Origin: Peribolospora baueri
Lineage: Eukaryota; Basidiomycota; Peribolosporomycetes; Peribolosporales; Peribolosporaceae
Direction of reading: 5' to 3'
DNA: 54,035 bases
NCBI GenBank assembly: GCA_029717555.1
Contig: JAMDHS010000118.1
Location: 1 to 54,035, forward strand
Both the position numbers and the translations under genes were made by a program. Of the stretch, positions 1 to 54,035 are shown one piece after another; position 1 is the stretch's first letter, and the number at the start of each line of letters is the position of its first letter. The notes beneath the pieces are model-generated. The model saw only the letters and a list, made by a program, of their open reading frames with translations, was not told the DNA's origin and did not search any database.

Positions 1-479
1 GATATCTTACATTACATTGTGATTTTTCTATGCACTTAGAATCTAAAATATGGAAAGAAGAATATTATCAAAAGTTAAGGCATAGTTTCTCATTTTCAAG
101 AAATATTAAAGAAATTAAACTACTTGAAGTGTTAGCGGAAATATTCAATACTAATATTAGTATTAGAACTAATAAAAATAGAATAGATATTTCTGCTTCC
201 TCATTAGAAAGTTGTTTAACTGTAATAGAACATTTTGAAAGATATCCGTTTCCATCATTCAAAGCTGAACAGTTTGAAGTATGAGCAAAACTAGTAAAAC
301 TACATGCTCAAAAACCTAAATTTAGACGAAGTATTTCATCTTGGACTAGTATAGATATTAGGGTACCGGAATACGTAAAAATAATAACAGAATTTTATAA
401 TATAAAATCACGGTATGAATCTAATATTGATAATGATATTCATAATAATTAATATTTTATGTATTACGCTTTAACAAAG
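1..479 (+). mobile_element. cox1 group I intron (3' part, cut by window edge)
   Basis: The intron runs in from the left edge and ends at G479. The next base starts a cox1 exon (PTGIKIFSW). The visible part is almost wholly the end of a LAGLIDADG reading frame plus about 27 nt. No catalytic core is visible, so the core must lie upstream. The 3' boundary rests on cox1 frame continuity and the terminal G. Confidence 0.75.
3..452 (+). CDS. LAGLIDADG endonuclease, C-terminal part (partial)
   Basis: The frame is open from base 3 and ends in TAA at 450-452 if TGA at 282-284 is read as Trp (FEV-W-AKLVKLHAQKP). Read with TGA as stop, it ends at 284. The sequence resembles the second half of a LAGLIDADG_1 homing endonuclease: a strand-rich segment, then a YPFPSFKAEQFE-AKLVKL segment like the family's usual KyPl-KyldF-W stretch. 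The LAGLIDADG helices themselves are not in the visible part. It lies inside a cox1 intron and directly precedes the 3' splice site. It is either an intact gene using TGA for Trp or a decayed one. Confidence 0.6.
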
Positions 480-7703
<7,224 letters not shown>

Positions 7704-7775
7704 CTAGTTTATTAAAAAACTATACGCTACTGGGAAAACTTAAATTATGTACCAGTAGATACTATTTTATATAAT

Positions 7776-7922
7776 ATGCCTCAATTATTACCTTTCTACT
7801 TTGTTAACCAATTATCATTTGCATTCTTTGTATTAATGACAATGATATACGTGTTCTCTAAGTACATTTTACCTGCATTTACACAATTATTCTTAACAAG
7901 AATGTATATTACTAAATTATAA
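7776..7922 (+). CDS. atp8: ATP synthase subunit 8
   Basis: 48 codons from ATG to TAA. It begins [20 protein letters not shown], the usual fungal Atp8 start (MPQL-PF-F-NQ), with one membrane helix and a basic C-terminal end (LTRMYITKL). This small subunit of the F0 stator sits in the inner membrane. It lies 72 nt after the cox1 stop, so the two are probably on one transcript. The length is normal for fungi. Confidence 0.93.
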
Positions 7923-8445
7923 TAATAAATCCCCTAAATTATTAAATAAGAGTATTACTAATATAGTATAATATTTAGTATTTAAATAAAGGAGACCTTA
8001 GAATACGATAATATATAAATATTCCTTATTGTAAAATGAGAATATTTTATGAGCCAATTTTAACTTAATATTGAATAAGATATCAGACCCTTTTTCTTTT
8101 TACTTATTAAAAAAAAAACAGTGCACGCCAAAGCGCACGATATTTTATGTTTTATAAATTGAATAGTATATTACAAATAGAATCTTAAAAAACTATCTGT
8201 GTATTTATATTTTGCGCTTAAGGCCAATTTTAATAAAAAGGGGGCCCACTTTTTTACGCGCGCTTATTTTTGTGAAGGCTATACAAAAATTAGAAAAATA
8301 AAAGATTTTACCCAAGGGCGTAGCCACTCACCGAAAGGGAATGTATCAAATTTTAATTCGCTCCTTTATTTTTGTATAACAAAAATTAGTGCTTACTTCA
8401 TAAAAATAATATTATTTTTATAAGAAACACTTTACCACTATTCAT
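7923..8445 (+). other. intergenic spacer with hairpin repeats
   Basis: AT-rich spacer between atp8 and trnV. It holds several repeat pieces: an A-rich run near 8109-8119, a gccaattttaataaaaaggg piece near 8222 and the hairpin tttatttttgtataacaaaa at about 8365-8388. I see no gene. Confidence 0.7.
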
Positions 8446-8517
8446 AGGGGATTAGTTGAGTGGTTTAACGTTCATCTTACACGTGAAATTAGAGTGGTTC
8501 GATTCCACTATCTCCTA
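8446..8517 (+). tRNA. trnV: tRNA-Val (UAC)
   Basis: Cloverleaf of 72 nt: acceptor AGGGGAT with ATCTCCT (one G-U), anticodon loop CTTACAC giving UAC, T arm with loop TTCGATT, and discriminator A. Same strand as the protein genes. Confidence 0.88.
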
Positions 8518-9050
8518 CTTAATTATTACTCACTAAATTGGGTACCTCTTGTGTTTTTTTTAGTTTTAAAGTCTTCTTATTTTTTTTTGACAAAAAAAAG
8601 GATACCATTAAAAAAGAAAAAGATAAAAAGTTATATTATTTTATAACATACTGAGGAAAAGTAGTAATGAACTTTTAAGGGTTATCTTTATTCTAGCTCA
8701 ATCAAAATATATTATACGCGTTATTTATATTCTAATATATTATTTATATAAATATCTATTTATGCACTCGTAGCAGATAAAATTTCAGTGTGTAATTATA
8801 AGATTGGTTTAATTCATTATAAATATAAGCATTTAAATAATTTATCGTATATATGTGATTTATAATAAGTAATTAAAGCTAGAAGGGCCTAGGACACTAA
8901 TATACAGAAATTTCTGTATTTATTAGATCATAAATGATTGTTTTTGTTAGTCTGATTTCCTTTTTAAAAAAAAATACGTCTTATTGCTCCTGATTTTTGT
9001 TTCACAAAAAAAGCCTAATAAAGATTTTCGAAAAAAATTATTTAAGTTAA
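8518..9050 (+). other. intergenic spacer with hairpin repeats
   Basis: Spacer before cox2. Contains an A/T hairpin (cttatttttttttgacaaaa) near 8574-8599 and gatttttgtttcacaaaaaa near 8991-9012. I see no gene. Promoter or processing sites cannot be told by eye. Confidence 0.65.
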
Positions 9051-10684
9051 ATGTTTTTATATAAGTTATTATTTAATCCAATATATAATGATGCTCCTCA
9101 TCCTTGGCAAATAGGATTTCAAGATGGAGCTAGTCCGACATTCGAAGGTATAACTGAATTACATGATACTATTTTCTTCTATTTAGTAGTTATTTCATTT
9201 GGAGTATTATGGATGTTATCATCAGTAATTGTAAATTTCAATAGTAAACGATCACAAATTGTTTACAAATATGCTAACCATGGTTTAAAATAACTTACTA
9301 CTAAGTTCTTATCCTCACGATCACGCTCGTGTAAGAAATTCCTCCGCAGAGGCACCTATGGATAACAAGAAATATACCGTGATGAAAAGATTCTAACCTA
9401 AAACCCTTTAGTGGAAGTTCTGGTAATCCTTCAGCTATTATTATATATGAAATTGTTCTTGACCTTTATGTTGAATTTAAATTTAATAATAAAGTAGGTT
9501 TTTATGGGGGTAAACCTAAGACAGGGGGAGGAGTTTTGATAGATATTTACATAATAGAACTATAAATCAAAAACGTATAAAATTTTACTTCAAAGAACCT
9601 GCACCTAAGGATATAACTATTATATCATCTGAACAATATTTTGACATTTTAGGTACTAATCGATTTCAATCCTTTACTCTTTAAATTTAGGAAAGTATAC
9701 TAATCCTTACCCCATAAGGGAGATAAAGTTGCAGATATATATTAGATATCATATTTAAAGATTAAATTATAAATTAGTTTATTGAGGTAAGGAATTTATT
9801 ATATATTTTAAATTAAGATAAATAATGAGTAAAATTATGTGAGGAATTTTCTTCGATTTTAAATTATTGATAAGAAGAATTTAGTAGTAAGAGAAGCCCT
9901 TTAATTTTATTATAATTAAAGAATTGGGTGAATTGCAAGAAACTCTTTAAAATTAAGACAACTTGCAGCGAAGATAATCTCAGTACTTATTTTATAAAAG
10001 AGATTATCACGTTCAACGACTAGAGAGTGAGTAGTACTAACAATAATCTCTCCACGAGTGCCCAACAATAATATATATTTAATATACTATTGATGACATA
10101 GTCTGAGCAATAGGGTAACCTATTGATGTGAAGATAAATAGCTTCACGGTAACAATCTGACATTAATTGAATTAATATGGACAATTACACCAGCATTAAT
10201 TTTAATTGCTATAGCTTTCCCAAGTTTTAAACTTCTATATTTAATGGATGAAGTAATATCTCCATCTATGACTATTAAAGTAGCTGGACATCAATGGTAC
10301 TGGTCGTACGAATATTCAGATTTTATTAATGAAGATGGAGAGTCAATAGAGTTTGATAGTTATATGATTCCTGATTCTGATTTAGAAGATGGACAATTAC
10401 GATTATTAGATGTTGATAACCGGGTTGTGGTACCAGTTGATACACATATTCGATTTATTGTCACAGGTCAAGATGTAATTCATGATTGGGCTATTCCTTC
10501 TTTAGGAATTAAAATAGATGCTGTTCCAGGTCGTTTAAACCAAACATCTGTATTAATTCAACGAGAGGGAACATTCTATGGACAATGTTCTGAAATTTGT
10601 GGAGTATATCACGGTTTCATGCCAATTGCCGTAGAAGCAGTATCCCTAGAGAAATATCTATCATGGTTAGATAGTCAATCATAG
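9051..10684 (+). CDS. cox2: cytochrome c oxidase subunit 2, one intron
   Basis: Subunit of complex IV that carries the CuA centre and accepts electrons from cytochrome c. Exons 9051-9284 and 10160-10684 (stop TAG) give 252 residues. Exon 1 has [16 protein letters not shown] and a first membrane helix. Exon 2 has the second helix, [13 protein letters not shown] and the CuA ligands in [16 protein letters not shown], ending SWLDSQS. The join is NHG-TLIELIW, as in the family. The TAG stop is followed two codons later by TAA. Confidence 0.95.
9285..10159 (+). mobile_element. cox2 group I intron, ORF decayed
   Basis: 875 nt between GGT and ACA-TTA. The core in the 3' part is of a different type from most others here: gttcaacgactagagagtg, ccacgagtgcccaac and gatgacatagtctgagc. 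The 5' part (about 9420-9720) has short open stretches but no domain I can name, so an ORF has probably decayed there. Confidence 0.8.
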
Positions 10685-10834
10685 GAATAAATGAAGAAAT
10701 TAGAAAACTCTAATGTGAATCATGTAAATTTAATATATATTAACCCCACAAGGATGCCTTCAATTGCAAAAAGAATTAAACGCTAAAATTTTAGTATCGT
10801 TGGTAAATACATACACAATCATATTAATATCTCT
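10685..10834 (+). other. spacer after cox2
   Basis: Short AT-rich stretch. Part of it (MPSIAKRIKR from about 10754) may belong to the N-terminal remains of the GIY-YIG pseudogene that follows. Confidence 0.4.
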
Positions 10835-11282
10835 TTAGATGCGCTTCAATGTTAGAAAAATATGCACCTAAGGGTATTATACCTGATCCAATTAAAACAT
10901 TTAGTTTACGCATGGCGGAGCCACGCACCAGAAGGTTTATGATCATTAAGGGAAATCTTTTAATAAAGGAGATCTTATCACCAGGAATATATATATTTAG
11001 TTTACTAAATAACATCTGATGATTTAGTGCTGCGTAAAACAAATAAAAAACTGGAGCAACTCCGGCGCTTACTAATTATTATATTGGTTTTAGTTTAGAT
11101 CTAAATCACAGATTACATAGAAAAACCGTAATGATGCATTTAGTAACCCTAATAAACAACCATTATTCTATAAATCAGTAATAGCTAATAATTGGAATAA
11201 GTTTACACTATCTATAATTACACTTACTCTTGATCATGTCAAGCTTTTATTAATATTAATAACACTTATACTTTATCGTTAG
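10835..11282 (+). pseudogene. decayed free-standing GIY-YIG endonuclease
   Basis: The pieces of the domain are in order: LEKYAPKGIIPDPIKTFSLR, SPGIYIFSLLNN (GIY), TNYYIGFSLDLNHRLHRK (YIG and the conserved Arg), then QPLFYKSVIANNWNKFTLSI (the usual FYKAVRKYGWNNFTL segment) and a stop at 11280-11282. They lie in more than one frame. A repeat-derived insertion (tgcgtaaaacaaataaaaaa) separates GIY from YIG, and a GC-rich piece (gcatggcggagccacgcacc) lies upstream. It is outside any intron, directly downstream of cox2, so it was probably a free-standing mobile endonuclease gene. Confidence 0.6.
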
Positions 11283-11899
11283 AAGAAATAAAGTTATTGA
11301 TTAAATTAAATTGATATGCGCTTTTTATACACTCTTCTTTTCGGATCATAAAATATTTCTAATTCTCGCTCTAAAGATTACTATTTTTAGCGATAATGCT
11401 ATATTCTTTATGAATTTAATTTACGCTGATCACACAAAATATTAAATAATAGAATACTTTATAACATTCTCCATATTTATTATATGGTTTTAACATATTC
11501 TGGTGGGGGCCCTGGCCTGCGGAGCTGGCCATCCTAATTTTTAGTTTTTTTTCTAAGAAAAAAAAAGAAAATAAGCAAAACTCCTGGATCCCTTATTATT
11601 AAAATTGGTATCGCTTTAGTTCTATTTATTTTATATAATATAAGAGAATTATTATTTCTATCAATGTATAAAAGTGTATCCCCCTACTATCTTTGTATGT
11701 TATTTTTAATCTTTATGGAACTTAGCGTAATTCTAAAGCGATCCAAAAACTAATTTGTATTTATATACGTAATTATCATATGCTATCTAGTTAAATGTGA
11801 TATGTAACACATATTAAAAGAAGTAGGTTTAAGTAAAGGTTATACACACTTTGTACTTGTTTCCTCTGGAGCATTACCAGTGGAGCATTTAAATTTGTA
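11283..11899 (+). other. intergenic spacer with composite hairpin element
   Basis: AT-rich spacer between the GIY-YIG remains and trnL. It contains a ttcggatcataaaatatttc piece near 11339 and the composite element at 11508-11572. I see no gene. Confidence 0.6.
11508..11572 (-). repeat. composite double-hairpin element, copy A
   Basis: A GC hairpin (ggcctgcggagctggcc, 11514-11530) is directly followed by an A/T hairpin (ctaatttttagtttttttt then ctaagaaaaaaaa). The whole unit reads as the reverse complement of the unit at 41861-41935, so this is one element in two orientations. Strand is set relative to that copy. Confidence 0.75.
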
Positions 11900-11984
11900 G
11901 CAAGTATGCTGGAATTTGGTAGACAGGCAATATTTAGGATATTGTGATTTAAATATTGTGAGGGTTCAAGTCCCTCTACTTGTA
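11900..11984 (+). tRNA. trnL: tRNA-Leu (UAG)
   Basis: 85-nt class II tRNA: acceptor GCAAGTA with TACTTGT, D-arm region GGAATTTGGTAGACA, anticodon arm CAATA-TTTAGGA-TATTG giving UAG, a long variable arm, T loop TTCAAGT, and discriminator A. Confidence 0.9.
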
Positions 11985-12692
11985 AAGGTAATATGATAAT
12001 TAGGATAGATAATATTAGGTATGTTATCATATTAGGAAGGTCTGACTTCATTTATAGCATGTTACTAGATATTCAATAGATTAAACTTTACGTGTTAATT
12101 TAAAAAAAAAATAAGGGGGGCCACCCTCTGCGCGTATATAAATAAATATTTTTCTTAAGAATTAAGGTAAATTTAAAGAAACTAATAACAGCTATGCATA
12201 TTATATAATAATAATTTGTGTGCTTGCCGTATGCTTTATTTTATTAAAAAGGCACCTGATTTATCACATAAAGCGTAAATATTTATTTTAAAAACTTATA
12301 TGTGATATAGAGTAAGAACTAATTTTAAGGTATAAATAACGCTTTAAGTTCTTATTTAAATAAATTAGGCCAGCCAGCTCCGCAGGCAGTCACAAATTTG
12401 AAAACTCTTGAATAAATATGCATAAGACGCGCTTTAGCGAACAATAATTTCCCATGCTAGAAGTTTCTATTATTATTAATTAAAGTGTAAGAATAATATT
12501 AATAGGAGATTACACCCATATATTAATAATACAAAATTCAGCTTATATCTATCTAATTATCCCCTTATATTTATTACACTTGCTAGTCTTATATAAAATT
12601 TATGCGCGGAGAGATGCGTGAAATTAATTAATATTTATAATTTCTGTGATTTTTTTTAAAAATTAGCGTATTGCATACAAAAAATGTACATA
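11985..12692 (+). other. intergenic spacer trnL-trnM with GC-rich repeats
   Basis: AT-rich, with a GC hairpin variant (ggccagccagctccgcaggc, near 12368) and other repeat debris. I see no gene. Confidence 0.65.
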
Positions 12693-12765
12693 GTTGGGAT
12701 AAGTTAAATGGTTAAACTGTACAATTCATGCTTGTACTTTGAGGGTTCGATTCCCTCTTCCAGCT
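12693..12765 (+). tRNA. trnM: tRNA-Met (CAU)
   Basis: Acceptor GTTGGGA with TTCCAGC, D arm AGTT/AACT, anticodon arm TACAA-TTCATGC-TTGTA giving CAU, and T arm GAGGG-TTCGATT-CCCTC. Likely the elongator Met tRNA. The discriminator would be T, so the acceptor end is uncertain by one base. Confidence 0.85.
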
Positions 12766-13364
12766 ATATTAGTTAAATAATAACTATACTAAGACCCGAT
12801 TCTTTATATAAAAGATTAGGACAAGTATCATTCTTCGATGTATTGAATTCTCATATTCTACTAAAATTAAATCAGTAATTGATTTTATAAAATATTAGCA
12901 TATTACTTAGGTTCATTTAAGTGATCCAAGCAAATTTTTACAAGAAAGGTTACTACTTTTCTTCGGATGTAATTTAGGTCACTTTCTTTGATTTTTTTAG
13001 AATGGCTCCGCCCAAAAGAATATAATTATGGCCAGCTACTCAGGCCGTGATAAACAAAATTATACTTTGAGCTGAATAAGCTAAATCATATGTTAATTTA
13101 AATTATACTAACGCATGGGTACGTAGCGTAAAAATATGTATGTATAATATAATTATATTATGAATGAAATAAAACCTGATCGTTTATAAAATAATTAAAA
13201 TTTAAATATAGCTTCTTGGATGGCTCCGTTCTTGGGGTACCCCTTATTTTTATCAGCTGCTGTTATTAAATTAAAATTAAGCATAAGCTGAAAATAAATA
13301 ATAAGAAAAAGCATATTTAATAGACGAATTACTATATTAGTAATAGGTTAGTAATACTTATATA
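12766..13364 (+). other. intergenic spacer before nad6
   Basis: AT-rich, with GC-rich repeat pieces (gaatggctccgcccaaaaga near 13001; gatggctccgttcttggggt near 13218). I see no gene. Confidence 0.65.
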
Positions 13365-14075
13365 ATGAATAGTTTTATATTAGATTTTTTAGCATTAGCT
13401 GCAGTATTATCAGGAATATTAGTAATTACATCAAAGAATCCTGTCATTTCAGTGTTATTTTTAATATCAGTTTTTGTTAATGTAGCTGGATATTTAGTAT
13501 TATTAGGTATAGGATTTATTGGTATATCTTATCTAATTGTATATGTAGGAGCTATAGCAATATTATTCTTATTCGTAGTAATGATGTTAAATTTACAATT
13601 AGCAGAATTGAGCTCAGTAGGTTCAGAATATACACAAAATTTACCATTAGGAGCTATTGTAGGATCTTTATTTTTATTTGAATTAGTTTCTATTCTACCT
13701 GTAAGCTATAAAGATGCAGGATCATTTGATTTATCTAATATTACAAATATATTATCAGAACAAAACTCTGCAGGTAGTGGTATATTTAATTGGATAAATA
13801 GTTTATTTTTAGGCGGAGCTGCTCCATACTTTAATTTATGGGGAGGCTCCGCAGAGGGTGATGCAGGTAAATCATCAAACTTTGTAATTGATGGTAATGT
13901 ACATGTTACATTCAATCCTATTGAAGCTGATGGACATTTTACTAATTTTTTACAAATTCAATCTATTGGACAAAATTTATACACATATGGTTCAATATGG
14001 TTAATCTTAACTGGTATTATTTTATTATTAGCTATGGTAGGTCCTATTACTCTATCATTAAATAAAAAACACTAA
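13365..14075 (+). CDS. nad6: NADH dehydrogenase subunit 6
   Basis: 236 residues, membrane subunit of complex I. It starts MNSFILDFLALAAVLSGILV and has the family core ISYLIVYVGAIAILFLFVVM followed by MLNLQLAEL and more helices. It ends ITLSLNKKH with TAA. The region around residues 148-175 (SLFLGGAAPYFNLWGGSAEG) is encoded partly by GC-rich repeat sequence: gcggagc at 13813-13819 and its complement gctccgc at 13846-13852 (see the separate repeat entry). The region sits in the poorly conserved loop before the last helix, so it is tolerated. No intron. Confidence 0.94.
   Translation: MNSFILDFLALAAVLSGILVITSKNPVISVLFLISVFVNVAGYLVLLGIGFIGISYLIVYVGAIAILFLFVVMMLNLQLAELSSVGSEYTQNLPLGAIVGSLFLFELVSILPVSYKDAGSFDLSNITNILSEQNSAGSGIFNWINSLFLGGAAPYFNLWGGSAEGDAGKSSNFVIDGNVHVTFNPIEADGHFTNFLQIQSIGQNLYTYGSIWLILTGIILLLAMVGPITLSLNKKH
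13812..13860 (+). repeat. GC-rich inverted repeat inside nad6
   Basis: gcggagc and gctccgc form a perfect 7-bp inverted repeat with a 26-nt loop. The sequence resembles the GC hairpins of the spacers (gctccgc/gcggagc core) but is kept in frame within nad6. Confidence 0.6.
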
Positions 14076-14894
14076 GCTAAAATATAAGTAATATGTATAT
14101 TTCTTAAAACTCCGTGTGCTTTTATTTTTGTTTAACAAAAATTAGCATGCTTACCATATGAAAATATGTATAAGAATTATATATGTATTTACCTGTTACG
14201 CATGCACCAAAATATTTATTATAGATAAGTACATTTATTCAATTATATAATTACTATTCTATTGGATTAAATAAAATGATACATAAGCTTGTATCTTATT
14301 ATGATTTGTTACAATAATATGTTTCATTTTATATGTTACATAATTATTTAATTATATAAGACGCTTTATTACTCTTAAATTAAATTTAACTAGAATAGGA
14401 ACTCTAAAAATATAAAAGTTTTAGATGCTTGATAATAAAACTAAAAATATAGTACATTATATTAACATTTTTTTATTTTTTTTAGTTTTTTTTCTTATTT
14501 TTTTTTTGTCAAAAAAAAAAGGAAACCTTAAAAAAAGAAAAATACTATATATTCTTATATTTATATTTAATTGATAGGCAAAGCACTAGGAGGTTAATAC
14601 GTTTTCAAAATGTAATTATAAAACAATTAGTTTCTTATCTTATCATAGTAAATAGTTTTAATTATTTAACATCGAATTAAATTATATACATTAGTATAAT
14701 AGCTATTGTGCTCAATAGTTATATATATTATATATATATACATATATATACAAACTTGCTATAATTGTATAGCATTAAATCCATATATCACTTATAATTA
14801 TATGTTAAGTAACTATGTATATTTTGTGCGTAGCAATTATAAATAATATAAGTCATATAATGGTAGAAGTACTCTATTAATTATAAAATAAATT
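14076..14894 (+). other. intergenic spacer nad6-nad4 with hairpins
   Basis: AT-rich. Hairpin tttatttttgtttaacaaaa at about 14120-14143, and a long T/A hairpin (ttttttttgtcaaaaaaaaa) at about 14490-14522. An alternating TA stretch lies at 14721-14755. I see no gene. Confidence 0.65.
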
Positions 14895-16349
14895 ATGTTA
14901 ACAACTTTACTTATTATACCTATTTTAGGAGCACTTGCTATTACTCCTATTCAAGATGGATCAGCAAAAAATGAATCTAGAATGAAACAGATTGCACTAG
15001 GTGTATCATTATTAAACTTTATAGTATCTATTATTCTATGGGGAGAATTTGATTCAAGTACTAGTCAATATCAATTTACTCAAGAATGGTTTACTGATCA
15101 ATTAAGCTTCTGTCATTTACATTTAGGAGTAGATGGATTATCTTTATATTTCGTTTTATTAACTACTTTAATTACACCAATTTGTATTTTATCTAACTGG
15201 GATAATATTAAATATGGTATGAAACATTTCTTAATAGCATTTTTAGTATTAGAATCTTTATTAATTGGTGTTTTCGTAGTATTAGATATATTATTATTCT
15301 ATATATTTTTCGAATCAGTATTAATACCTTTATTCTTAATTGTAGGAATATGGGGTGGAAGTGAAACAAGAATTAGAGCTGCCTTTTTATTATTCTTATA
15401 TACATTATTTGGATCATTATTTATGTTATTAGCTTTCTTAGTTATTTATTATAATGTTGGTTCAACAGATTTCCAAATAATAAGTTTAGCAGAAATAAGT
15501 CTAGATTCACAAAAATTATTATGGCTAGCAATATTTATTAGTATGGCAATTAAAACACCTCTTTGGCCTACTCATTTATGGTTATTTAGAGCACATGCTG
15601 AAGCACCAGTAGGAGGTAGTGTAATTTTAGCTGGATTAATACTTAAGTTAGCTACTTATGGATACATGAGAATTTTACTACAACTGTTACCTGATGCGTC
15701 ATCTTATTTTTCTCCATTGGTACAAACCTTTGCTGTAATTACAATTGTGTATGCTTCATTAGCAACCTTACGGCAAACTGATATTAAACAGTTAATTGCT
15801 TACAGTTCAGTAGCTCATATGGGAGTTGTGGTTTTAGGAATTTTCTCTAATACTATTCAAGGTATCGAGGGTGCAATTTTATTAAGTATTGCACATGGAT
15901 TTGTTAGTCCAGCATTATTTATATTAATGGGAGAAGTACTTTATGATAGATTCCACACTCGGGTAATTAAATACTACCGAGGTATGACTATGTATATGCC
16001 AATCTTCTCTTTACTATTCTTTATATTTACAATTTGTAATACAGGTATACCTTTATCATTAAACTGGGCTGGTGAATTCTTAGCTTTAACAGGAGCTTTT
16101 GAAAGAAATGTAGTCATAGGTATATTAGCTTCAAGTGGTATTGTATTAAGTGCAGCATACTCTCTTTGGCTATATAACCGAATATCTTTCGGACAGTACA
16201 GTCAATACTTGTCATATACTACAGATATTAATAGAAGAGAATTTATGATTCTATTACCATTATTAATAGCAACATTCGTATTTGGTTTATTCCCTAACAT
16301 AATTCTTGACACTTTACACTTTTCTGTATCAACACTTATATACACTTAA
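14895..16349 (+). CDS. nad4: NADH dehydrogenase subunit 4
   Basis: 484 residues with no intron. Proton-pumping antiporter-like subunit of complex I with about 13-14 membrane helices. Family motifs: LGVDGLSLYFVLLTT, the ESVLIPLFLIVGIWGG region (helix with the essential Glu), KTPLWPTHLWLFRAHAEAPV and the LAYSSVAHMGVVVLG region. Start ATG and stop TAA; normal length. Confidence 0.96.
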   Translation: MLTTLLIIPILGALAITPIQDGSAKNESRMKQIALGVSLLNFIVSIILWGEFDSSTSQYQFTQEWFTDQLSFCHLHLGVDGLSLYFVLLTTLITPICILSNWDNIKYGMKHFLIAFLVLESLLIGVFVVLDILLFYIFFESVLIPLFLIVGIWGGSETRIRAAFLLFLYTLFGSLFMLLAFLVIYYNVGSTDFQIISLAEISLDSQKLLWLAIFISMAIKTPLWPTHLWLFRAHAEAPVGGSVILAGLILKLATYGYMRILLQLLPDASSYFSPLVQTFAVITIVYASLATLRQTDIKQLIAYSSVAHMGVVVLGIFSNTIQGIEGAILLSIAHGFVSPALFILMGEVLYDRFHTRVIKYYRGMTMYMPIFSLLFFIFTICNTGIPLSLNWAGEFLALTGAFERNVVIGILASSGIVLSAAYSLWLYNRISFGQYSQYLSYTTDINRREFMILLPLLIATFVFGLFPNIILDTLHFSVSTLIYT

Positions 16350-17241
16350 AACCCCTTAATTTAATAATAACGCACTTATAAGTTATAAATTTTATTGATA
16401 AATCAATACACACGATACGCAAAATGCGTAGTTTTTAAAAATAAGGGTTCCTGCCAGCGATGCGATATTCATAAAAATATATTCTACGATATGCGGATTT
16501 ACTTTTTATATACTCTTCTTTTCAACGACGAAAGAAAAAACTAGTATCGACTTATATGTTTTTTATACCCGACTATTTTATTTATTACTCATATTAATCC
16601 CCCCCCTTTCCTATAGTACACATTTAAAATTTTTGTCGCCCTTTATTTTTGTTTTACGCAGCGTAAAATAAGTGTGGCCCCGCCGGCCCCGCCCTTCTAA
16701 AATTTATCATTAGTTTGCATAAGCCAATTTTAATAATAAGGCATGAATAAAAGATAACGTACAAAGATAAATAATATTTATATTATTATTTATTCTATTT
16801 AAGATAACTTGAATCTTTATATAGGTAGAGTTATATAACTATATAATTTATTTCAAATTTAATAAAATATTATAGCGAAGCGCATGTACCCTACGCAAAT
16901 TAAATTTCAATTAAATATATAAATTATAACATATAAAACCTTTCAATTTATAAAATCGTACACTTGTAGATTACAATTTTTGGGTTCGAAATATTTTATA
17001 TTATATTATTAGCACGCGCCCTATTTTTATATAAAATAAAAAGGCGCACGATCACAAGAAAAAAATATTTTTGTTAATGTAAGTGAAAATAGTAACGATA
17101 AATTATTAATTAGAAAGATGTGTGACCAGCCAAATTAAATAAGGCAGGCCGTAAAATAAAATAGGTAGCTTGAAAATTATTTCTAGTAAAATTTAATGTC
17201 AGGTTTATACCAGCTAGAAATATATTAAAACAAAATTAATT
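16350..17241 (+). other. intergenic spacer nad4-atp6 with hairpins
   Basis: AT-rich with several repeat pieces: tactcttcttttcaacgacg near 16511, a GC-rich patch near 16676-16694 (gtggccccgccggccccgcc), gccaattttaataataaggc near 16723, and a perfect hairpin gcgccctatttttat/ataaaataaaaaggcgc at about 17015-17048. I see no gene. Confidence 0.65.
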
Positions 17242-18069
17242 ATGATAAATAATTTAGAATTAAATACAAAAATGCTAATAGAGCATACAGATTCAGCTAA
17301 CATTGTAAAATTTATGATAAATTCACCATTAGAACAATTTGAAGTAACAAATTTAATTGGAATTAATGCTCCTATATTTGGATATTTAAATATATCATTA
17401 ACTAATTTAGGATTATACACTATATTTGCCTTAATATTATCATTAGGATATCACTTTATGGCAAGTAATAATAACAAAATTATACCAAATAAATGGAGTA
17501 TATCATTAGAAAGTAGTTATGCTTCTTTACATGGTCTAGTTAAAGAACAAATTGGTAAATCTAGTGAAATCTATTTACCATTTATATACTCATTATTCTT
17601 CTTCCTAATTATATCTAACTTAAGTGGTAATATTCCATATAGCTTTACTTCAACAACTTCAATTATTGTAGCTATAGGTTTTAGTTTTACTATCTTATTA
17701 GGTGTTACTATTTTAGGATTTGAAATACATAAAATTCATTTCTTCTCATTCTTCGTTCCAAGTGGAACACCTCTACCATTAGTACCTTTCTTAGTATTAA
17801 TTGAATTAATTTCATATTTAGCTCGAGCTGTTTCATTAGGAGTTCGGTTATTTGCTAATATGGTAGCAGGACACACTTTATTAAAAATATTATCAGGATT
17901 CTTATGGGGAATGATGACAAGTGGAGTAGTATTATTCTTAGTTACATTAATTCCAATGTCAATTTTCATTGCCTTAGTTGGATTAGAAATAGCAGTATCA
18001 ATTATTCAAGCATACGTATTCTGTATCTTAACTTGTTCATACTTAAAAGATGCAATTTATCTACATTAA
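17242..18069 (+). CDS. atp6: ATP synthase subunit 6
   Basis: Subunit a of the F0 proton channel. It has the conserved SPLEQFEVTNLIG start, FFLIISNLSGNIPYSFT, PLVPFLVLIELISYLARAVS (with the essential Arg in the next segment LGVRLFANMVAGHTLLKIL) and the C-terminal IQAYVFCILTCSYLKDA. It ends TAA. From the first ATG it is 275 residues. An in-frame ATG at 17314 (MINSPLEQFEV) gives 251, closer to the usual fungal length, so the true start is uncertain. No intron. Confidence 0.94.
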   Translation: MINNLELNTKMLIEHTDSANIVKFMINSPLEQFEVTNLIGINAPIFGYLNISLTNLGLYTIFALILSLGYHFMASNNNKIIPNKWSISLESSYASLHGLVKEQIGKSSEIYLPFIYSLFFFLIISNLSGNIPYSFTSTTSIIVAIGFSFTILLGVTILGFEIHKIHFFSFFVPSGTPLPLVPFLVLIELISYLARAVSLGVRLFANMVAGHTLLKILSGFLWGMMTSGVVLFLVTLIPMSIFIALVGLEIAVSIIQAYVFCILTCSYLKDAIYLH

Positions 18070-18183
18070 TAAATTAAAAAAAAATTAACCCCTTTATATT
18101 ATTAAACAATATATATATCAATTACTTCATACGCTAGGATATTTATCCTACTGAGATTTAGTTTAAACTTATAAAATTAATAC

Positions 18184-18255
18184 AAGAGTGTCGTATAGTG
18201 GTTAATACTTCGATCTCCAAAATCGAAAACGTGGGTTCAATTCCTACCTCTCTTG
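18184..18255 (+). tRNA. trnW: tRNA-Trp (CCA)
   Basis: 72-nt cloverleaf: acceptor AAGAGTG with CTCTCTT (one mismatch), anticodon arm TCGAT-CTCCAAA-ATCGA giving CCA, T arm GTGGG-TTCAATT-CCTAC, and discriminator G. By normal rules CCA reads UGG only, not UGA. This matters for the many in-frame TGA codons in intron ORFs. Confidence 0.9.
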
Positions 18256-18844
18256 ATTTCTGCGCGCTTATTTTTGTTTCACAAATTAGCGTTATAATAA
18301 TAGTTAAAAAACTTGTACGATTTTTCGTGAAATAAAAATTAGGAAAAACCAGCGCATTATTTTTAAATAAGTTTAGTAGTTAATATATATTATATAGGTA
18401 ATAATGACAATATGGAATGTATTTGCCAAGTAATCAAAGGGATTATTAAGGATGCCTAGCATACATGAATTTAAGGAAGTTAAAACTTAAAGCTTATGTA
18501 AAATTTTATTTGATAATCATAAGCATTCCTAAGGAAAACCAATAATATAATAACGCTGCGAAGTGAAACATCTCAGTAGCAGTAGGAAAGGAAATCAACA
18601 GAGACTCCGAAAGTAATGGTGAGTGAAATCGGATTAGCCAATAATTCTAATTGTATAATACTAATATCTTGGAAAAGCTACTAAATGTTTTATACAAAAC
18701 CCATAGAAGGTAATAGTCCTGTAGTATTAGCAAAGAATTAATAATAAGTAATATGAGAGTTAACTTGTATGAATATAGGGGTACCATCCTCTAAGGCTAA
18801 GTATATCATGTATAGCGATAGTAAAAAGTACCGTGAGGGAAACT

Positions 18845-19196
18845 CTTTTCTTTCAAAATATTGAATCAGCTTAGTAGATTCTAATTAAATTAGTGTGCGG
18901 AGCGTGCGCACATAAGAAAAGAATGTGTTTTTCAAGATATCCGTTGGATATAAATGAACCTTTCCCAGTTATCAAGTAATTGATAATGTTAACAAAACAC
19001 TTTATGCTGGAAGTTCTATAACTAAAATCTAGTACTAAAAATAACTAGTTAAAATCTAGATATTTAATAGATAACCAGCAGGAACATATTAGTTCCTCAG
19101 AGACTAAACGTGTTATCCTTGATACGCGCGTGGCCTAGCCCGTCGCAAAGGAATAAGATATAGTCCAGAAAATAGTAGTAATTATTTATTTTTCTA
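18845..19196 (+). mobile_element. rnl group I intron 1, no ORF
   Basis: About 352 nt. It joins gagggaaact to aaggtgaaaag, close to the bacterial GAGGGAAAGGCGAAAAG. The core is tttatgctgga, taaccagcagga, cctcagagactaaacgtg and agatatagtcc. A GC-rich palindrome (gtgcggagcgtgcgcac) lies near 18893-18911. The 5' boundary could shift by some bases. Confidence 0.65.
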
Positions 19197-20605
19197 GAAG
19201 GTGAAAAGTAAGTAGTTGACTGGTGAAATAGAATCTGAATTAGTAGTCCTATAAGCAATCAAAGTTCTATAAAATAGAATAATGATGTACCTTTTGCATA
19301 ATGGGTCAGCAACTTAATTTATCTAGCAAGATGTAACAGTCCTAGCGAAAGCGATTGCTCCAAATAAAGTATTTTAAATATGGAGTAGATGATAGTTAGA
19401 TGAATTAGACCCGAAACTTGATGATCTTATCATGACCAGACTAATAAAAAGGGGTCGAACGGTTGAATGTTGCAAAATTCTCCGATGAGTTGTGATAAGC
19501 AAGGTGAAAGATCAATCTAATCAAGTGATATCTGGTACTCTGCGAAACATATTATAGTATGCTATTGATGTGCTCAACACACAAAAAGATTATTACAGGT
19601 ACAGCACTGATTCTCATGCTTTTAAAGCTAAATTGGGGGATTTGACGATTCTACCATTGGGAAGTAACCTCGGAATGGTAATAATTGATTATCGATGGTC
19701 AGTCTATTCATGATAAGGTGGATAGACAAAAGGGAAACAGCCCAGAGCATGAAGTATAAGGTCCCAAAGATGTTGTTAAGTGAAATTAAGGAAGTTTATA
19801 TTCTAATACAACCATTAAGTGGGCTCGGTAGCGGCCATCTTTTAATGAAAGCGTAACAGCTCATTGGTCTATAATTTATCGCTTTATTTTTAATTTAGCG
19901 AAAATTAAGAATATAAGCACCGACAATGTACCGGGTCTAGACAACACACCAAGACCATGCTAATCAAGATAATATAAAACTTGATCAAGGTAGCAGAGCA
20001 TTCAGTTCAGATGAAGGATAGTGTTTCATTATCTAGATGTAACTGAAGAGAGAATGCTGACATGAGTAACGTAAAAAGGAGAATAGAATACTCCTCGCCG
20101 AATACGAAAGGGTTTCACGGAAAGGTTATTCCGCCGTGAGTTATTGCGGTCTCTAAGGTATAGTGGCCAATGCTTCTATCTGATGAGTTAGAACCGAAAA
20201 TCACTAAATAAATCTAAAATTTTAGTCGTGACAAAATACCTAATAGGTACAAGAAAAATAAGGCTCTATTCTATTTAATTATAGAGTGCAACCGTACCCT
20301 AAACCGACACAGGTTCGTAGGTAGAGAATACTAAGGCGTAGAGATAATGCATGTGAAGGAACTCGGCAAACTATATCCGTAAGTTAGACGATAAGGATAG
20401 ATCTTGATTGAGATAATATCAGGATTGGCACAAAATCGGGAGGCACGACTGTTTACCCAAAACACAGCGATTTGCTAATACTAACGTATTTGTATAAGTC
20501 GTGAATTCTGCCCAATGCTATGAGTATAAGGAAGGTAATCATGTAATTGATGTTACTGACTAAAGCTCCAGTGAATGGCAGTCTTAACTATAAGGATTCT
20601 AAGGT

Positions 20606-21638
20606 AGCGAATAGAGAATTTAGTTGCCTCGTGTAATATTTTAGTACTTACACGATATCTTCACTATATGCTGGTAATCTTATTCGGTTATTTAGTACTG
20701 TTTAATCATTTACCGACGGCCCAATTTACATACGCCGAAACAGTTATAATCTGAGTAAACGAGGATAATCAGCAGGGAGAAAATATATTATTATGCAATG
20801 CTTTCTTTTTTTGATTCCCTTTTTTTTTCAAAGAAGACTGTACAAAACCAAAAAAGAAAAAAAATAGTTAAAGCCAATTTTTATAATAAGGCAGGCCCGC
20901 CGACATAGAATAATAATATAAACCCTCAGAGACTACACGTGAAGAGATAACATTTTTATCGAGAAAAGGAGTTTGTTGTGATTATATCCAAGGTATAAGA
21001 GAGTTGATCTCATCTCATCTTCCGATTATAATAGATTATAATAGATATATTAAGTATTAACAGAATAAAAACAATGAAAACTGAAATAATGAACACAACA
21101 AAATTAAAAGATTTACATCCTGAATGGGTACTCGGTTTCATAGATGGAGAAGATTGCTTTCACGTAGCAATTATGAAAAAACTCCACTATGAAATTAGGA
21201 TTTCAAGTTAAACTGCATTTTAGTATAACACAACACAGCAAAGATAAAGAATTAATTTTAGAATTTCTGAATTTCTTCGGTTGTGGTTATGTTGCTAAAG
21301 TAAATCCTAATAAACTTGATTTTCGAATACGAGATATTAACGATATAGAGAACCATTTATTTCCATTTCTAGAAAAGTATTCGTTGCGGACTATAAAATA
21401 TAAAGACGCAGCAGATTTCAAACGAGTATTCCAAATGATGAAGAAAGCTCAACACTTAACACCAGAAGGGTTAACAGAGATAAAATTCATTAAATCAGGA
21501 ATGAATCGTTTACGAAAGTTATCTAATAAATAGTCCAACCGTTTACCATAATAATTTAAATCCACTTATAATTAATAGCTTATTAATTAACTGTTATACA
21601 TATGGGTGCAGTCTATTTTATAATATGGTGAGCGGCTG
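20606..21638 (+). mobile_element. rnl group I intron 2 (L1925-like site)
   Basis: Splits ctaaggt from agcgaaattcc, the hot-spot around E. coli position 1925 in the peptidyl-transferase domain. Core: ctatatgctgg, taatcagcagg and cctcagagactacacgtg. A hairpin block at about 20801-20866 and a GC piece (ggcaggcccgccg) lie inserted between core elements. Carries a broken LAGLIDADG gene. Confidence 0.85.
21074..21533 (+). pseudogene. LAGLIDADG endonuclease gene with one frameshift
   Basis: The N-terminal frame MKTEIMNTTKLKDLHPEWVL then GFIDGEDCFHVAIMKK ends at a stop after the A-run near 21175-21181. The next frame continues [20 protein letters not shown] then the rest of a LAGLIDADG_1 domain to a TAG at 21531-21533. 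Homologues have one continuous frame here, so a single-base indel in the poly-A is the likely cause. The motif has GED where GEG is usual. This is a single-motif (homodimer-type) enzyme, now probably dead unless the frameshift is a sequencing error or is bypassed. Confidence 0.75.
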
Positions 21639-22295
21639 AGCGAAATTCCTTGGCCATTAAATGTGGTCCCGCATGAATGAAGTCACGATGCTTCCGCTGT
21701 CTCCACATGCATCTCAGTGAAATTGAATTATCCGTGCAGATGCGGATTACCTTCAGTTAGACGGGAAGACCCTATGCAGCTTTACTGTAGCTTGATATTG
21801 TATTGTTTAAGCTCAGATGTAGAGTATAAGGGAGTCGACTAGACGTAAGTGAAACACCTTAACTGATCTTAAAATGATACTCACCTTTTTATATAATTGG
21901 AACAGTATCAGGTAGACAGTTTTACTGGGACGGTAGCCTCTAATAAGGTATCAGAGGCCTTCGAAGGTATACATAAATTGGATGGAAACCAATATGTTAT
22001 GAATGACATAGTAAAATGTAATGATATAAGTATGCTTAACTGCAAGACTGATAGGTCAAGCAGATACGCAAGTAGGACATAGTGATCCGGTGATACATTA
22101 TGGAATGGTCATCGCTCAAGAGATAAAAGTTATAGCTTTCTCATACTAATTAATAGTATAGTAATGAGAACTATCAAATGGTAAATAAACCATTAGTTTG
22201 TCAATTTTATTATACTAATAAATTCTATCAATCTTATATTCAATATTAAAAAATGCGAAAAACATTATTTATACTATCTAAAATGATAAAATCGG

Positions 22296-23064
22296 ATGTC
22301 ATACGAGCTCTTAATGGAAAATAACCTATTTATAAATGGGGCCCTGGCCTGCGGAGCTTATACTAATATATTAAATAATAATTCTTATATTGGTTCTTCA
22401 TCAGATCTTGCTAGAAGAATTCCAGAATATTTTACAATTACCCTTCTTTTTTTGATTCCCTTTTTTTTTCTTTTTTTTTGTCAAAAAAAAAATAAGAAGA
22501 CTGTACAAAACCAAAAAAGAAAAAGCAGAATTAAATCGGGGTGAAAGTATCATCCATAGAGCTTTATTGAAATAGGATTATAAAAATTTTACATTAGAAA
22601 TCATAGAAGTAATTGATAGTATTGGATTATCACGTTCTGAATTACGTTCTAAACTTCTAGAACGAGAACAATATTATATTGATCTATTAAAACCTGAATA
22701 TAATATTAGAAATATTGCAGGAAATAACTTAGGAGCTGTAATGTCACCAGCTACTAGAGAAAAGATGAGTAAAGCTAAGACTGGTTTTCCTTCACATAGA
22801 AAAGGAAAGAAAGGTATAGAAGCTTTCTCAGATGAATCTAGATCTAAGATGAGTATGAATAGTGCTATGAATAAACCAGTATTTGTATATAATAAAGAAC
22901 ATGTACTATTATTCCCACCATTTTCTAATATATCAAAATGTGCTTTATTTCTTGGAATTTCAAGATTTCGAATTGGAAGAGCATTAGATACAGGTAAAAT
23001 AGTAGAAAATAAATATATATTTACTTCTTCAATTAATACAGAATGGGATAATACTTTGCTATAG
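22296..23064 (+). pseudogene. GIY-YIG endonuclease interrupted by two hairpin repeats
   Basis: Domain pieces: GAYTNILNNNSYIGSSSDLA-RRI (GIY side and YIG), a break, then AELNRGESIIHRALLK, YKNFTLEIIEV, REQYYIDLLKPEYNIRNIAG (catalytic Glu), NUMOD3 (MSPATREKMSKAKTGFPSHR and on) and a C-terminal NUMOD1 (FPPFSNISKCALFLGISRFR). A GC repeat (ggggccctggcctgcggagc at 22338-22357) lies before GAY, and an A/T hairpin block lies at about 22440-22527. There is also an in-frame TAG at about 22573 (ALLK-D). All parts of a full protein are still present. Confidence 0.78.
22440..22527 (+). repeat. nested A/T hairpin repeat inserted in an endonuclease gene
   Basis: The block cttctttttttgattccctt ... gaagactgtacaaaaccaaa ... 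is shared with 20801-20866. This copy has an extra hairpin (tttttttttgtcaaaaaaaaa) set inside it, as if one repeat had inserted into another. It splits the GIY-YIG domain after PEYFT. Confidence 0.75.
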
Positions 23065-23815
23065 ATATACTAATATTAACCCTTCATATATTAGTATAGT
23101 TTCGTAGTACATTTTTAATATAATTAAAATTGACTTAGGATAGAAAGGCGTGACCACATCATAAATTGATGTGAATAGCCATTAATTGCAGAGAACTTCT
23201 TGTAATAAGATAGTATATGTTATTATACTAACAATGCTTATTATGTATAGAATATATCCGCAGACTTATGTAAGTTTCAGAGACTAAACATGGCTCATAT
23301 TTTATAAATAAAAATATGAAGTGATAGTCCAAATTTTCCCTTTGACGCTAGGGATAACAGGCTAATCAGAGACGAGAGTTCATATTGTCTCTCTGGTTTG
23401 GCACCTCGATGTCGACTCATCCTATCCTCCGGCTGTAAAAGGTTGGAAGGGTTCAGCTGTTCGTTGATTAAAAGGGTACGTGAGTTGGGTTCAATACGAC
23501 GTGAGTCAGTATCGTTCCTCTCTTCTGAAGGAAAGAGTAGTCAATTAGGAATTCACAATTAGTACGAAAGGACTTTTGTGAGTAAGTCCATGGTGTACCT
23601 ATTGTTAAATATTTATTAGTATTAGGCATAGTAGGGTAGCTACACTTATAATAGATAAAAGCTGAAAGCATCTTAAGCTTGAAACTAATCCTCGGAGACT
23701 ACTGTAAATAAGAGATAGACTATCTCTTTTCTATGTAGGCATATAGCGTACATGTAGAAAAATAGGATGCAAATGTACATGTAGTGATACATTTAGTTTA
23801 GCATTACTAATTTAT

Positions 23816-24135
23816 TAATAAACTTGGAAGTACCATATTGTCAAATTAAATAATTTAGTGGCGCTTAGGCCAGCTTTTATTTAAATAAATTACAAGATCG
23901 TTTGTGGTTTATTTTGTGATTTCCTTTTTTTTTTCAAAGAAAAAAAAATACAAAAAATTAGGAAACCTCCCGGCCTGCCTTTTTTTATAGAAATGTATAA
24001 ATGAAAAAGCGTAGCCTGTTTTAACTAATTTAAATTCTTTTTATAGGATAAACTAAAAAATCTTTTACTAAAAGAATATAAAGGTAAGATATAAATAAAA
24101 ATGTTAAGTGTTAATTTTACTAACTGGAGATTTAA
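23816..24135 (+). other. spacer rnl-trnP with hairpins
   Basis: AT-rich. Holds a T/A hairpin of the gatttcctttttttttcaaa type near 23919-23950 and GC-rich bits. I see no gene. Confidence 0.6.
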
Positions 24136-24207
24136 TCAAACTGCCGGGAGTTGAACCCGGACCCCTTACTCCCAAAGTAAGTACCTTTCCCTTGGGCCAT
24201 CAGTCTG
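24136..24207 (-). tRNA. trnP: tRNA-Pro (UGG)
   Basis: On the - strand: acceptor CAGACTG with CAGTTTG, anticodon arm CTTAC-TTTGGGA-GTAAG giving UGG, T arm CCGGG-TTCAACT-CCCGG, and discriminator A. Confidence 0.92.
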
Positions 24208-24363
24208 GAAAATAAAATATACTAAAATATTATGGCTCCGCCCGACTAAGAAACTACTACGCTGGGCCTGCCTTATTATAAAAATTTATTCTGAAATTTT
24301 ATATAATTGGTTCGTTGGTAAGGCTCCAGAGGAAACTAGAAAATGTTAAATGCAAATTAATAA

Positions 24364-24435
24364 GGTATTATAGCATAGTGGTCATGCAGAGTACTGTTAA
24401 TGCTCCTTACAGTGGTTCGATTCCACTTAATATCT
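24364..24435 (+). tRNA. trnN: tRNA-Asn (GUU)
   Basis: Acceptor GGTATTA with TAATATC, D stem GCAT/ATGC, anticodon arm GAGTA-CTGTTAA-TGCTC giving GUU, and T arm AGTGG-TTCGATT-CCACT. Confidence 0.9.
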
Positions 24436-24456
24436 TTTATCCTGTATCATAAAATA

Positions 24457-24536
24457 CGGACAAGATGAGATTCGAACTCATGAACCGTAGTACCTAGTTT
24501 CAAGCTAGGCGTGTTAAACCACTCCACCACTTGTCC
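24457..24536 (-). tRNA. trnS: tRNA-Ser (UGA)
   Basis: Class II tRNA on the - strand: acceptor GGACAAG with CTTGTCC, anticodon arm CCTAG-CTTGAAA-CTAGG giving UGA, a long variable arm, T loop TTCGAAT, and discriminator G. Confidence 0.9.
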
Positions 24537-24805
24537 TAATATATAAAAAGGAATACTGAAAAAAATATATAATATTATATTTACCTATAAATTTATAGCC
24601 TAATTATCTAGTTAATTTGTTTTACTTATTAACATTAATATATGAAATATGCATGCGAAGCGTTATATAAAATAAATTATACCAAACTCTTTAAAGGAGA
24701 GCTTATCGAAGAGTGTTTAATTAAACTATTTCTTTTAAGTAATATAATGCTTAATTAAATTTAAGCTGTGTACTAATTTCGTATAATATTAGTAGCTCCG
24801 AAGTA

Positions 24806-26653
24806 ATGTTAATAATAGGATTAATTTCATTATTACTGGCGATCCCGCTATATTCCGTCTCAATAACAACTAGTTTATTTAATAGAATAGCTTCAATAAT
24901 TTTACTTCTTTCAGCACTACTATCTTTTAATGCATTATATACAAATTTAGTAGCATCTGGAATAGGTATTTACTCTGGAGTATTTCATGTAACAACAGTT
25001 TCTCTAGGTATGGATGCATTTATTTTTGTAATAGGTGCTCTAATTTTAATTCCTTGGGCCTCACAAACTAATAAAATAAGTACAAATTTAGGATCAACAT
25101 CAATACCAAGTATAAATGAATATGCTTTAATGATATTATTTACTACTACTGGAGCATCTTTATTAGTATCAAGTTCAGATTTAGTTTCAATGTATTTATC
25201 AATTGAATTACAAAGTTTTGCTGTTTATATCTTAGCTTCTTTATATAAAGATTCTGAGTCAGCAACTTCTGCCGGATTAAAATATTTCTTATTAGGTGCA
25301 TTATCTTCAGCGTTTATTTTATTAGGTTCTGCAATAATTTATAGCTATACAGGAGTAACACAATTTGAAAGTATTTATGCATTAGCCTCAGTTTCTGGAA
25401 ATGATCTATTTACTTCATCTATTATACTAGGTATGGTTATGATTTGTGTAGGATTCTTATTTAAAGTAGCTGCAGCACCATTCCATAATTGGGCACCAGA
25501 TGTTTATGATGGAGTACCTACAATAGTAACTATTTGGTTAAGTATAATGCCTAAAATTTCTATATTTATATTGCTATTAGAAATACAAGCTGGTATCCAA
25601 GGAAACTTAGAATCAATATCATTATTATTCCTTGATAGTACATTTAATGTATTTTCAAACTTGTTATTAATTGCTTCATTATTCTCATTAATTATTGGTA
25701 CTGTAGTAGGATTAGCTCAATATAGAATTAAACGATTATTAGCTTATTCAACTATAAGTCATGTAGGATTTTTATTATTAGCCTTAGCTATTAATTCTGA
25801 AGAATCAATTGAATCTTTCTTATTCTACTTAATTCAATATTCAATTACTAACTTAAATACTTTCTTTGTTTTACTTGCATTTGGATATATTATTCATAAA
25901 GCTAAAATACCAATGTCATTAAGAACACTACACTCAAGAAAAGCAAATTTAGGAATTAGTAGTGATATACAATTTATCGATGAATTAAAAGGACAATTTA
26001 GAAATAATCCATTACTAGGATTAAGTCTAGCTATTTGTTTATTCTCTATGGCAGGTTAAAAGGAAGCTTGCCACTATAAAAAAAATATCACTATATGCTA
26101 GAAGTTCGTATAATAGTTTAGTACATTATAGATTATAATGTAAAAGTCTTAACTATTCGATAACCAGCAGATTTATGAAAATCTTAGAGACTATACGTGA
26201 TACAGTACTACTAGTACAAAGATATAGTCCGATAAACTTCTCTCCTCAATTTAACAGATATATTGTACACAGCATATTTCGTTTACATTTCATTTAGAGA
26301 GAGAGAGTTTATTGATTCCACCCTTAATTGGTTTCTTTGCTAAACAAATGGTTCTATATTCATCAATACATGGTGGATATTATTTCTTATCAATAATTGC
26401 TATATTAGTAAGTGTTATTAGTGCATCATACTATCTAAAAATAGTTAAAGTTATTTACTTTGAAGAAGATAATACTGAAAAAGATAATGTATCAACAAAA
26501 CAATCTGAAGTATCAGATGATTCATTAGTTCTATCAAATGCACATAGCTTTATAATTGCTACATTAACTATGATAATTGTACTATTTGTACTACAACCAT
26601 CAATAATATTAAATAGCACACATCTATTGGCTTTAAGTTTATTCTATTACTAA
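24806..26653 (+). CDS. nad2: NADH dehydrogenase subunit 2, one intron
   Basis: Proton-pumping subunit of complex I. Exons 24806-26056 and 26315-26653 give 529 residues. Motifs: [39 protein letters not shown], the [20 protein letters not shown] region, [17 protein letters not shown], and FSMAG joined to [14 protein letters not shown]. Stop TAA overlaps the nad3 ATG by one base, as in most fungi, so both are surely co-transcribed. Confidence 0.95.
26057..26314 (+). mobile_element. nad2 group I intron, no ORF
   Basis: 258 nt between GGT and ATT-CCA (A-G-I-P-P). Shared core: ctatatgctaga, aaccagcag, cttagagactatacgtga and agatatagtcc. A near-minimal intron. Confidence 0.88.
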
Positions 26654-27099
26654 TGAATACTATTACATTATTTATAATATTTATTCCTATTCTTGTACTA
26701 ATATTATTACTAGTTAATTTATTATTAGCAGTACATAGACCAGATTCAGAAAAGGTTACACCATATGAATGTGGATTCAGCCCAGTATTTGGACAAACTA
26801 GAAAACCATTCTCAATTCAATTCTATTTAGTAGGTATTCTATTCTTAGTATTTGATTTAGAAATACTACTTCTATTCCCTATTTCTGTAACTTTATACCA
26901 AGTGTCTTATTATGGATTCTGGATTGCAATGACATTCTTTATTCTTCTAACTTTAGGATTCGTTTTCGAATTCTGTTCAGGAGCATTGGCGTTTACAGAT
27001 CAAAGATCAGCAATTCAAAAAGTTATAATGGAAACTAGAAAAATACGTAATATAGAACCTTCAAATCCCCTAACTAGAAATAGAAAATATAAATTCTAA
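26653..27099 (+). CDS. nad3: NADH dehydrogenase subunit 3 with extended C-terminus
   Basis: 148 residues; most Nad3 proteins have about 115-140. Complex I membrane subunit. Motifs: [20 protein letters not shown] (with the conserved Cys of the switch loop), [20 protein letters not shown] and the last helix. From [15 protein letters not shown] (26979 onward) the C-terminal end has a diverged second copy 1.3 kb downstream (28286-28352), on the far side of a decayed GIY-YIG gene. The present 3' end may therefore be an acquired replacement. Confidence 0.93.
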
Positions 27100-28140
27100 T
27101 AAAATTGGATATCGTTACTTATCCACTACTTCTATTAATTAAATAAGTATTATAAAAGAGATTGTTGAATCAAATACAGAATTTAAACATAATTCTAATC
27201 AGAATCTAACAGTTATAGATGTTATTCGAGATACATTCCCTAAACCAAAATTTATGTACATTTAATATTGGAGTAATATTACTCCTATTTCTATTTAAAA
27301 AATGGTGGGGGGCCCTGGCGGAGCCATCCTATTTCTAAATTTGGAAATATTTTAAATATGGATAAAGAAGAGGTTATAAATTAAGATATTTATATTTATC
27401 GACTAAAGGATATGCCTTATAAAGCATATGTAGGATCAGCGCAAAATTTTGGACGACGACAATCTTCACATCGACAAGCATATAATAGATTTATAAAAGA
27501 TCTGAAAAAATTAGGATCTAAACGATTATTTAAAGCTATTTAAAAATACGCTTGGCTAAATTTTGAATATCCTATATTATCAACTTGTACTATTCCTATG
27601 CTAGATTATTTCGAAAATAAATATTTAGCTTATAAACCTTATTATAATGATTTATTCTATTCAGAGGGGCCCACTCAAAGTAGATTTAGAAGAAGCATTA
27701 ATTAGACTTGTAGCAAATAGACCCAAAATAAAAAGAATACCACGTATTTTTAATCTGATGAATTAGAATCTTTTCAAGAAGCACTAGGTAAACCTTTTCG
27801 AAGATATGATAATGATAAGAAATATGTTCGAACATTTCTTGCATTAAGATTAGCTATGAGAGAGTTAAAAATGAAAAGGATAACAATAAAACGTTATTTA
27901 GATACTGGAATAATCTATAAACATTTTTAGTTTCCTTCGATTTCCTTTTTCTTTTGGCAAAAAAAGATTTAGAAAAAGCAGAATTATTACCTAAACCAAC
28001 TAAGTTTAAACCTCCTTTAACTAGACCTCAGAAGCAAGAGGTAAGAATTACAAATATTACTACTGGAGAAATAACTTTCCATTCTTCTGGATCACTAGCT
28101 ACAAATTATTTAATATCCTTGGGTGCCCTGGCGTAGCCAT
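27100..28140 (+). pseudogene. decayed GIY-YIG endonuclease cassette behind nad3
   Basis: Pieces: VIDVIRDTFPKPKFMYI, IYIYRLKDMPYKAYVGSAQN then FGRRQSSHRQAYNRF (GIY-YIG with the conserved Arg), YFENKYLAYKPYYNDL (like E-YYL-KP-YN), ESFQEALGKPFRRYDNDKKY (HTH-like) and VRITNITTGEITFHSSGSLA (NUMOD1-like). Several stops and frame changes, plus GC repeats at about 27306-27331 and 28118-28139. There is no group I core here and nad3 ends properly before it, so this was not an intron but a free-standing endonuclease gene. Confidence 0.65.
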
Positions 28141-28285
28141 GTAATGACTAATGCAAGTTCAATGTTTAGATATATAAGAGATAGCCGAATAATACAAGGC
28201 TATAAGGTAGAAAAATCAAATAGATAAAATAAAACTACTATATTACATTATTTTCTAAATATAAGTAAATGATAGTAAGCCTAAA

Positions 28286-28352
28286 TAAGACCACTTTAAG
28301 CTCAGGAGCTTTATATTTTACAGATCAAAGATCTGCTATCCAAAAAGGTATT
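28286..28352 (+). pseudogene. second, displaced copy of the nad3 3' end
   Basis: Reads [20 protein letters not shown] against [20 protein letters not shown] in nad3. The DNA is clearly alike but diverged (roughly four of five bases the same over about 50), so it is not a recent tandem copy. The likeness starts abruptly at SGAL and fades after IIER. It is probably the native nad3 end, displaced when the endonuclease cassette brought in a new one. Confidence 0.75.
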
Positions 28353-29055
28353 ATAGAAAGACCAACCCCCCCCCTAAAATCTATAAAGGATTCTTGCGTG
28401 AATCTTTTTCTACAATCTTTTTATACAATCTTTTTTGTTTTTTTGATTCCCTTTGAAAAAAAAAGTAAAAAAAAGGAAGGCTATATAAAATGATTTCATG
28501 AATAAATGATCTGTTATGTTGAACATAGAACTTTTATACACTTTTTTAATTTACTGATATCGGTTTAAGTTATTATTATAAATACAACATTTAGCTGATT
28601 TTTAATAAAATAACAATTAAGCCAATTTTAATAAGGCAGGTGGGCGGAGCCACAGAAATTTCATTTATATAAGATTATTATATTTAATAACAGCATCAGG
28701 GCTAATTTTTATGCGCTGCTGGCTCCTAATTTTTGTTTCACAAAAATAACCGCCTGAAAAGATTTTTAATATAAAAGATAAGAATATAATATTATAGGTA
28801 TTATATAAATATATATAAATTTATTATTGATATAACTCCGGGGGTGGCTCCACCCATCATATATAGATTATAAAAGCTCCGCTAGTAAGGCTCCAGAGGA
28901 AACAAGTTGAATTAAGTATATATAAAAATATTATTGTTATATATTAGTTTGATGTGAGACTATCTACTTTTTCCGTAGGATCTAGTTTAACTTACTTTTA
29001 AATAAATCAGGGGAAAACCCCAAGGAATCTGGAGCTTATATATAATAAAATGTAA
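28353..29055 (+). other. spacer with hairpins before trnD
   Basis: AT-rich. Holds ttgattccctttgaaaaaaa near 28442, gccaattttaataaggcagg plus ggcggagccac near 28620-28652, and gctcctaatttttgtttcac near 28726. The stretch 28915-29035 has some pairing potential (gttaggatc-like, ggggaaaacccc) but I cannot assign an RNA. Confidence 0.55.
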
Positions 29056-29128
29056 GGGAATCTAGCTTAATTGGTAAAGCATAGAGTTGTCGATTCTATA
29101 GATGTGAGTTCGAGCCTCATGATTCTCG
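29056..29128 (+). tRNA. trnD: tRNA-Asp (GUC)
   Basis: Acceptor GGGAATC with GATTCTC, anticodon arm TAGAG-TTGTCGA-TTCTA giving GUC, T arm GTGAG-TTCGAGC-CTCAT, and discriminator G. Confidence 0.9.
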
Positions 29129-29724
29129 CATATTTAATATAAAATGATTTATATACTTATAAGTATATACCATACTTATTTAAAGTATACTGTTAATTTT
29201 ATCAGTAATATATATTACTGTCATATATCAATATGATATAGCTTTTGTTTATCATATATCGTTGATACAAAGTTTAAACTAATTATATAATTTAAAGTAT
29301 TAATATCTCTGTGGCCTATCCCCCCTCTCCACGCATAAAATTTTTAAACATTTACTTATTAATCGGATTTTTAAAAATCAGGAGCGCGGAGCCGTTATAA
29401 GATTAAACAAATTTTCTGGGGGCCTGCAAATCTTTGCATAATTATTATAATGTAATTGTCGTAGTATCTATACAATTATTTTCATATGGCTTATTAATAT
29501 GATAATACTTTAGTCATTCTATTGATCGAATTGAGTAATAAACTATTTACGCGTTGTTTTACCTAAAATTTATATAAAAAAGCACGCTTAAATATAAACT
29601 CAAATTTTAACTATCTTATCTTAATATTTGATTTGACTGGTTCTTTATGTCCTCGAAATATATTAAGTTATTTAAATAGGTATTATTATTATTACCTTAA
29701 GGAAATTGTACTGATAATACAGCA
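29129..29724 (+). other. spacer trnD-nad4L
   Basis: AT-rich spacer with short inverted repeats (ataagtatataccatactta near 29158) and GC-rich bits near 29384 and 29417. I see no gene. Confidence 0.6.
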
Positions 29725-29994
29725 ATGAATCTTTCAGTTATTCTATTTCTAATAGGAGTATTAGGATTTGTTCTTAACAGAAAGAATATAATATTAATGT
29801 TAATTAGTATTGAAATAATGCTTCTAGCTGTAACTGTATTAGTATTAGTAAGTTCATACAGTTTTGATGATATAATAGGTCAAACATATGGAATTTATAT
29901 AATTGCTATTGCAGGAGCTGAATCTGCTATTGGATTAGGAATATTAGTAGCTTTTTATCGACTTTACTCTCTTAGTCCTAGTATACATCTTTAA
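29725..29994 (+). CDS. nad4L: NADH dehydrogenase subunit 4L (3' end interrupted or altered)
   Basis: Small complex I subunit with three helices: MNLSVILFLIGVLGFVLNRK, SIEIMLLAVTVLVLVSS, AIAGAESAIGLGILVAFYRL. The open frame gives 89 residues, but the end after YRL (YSLSPSIHL) is not family-like. A group I core starts just after it (30008-30265), so the real gene is probably spliced: exon 1 to about 29964 (CTT) and a short second exon near 30310-30370 (an R-x-x-ISI-like stretch), leading towards nad5 at 30602. The second exon runs into a hairpin repeat and I could not fix its end. Confidence 0.8.
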   Translation: MNLSVILFLIGVLGFVLNRKNIILMLISIEIMLLAVTVLVLVSSYSFDDIIGQTYGIYIIAIAGAESAIGLGILVAFYRLYSLSPSIHL

Positions 29995-30320
29995 AATACT
30001 ATGCATATTACTATATGCTGAGAAATTACTATCATATTTATTTTAGTAAAATTATATTACTACAATAATCATATAAACTACTCTAAATTAATAAACATAG
30101 AGTAAAAATGTTTCAGAATATTGAATATTTAATAGTAACGTTCAGCAGATTAAATTAATCTCAGAGACTATACGTAATACTCAAATAAATTATTACTGTG
30201 GCTGAACCTTTTTTGTTTAACAAAAAGCGTAATATCCAAATAAATTTATAGAGATGATATAGTCCTTACTCAAATCTTTTTATATTTAAAACTTATTAAC
30301 ATAAGGTGGTGGTAGATAAG
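29965..30320 (+). mobile_element. probable nad4L group I intron
   Basis: Shared core: ctatatgctgag, ttcagcagatt, tctcagagactatacgta and gatatagtcc. A short hairpin repeat (ttttttgtttaacaaaaa) lies at about 30207-30226 inside it. Boundaries are inferred and uncertain, because the 3' exon is short and partly repeat-derived. Confidence 0.6.
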
Positions 30321-30601
30321 AGAAATTATATCTATCTACTATGCTCAAAGGGACCCACCTTTATTTTTGTGATTTCCTTTTTTTTTTCAAAGGGAATCAA
30401 AAAAAACACAAAAATTAGGATTTAGTTTTAATTAACAATAAATGCATCCAATAATATATAATACTTCATGCACTTAATTAATACATACTATTTCAGCAAC
30501 AATTTATTTATCTATGATAAGTATGTACATTATTATTATATACATATTTAAATACTAAAAAGATAGGAGAAAGTAAGAGGAAATATTTCACTACGTTCAT
30601 A
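30321..30601 (+). other. nad4L 3' exon candidate and leader of nad5
   Basis: Begins with the likely end of nad4L, then a full hairpin repeat (tgatttcctttttttttt ... caaagggaatcaaa) at about 30370-30411, then AT-rich leader to the nad5 ATG. The repeat seems to have hit or created the nad4L stop region. Confidence 0.45.
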
Positions 30602-33600
30602 ATGTATTTAGCTCTATTAACATTACCTATTTTAGGTTCAATCGTTTCAGGATTTATGGGACGAAAAATTGGAGTTACAGGTAGCCACTTTATTACTTGC
30701 TCATGTTTAATAACATCAGCAATTCTTGCTATTATAGCTTTTTATGAAGTAGGATTATGTGGTTCACCTGTATCAATTAACTTAATTAGTTGGATTGATT
30801 CAGAGTTAATGGTTGTATCATGGGGATTCTTATTTGATAGCTTAACTGTATCTATGTTATTAGCAGTATTAGGTGTATCAGCATTAGTACATATATTCTC
30901 AATTAACTATATGGCTGAAGATCCACACAACCAACGATTCTTTTCATATCTATCAATGTTCACATTCTTCATGCTTGTATTAGTTACAGGAGATAATTAT
31001 CTAATAATGTTTATAGGATGGGAAGGTGAAATAATTTGCCTTAAATGGTATACTATTATAAATTCATATGTTTTATTCGCATTAAATACATTTACATTAC
31101 CGTCACTACATCTTGGATTTCCATTATTAATCACAAAGAGTGACTTGTCCGGAGGAGTAAATAACAAAATCTCTTCTTTACATAGAATAGGTCCACATGC
31201 ACAAGACGTAATTTCTGTAATTGTAGGATCTATTTTAGGAGAATCCCATTTGGAAAAAAGAGGATTAGGTACTAGAATTAAATTTTCACAATCAAATAAA
31301 AATGTAGAATATTTAATGTGGTTTCATGATTTCTTTGCTAGCAGAGGTTATTGTAATAATAAAAAGCCAGTTTTGAAAACTCGCATTAGAAAAGATTTGA
31401 AAAAATTATATTATTATAGTTTTAATACTTATACTTTTTCTAGTTTTAATTCATTACATAATGATTTCTATACTTTTGATTCTAATCAAAATAAATGGAT
31501 TAAAAGATTACCAGTTGCGCAAAGTGATAACAAATTAGAAAATTATTTAACTCCTCTAGCAATAGCTATTTGGTTTATGGTTGATGGCAGCGTGCAGCGC
31601 ACTAAATTAGATGAAGGAGTAAAAATCTCTACAAATAACTTCACAAAAGAAGAAATAGAAAAAATATGTATTATTTTAAAAAATAAATATAATATTAATA
31701 GTTCTATTCACATTAATAGAGTAACTCCAAAAAATATTACATACAGTATGTATATTCATAAAAATTCTATGCATATCTTGGCTTCTATTATAAATCCATA
31801 TATTTTCCCAAGATCTCTTTATGCGAAGCGTGCGTAGCTTTTTTTATTTTATATAAAAACAGGAGCGCTTATAAATTAGAACAACAAGGATTGCTTATAC
31901 ATAATATTATAAAGCTCCATAGTAGAATAGCTAATTTTTATGAAGTTAAATGTTTAATTTATTAATAGTATATCATAGTAAACAAAAGTATTTCTAGCAA
32001 TTGTAATTAAAAATAGAAAATTTAGATAGACCTCGTTCCGAGACGCTCCTTTATATAATCTAAAAAACTTTGTTTGCGATATCATTGAAAACGGTTAACG
32101 AAATTTACTTTTTTCAAAGACCGTCGGCTTTATTACAGGTCGCTATCGACTAGTTCAATGGTAGGTGTCTGAAATGATGCTTAATGTATAGTCAGAATCT
32201 TCATTATGTAATTATACATATTAAATAATGCCAAGGCTCACGTAAATCCTTCTAGGTAGTGAATGTACAGGGTAATAATAGAAAAGTGATATTATTAAAA
32301 TATGTTACGCGCTCTTGTCACGAATGTTTTATAATTCTATTATTATTAAGATTTGATTGGAATTACATCTTATTTATTAATTAACTTCTGGTATACTAGA
32401 ATACAAGCTAATAAAAGTGCTATTAAAGCTTTAGTTGTAAACAGAGTTGGAGATATGTTCCTATCAGTAGCGTTCTTTGCTTTATTTTTTGTATTTGGTA
32501 ATTTAGATTACGCTACTGTGTTCAGTATTGCACCATTTATTAATGAGACATCTATTACAATTATTGGATTATTATTATTATTAGCTGCTATGGGTAAATC
32601 TGCTCAACTGGGACTACATACTTGGTTACCGGACGCAATGGAGGGCCAGAGACCCAAGAAGTATTTATTATTATTAGTATTTTTATTAATTATTTTATTT
32701 GATTTAATTAATTTTAAATCAACAGATTCCCTTATTCTAACATGTTCTATTCTTCCATTTTGTAAAGATGATAAATTTATTCCAGCTAAATATTTAGATC
32801 CTATGGTTGGAGAATTATTAGGAGATGGATGTATTAGATTTCCTGGTAAACGAGGTAATAATGCTAGATTTGAAATTACAATGGGTATTGATAATTATTC
32901 TTACTTATTGCATTTACGATATAATATTTATAAAGATTTATGTACTGATAATAAACCAACTCCTTATCCTAATCCAGATAAAACAGGTAAACCTGTTCAA
33001 CAACATTGGTTTGGTTCTAAATCTCTTCTAGCTTTAACTCATTTACATAGTATTTGGTATATTAATAAACAATCTGGTAAGAGTAAATATACTAAAATTG
33101 TACCTAATAATATCTTCGAAATGCTTACACCAATTGGTTTAGCTCATTGGATTATGGGTGATGGTTATTTCGATAATCAAGGAAAAACAGTATATTTATG
33201 TACTGATAGTTTTACTGAAAAAGAAGTAGAATTATTAATTTCAGTATTATACTTAAATTTTGGATTATTATGTACTAAAGCAAAACGAACTAGAGAAAAT
33301 AAAATAATTTGTTGGCGAATTAGATTTAGTTCTAACAAAACGAATTTAAATCTTTTAAGATGAATCGTAAAACCTTATATTATTCCTGAAATGGAATATA
33401 AATTAGGTCTTAAAAATAAATTTTTGGTTAAAAGAGTAACGGACAACTTCAACAGCTCGCAATAATTAATAAAAATACTAATTACATAATAAGAATTTAG
33501 GACTCTCCTAAAATTTCTCTATATGCGGAAACATCCTAAAACTATTTGGTCCTCTCAAAACTTATTTTTTTTTGGAAAAATTCAAATGGAAGGACAATCC

Positions 33601-36600
33601 GCAGGAAACCAAACATTATAAAACGTTAATGGAGTAGGATCCTAAGAGACTACATGTGAAATGTTAAATATTATCGATTCAAATTCATTAAACGACTACT
33701 TCATTTTTAATTAGTTCCTTCTAAACATTTAAATATTGGTTTATTGGTTTTACAGAAGGTGATGGATCATTTATTGTGTTTTTTTAAAATAAAGGCGCGG
33801 AAGCACGCTCCGCACACAAATATTCTTTAAAGTTTATACACACTAATAAATATATTGATTATTTTGCTTGGATCACTTAAAGTGTATAAATTAGTAATTA
33901 ATAAAGAACATTTAAATGAAAATGGGCTTAACAAAATCAAAATTTTAATGAATCAGATAAATCGATAATTTTAATGAAGATATAGTCCGAACAGTTATGA
34001 AAATAACTGCGTATACTGATTTCCTTTAAGGAATCCGAAGTATCAACACATTTTGCCTACACCAGTTAGTGCCTTAATTCATGCTGCTCTCAAAAGACTT
34101 AAACTTTCATTATTTTATACCTTTTTTTTCTATTAACCTTTTATCTTCTCATATACTTTCACTGGATTTTAAATTCATCAATATCTAATGAAAATTATAT
34201 CAAGTTATGCCTTTACCCTTATTATAAAAATTGGGCGGCCAGCTCCGCAGGCCATACGCTGATTATTTATTCATAATTTGTTTAGTAAGTTCATACATCT
34301 GGTTATTAACAATACTATCTAAACCTATTAATGATTATGGTCTCAAGGAAGTGAAAGTAATAACTTGTATTTCTTTATCTTTGCTGTGTTGTGTTATACT
34401 AAAATGCAGTTTAACTTGAAATTCTAATTTCATAGTGGAGTTTTTTCAGTCGAAGAGAACAATACAAATAAAATTAAACGCTTCGCACTCCGCACTCCGC
34501 CGTAAATTTAGTGGAACCACTTCAATATCTCTTCAAGTTTTTCAATTTATTTTATACATTCACCAGTCGAAGATAATGTACCCTGGAAAGTAACTTCCTC
34601 AACTATTTCAGTTTTAAAAGCATTAACTTCATTCTATTATTGGGTACCAATAGATAATACAATACGATCATTCTTAGAATATAACTGTAAGAATGTTATC
34701 AGTGACATTCCTATGTTAATGGGTACATCTAATATTGGTATATCTAAGAATAATTAAACAATTGGTAGGATTGCCTTTACCCTTTTCTTTTTTTTTCTAA
34801 GAAAAAAAACTAAAATTAGGTGCTGCCGCCACTATTTTATCTAATAAGTCAGAGCTTATAAATTGTGCTACACTACGTTCTCCAGAACGCTTTGTTGATG
34901 CAGATAATGCTTTGATATATTTCTTTATTAATAAAAAATTTTAAGTGTGTACTATAGTAAAGGGGGGCATTAATATGAGTATTTATTAAAAGGTATTAAA
35001 GTACCTAATTATTTAATTTTATTAGCATTCATAGATAAATATTTCCAAATTATATTAGAAGCTAAAACTAGTACGCGCGCAGCACACATTTTAAATTGTT
35101 TTACAGAATTTCACCTTTGAATGGGGGCCTGCCTTATTAAAATTGGCTTATATCCTTATTTTTTTTAAAAAATTAGCGGAGCTTTTTATTTTTTTTTGAC
35201 AAAAAAAAAGGAAACAAAAATAACCTCTTGAACAAGCTATTATCAGCTATTTCAACCCTGAAATTAAGAATATCTCTGTTAGTGTAAGCTATACTTTACC
35301 TAATATTGATATAACCAACTATGAATCAAGTATTGATACTAGATTGGATATAATTTGTGTATATGAAAAGGATTTCCATTATTTATTTAATCAATATAGT
35401 TTCTATAAATAAGTGATCCAGCATCATCACTAGATATTTCAGGATATCAGATTAGAAATACAAGAAATCGAGAGGCTCCTTTCATTTATTGTCCAGTTCC
35501 TGATCAAATGTTACGTATTTACGATAATACCTTAGGTTATCTTTCTTCAAATATCTCATTATCATCAGCACATAAATTACAATTAGTGAAAGGTATAAAA
35601 CTTGAATCTATACTATATTGAATAATTCAAGCTATTGAAGATGATAAGACTAATATATATGGTGAATTCAAAACTGCTACTCAATTTGCTCGCGAAGATA
35701 ATCTAAATGTATGGCAAGCTTATAGATATTTAAATTTAGAAGGAGATATACATATTTTAGGAGGAAATTTAGCAATATATTTATGTTGTAATCCTAATTA
35801 TAGATAATATCTCCTTGAAATGCAGTATAAACGTAATTGGCCAGTAGTTTCTATTGATACTGTAGATAATACAGTTAAAGTTCATGATAATCCAAATACT
35901 GCTAGAAAAGAATTCTCAGAATTATTAGATATTACTGAACTCAAACCTAGTAGAAAATTTACTAAGGATTACATTACAGGGCTTAAGCGATATTTTAGTT
36001 TACTTACATAAGAAGATTTATATTACAATGGCTTAAGGAATATAAAATTTAGTCATTTTCTGTGACTAAACCTAGTATGAAATTGGATATTGCAATAATT
36101 ATTTATTCAATCTCTGATTACTTAATAATAGAAGTATTAATAACTTTAATTTATTAATAAGGCGTAGCATAATAAAAGGTATATTATATAAATGAAAATA
36201 TATTAGAGTAACAGCCTTAATCGGTAACGATTATGTTAAAAAATCATTATATGTTCAGGGACATTATAAAAGTTTATATTTAGTCTAAAGTATTAATAAA
36301 GTAGACTTAAAATAATATAAATACGTAATTATCTGCAGATAATATAAATATCTCAGAGACTATATATGAACTCCTTATATTATTAAGGAATAAGAAATAG
36401 TCCGCATCATCAAATTAATTAATTTGAGATAAAGTACTCTAGTAACTGCTGGAGTTTATCTATTACTAAGATCTTCTCCAATAATTGAATATGGTCCTAC
36501 AGCTTTAGTAGCTATTACATGGGTAGGAGCTTTAACAGCCTTCTTTGCTGCAAGTACAGGTTTATTACAAAATGATATTAAACGAGTAATCGCTTACAGT

Positions 36601-39065
36601 ACATGTAGTCAAATGGGATATTTATTTATGGCTTGTGGTTAGAAAGGCCTCAAATTAATACTGCTATAAGCTAGAAAATATATTTAAAACTATTCGTTTA
36701 TGATTAAACGAAAAAATTAGTTTATATTATGCTAATCCCAGCACGCGCTCTTATTTTTGTTCAACAAAAATTAGCATAAAAAATTATTTAATAACTAGCT
36801 GATATATTAATATATCTCAGAGATTATACGCAGTAAATTTAAATTATAATCTAGTTTAAATTAAGAAATAATCCAAATATTATATTAGGCGATTGATTAA
36901 AACTATTATATAGTAAACTCTACTATTATCTCAAATATCTTACACATCTAATATATCAAATATTTATGCCTTTTTTTTATTTTATATAAAATAAAAACAG
37001 AAGTTAACCTTTCATTTTCAATTCCATTTGTATGCTTGCGAGCATATATGTCTCCATCAGATAAATAAAGATATTCTTCTATGTAACCTAATTGGTTTAA
37101 TGAAGTTGTATTGTGTAGATTTTTATTAGTTTTTTGTTTTTTTGATTCCCTTTGAAAAAAAAAGAATAATTCTAAAAAATTAGAATGAATGGTAAACATG
37201 CATTACTAAGTATTCAAGAAACTCATTTTAAATTAACATTTGGATTGCTTATGGTTAATGTGCTTATCTCTACATCTTGTTTTCTCTGATATTTATAAAA
37301 TTAATAGAAATAATTTTACAAGTATTTATGCATTTCAAACACTAACCATGCCTTATTTTACTAATTTATATCGCTGCTTATTTTTGTCCCAGAAAAATTA
37401 GCGAAATGGAATTGAATTCAAAAATAGAGGGTAAATCTTTTAAACGATTACTTGAAGATATTGAATCATTACTTACACCTATTGCTTTCGCATTTTTGAT
37501 TATGGGTGATGGAGGATAGGATAAATCTAGAAATCTAATTAATTTATATACTAACTGGTTTACTTTATCTGAAGTAAAAATTTTATCGCTCTAATTTTTG
37601 TGTTTTTTTGATTCCCTTTGAAAAAAAAAAAAGAAAAATGTATCCCCAAAATATTTTATTTAAAAATATGGTATAGAATCTTCTTTAATCAGAACTTCAA
37701 ACTCTGAACCAGATCGAGGTTATATTATTAGAATTCCTAATCGATCTGTGAATATCGTTAGAAAAGTATGTTTATCATATATCTAGGGGAACCCTGGGCC
37801 CCAGCCTCTTTTTTATTTTATATAAAAACAGGATAAGGAGCTTTTTTATTTTATATAAAAACAGGAGTGCGAAGCGCGGAGCTTTTATTATAAATTAGGA
37901 TGGGATTTAATACATTCTAAAATGAATAGTAGAGTTTTCATAACTAACATATTAAAAAGTTATTTCACTTGATTTCGCCTAATAATAAAAATTGCTTTCA
38001 CAATATAATGTAGCATTATTCCATTTAGTAAATCATGCATTCTTCAAAGCTTTATTATTCTTAGCTGCTGGTTCTGTATTACATGCATTTAGTGATCAAC
38101 AAGATTTAAGAAAACTTGGTGGATTAGCACCTGTGTTACCTTTTACTTATACAGCAATTTTAATTGGATCATTAAGTTTAATGGCTCTTCCATGGTTAAC
38201 AGGATTCTATTCTAAAGATCTAATTATTGAATTAGCATATGCACAATATGAATTCTCTGGTTCAATTGCTTATGCATTAGGAACAATAAGTGCTGTATTA
38301 ACTGCATTCTATAGTTTCCGATTAATATCATTAACCTTCTTTAGTTATCCAAATGGACCAAAAGAAGACTACTTACATGCACACGAAGCATCTACTGCTG
38401 TAGTAATTCCATTAGTATTATTATCATTAATGTCAATATTCTTTGGTTATTTAGCTAAAGATTTATTTGTAGGAATGGGAACAGATTTCTTATCAACAAG
38501 TTTATTTACACATCCATCACATATTACATTAATTGAAGCAGAATTTGCTATTCCATTATTATATAAACTATTACCTGCTATTGGTACATTATTTGGTGCA
38601 GGATTAGCATTTTATCTATATAATTTTGCACCACGTGCATTAAATGTAATTACAGATACACAATTAGGAAGAACTCTATATGGATTCTTTAATGGTAAAT
38701 ATTATGTGGATGTTATTTATAACCATTATATTATATATGGTAGTTTATATTTAGGATATACTATTTCTAAAGTAATTGATAGAGGAGTTATTGAATTAAT
38801 TGGACCTTTTGGTTTAGCTAGTTCATTAAGTTCAGGATCACGAGATATTGCTAAATTAGATACAGGAAATATTACTACATATGCTTTATATATATTATTA
38901 GGTTTAATAGCATTTACATTTATACTATTTGCGCCTATTTTACTTTCTTCATTAGAAGGAAATACAGTAGCATCAAGTACAGATATACGTTTATTATTAA
39001 TTTATGTTTCTGCATTAGTATTATTAGGAGTAACAGCTAAATACAAATCAAATAATATCACATAA
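30602..39065 (+). CDS. nad5: NADH dehydrogenase subunit 5, four introns
   Basis: Largest membrane subunit of complex I. Exons: 30602-31027, 32356-32646, 34056-34088, 36435-36639 and 37995-39065 (TAA), about 674 residues. Joins restore family motifs: [39 protein letters not shown], [13 protein letters not shown], [20 protein letters not shown] then [23 protein letters not shown]. Exon 3 is only 33 nt. The boundaries of introns 2 and 3 may shift by one base (upstream exon 2 would end in C, not T). All Trp are TGG. Confidence 0.94.
31028..31837 (+). CDS. LAGLIDADG endonuclease fused to nad5 exon 1 frame
   Basis: About 269 intron-coded residues. LAGLIDADG_2 type: motif 1 [20 protein letters not shown] (with Glu where Asp is usual), then [20 protein letters not shown], motif 2 [13 protein letters not shown] and the [19 protein letters not shown] segment. 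It ends [11 protein letters not shown]. The usual end is PSMLYK; from YA onward the sequence comes from a repeat (gcgaagcgtgcgtagctttt), so the last residues are repeat-derived. Probably still foldable. Confidence 0.85.
31028..32355 (+). mobile_element. nad5 group I intron 1 with LAGLIDADG ORF
   Basis: Between GAA-GGT and ATT-GGA. The ORF continues the exon frame. The core at about 32020-32330 is of the gaccgtcggc ... gtgtctgaaatgatgcttaa type, the same kind as cob introns 2 and 3. Confidence 0.85.
32647..33465 (+). CDS. LAGLIDADG endonuclease fused to nad5 exon 2 frame
   Basis: After the exon (DAMEG) comes a hydrophobic stretch, then motif 1 [40 protein letters not shown] (motif 2) and [20 protein letters not shown]. 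The frame meets TGA at 33361-33363 and, if this is Trp, goes on as [19 protein letters not shown] to TAA at 33463-33465. The part after TGA is the expected C-terminus (PYI-P-M-YKL), so TGA very probably stands for a sense codon here or the gene has just begun to decay. Confidence 0.85.
33715..33975 (+). pseudogene. second LAGLIDADG remnant inside nad5 intron 2
   Basis: [18 protein letters not shown] is an unmistakable LAGLIDADG_1 start, followed in other frames by [17 protein letters not shown] and [10 protein letters not shown]-like pieces. A GC-rich repeat (ggcgcggaagcacgctccgc) near 33792 interrupts it. It lies inside the core, between the P3/P7-like strands, a different loop from the first ORF. 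Confidence 0.65.
34089..36434 (+). mobile_element. nad5 group I intron 3 with large decayed ORF
   Basis: 2.35 kb between the 33-nt exon and ACT-CTA-GTA. The core is at the 3' end (36250-36400): tctgcagataat, tctcagagactatatatg and agaaatagtcc. Most of the rest is a broken modular ORF with several hairpin repeats. Confidence 0.8.
34565..36011 (+). pseudogene. large modular intron ORF remnant with NUMOD1-like repeats
   Basis: Pieces in order: [60 protein letters not shown] (like the catalytic-Glu segment of GIY-YIG relatives), [57 protein letters not shown] and [20 protein letters not shown]. From memory this arrangement (LRSP-RFVD, isYfnPeiN, then repeated helix-turn-helix modules) is seen in a family of long fungal group I intron proteins. 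Broken by stops and frame changes and by repeats at about 34786-34822 and 35161-35217. Only 35820-36011 is still a clean frame. Confidence 0.6.
36998..37790 (+). pseudogene. LAGLIDADG_2 remnant, partly inverted, with repeat insertions
   Basis: On the + strand: [20 protein letters not shown] (37192 on), [16 protein letters not shown] (motif 2, near 37470-37520), [18 protein letters not shown], then [20 protein letters not shown] and [13 protein letters not shown] after a repeat. The expected first motif is absent on +, but the - strand of 36998-37130 reads [20 protein letters not shown]. Repeats lie at 36968-36995, about 37130-37165 and 37596-37640. Confidence 0.6.
37805..37881 (+). repeat. 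tandem pair of T/A hairpin repeats
   Basis: Two copies of cttttttattttatataaa followed by aacagga, 33 nt apart, then a GC-rich tail gtgcgaagcgcggagc. The same unit is found near 31839 and, reversed, at 45337-45387 and 48188-48238. Confidence 0.7.
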
Positions 39066-39354
39066 CGATAAATAGGCTTTGTCCTAAATTAAATTACAAG
39101 AACTCTTAAAAAAAATACAAACACAAATTAATTCTAAATTGAATAGTATAAATTTAATAATAAGGGGGAAACCCACCTTCCGTCTAATTAGTATTAAATA
39201 TATCAACCCCATTTAGTAAATCTTTTATTCAAGTATATTTTTATACAATATATATATTTACTTGAACTTATAATTTGTCTTATAAAGTCTATGTATTATT
39301 CTAATAAGTTTAATTAATATAGAATAGTAGGTAGATACATACATAACAGAAGCT
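39066..39354 (+). other. spacer nad5-nad1
   Basis: AT-rich leader with a repeat piece (aatttaataataagggggaa). I see no gene. Confidence 0.6.
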
Positions 39355-42312
39355 ATGTTAACGGTATTATACAATTTAATAGAAATTCTGATTGTTCTAG
39401 TACCTATTTTATTAGGTGTAGCTTTCATGACTATTATTGAAAGAAAAGTAATGGGAGCTATGCAACGTAGAGTTGGACCTAATAAAGTAGGATTTTATGG
39501 AGTACTACAACCATTATAAGTAGGTGGTATAAATATAGTAGTAATTCTATATTTACAAATCATAAGACTATATGCTTAGACGACTAGATAATACTATATA
39601 GTACAATTTGAAAACTTAATTGTAAAATTCTATATAGTTAGTCTATTAGCAGGTAGTTAACCTCAACGATCATACGTCTTACGCTTTTTAATAGAAGTGA
39701 TGAAATGATCTACCCAACTATATTATTTAAAGGTGTTATAATTATAAGTTTACTTTTTATATTTGAATATGTAACTCTTGAAATTAATTTACTTAATCAA
39801 GAATTAATATGCAGAAAAAGCATAGGCCTATTTGTAGCAACAGATCCAGGTAAGTTATATAGATATATTATTGCAAATACATCTTGGGTGGTTTTTGTTT
39901 TTCGGTATTAACATAAAAAGGATACCTTTTCGTATAAAAAGCGGAGGGCCAGCTCCGCAGGCCGCCATAATATTAAAAAATTCAAGAAACATATTGCAAT
40001 AGATCATTGTAAAGGGCTCCGCCGAAAAAGATCATAATAAGTTTCAAAGAAAATGGTGGGGAAAATCAGGTATATATAAGATCACTTTCCTACCTTTTCG
40101 AATTTTTACTTACTATGGATCATCTAGAAATTTAGGTCAACGACTAAAATACCATTATTATAATGGTAAATATAAAAGTACCTTCTTACTATATTCATTT
40201 CTGTATTTGGATTTCTAAATTTTATGTTACAATAATACAAATAACTCCACCCTCTGAATTACCAATCCGTGAAGATTGGTATTTAATTACTTTTCATCCA
40301 TTATTGAATATGCTTATTAAGTCATATATAGACCCACGTGATATTATATTTGTGTCACCAATCACTAAAGCAAAGATTAGCGCTGCACTATTAGGTAAGC
40401 CTAGATCTGAGGAACTTAAAAATAAATTAAGTAAGGCTCGATCTGGTAAAGCTAATCCTTTCTTTGATAGAAGTTTAGCTATCTTAACTTTAGATGCAGC
40501 TGCCACTGTTCTTGGTTATCCAATATATGTATACAATGAGATTTCATTCGAATTAGTAAATGGAAAACCATTCAGAAGTATTCGAGAAACAGTGAAACAT
40601 ATGCTTATTACCAGTTATTCTTTGAATAAAAAGCTTAATACTGGTAAAGCATTTAAAGCATACTTTTTTTTTAGTAGTCCTTAATCTTATAAGTCTTAAA
40701 ATGGTATATATGACATTAATAGAAATAGTTAATATAAAATAGAGAGAGTATTATATCAATCTTATTTTAATTGTTCTATACCCTTAATGAATAATATCTT
40801 TATAATTAGTTGGGTGTTGCAGATGCATTAAAACTAGTAGTTAAAGAACAAGTTATTCCTTCTCAAGCTACTAAAAGTTTATTCTTCTTAGCTCCTATTT
40901 TAGCTTTAATTTTTAGTTTATTAGGTTGGGGAGTAATACCATTTGGTTCAGGATTAACATTATCAGAATTCTCTTTAGGAGTTCTTTATACATTAGCATT
41001 ATCATCAATAGGAATTTACGGTGTACTTTTCGCTGGTTGGTCAGCTAATTCTAAATATGCTTTATTAGGATCATTACGATCTACAGCTCAAATGATTAGT
41101 TATGAATTAATATTTAGTGCTGCTGTATTATGTGTATTAATATGTGCTGGAACTTTTAATTGGGGACAAATTATAGAGCTACAAGAATCAGTATGGTATA
41201 TTATACCTCTATTACCAGTATTTATTATGTATTTTATTTCAGCACTTGCTGAAACTAATAGAACACCATTTGATCTTCCAGAGGCTTTCTAGATTCGGTC
41301 TCATTAAATACTACTGTATGCTAAAATATACTAATTATATTCTACTGTGTTAATCAGTAAAAATGAAAAAAAAAATAGTGTTATTAGCAGCTAATTTAGC
41401 TCAGAGACTTTACGTAGTAATCTTTCTATACATTCGTATTAAGATAAGGAAAAGTCCTAAATTATTATACTTATAATGCACCGCGCACTTTTGGTGTGTG
41501 CCCTTTTTGTTTTTTTTCTTAATAAAAAGAGAACTCATCCCGAAAAAGGATACATTTCGTAATAAATGGGACCCTCGACGCCATGAAAAATTAAATCAAA
41601 TATCTTATAATAAGCATTCTGATCGGGCCTGCCTTATTATAAAAATTTTATACAGACTATTTTATTAATCTATAATCCATTAAATAAGGTATTTGTATTA
41701 CAGCTTGATACTAATTGTGATATTCTTATTAGAATGTTTAAAAAAGAATGTTGAAGCTGCAAACTAATTTATATACATAAAACTACTTTATGTTGATTAG
41801 TAAAGTCAGGGAAATTATAGCAAGATTAATTTTATCTAATCACGCGTCGAGTGTATGTGCTTTTATTTTTCTTTTTTTTTTCTAAGAAAAAAAACTAAAA
41901 ATTAGGATGGCCAGCTCCGCAGGCCAGGGCCCCAGTATATTAAATAATTAAGGAATCAGAACTAGTTGCTGGATTCATGACAGAACATTCAGGAATGATT
42001 TTTGTATTCTTCTTCCTAGCAGAATATTGTAGTATAGTATTAATGTCTACTATCTCTGCAATGTTATTCCTAGGTGGATACAATATGCCTGAATTATTTG
42101 TAAATGATACATTTATTAATTTACAATCTATTATATTAGGAGTTAAAGCCTGTATATTTGCATTTATATTTGTATGGATTAGAGCTACTTTACCTAGATT
42201 ACGATATGATCAACTAATGACATTCTGTTGGACAGGTATGCTTCCAATGGCTATTGGTGTTTTAATTTTAGTACCTAGTATTTTAGTAGCATTTGATGTT
42301 ATGCCATATTAG
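39355..42312 (+). CDS. nad1: NADH dehydrogenase subunit 1, two introns
   Basis: Complex I membrane subunit that lines the ubiquinone chamber. Exons 39355-39514, 40817-41286 and 41953-42312 (stop TAG) give 329 residues. Motifs: [50 protein letters not shown] region, [23 protein letters not shown] and the C-terminal [19 protein letters not shown]. Each join keeps the frame and has T before and G at the end of the intron. Confidence 0.95.
39515..40816 (+). mobile_element. nad1 group I intron 1 with decayed GIY-YIG ORF
   Basis: Between CCA-T and TT-GCA. A variant core at the 5' end (39567-39710: actatatgcttaga, ttagcaggt, cctcaacgatcatacg, atgaaatgatc) precedes the ORF. A GC hairpin (ggccagctccgcaggcc) lies at 39946-39962. 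Confidence 0.8.
40054..40684 (+). pseudogene. GIY-YIG endonuclease with one frameshift
   Basis: [20 protein letters not shown] then [20 protein letters not shown] (GIY, YYG and Arg) runs to a stop at about 40216. One frame over, [19 protein letters not shown] continues, then NUMOD3 ([32 protein letters not shown]) and NUMOD1 ([20 protein letters not shown]). The catalytic Glu sits in [15 protein letters not shown] single frame change near 40165-40215 breaks it. Confidence 0.7.
41287..41952 (+). mobile_element. nad1 group I intron 2, ORF lost
   Basis: 666 nt between GAG-GCT and GAA-TCA. Core at 41310-41460: ctactgtatgctaa, ttagcagc, ctcagagactttacgtag and ggaaaagtcc. The 3' half is mostly repeat sequence: a cctttttgttttttttctta piece, ggcctgccttattataaaaa and the composite element at 41861-41935. 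I cannot name any coding remnant. Confidence 0.8.
41861..41935 (+). repeat. composite double-hairpin element, copy B
   Basis: A/T hairpin (tttttttttctaagaaaaaa) followed by aaaattaggat and the GC hairpin ggccagctccgcaggcc (41909-41925) and agggccc. The whole is the reverse complement of 11508-11572. Partial copies occur at 22338-22357, 34236-34252, 39946-39962 and 45943-45987. Confidence 0.75.
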
Positions 42313-42732
42313 TATATAATTTATATAAATTATTAGTCAATACTATACACAGTATTTTGTTTATACGCTGTAATAGTAAAAAAATGTAATTAAGAAACCC
42401 CTGCGGAGCATTTATATCTTTGTGTTTCTGTGATTTTTTTGATTCCCTTTTTCGGATCATAAAAAGAGATTCAAACTGTGGAGCCTTATCAGAAATTAGT
42501 TTTTTATATTTTACCTAAAACACTATCCATTATAAATATATATTTATTCAAAATATAGCTTATATAAAAGTATAAGTAATATAATATAATAAAATAATAA
42601 TTAATTTGTGCTAAATTATTATTTATAAATTAACACATAAATAACATAATTTTTTGAATGATTTCTATAAGAAAGATAAAATCGATGATTTTTTAAATCT
42701 ATCATATAAGATCTGGAAAATATTTCTAGATT
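42313..42732 (+). other. spacer nad1-rns
   Basis: AT-rich, with a hairpin block (gattcccttttcggatcat-like) near 42436-42470. I see no gene. Confidence 0.6.
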
Positions 42733-44222
42733 GAAAACGTTTATGAGTTTGATCTTGGCTCAGTTTCAACGTTATCTAGTGGAATTAAACATGTAAGTCT
42801 AATATAATATTTTTTATATGGCGTAGGGGTGAGTAAAGATATAGAAGATACCCTTAAGACTCCATAAATGGGGGATAAAAATAATTGAAAGGAAAGTTTT
42901 CCACTTGAGGATTCGCTATATTAATAATAGGTAGTTGGTAGTAAAAAAGACTACCAAGCCAATGATGTTTAGGGAAATGAGTGAAAGCTTTGATCCTCAC
43001 AGTAGGGATGAAAACACCTACCGTCTATTTTAAGACGCAACAGTTTAGAATATTAGGCAATGTTCGAAAGAATGACCTAGTCAACTAGAATTTTACAAGA
43101 GGAGAACTCTTGTGGATAGAGTAAGGAGGATAATGACTTTCCTTACTATAAGTCCAATCTAACCATCGTGCCAGCAGAAGCGGTAATACGGGGTGGGCTA
43201 ACGTTAGACGTATTTAATAGGTGTAAAGGGTATGTAGGTGGTTATTATAACATTAATAACTAGAATCGAATAGAGGAAAGGATAATGCTAAGAGTAGGGA
43301 TGAAATCCGATTATACTTAGTGGAATACTAATTGCGAAGGCACCTTTCTAATTAACGATTGACACTAAGATACGAAAGCTTGGGGAGAGACAAGGATTAG
43401 ATACCCTAGTATTCCAAGCCGTAAACTATCTACACTATTATTTGGTAGCAATTATTATATCTGATAAGATGCTAACGCTTAAGTGTAGCACCTTGTGAGT
43501 ATAGCATCAGTGCTGAAAACAAAAAGATTAGAGGGCACCAGAAACCCGAAGTGAAGCATGTTATTTAATACGATGATCCACGTAGAACCTTACCTTTCCT
43601 TGTATGAAAATAGTTAAATGAATACCCTTGTCGGAGTAGTTTGTTTGCCTATTGTGCTAATTTTAAAAATCAGTATAATAGGTTTTTTTTCACAGGTGTT
43701 GCATGGCTGTCGTCAGTTCGTGTTGTTAAATGTAAGGTTAAGTCCGATAACGAACGAAATCCTTATCATAAATTTTTACTTTTTGATGAATACCTCGATA
43801 TGAGGAATATTAGGATTATGACAAGCCCTCATGACCCTTATGGAATGGGCTATAGACGTGCCACACTAATCTTTACAAAAGGAAGCAATTTCGTGAGAAG
43901 GAGCTAATCCTCAAAGAAGATTCTGTACGAATTATAGTCTGTAACTCGACTATATGAAGGAGGAATTTCGAGTAATCGTCTTTAGTACGGGACGGTGAAC
44001 TTTAGATCTGGAGTCTACTAACTGCTCATCATGCGAGCCAAGCTTGCGTTGCATGAACATTGTATAACTTTATTAATATATTTAAAAACAAAATTTTTGC
44101 ATGCTACGTAGCAAGAATATTTTTTATAGTTAATAATTTTATGCTTGGAGTGTGATAAAGTGAGGGTTGTAAAGTTGAACCAAGGTAGCTGTACGGGAAC
44201 GTGTAGCTGATTGATAATTTTC
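42733..44222 (+). rRNA. rns: small subunit rRNA, no intron
   Basis: Recognised by gagtttgatcttggctcag (42745), cgtgccagcagaagcggtaa (43167), ggattagataccctagtatt (43396), tgttgcatggctgtcgtcag (43698), aatttcgagtaatcg (43962) and the 3' block aaccaaggtagctgtacggg (44178). Ends are approximate. The helix-44-like region is extended by an AT-rich insert. ORF-like frames inside it are not genes. Confidence 0.93.
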
Positions 44223-45687
44223 ATTAAAAACCCCTATATTTTAAGTATGCCTTATATTAAATAATAATATAAGTAAGATAATGTAGATTTCCATTTTAAT
44301 TTTTTTCTATGAATTTTATAGGGTAAGAGAAAACTTTTAAAAACTTTTAAAAACTTCTAATAGCTATTATATTAAATATTACAACGCATGCATAAATTTA
44401 TATTAATTATATTTCTATTAATGAAAGGAGATAAATTATCTAATGAGTTACTTTAAAAAACTTCACACGCGCTTTTTAGACACTCTGATTTCCTTTTCGG
44501 ATCATAAAAAGAAAAACCGGGCGCATTTATAGTAGTATAAATTATAGTAATTATATCTTAATTTGCATTTATATCGCTGCGCGCCGAAATCTAATATATA
44601 TTATTATTTATATAATAACAGATTGTTGGTGTCAATATTAAATTAACTAATTTAATCATGAACACTTTAACAAAAATACAATTTCTAGCTATGGCCAGCC
44701 AAATTTAATAATAATTTAGCAAATTATTATTTATTTGATTATTTATATATATATATATAAAAATATTGTACTTTACATTTTATTCAATTCATTTAATTTT
44801 TCAAAAATCGGTCTATGTAAACTACTATTTATTATTTATTAATGTTTCAATATAATAATATATGATAATTCTATTAATTTATATTAAAGTGTTAGTATAA
44901 TTATAACTAAATAAGGATATAATGAGTAAATAGTATATTCACGCGCTTTTTATACGAAAAGGTATCCTTTTTATGTTAATACCGAAAGAAAAACCTTGTC
45001 ATAAAAATATAATTAGTAAACTATATAAAATTTATAAATAGGTGATACTGTTACTGGTATAGTTGGTGTTTTAGGAACATGTATGTATGTACCTATAGTA
45101 AAAATATAGAGTGTTATATGTGAAAACATTTAAATTAAGTTAGGACGTGTACAGTTACGCGAATATATTTTAATGATCCGACCATTTTATTTATATGAAG
45201 TGTAAGCATAGGTAAACTTTTATCAAAATTCTGATACCCAAATTTAATCTACGACGGCTAATTTATTTAAATAAGACAAAGACAGCTATTTAAAACTTTG
45301 CTTAACAAGGTTTTATAGATAAAATCTTTCGGCGGCTAATTTATTTAAATAAGACTGCTCCTGTTTTTATATAAAATAAAAAAGACAGTCACTATAATTT
45401 ATAAATTAGAGGTTATATATATATATATAATCATTAACCAAATGATGGTAGGTAAGCGTTTCGCTTTAAATGTTTATACAAAACATTTTCTTACTCCATT
45501 AAAATTGCATCCGAATTTTTAGATGGCTATAATTATTTTTACTAATAGGAGATAGAAATGATTAAAAGAAATATATTGGGTAGCGTAGCCGGTGTAACTT
45601 TCCTTCTGTGTTATTTTCTTTTTTTTTCTAAGAAAAAAAACTAAAAATCAGGACAAATAATACTATGTTTTTTTTTTAATTAAATAC
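44223..45687 (+). other. long spacer rns-trnM with repeats
   Basis: About 1.46 kb with no gene that I can support. Contains hairpin blocks (gatttccttttcggatcata near 44490; tttttttttctaagaaaaaa near 45617-45643), ggccagccaaatttaataat near 44694, two copies of cggctaatttatttaaataa (about 45255 and 45334) and one arm of a 51-bp repeat shared with cob intron 2. Confidence 0.65.
45337..45387 (+). repeat. 51-bp exact repeat, copy 1
   Basis: The same 51 bases (from taatttatttaaataagact to ataaaaaagaca) recur at 48188-48238 in cob intron 2. Contains the hairpin tttttatataaaataaaaa. Confidence 0.85.
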
Positions 45688-45760
45688 TGCATGTTAGTGT
45701 AATGGTCAGCATAGTAACCTCATGAGTTATTGGACTCGGGTTCGATTCCCGGACATGCGT
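45688..45760 (+). tRNA. trnM: tRNA-Met (CAU), possibly initiator
   Basis: Acceptor TGCATGT with ACATGCG (a weak T-G first pair, as often in initiators), anticodon arm GTAAC-CTCATGA-GTTAT giving CAU, and T arm TCGGG-TTCGATT-CCCGG. A second Met tRNA is at 12693. Confidence 0.88.
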
Positions 45761-45834
45761 TTGAAATAATTTTATATTAAATAGCGTAAGTTATATTATT
45801 GTAAATAATAAATAAATTTTAAATTCCACGCAAC

Positions 45835-45908
45835 TGAGAGTAGAAGGACTCGAACCTTCGACTTCAAAATTAAAAGTTTCGCACTCTAACCAACTGAGTT
45901 ATACTCCC
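45835..45908 (-). tRNA. trnK: tRNA-Lys (UUU)
   Basis: On the - strand: acceptor GGGAGTA with TACTCTC, D region AACTCAGTTGGTTAGAGT, anticodon arm CGAAA-CTTTTAA-TTTTG giving UUU, T arm GAAGG-TTCGAGT-CCTTC, and discriminator A. Confidence 0.92.
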
Positions 45909-46460
45909 TTACCTTTCATAATTATTAAATTATTATCGCTCCTTTATTTTTGTATAACAAAAATTAGTATGGCCAGCTCCGCAGGCCCCCCCCTGATGAA
46001 TCATCGCTTTCTAATATGTAATGTTTAATAGTCATTCATACATTATATTTATTATATATATAATGTCATAATATATTATTATTTGGTTAATAACAATGAT
46101 TTATTTGTCTTTTTATCAAAAATTTGTGTGGCTACGCCTGCCTTATTATTAATTAAATTACAAGATGCTTATCCTTACCTTTTATTTTTAATATATTAAT
46201 ACTTTGTGTGCGGGCTCCGCCACCCGGTTTTTCTTTTTAATCGCTGCGCGCGAAGAAGACTGTCTAAAAAGCGCGTGTAGAGTTTAATAATTATTATGAT
46301 ATTATATCCTGTCTTTTATATAAAGGTATAGGACTAATTAAAATATATTTACGCGCTTTATTTTTTCTTAAAAAATTAGCGACAAAATTAAAGGTATCGT
46401 TTCACTCCAATATAAATGTTATTCAAGTAACTATATATATATAGTTATATATATATAATA
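45909..46460 (+). other. spacer trnK-trnS with hairpins
   Basis: Holds tttatttttgtataacaaaa plus the GC hairpin ggccagctccgcaggcc (45943-45987), ggcctgccttattattaatt near 46136, and a TA-rich palindrome (actatatatatatagttata) near 46430-46450. I see no gene. Confidence 0.65.
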
Positions 46461-46546
46461 GGACGGACCGCTATTGGTGAGGCAATGCGATTGCTATTCG
46501 TCTGGGTGAATTAAAGCCCTTAGGAGTTCGACTCTCCTTTCGTCCG
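46461..46546 (+). tRNA. trnS: tRNA-Ser (GCU)
   Basis: 86-nt class II tRNA: acceptor GGACGGA with TTCGTCC, anticodon loop around TTGCTAT giving GCU, a long variable arm (TGGGTGAATTAAAGCCC), T arm AGGAG-TTCGACT-CTCCT, and discriminator G. Confidence 0.88.
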
Positions 46547-47065
46547 AAATAATTTAAATAAGAAATTTCATTATTAATAATATACGAATTTTAAGAGGAA
46601 CTATAGAAAGAATTTATTACATAAATAAATTAGTGATGTAACCTATTAAATTATACTAAGTTACGTAGAATCCCTATAGGGAAGTTAAAATAGAGGTTCT
46701 CTAAGGATATAATTAATATTAATATATAAAAATCCGATTACAATATATAGGCTATGCATTAAAAAAAAAAACTTCCTTGGAATAGTATTCTTTACTTATT
46801 TCCAAATCAATATAAACTTTTCAATTTAAAGGATTCTTAAATACTAAATTGGAACTATACCTTTTATCTAAATTGTTAGTTATTTAAGCTTTCCAAGGAT
46901 CGAATGTTTAAGTTACAATATATAATAATAATATAATGTTTATTATACTTAAACAATAAGTGTTAACTTATTTTTGATTAAATCAATTTTCCTATACTCG
47001 ATATGTTGGTTAATTTAATACAATCTCAATATCTAATTGTATAAGAATGTTTAATTTTATTATAT
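46547..47065 (+). other. spacer trnS-cob
   Basis: AT-rich leader. Some pairing potential (atccctatagggaagtt near 46671; aggttctctaagg near 46693; a mirrored copy of the ttccttgg/ccaagg type near 46773 and 46890). No gene or RNA I can name. Confidence 0.5.
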
Positions 47066-50000
47066 ATGAGATTACTTAAAACTCATCCCTTATTAAGTAT
47101 TGCAAATAGTTATATGATCGATGCTCCTCAACCAGCTAACATTTCATATATGTGGAATTGGGGTTCTTTATTAGCATTATGTTTAGTAATTCAAATTATT
47201 ACAGGTGTAACATTAGCTATACAAAATGCGTAGCTAACTTATCTAGAAATAGAAAGTCGTCAAAATTCTACTATTTGCTGGAAAAACTCATAAGTAACAA
47301 TACTAATTTATTTAGTAAAAATTTGTTTCTCAGTTAACCAGCAGGAAAATTTAGTTTAAACTAAAAATCCTCAGAGATTATACGTAGAAAGGATATAATC
47401 CTATTATATAATCCAATAAGACAAAAATAATAAAACTCTGAATCTCTTAAGTTCTCTATGGTTTGCTTAAAATTTCTACATATCTTTTTTTAAATTTTAA
47501 GCGCAATATGTTATTTTTTCAACACATTTAGATTTTAGTAATCAAATTGTATACGATTCACTTAACACTTGGTTTATAACCGGAATAACTTTCGCAGAAC
47601 TTAATTTTCTGTTAGTATAACTAAAAATCTTAAACTAATCTTAGTTTGAACCTCCACGATTAAATATTAGTATGCATATCAGAGATTCAAACTTAGTTCA
47701 AGAAATTAAACCTTTTTTGTTTTTCAACACTCTTATTTTATTACATAATAAATAAATAATTCATGCGCATAGTGCACACGAGCTTTTACAAGTTTATTAT
47801 TTTTGTCTTAAAGGCATTATACTCCTAATATAGATTTAGCATTTGTAAGCGTTGAGCACATTATGAGAGATGTAAATTATGGTTGGATGATTCGGTATAT
47901 GCATGCTAATGTTGCTTCATTCTTCTTTATTTTTGTTTATATACATATTGCACGTGGTTTATACTATGGATCATACCGAGCACCACAAACTTTAACATGG
48001 AGTATTGGAGTTATAATTTTAGTTTTAATGATGGCTACAGCTTTCTTGGGTTATGAATATAGCCCAAAATGATTTAAATAATAATAATAGATATATCAAT
48101 TCAATGAAAATAATACAAAAAAGATATTATAGTACTTCAAACTATAAAAATATTTCTAATGAAACACAAAAATTTTTAATAGCTTTGTAATTTATTTAAA
48201 TAAGACTGCTCCTGTTTTTATATAAAATAAAAAAGACATAAAAATTTAAACCCAGTTTTTGTTTATGAAAATCTAAAAGCTCCGACAAAAATATTACACA
48301 TAAAATTAAAAATGAGCTTAAAGATTTAAGTGGTATTTATTTAATTTTCAAGAAAATTACTTGAGATTTTTATATAGGATCGGCTTCGACTGATAAATTT
48401 TATACTAGATTTTATACACATTTAATTAATTCTAGTGGTTTTTTTTGTTTTGTAAGAAAAAAGCGAAAAAAATAAGAAGACTTAAAAAACACAAAAAAAA
48501 TAAGAAGCTTTATCTAATATGAAAAAAAGATCTAATAGTATTATATTATATAATATTGATAATAATACTGTATTTGGTGAATAATCTAGTATAACTGAAG
48601 CAGCTATTAGTATTAATTGTAATATAAAAACTATAAAAAAAGTTTTAAAAACAGAAAAGAAAGTATTATTAAAACGTTGAATTGTGAACTATAAATAAGT
48701 ATTATTTAAATTATAGTCCTACTAGTTTAAATTCTTATGTTAACTTCTAGAAGGAAATAAGATTAAAGTAGAATAACCTGACGGGGTTATTGAAGAAATG
48801 AATTATATATTTCTTTGGCAATGTTAGTGAAAACGATCAAAAGATTATATTATATTATAATAATAGATCGTCGGTTTTCTAGAAGATCGCGACAGACTGG
48901 GTCACTAATGGGTGGCTGAAATGCTGCTTAATGCACAGTCGGAACTTTTAACTATATTACATAGTTAATAAAATATGCGAATTTAAAGCTATTTTAGTTT
49001 ATTTTATAACTCATATGAATTGTTAAATAAATAGTTTGTACGTTTTATTAAATTGCTATCATGAAGGTTTTAAAATTTTGTCTTAATATTTATCTTATTT
49101 TTATACTTGAATTACCTTGATTATATAGATCTTCTTAATTTAAATAATAACCTTTACAATAATGTAAATGGAGATTTAAATAATTTAGATAATCATTTAT
49201 CTAAAGATTCTTGGTTAAATGATAATGAACTAGAATTAGAGTGGTTATGTGGATTTTCTGAGGCAGAGTCTATGTTTTATATTTCTACTAGAGGTCATTT
49301 AATTTTTAGAATTAAATTACATTGAGATGATAAACAAGCCTTAGTTTATATTAAGAATTTATTGAGTGGATTAGTTAATCGTGAAGTAGGTGTTATTATA
49401 GATTATAAAGATAAATCCCAATCTTATTATTCAGTAGATAAGTTCCAAGATATACAAGAAATACTTATACCTATTTTTTCTAAATATTATTTTACTACTT
49501 CTAAGTTTTTAGATTTTCAAGATTTTAAGGCAGCAGCTGAAATTAGAAAAATATCTATTATGGAAAAAAGAAAAGTAACTGAAGAAGAATTAAATAAAAT
49601 ATTAGAATTAAAATCACGTATGAATAAAAAAAGAGTAACATTTAAGCTTAGTGATCTTCCTAAACGTCCTTTAACTCCTTATAGAGTTTTAGGTTTCATA
49701 GAAGGAGATGGTTCATTCTGTTTACCTAATATGGCTCCTAATTTATCGATTAAACAACACTCTAAAAATAAACACTTTTTATATGAAATTGCTCAATTTT
49801 TAATCGATTTACCTTATAACCCAGAAATAGGTCCTGAAATCGATAAATTACAAACTAATCCCACTCCATATGTATCTAAATCTGGTTTAAATTCAAGTAT
49901 GTTAAGTGTTACAAATATATTACAAGTTTATAATTATATTTTACCTTTCTTTAAAACATTATCATTTAAGTCTAGAAAATTGGTAGATTTCGAACTATGA

Positions 50001-53000
50001 GAATTAGCAGTAAAGCTTAAAGCTTTAGGTTATGCAACAACACCTGAAGGTAAGAAATGTTTAATAGAAATATATAAATATATTAATAAACGTTATACAA
50101 CAAGTGTTGAAGTGGCTGAAATACCAAATATAGAAAAAATAAACCTTATATTAAATACACCTCCTGTATTTGATTTAGCTTCAGGATTATCTTATAAAGC
50201 CTTATCAGATATAGCTAAAGTATCAAAGAATGGTCATTCAGGATTTAGTGTAAATGTATATGATAATGGTGTATTAGTAGAGGGATCTCCTTTTCCATCA
50301 TATACTCAAGCAGCTTTAGCTTTAGGTAATATAAACATATCATCAGCAATATCTAAAAAGATAGATACAGACAAGTTATATTTAGAAAGATATAAATTTG
50401 AATCTTCTAAATAACTTAACAATTGGTAGCAAGAATAAACGCGTGCGAACCCTTTTTATTTAAAATAAAATAAATAAGTTTGTATGTTCTTCCCATGGGC
50501 CAAATGTCTCTATGGGGTGATCTAATCTATTTTGCCCCACATTGTTAGACTCAGTAATTATTTTACAATGTAGTACACCGCTAGCTTTTATTCTACCTAA
50601 AGTAAGGGCTATTAATAGAATTTTACACACGATATTGATGTTCTATCAGTAATTATTGGTAGCCTATTAGGTGATGCTAGTGCTGAGAAACATGGTCTAG
50701 GTATTAGAATTTGTTTCCAACAAGAAGATAGTCATGAAGCCTTTATCAGATTTCTACATGCCTTCTTTGCATGTAGAGGTTACTGTAACCCGGAACAACT
50801 TAAACCTTTATATCGAGATTCTTTATCACCTGATTTTTTTTTTTCTAGAAAAAGATTGTAGAAAAACGAACAATATTTAGATTTAAAACCTGGGTATTCA
50901 GTAGCTTTGGTTTTCTCATGATGCATTTTATGTAAATGGTATAAAAGTAGTACCTCAATTCTTAGATCTCTATTTAACACCTCTAGCTCTAGCAGTATGG
51001 ATTATGGATGATGGTGGTATAGTTTCAGCTTTATAAAATTAGCTACTAATTCATTCTCTAAAGGGAATCAGAGTGTGAATATCTAGTATATGTATTATAT
51101 GTTAAATATTTATAAAAGCTATGTACAGTCTGCTGGTGTACCAAAACAGTATGTTATTTATATCTTTAAGGAGTCAATGCCAAAACTAGCCAAACTAGTT
51201 AAATCACATATGCTAAAGAGATGTACTACAAACTAGGTAAATACGCATAGTCTAACAATAGTCCTATCATTTATCTTGGCAATTTATATCAAAAACAAGA
51301 ACAATCCTTTCTTACTATCGTTCTCTCAGGCGAATATTTGTCGCTCCGCTGGCGTAAAAATCCAGAGGAGCCTTACTAGAAGAAGGAATTAGTGATAGAA
51401 TATCTCGACGGAGATATTGGATCTACTGTGAAACATTACAGTAAATCTGGCAATGCTGATGAAAACGGTCAAGTGAATGTTCAATAGCAAGACCGTCGGT
51501 GGGTTATACCATCGCTACAGACTGGGTCATCAGTGGGTACCTGAAATGGTGCTTAATGTACAGTCGGAATTTTCCTATCATACATTATGATAGTATCACT
51601 CTTGAACTTTTGCTATTTATATAGCAAGGGTGATATAAAATTTGGCAACTGTTATTACTAACTTATTAAGTGCTATACCATGGATAGGACAAGATTTCGT
51701 TCAATTTGTCTACCAACTAAAATTTACGGCGGAGCGTTTAATATTATTTATTTCTTTTATATCTTTCAGTGCATGCGTGCTAATTTTAAAATAAGCATAT
51801 GCTTAATAAATTACAAATAAGTTCACGGTATCGACCCAAGTAATATTTAATATTTCTATTACTATTTGGGACACATAGATAAATAAATAGTGTTAATTTT
51901 GTAAAATTATCCCTGGACAATTAAAATTTCTCTATTTGCTGGAATCTTATGTGTTTTTATAAAGTACTTTAAATTCATTTCTTTTTTTTTTGAAAAAAAA
52001 ACAGCGGAGCGATAAAGTGAAAATCTTTATATTTGAAAGAAATCAGCAGGTAATTTACCTCAACGAGTTTACGGGAAACTAGAATACTCAAAATATTCTA
52101 GATAATGAATTCTTATTCGATGCTTATTAATAAGCAAATAATAATAAAGAAACAAAGGGGGAGGTTTCTCAATAAATAACGCTACACTTAATAGATTCTT
52201 CTCATTACATTACTTACTTCCATTCGTTTTAGCTGCTTTAGCAGTTATGCATTTAATAGCTAAAGACGAACATGGTTCAGGTAATCCTTTAGGAGTAAGT
52301 GGAAATACAGATAGATTACCATTCCATCCTTACTTTACATTCAAAGATCTTGTAACTATATTCTTATTCTTCTTAGCATTAAGTGCATTTGTATTCTACA
52401 TGCCTAATGCCTTAGGACATAGTGATAATTATATTCCTGCTAACCCAATGCAAACACCACCTTCGATTAAAGATCTATGCAACGTACTACTACTATCTGG
52501 ACTACCTATGTCACCTACTTCTAAGGTGGAAGTAGAGGAAACAATTGATTCAGACGAGTCTATCGTATCAGGTAGTGATCAAGATTCTTCTATCATTGAG
52601 GCTAACCCAGAGTTAGATAATAACGCTGACAATTCAACAACAGGAACTGTGCGAATTGACAACAAATTTGTTGTAATGACTCTTACACAACTAAAAACTA
52701 GGATGGACGAACAGCTAGTACTTGCATCACAAATGGTTTCATCATGGACTATTGAACTTCACACTACTTTCCAGCAGCTTGTAAACGGTGTTATGCAAGC
52801 TGACGGACACGTTGGAGGTTACTTTACAAATTTAAGTACTATAACTGTAGGCCTCTATGGTACATTAGCCAAAATGCAAGCAACGGTAGTATTCAATTCT
52901 TCGCACTACTATACACAGTGCTAACTAAATTAGGAGCAACTAACCTTTCATTTGCATACTCACTAACACAGTCTGGACATTGGCACATTCGACTATTTAG

Positions 53001-54035
53001 TAGAAACTGATTTGATATATTGTCTGTAATTCGACCATACTTCTCATTCATCTACGGATTCAAGTTCACAGCTCTTGCTAAACTAGCCCGAATTAAAGTT
53101 ATCATGGACCAAATTGTATCATTAGATAATACTATCCAAGTGCACAAACTAATGATCGAGACTGTATATCTAGTATATTCATTAAGCCCTGCTTCTAATT
53201 CAGTTCGAGTAGTATCAATGATGCAAAAATTACTAGCTGTTGCTCCACAGGTACTTGTTAACTCATTTGTACCTTCTATTGCTGAAGCATATGCGGATAA
53301 CTCAGCAGCTCTATCTTGGCCATTCATCTTCGGTTTATTCTTAGGTGATGGTAACTTCTACATTAGAATTCGAAGTGGTCTAAACTTCTTTCAATTTATC
53401 CCTTTGGTTAGAATTGTACAGCTTTCTACAGCCTACAATGATAAATTTCTTGCAAATATCATGGATTGGTTCCAATCAATGGAACTGTCAGCCAGAATGG
53501 ACCGAGTAAACCACTTATCTTGGGTATTCATTGAAGGTAAAATTGGTATTATCAACCTATTCAACAACTTCATTAGCCCTCTACGCCCATTCTGGTTCTG
53601 GAGAGCAAGTCAACTTCACGTTATGGAGCAACTTGTTAAATATTTCAACTTTAGCTCTAAAGTGTTCTTACAGGCTCAAATTGCTATGCTTACACTAATT
53701 TACAGGATGCCTAACAAACGAAAATTACCAGTGTACCACTGGATTAGCATTATCACAGCAATTCACCTGAATATTAATAAGCACATTCCTTCTGGGCATG
53801 CATATATTGCACCCTATAACAAAAACGGAGGAGGTTGAGCAGTAACACTACCTAAATCACTGGATATCAAGCCGCGGCAGAAACACTTCAATTTTACTCG
53901 CTATGGTAGCAGTGAAGCAGCACTAGCAGCAGCTATTCAGTATCGAGATACTCAATTTAGTGCTGCACTAAAGAAACAGGGTTTTATTAATTAATATATA
54001 AAACAAACCTTCTCCTCTCCAGCTCTAGTGCAAGT
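47066..54035 (+). CDS. cob: cytochrome b, 5' part, five introns in view
   Basis: Core subunit of complex III that binds both b hemes and quinone. Exons: 47066-47220, 47814-48051, 50483-50518, 51645-51711 and 52158 to about 52468, 269 codons so far. Joins restore [56 protein letters not shown], then the stretch to NPMQTPPSI. Heme-ligand helices are present ([40 protein letters not shown]). The rest lies past the right edge. Exon 3 is 36 nt. Confidence 0.94.
47221..47813 (+). mobile_element. cob group I intron 1, decayed LAGLIDADG
   Basis: Between GCT-AT and G-CAT-TAT. Shared core at 47270-47425: actatttgctgga, aaccagcagga, cctcagagattatacgtag and tataatcc. After it, a frame piece [16 protein letters not shown] and, further on, [18 protein letters not shown] match the start of LAGLIDADG_1 proteins (WFITGFIDGEGSF ... 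ISLHIKD-DLLE-I). The acidic DGEG motif is lost and the rest is deleted. Confidence 0.8.
48104..48700 (+). pseudogene. GIY-YIG remnant broken by repeats
   Basis: [14 protein letters not shown] then [20 protein letters not shown] shows GIY and YIG. The codon between is TGA, where Gly is usual. The block around the catalytic Glu is gone, replaced by an A-rich hairpin repeat (about 48440-48507). The end is a NUMOD1: [45 protein letters not shown] with TGA (48678-48680) at the Trp. Also carries the 51-bp repeat at 48188-48238. Confidence 0.7.
48188..48238 (+). repeat. 51-bp exact repeat, copy 2
   Basis: Identical to 45337-45387 and in the same orientation. Lies within the GIY-YIG remnant of cob intron 2. 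Confidence 0.85.
49107..50414 (+). CDS. LAGLIDADG endonuclease with NUMOD1 tail, two in-frame TGA
   Basis: One frame of about 435 codons if TGA at 49323-49325 and 49998-50000 is read as Trp. Motif 1 [20 protein letters not shown]; second half [20 protein letters not shown], then [19 protein letters not shown] and [20 protein letters not shown] (W expected at the gap, as in F-LW). A C-terminal NUMOD1-like module ([20 protein letters not shown]) is joined on. The two TGA fall where Trp is natural, and no other stop breaks the frame, so this looks like a maintained gene in a TGA=Trp code. Confidence 0.82.
50519..51644 (+). mobile_element. cob group I intron 3 with decayed LAGLIDADG
   Basis: Between TGG-GGT and GCA-ACT. 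The core at about 51410-51640 is of the same type as cob intron 2 (gcaatgctgatgaaaac, gctacagactgggtcatcag, gaaatggtgcttaatgtaca, gtcggaat). Confidence 0.83.
50620..51250 (+). pseudogene. LAGLIDADG_2 endonuclease broken by a repeat and stops
   Basis: [20 protein letters not shown] then [20 protein letters not shown] and [16 protein letters not shown] (first half), then a hairpin repeat with a T-run (about 50831-50870), then [20 protein letters not shown] (motif 2), [13 protein letters not shown]-like and [33 protein letters not shown]. Close in kind to the nad5 intron 1 enzyme. Several frame changes. Confidence 0.75.
51712..52157 (+). mobile_element. cob group I intron 4, no ORF
   Basis: 446 nt between GTC-T and GG-GGA. 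Core: ctatttgctggaa, aaatcagcaggt, cctcaacgagtttacggg. A small hairpin (tttttttttgaaaaaaaaac) at about 51981-52003 sits in a core loop. Confidence 0.8.
52469..53992 (+). CDS. LAGLIDADG protein with AP2-like C-terminal domain, frame break inside
   Basis: First part in frame with cob: an acidic linker ([20 protein letters not shown]), then [20 protein letters not shown] (motif 1). The frame closes at 52922-52924, but another frame takes over near 52885-52900 ([20 protein letters not shown]) and runs on through TGA at 53008-53010 (RN-W-FDIL) to [20 protein letters not shown] (motif 2) and past a second TGA at 53836-53838 (GGG-W-AVTLPK) to TAA. The end ([22 protein letters not shown]) looks like the AP2/ERF-type DNA-binding fold found in some HNH homing enzymes. 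One frame break; otherwise well kept. Confidence 0.7.
52469..54035 (+). mobile_element. cob group I intron 5 (runs past window), LAGLIDADG ORF
   Basis: Begins after ...NPMQTPPSI in cob. The ORF continues the exon frame. No core is in view, so it must lie to the right of the window. Base use differs from the rest of the window: less A/T, many CTA/CTT Leu and GCA/GCT Ala codons, and no hairpin repeats. This suggests recent arrival. Confidence 0.75.

Follow-up and report, generated by a model that had tools for sequence, protein, structure and literature searches.

In the atp6 gene of Allomyces macrogynus, a foreign 3′ end together with an endonuclease gene reportedly displaced the resident end, as Paquin et al. 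are said to have described in 1994, and the endonuclease is said to be responsible for the mobility. Comparable hybrids are on record for other fungal mitochondrial genes. The available text of Beaudet et al. 2013 describes hybrid atp6, atp9, cox2, and nad3 genes in Glomus sp. DAOM-229456, in which an inserted end comes with an endonuclease ORF and the native end lies displaced downstream; at atp9, the enzyme is of the GIY-YIG type. The authors favor horizontal transfer but allow, for atp9 and nad3, that the copies diverged later and independently (PMC3630166). In Sporisorium scitamineum, the accessible part of the report lists duplicated 3′ ends of atp9, cox1, nad1, nad5, and nad6, the copies being separated by GIY-YIG ORFs, describes freestanding GIY-YIG ORFs as eroded, and offers the same explanation (PMC4466345).

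Related layouts have been read in other ways. Chrysoporthe austroafricana and Cryphonectria parasitica carry ORFs that combine a partial nad3 with a GIY-YIG domain, according to the available passages (PMC4894602), and the accessible sections of the Phlebia radiata paper hold transposition of intronic endonucleases to be likelier than horizontal transfer in such cases (PMC4019555). For Tremella fuciformis, the available excerpt describes a related layout and proposes introns with host-gene duplications (PMC7315562). The accessible part of a Heterobasidion paper has no bearing on the nad3 layout (PMC10234125).

Here, we describe a nad3 gene of Peribolospora baueri whose 3′ end occurs a second time downstream, beyond the remains of a GIY-YIG gene. 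A cassette carrying this endonuclease probably introduced a new end to nad3, displacing the one that had been resident.

Genomic Setting and a Distant Relative

The window, as we call the whole stretch of DNA analyzed (54,035 bp), is one of the 178 contigs (G000:C20) in an assembly of 22.1 Mb and bears mitochondrial genes of fungal type (nad2, nad3, nad4L, nad5, rRNA genes, and endonuclease ORFs). It represents partial mtDNA: the 5′ exons of cox1 are found on another contig, C68 (19,564 bp), which ends in the same 127 bp with which C20 begins. The nad2 and nad3 genes overlap by one base. Direct repeats are numerous, with at least 60 families in the mtDNA, and the pair of nad3 ends analyzed below was also recovered by the repeat finder (D20).

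Scanning bacterial and archaeal genomes for nad2 brought up L005 (PAQV01000020.1), whose nad2 is 64% identical. By its genes, L005 is apparently a fungal mitochondrial contig and a contaminant of the Rhodobacteraceae MAG in which it is filed; it carries mitochondrial-type nad2, nad3, cob, and cox1, together with atp8 and cox3 recognized by eye. A second locus from the same scan, L006 (Psychrobacillus faecigallinarum), showed 21% identity and was left unused. Scans of viral_contigs with nad3, nad2, and nad4 found neither a relative nor a donor. Within the P. baueri genome itself, searches with the nad3 protein and with the GIY-YIG piece returned only the window's own copies, and the DNA search added to the query itself no more than three short repeats of the region that follows the displaced end.

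Several features of this mtDNA stand apart from the nad3 locus. TGA appears unused across the 12 core-gene segments of the window (0 of 2,589 core codons, vs. 32 for TGG), where the tRNA-Trp anticodon is CCA; L005 carries a tRNA with anticodon TCA. A small intron of ~260 bp, with clear R and S motifs, splits nad2 at about 26057-26314 (exon limits taken from L005, which has no intron at the same place). Between the cox1 exons of C68 lie two identical 2,694 bp stretches, head to tail; Rfam matches a group II intron at the end of each, and the first contains a reverse transcriptase/maturase ORF. This doublet is either a tandem group II intron without an exon between or an assembly artefact. Weak cox1-like stretches on other contigs (G000:C90:328446-328619, E 3.2e-7; G000:C145:431152-431253, E 3.2e-4) are perhaps nuclear copies of mtDNA.

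The 3′ End of nad3 Is Present Twice

The nad3 gene spans 26653-27099 on the + strand and encodes 148 aa, with residues 16-113 matching PF00507 (E 1.4e-27). Its stretch 26977-27033 recurs 1,325 bp downstream at 28302-28358 with 46 of 57 bases identical; the next best sites in the window, which give the chance level for this 57 bp stretch, reach 31/57 on the + strand and 30/57 on the − strand. At the protein level, the last 70 residues of nad3, searched against the window, match the downstream copy at E 9.7e-6. The likeness of the two ends begins sharply at codon 109: codons before base 28302 disagree, and no nad3 body was seen upstream of that base, with nothing nad3-like immediately before the second copy. 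The upstream end is in frame with the gene, and the displaced copy lies in a different frame. An initial annotation of this DNA had proposed both the duplicated 3′ end and a second end standing 1.3 kb downstream without a gene body, and these comparisons bear out the two proposals.

Two of its details hold in part. The 15-residue stretch with which nad3 was said to end is present, as residues 109-123, but 25 more residues follow, to F148. The gene had also been called unusually long; at 148 aa it exceeds the 130 aa of L005 nad3, although two PDB ND3 chains, which we take to be fungal, have lengths of 128 and 146 residues. In L005, nad3 has a single end with no second copy, and its nad3-cob interval holds no + strand ORF of at least 40 aa (from an ORF listing rather than profiles). 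An absence of the cassette combined with the same long nad3 end in a relative would have spoken against the reading of the initial annotation; L005, the only relative found, is cassette-free and has the short end.

When the window was searched with the final 70 residues of each of 12 segments (10 genes, leaving aside cob, cox3, and atp9), nad3 alone gave a displaced end. The next best hits, of the nad5 end to atp6 (E 0.002) and of the nad1 end to cob (E 0.036), each fall inside another gene and are read as chance or distant likeness.

Table 1. Features of the nad3 locus, with the tandem stretches of contig C68
Feature	Position	Strand	Basis or remark
nad3 body, residues 1-108	26653..26976	+	PF00507; full-length alignment with L005 nad3
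nad3 end in use: 15-residue shared stretch, 25 further residues, and stop; proposed incoming end	26977..27099	+	open, in frame with body
Cassette: remains of GIY-YIG homing endonuclease gene, no intron core recognized	27100..28301	+	stop counts, core scans, Rfam
GIY-YIG catalytic domain fragment with internal stops	27352..27663	+	PF01541, TIGR01453
Endonuclease C-terminal, NUMOD1-like fragment	27745..27930	+	TIGR01453 E 1.3e-3; NUMOD1 E 0.064, below cut-off (on 27700-27950)
Further fragments in two frames, NUMOD1-like by eye only	27954..28226	+	translation
Displaced nad3 end; proposed former native end	28302..28358	+	46/57 bases, 16/19 residues vs. 26977-27033
Run of nine C, then out-of-frame TAA	28366..28377	+	close behind displaced end
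Tandem 2,694 bp stretches (G000:C68)	L017 5168-7861 and 7862-10000, continuing L018 1-555

A Decayed GIY-YIG Gene without a Recognized Intron Core Separates the Ends

From 27100 to 28300, the three + frames contain 24, 32, and 31 TAA/TAG codons. Profile searches nonetheless recover pieces of a GIY-YIG endonuclease: PF01541 matches on 27352-27543 (E 3.6e-4; 21.2 bits, cut-off 22.6), and TIGR01453 matches on 27340-27714 (profile 5-86; E 7.2e-7; 29.5 bits) and on 27700-27950 (profile 157-210; 18.8 bits), both against a cut-off of 56.05. Matches of PF09565 to the GIY-YIG pieces are weaker and below cut-off (E 0.0067 and 0.021). The pieces follow the order of the profile, spread over different frames and with stops. 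Because the scores fall below curated cut-offs and both stops and frame changes intervene, the cassette endonuclease is a remnant and no working member of the TIGR01453 family. For 27954-28136 and 28027-28236, Pfam listed no NUMOD domain and only weak, unrelated matches (RibLong, E 0.074; YPDG repeat, E 0.02), and a PDB search with the GIY-YIG piece gave no match at E up to 1.

No group I core was recognized in the cassette, as far as tests that each miss some introns of this mtDNA can tell. Rfam reports no intron family there at E up to 5, and it also misses the nad2 intron. The R/S motif-pair scan, which addresses one group I type only and allows up to 7 mismatches, found a best cassette pair with 7 mismatches, which 34 of 300 cassette shuffles improve upon; among its controls, the nad2 intron was found with 1 mismatch and the Rfam-supported intron at 9879-10125 with 7, and the third core type was missed. 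Compared directly with two other core types, the cassette scores no better than its own shuffles (80/100 and 45/100 reach its level); two further copies of the third core type score 61 and 67 of 84, vs. 35 for the cassette. The initial annotation had described a ruined GIY-YIG gene between the ends, which the profile fragments, with their multiple frames and stops, confirm; its statement that no intron core is present agrees with the negative results for three core types and Rfam, within the blind spots of each test.

The cassette also holds both occurrences in the window of the motif GCCCTGGCG[G/T]AGCCA (at most 2 mismatches), at 27312-27326 and 28125-28139, where 0.02 are expected. Allomyces has double-hairpin elements that are small, mobile, and GC-rich, and the motif is perhaps a small mobile GC-rich element akin to them. 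When repeat stretches were folded, one of four did better than nearly all of its own shuffles (2/200 as good).

Divergence between the Ends Is Concentrated at Silent Sites

The two ends differ at 11 positions over 57 bp. Eight of these fall at codon position 3, only three codons change amino acid, and dN and dS are about 0.10 and about 0.93. The pair contains no indel, despite much decay in the adjoining sequence. When 11 changes were placed at random, none of 5,000 trials gave three or fewer changed codons.

We simulated four histories and retained, for each, 1,500 runs in which the number of differences lay between 9 and 13. With a constrained gene and a tandem copy evolving neutrally, no more than three codons changed in 1.7% and 2.0% of runs at two levels of constraint, and with two constrained copies in 48% and 20%, under a simple model that takes the upstream end as ancestor and a sample of 57 bp with 11 differences. 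The pattern suggests that both copies were functional nad3 ends at the time of divergence. Given the silent-site bias and these percentages, most of the divergence probably arose with both ends in working nad3 genes, i.e., in different mitochondrial lineages. The initial annotation had named a tandem copy of simple, recent origin as a finding that would refute its reading; the silent-site pattern speaks against such a copy.

The Upstream End Is Likely the Foreign One

We regard the upstream end as the likely newcomer because of three weak signs: the position of a TAA, codon typicality, and the Glomus precedent. The out-of-frame TAA behind the displaced end lies about where L005 nad3 stops, and the upstream end continues 21 residues past E127. 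Judged by codon usage, the upstream end ranks among the least typical 9.7% (40 codons) or 12.1% (19 codons) of stretches from core genes and the displaced end at 53%, evidence for a foreign upstream end that is suggestive and non-significant. GC3 counts against a foreign upstream end, being equal there to that of core genes (0.125 vs. 0.126), with 0.053 in the displaced end.

Comparison with L005 gives similar values for the two ends. The upstream end shares 10/19 amino acids and the displaced end 11/19 (or 10/23 vs. 12/23), base identities are 37/57 and 34/57, and tblastn reports E 4.1e-4 for the upstream and E 2.5e-5 for the displaced end. Protein likeness thus leans slightly toward the displaced end and base identity slightly toward the upstream one. 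On these comparisons neither end is clearly closer, and L005 is too distant to decide which of them is foreign.

Competing Histories

What we observe directly is a duplicated end with a sharp upstream limit, remains of an endonuclease between the copies, no recognized intron core, and divergence biased toward silent sites; these can be arranged into a single history. A free-standing GIY-YIG gene carrying the 3′ end of nad3 from another mitochondrial genome would have invaded nad3 at about codon 109. The enzyme would have cut the cassette-free gene, and repair would have copied in the donor end together with the endonuclease gene. This would have restored nad3 as a hybrid with the donor end and pushed the resident end 1.3 kb downstream, out of frame and without a gene body; the endonuclease gene, with selection gone, would then have decayed. 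Within this sequence of events, we infer the cut, the transfer, and the status of the upstream end as newcomer. The initial annotation had proposed the same mechanism—endonuclease cut, end transfer, hybrid nad3—and the layout and the silent-site pattern speak for it, whereas its foreign upstream end draws little from L005, against which the two ends are nearly level. Counting against this best explanation, among other points, decay has gone much further in the endonuclease than in the displaced end, a contrast that calls for either chance, since 57 bp offers little to hit, or an element whose decay had begun before it arrived. It is quite unlikely that a fungus of a different family supplied the present nad3 end together with a longer tail that was then retained, which would make nad3 a lasting cross-lineage chimera of a complex I subunit with the old end still readable beside it.

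The near-equality of the ends against L005, and the fact that nad3 uses the upstream end, would also suit a history in which the upstream end is original and a cassette, bearing a foreign 3′ piece of nad3 on its distal side, inserted at the end of nad3 or beyond it. The available passages on Chrysoporthe and Cryphonectria, with ORFs of partial nad3 and GIY-YIG near a full nad3 (PMC4894602), offer a parallel for such an arrival, as does the preference of the Phlebia authors, in the accessible sections, for transposition behind the stop codon of atp6 (PMC4019555). We nevertheless judge this polarity unlikely: the displaced piece begins sharply within the gene, the out-of-frame TAA sits at about the L005 stop distance, as expected of a native end left behind, and in the Glomus cases the authors, in the available text, take the downstream end as native (PMC3630166). 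A donor was not found in the databases scanned, and the mtDNA is rich in short repeats, with its many direct-repeat families; both would accord with part of the nad3 end having been copied downstream in place, during cassette insertion or by slippage, and diverging later, a course that the Glomus authors leave open for nad3 in the available text (PMC3630166). The silent-site bias, with so few amino-acid changes in so small a fraction of simulated runs, and the absence of any indel in 57 bp beside heavily decayed sequence make this very unlikely. The downstream copy could instead be a true last exon joined by splicing across a degenerate mobile intron, as the available excerpt proposes for nad3-i1 of Tremella fuciformis (PMC7315562); here, however, nad3 needs no splicing to be complete and in frame, and no core was recognized (an R/S pair with 7 mismatches, other types at shuffle level) by tests of partial sensitivity, so that we consider an intron extremely improbable.

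Relation to Known Endonuclease-Associated Hybrids

The transfer of a nad3 end with its endonuclease gene, which we favor, places this locus among known arrangements: the case is a real but ordinary endonuclease-associated gene hybrid, of a type known in several fungi. It extends the set of such fungal mitochondrial hybrids by a nad3 example whose GIY-YIG gene has decayed and calls for caution in phylogenies that use whole nad3; the general view is unchanged.

The proposed arrangement is like that reported for Allomyces macrogynus atp6 in combining a foreign 3′ end and an endonuclease gene with a displaced resident end; it differs in the gene affected, nad3 instead of atp6, and in its broken endonuclease, where the Allomyces enzyme is said to serve mobility. 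The initial annotation had named Allomyces atp6 as its precedent, and the type of layout is indeed the same, but closer printed cases exist, nad3 included (PMC3630166), and transfer is disputed in the accessible sections of the Phlebia paper (PMC4019555).

As in Chrysoporthe and Cryphonectria, a partial nad3 copy is joined to a GIY-YIG gene near nad3, although the available passages place the nad3-like part there on the 5′ side of the ORF, as a separate copy (PMC4894602). With S. scitamineum, the locus shares a 3′ end duplicated downstream with a GIY-YIG ORF, here in fragments, between the copies; the five affected genes given in the accessible part of that report do not include nad3 (PMC4466345). 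In Glomus, nad3 itself is a hybrid, with an endonuclease ORF and a displaced end downstream as here. According to the available text, the Glomus nad3 endonuclease is a LAGLIDADG enzyme in phase with the gene and the inserted end starts at base 194 of nad3, (PMC3630166); in P. baueri the endonuclease is a decayed GIY-YIG and the proposed inserted end starts at base 325.
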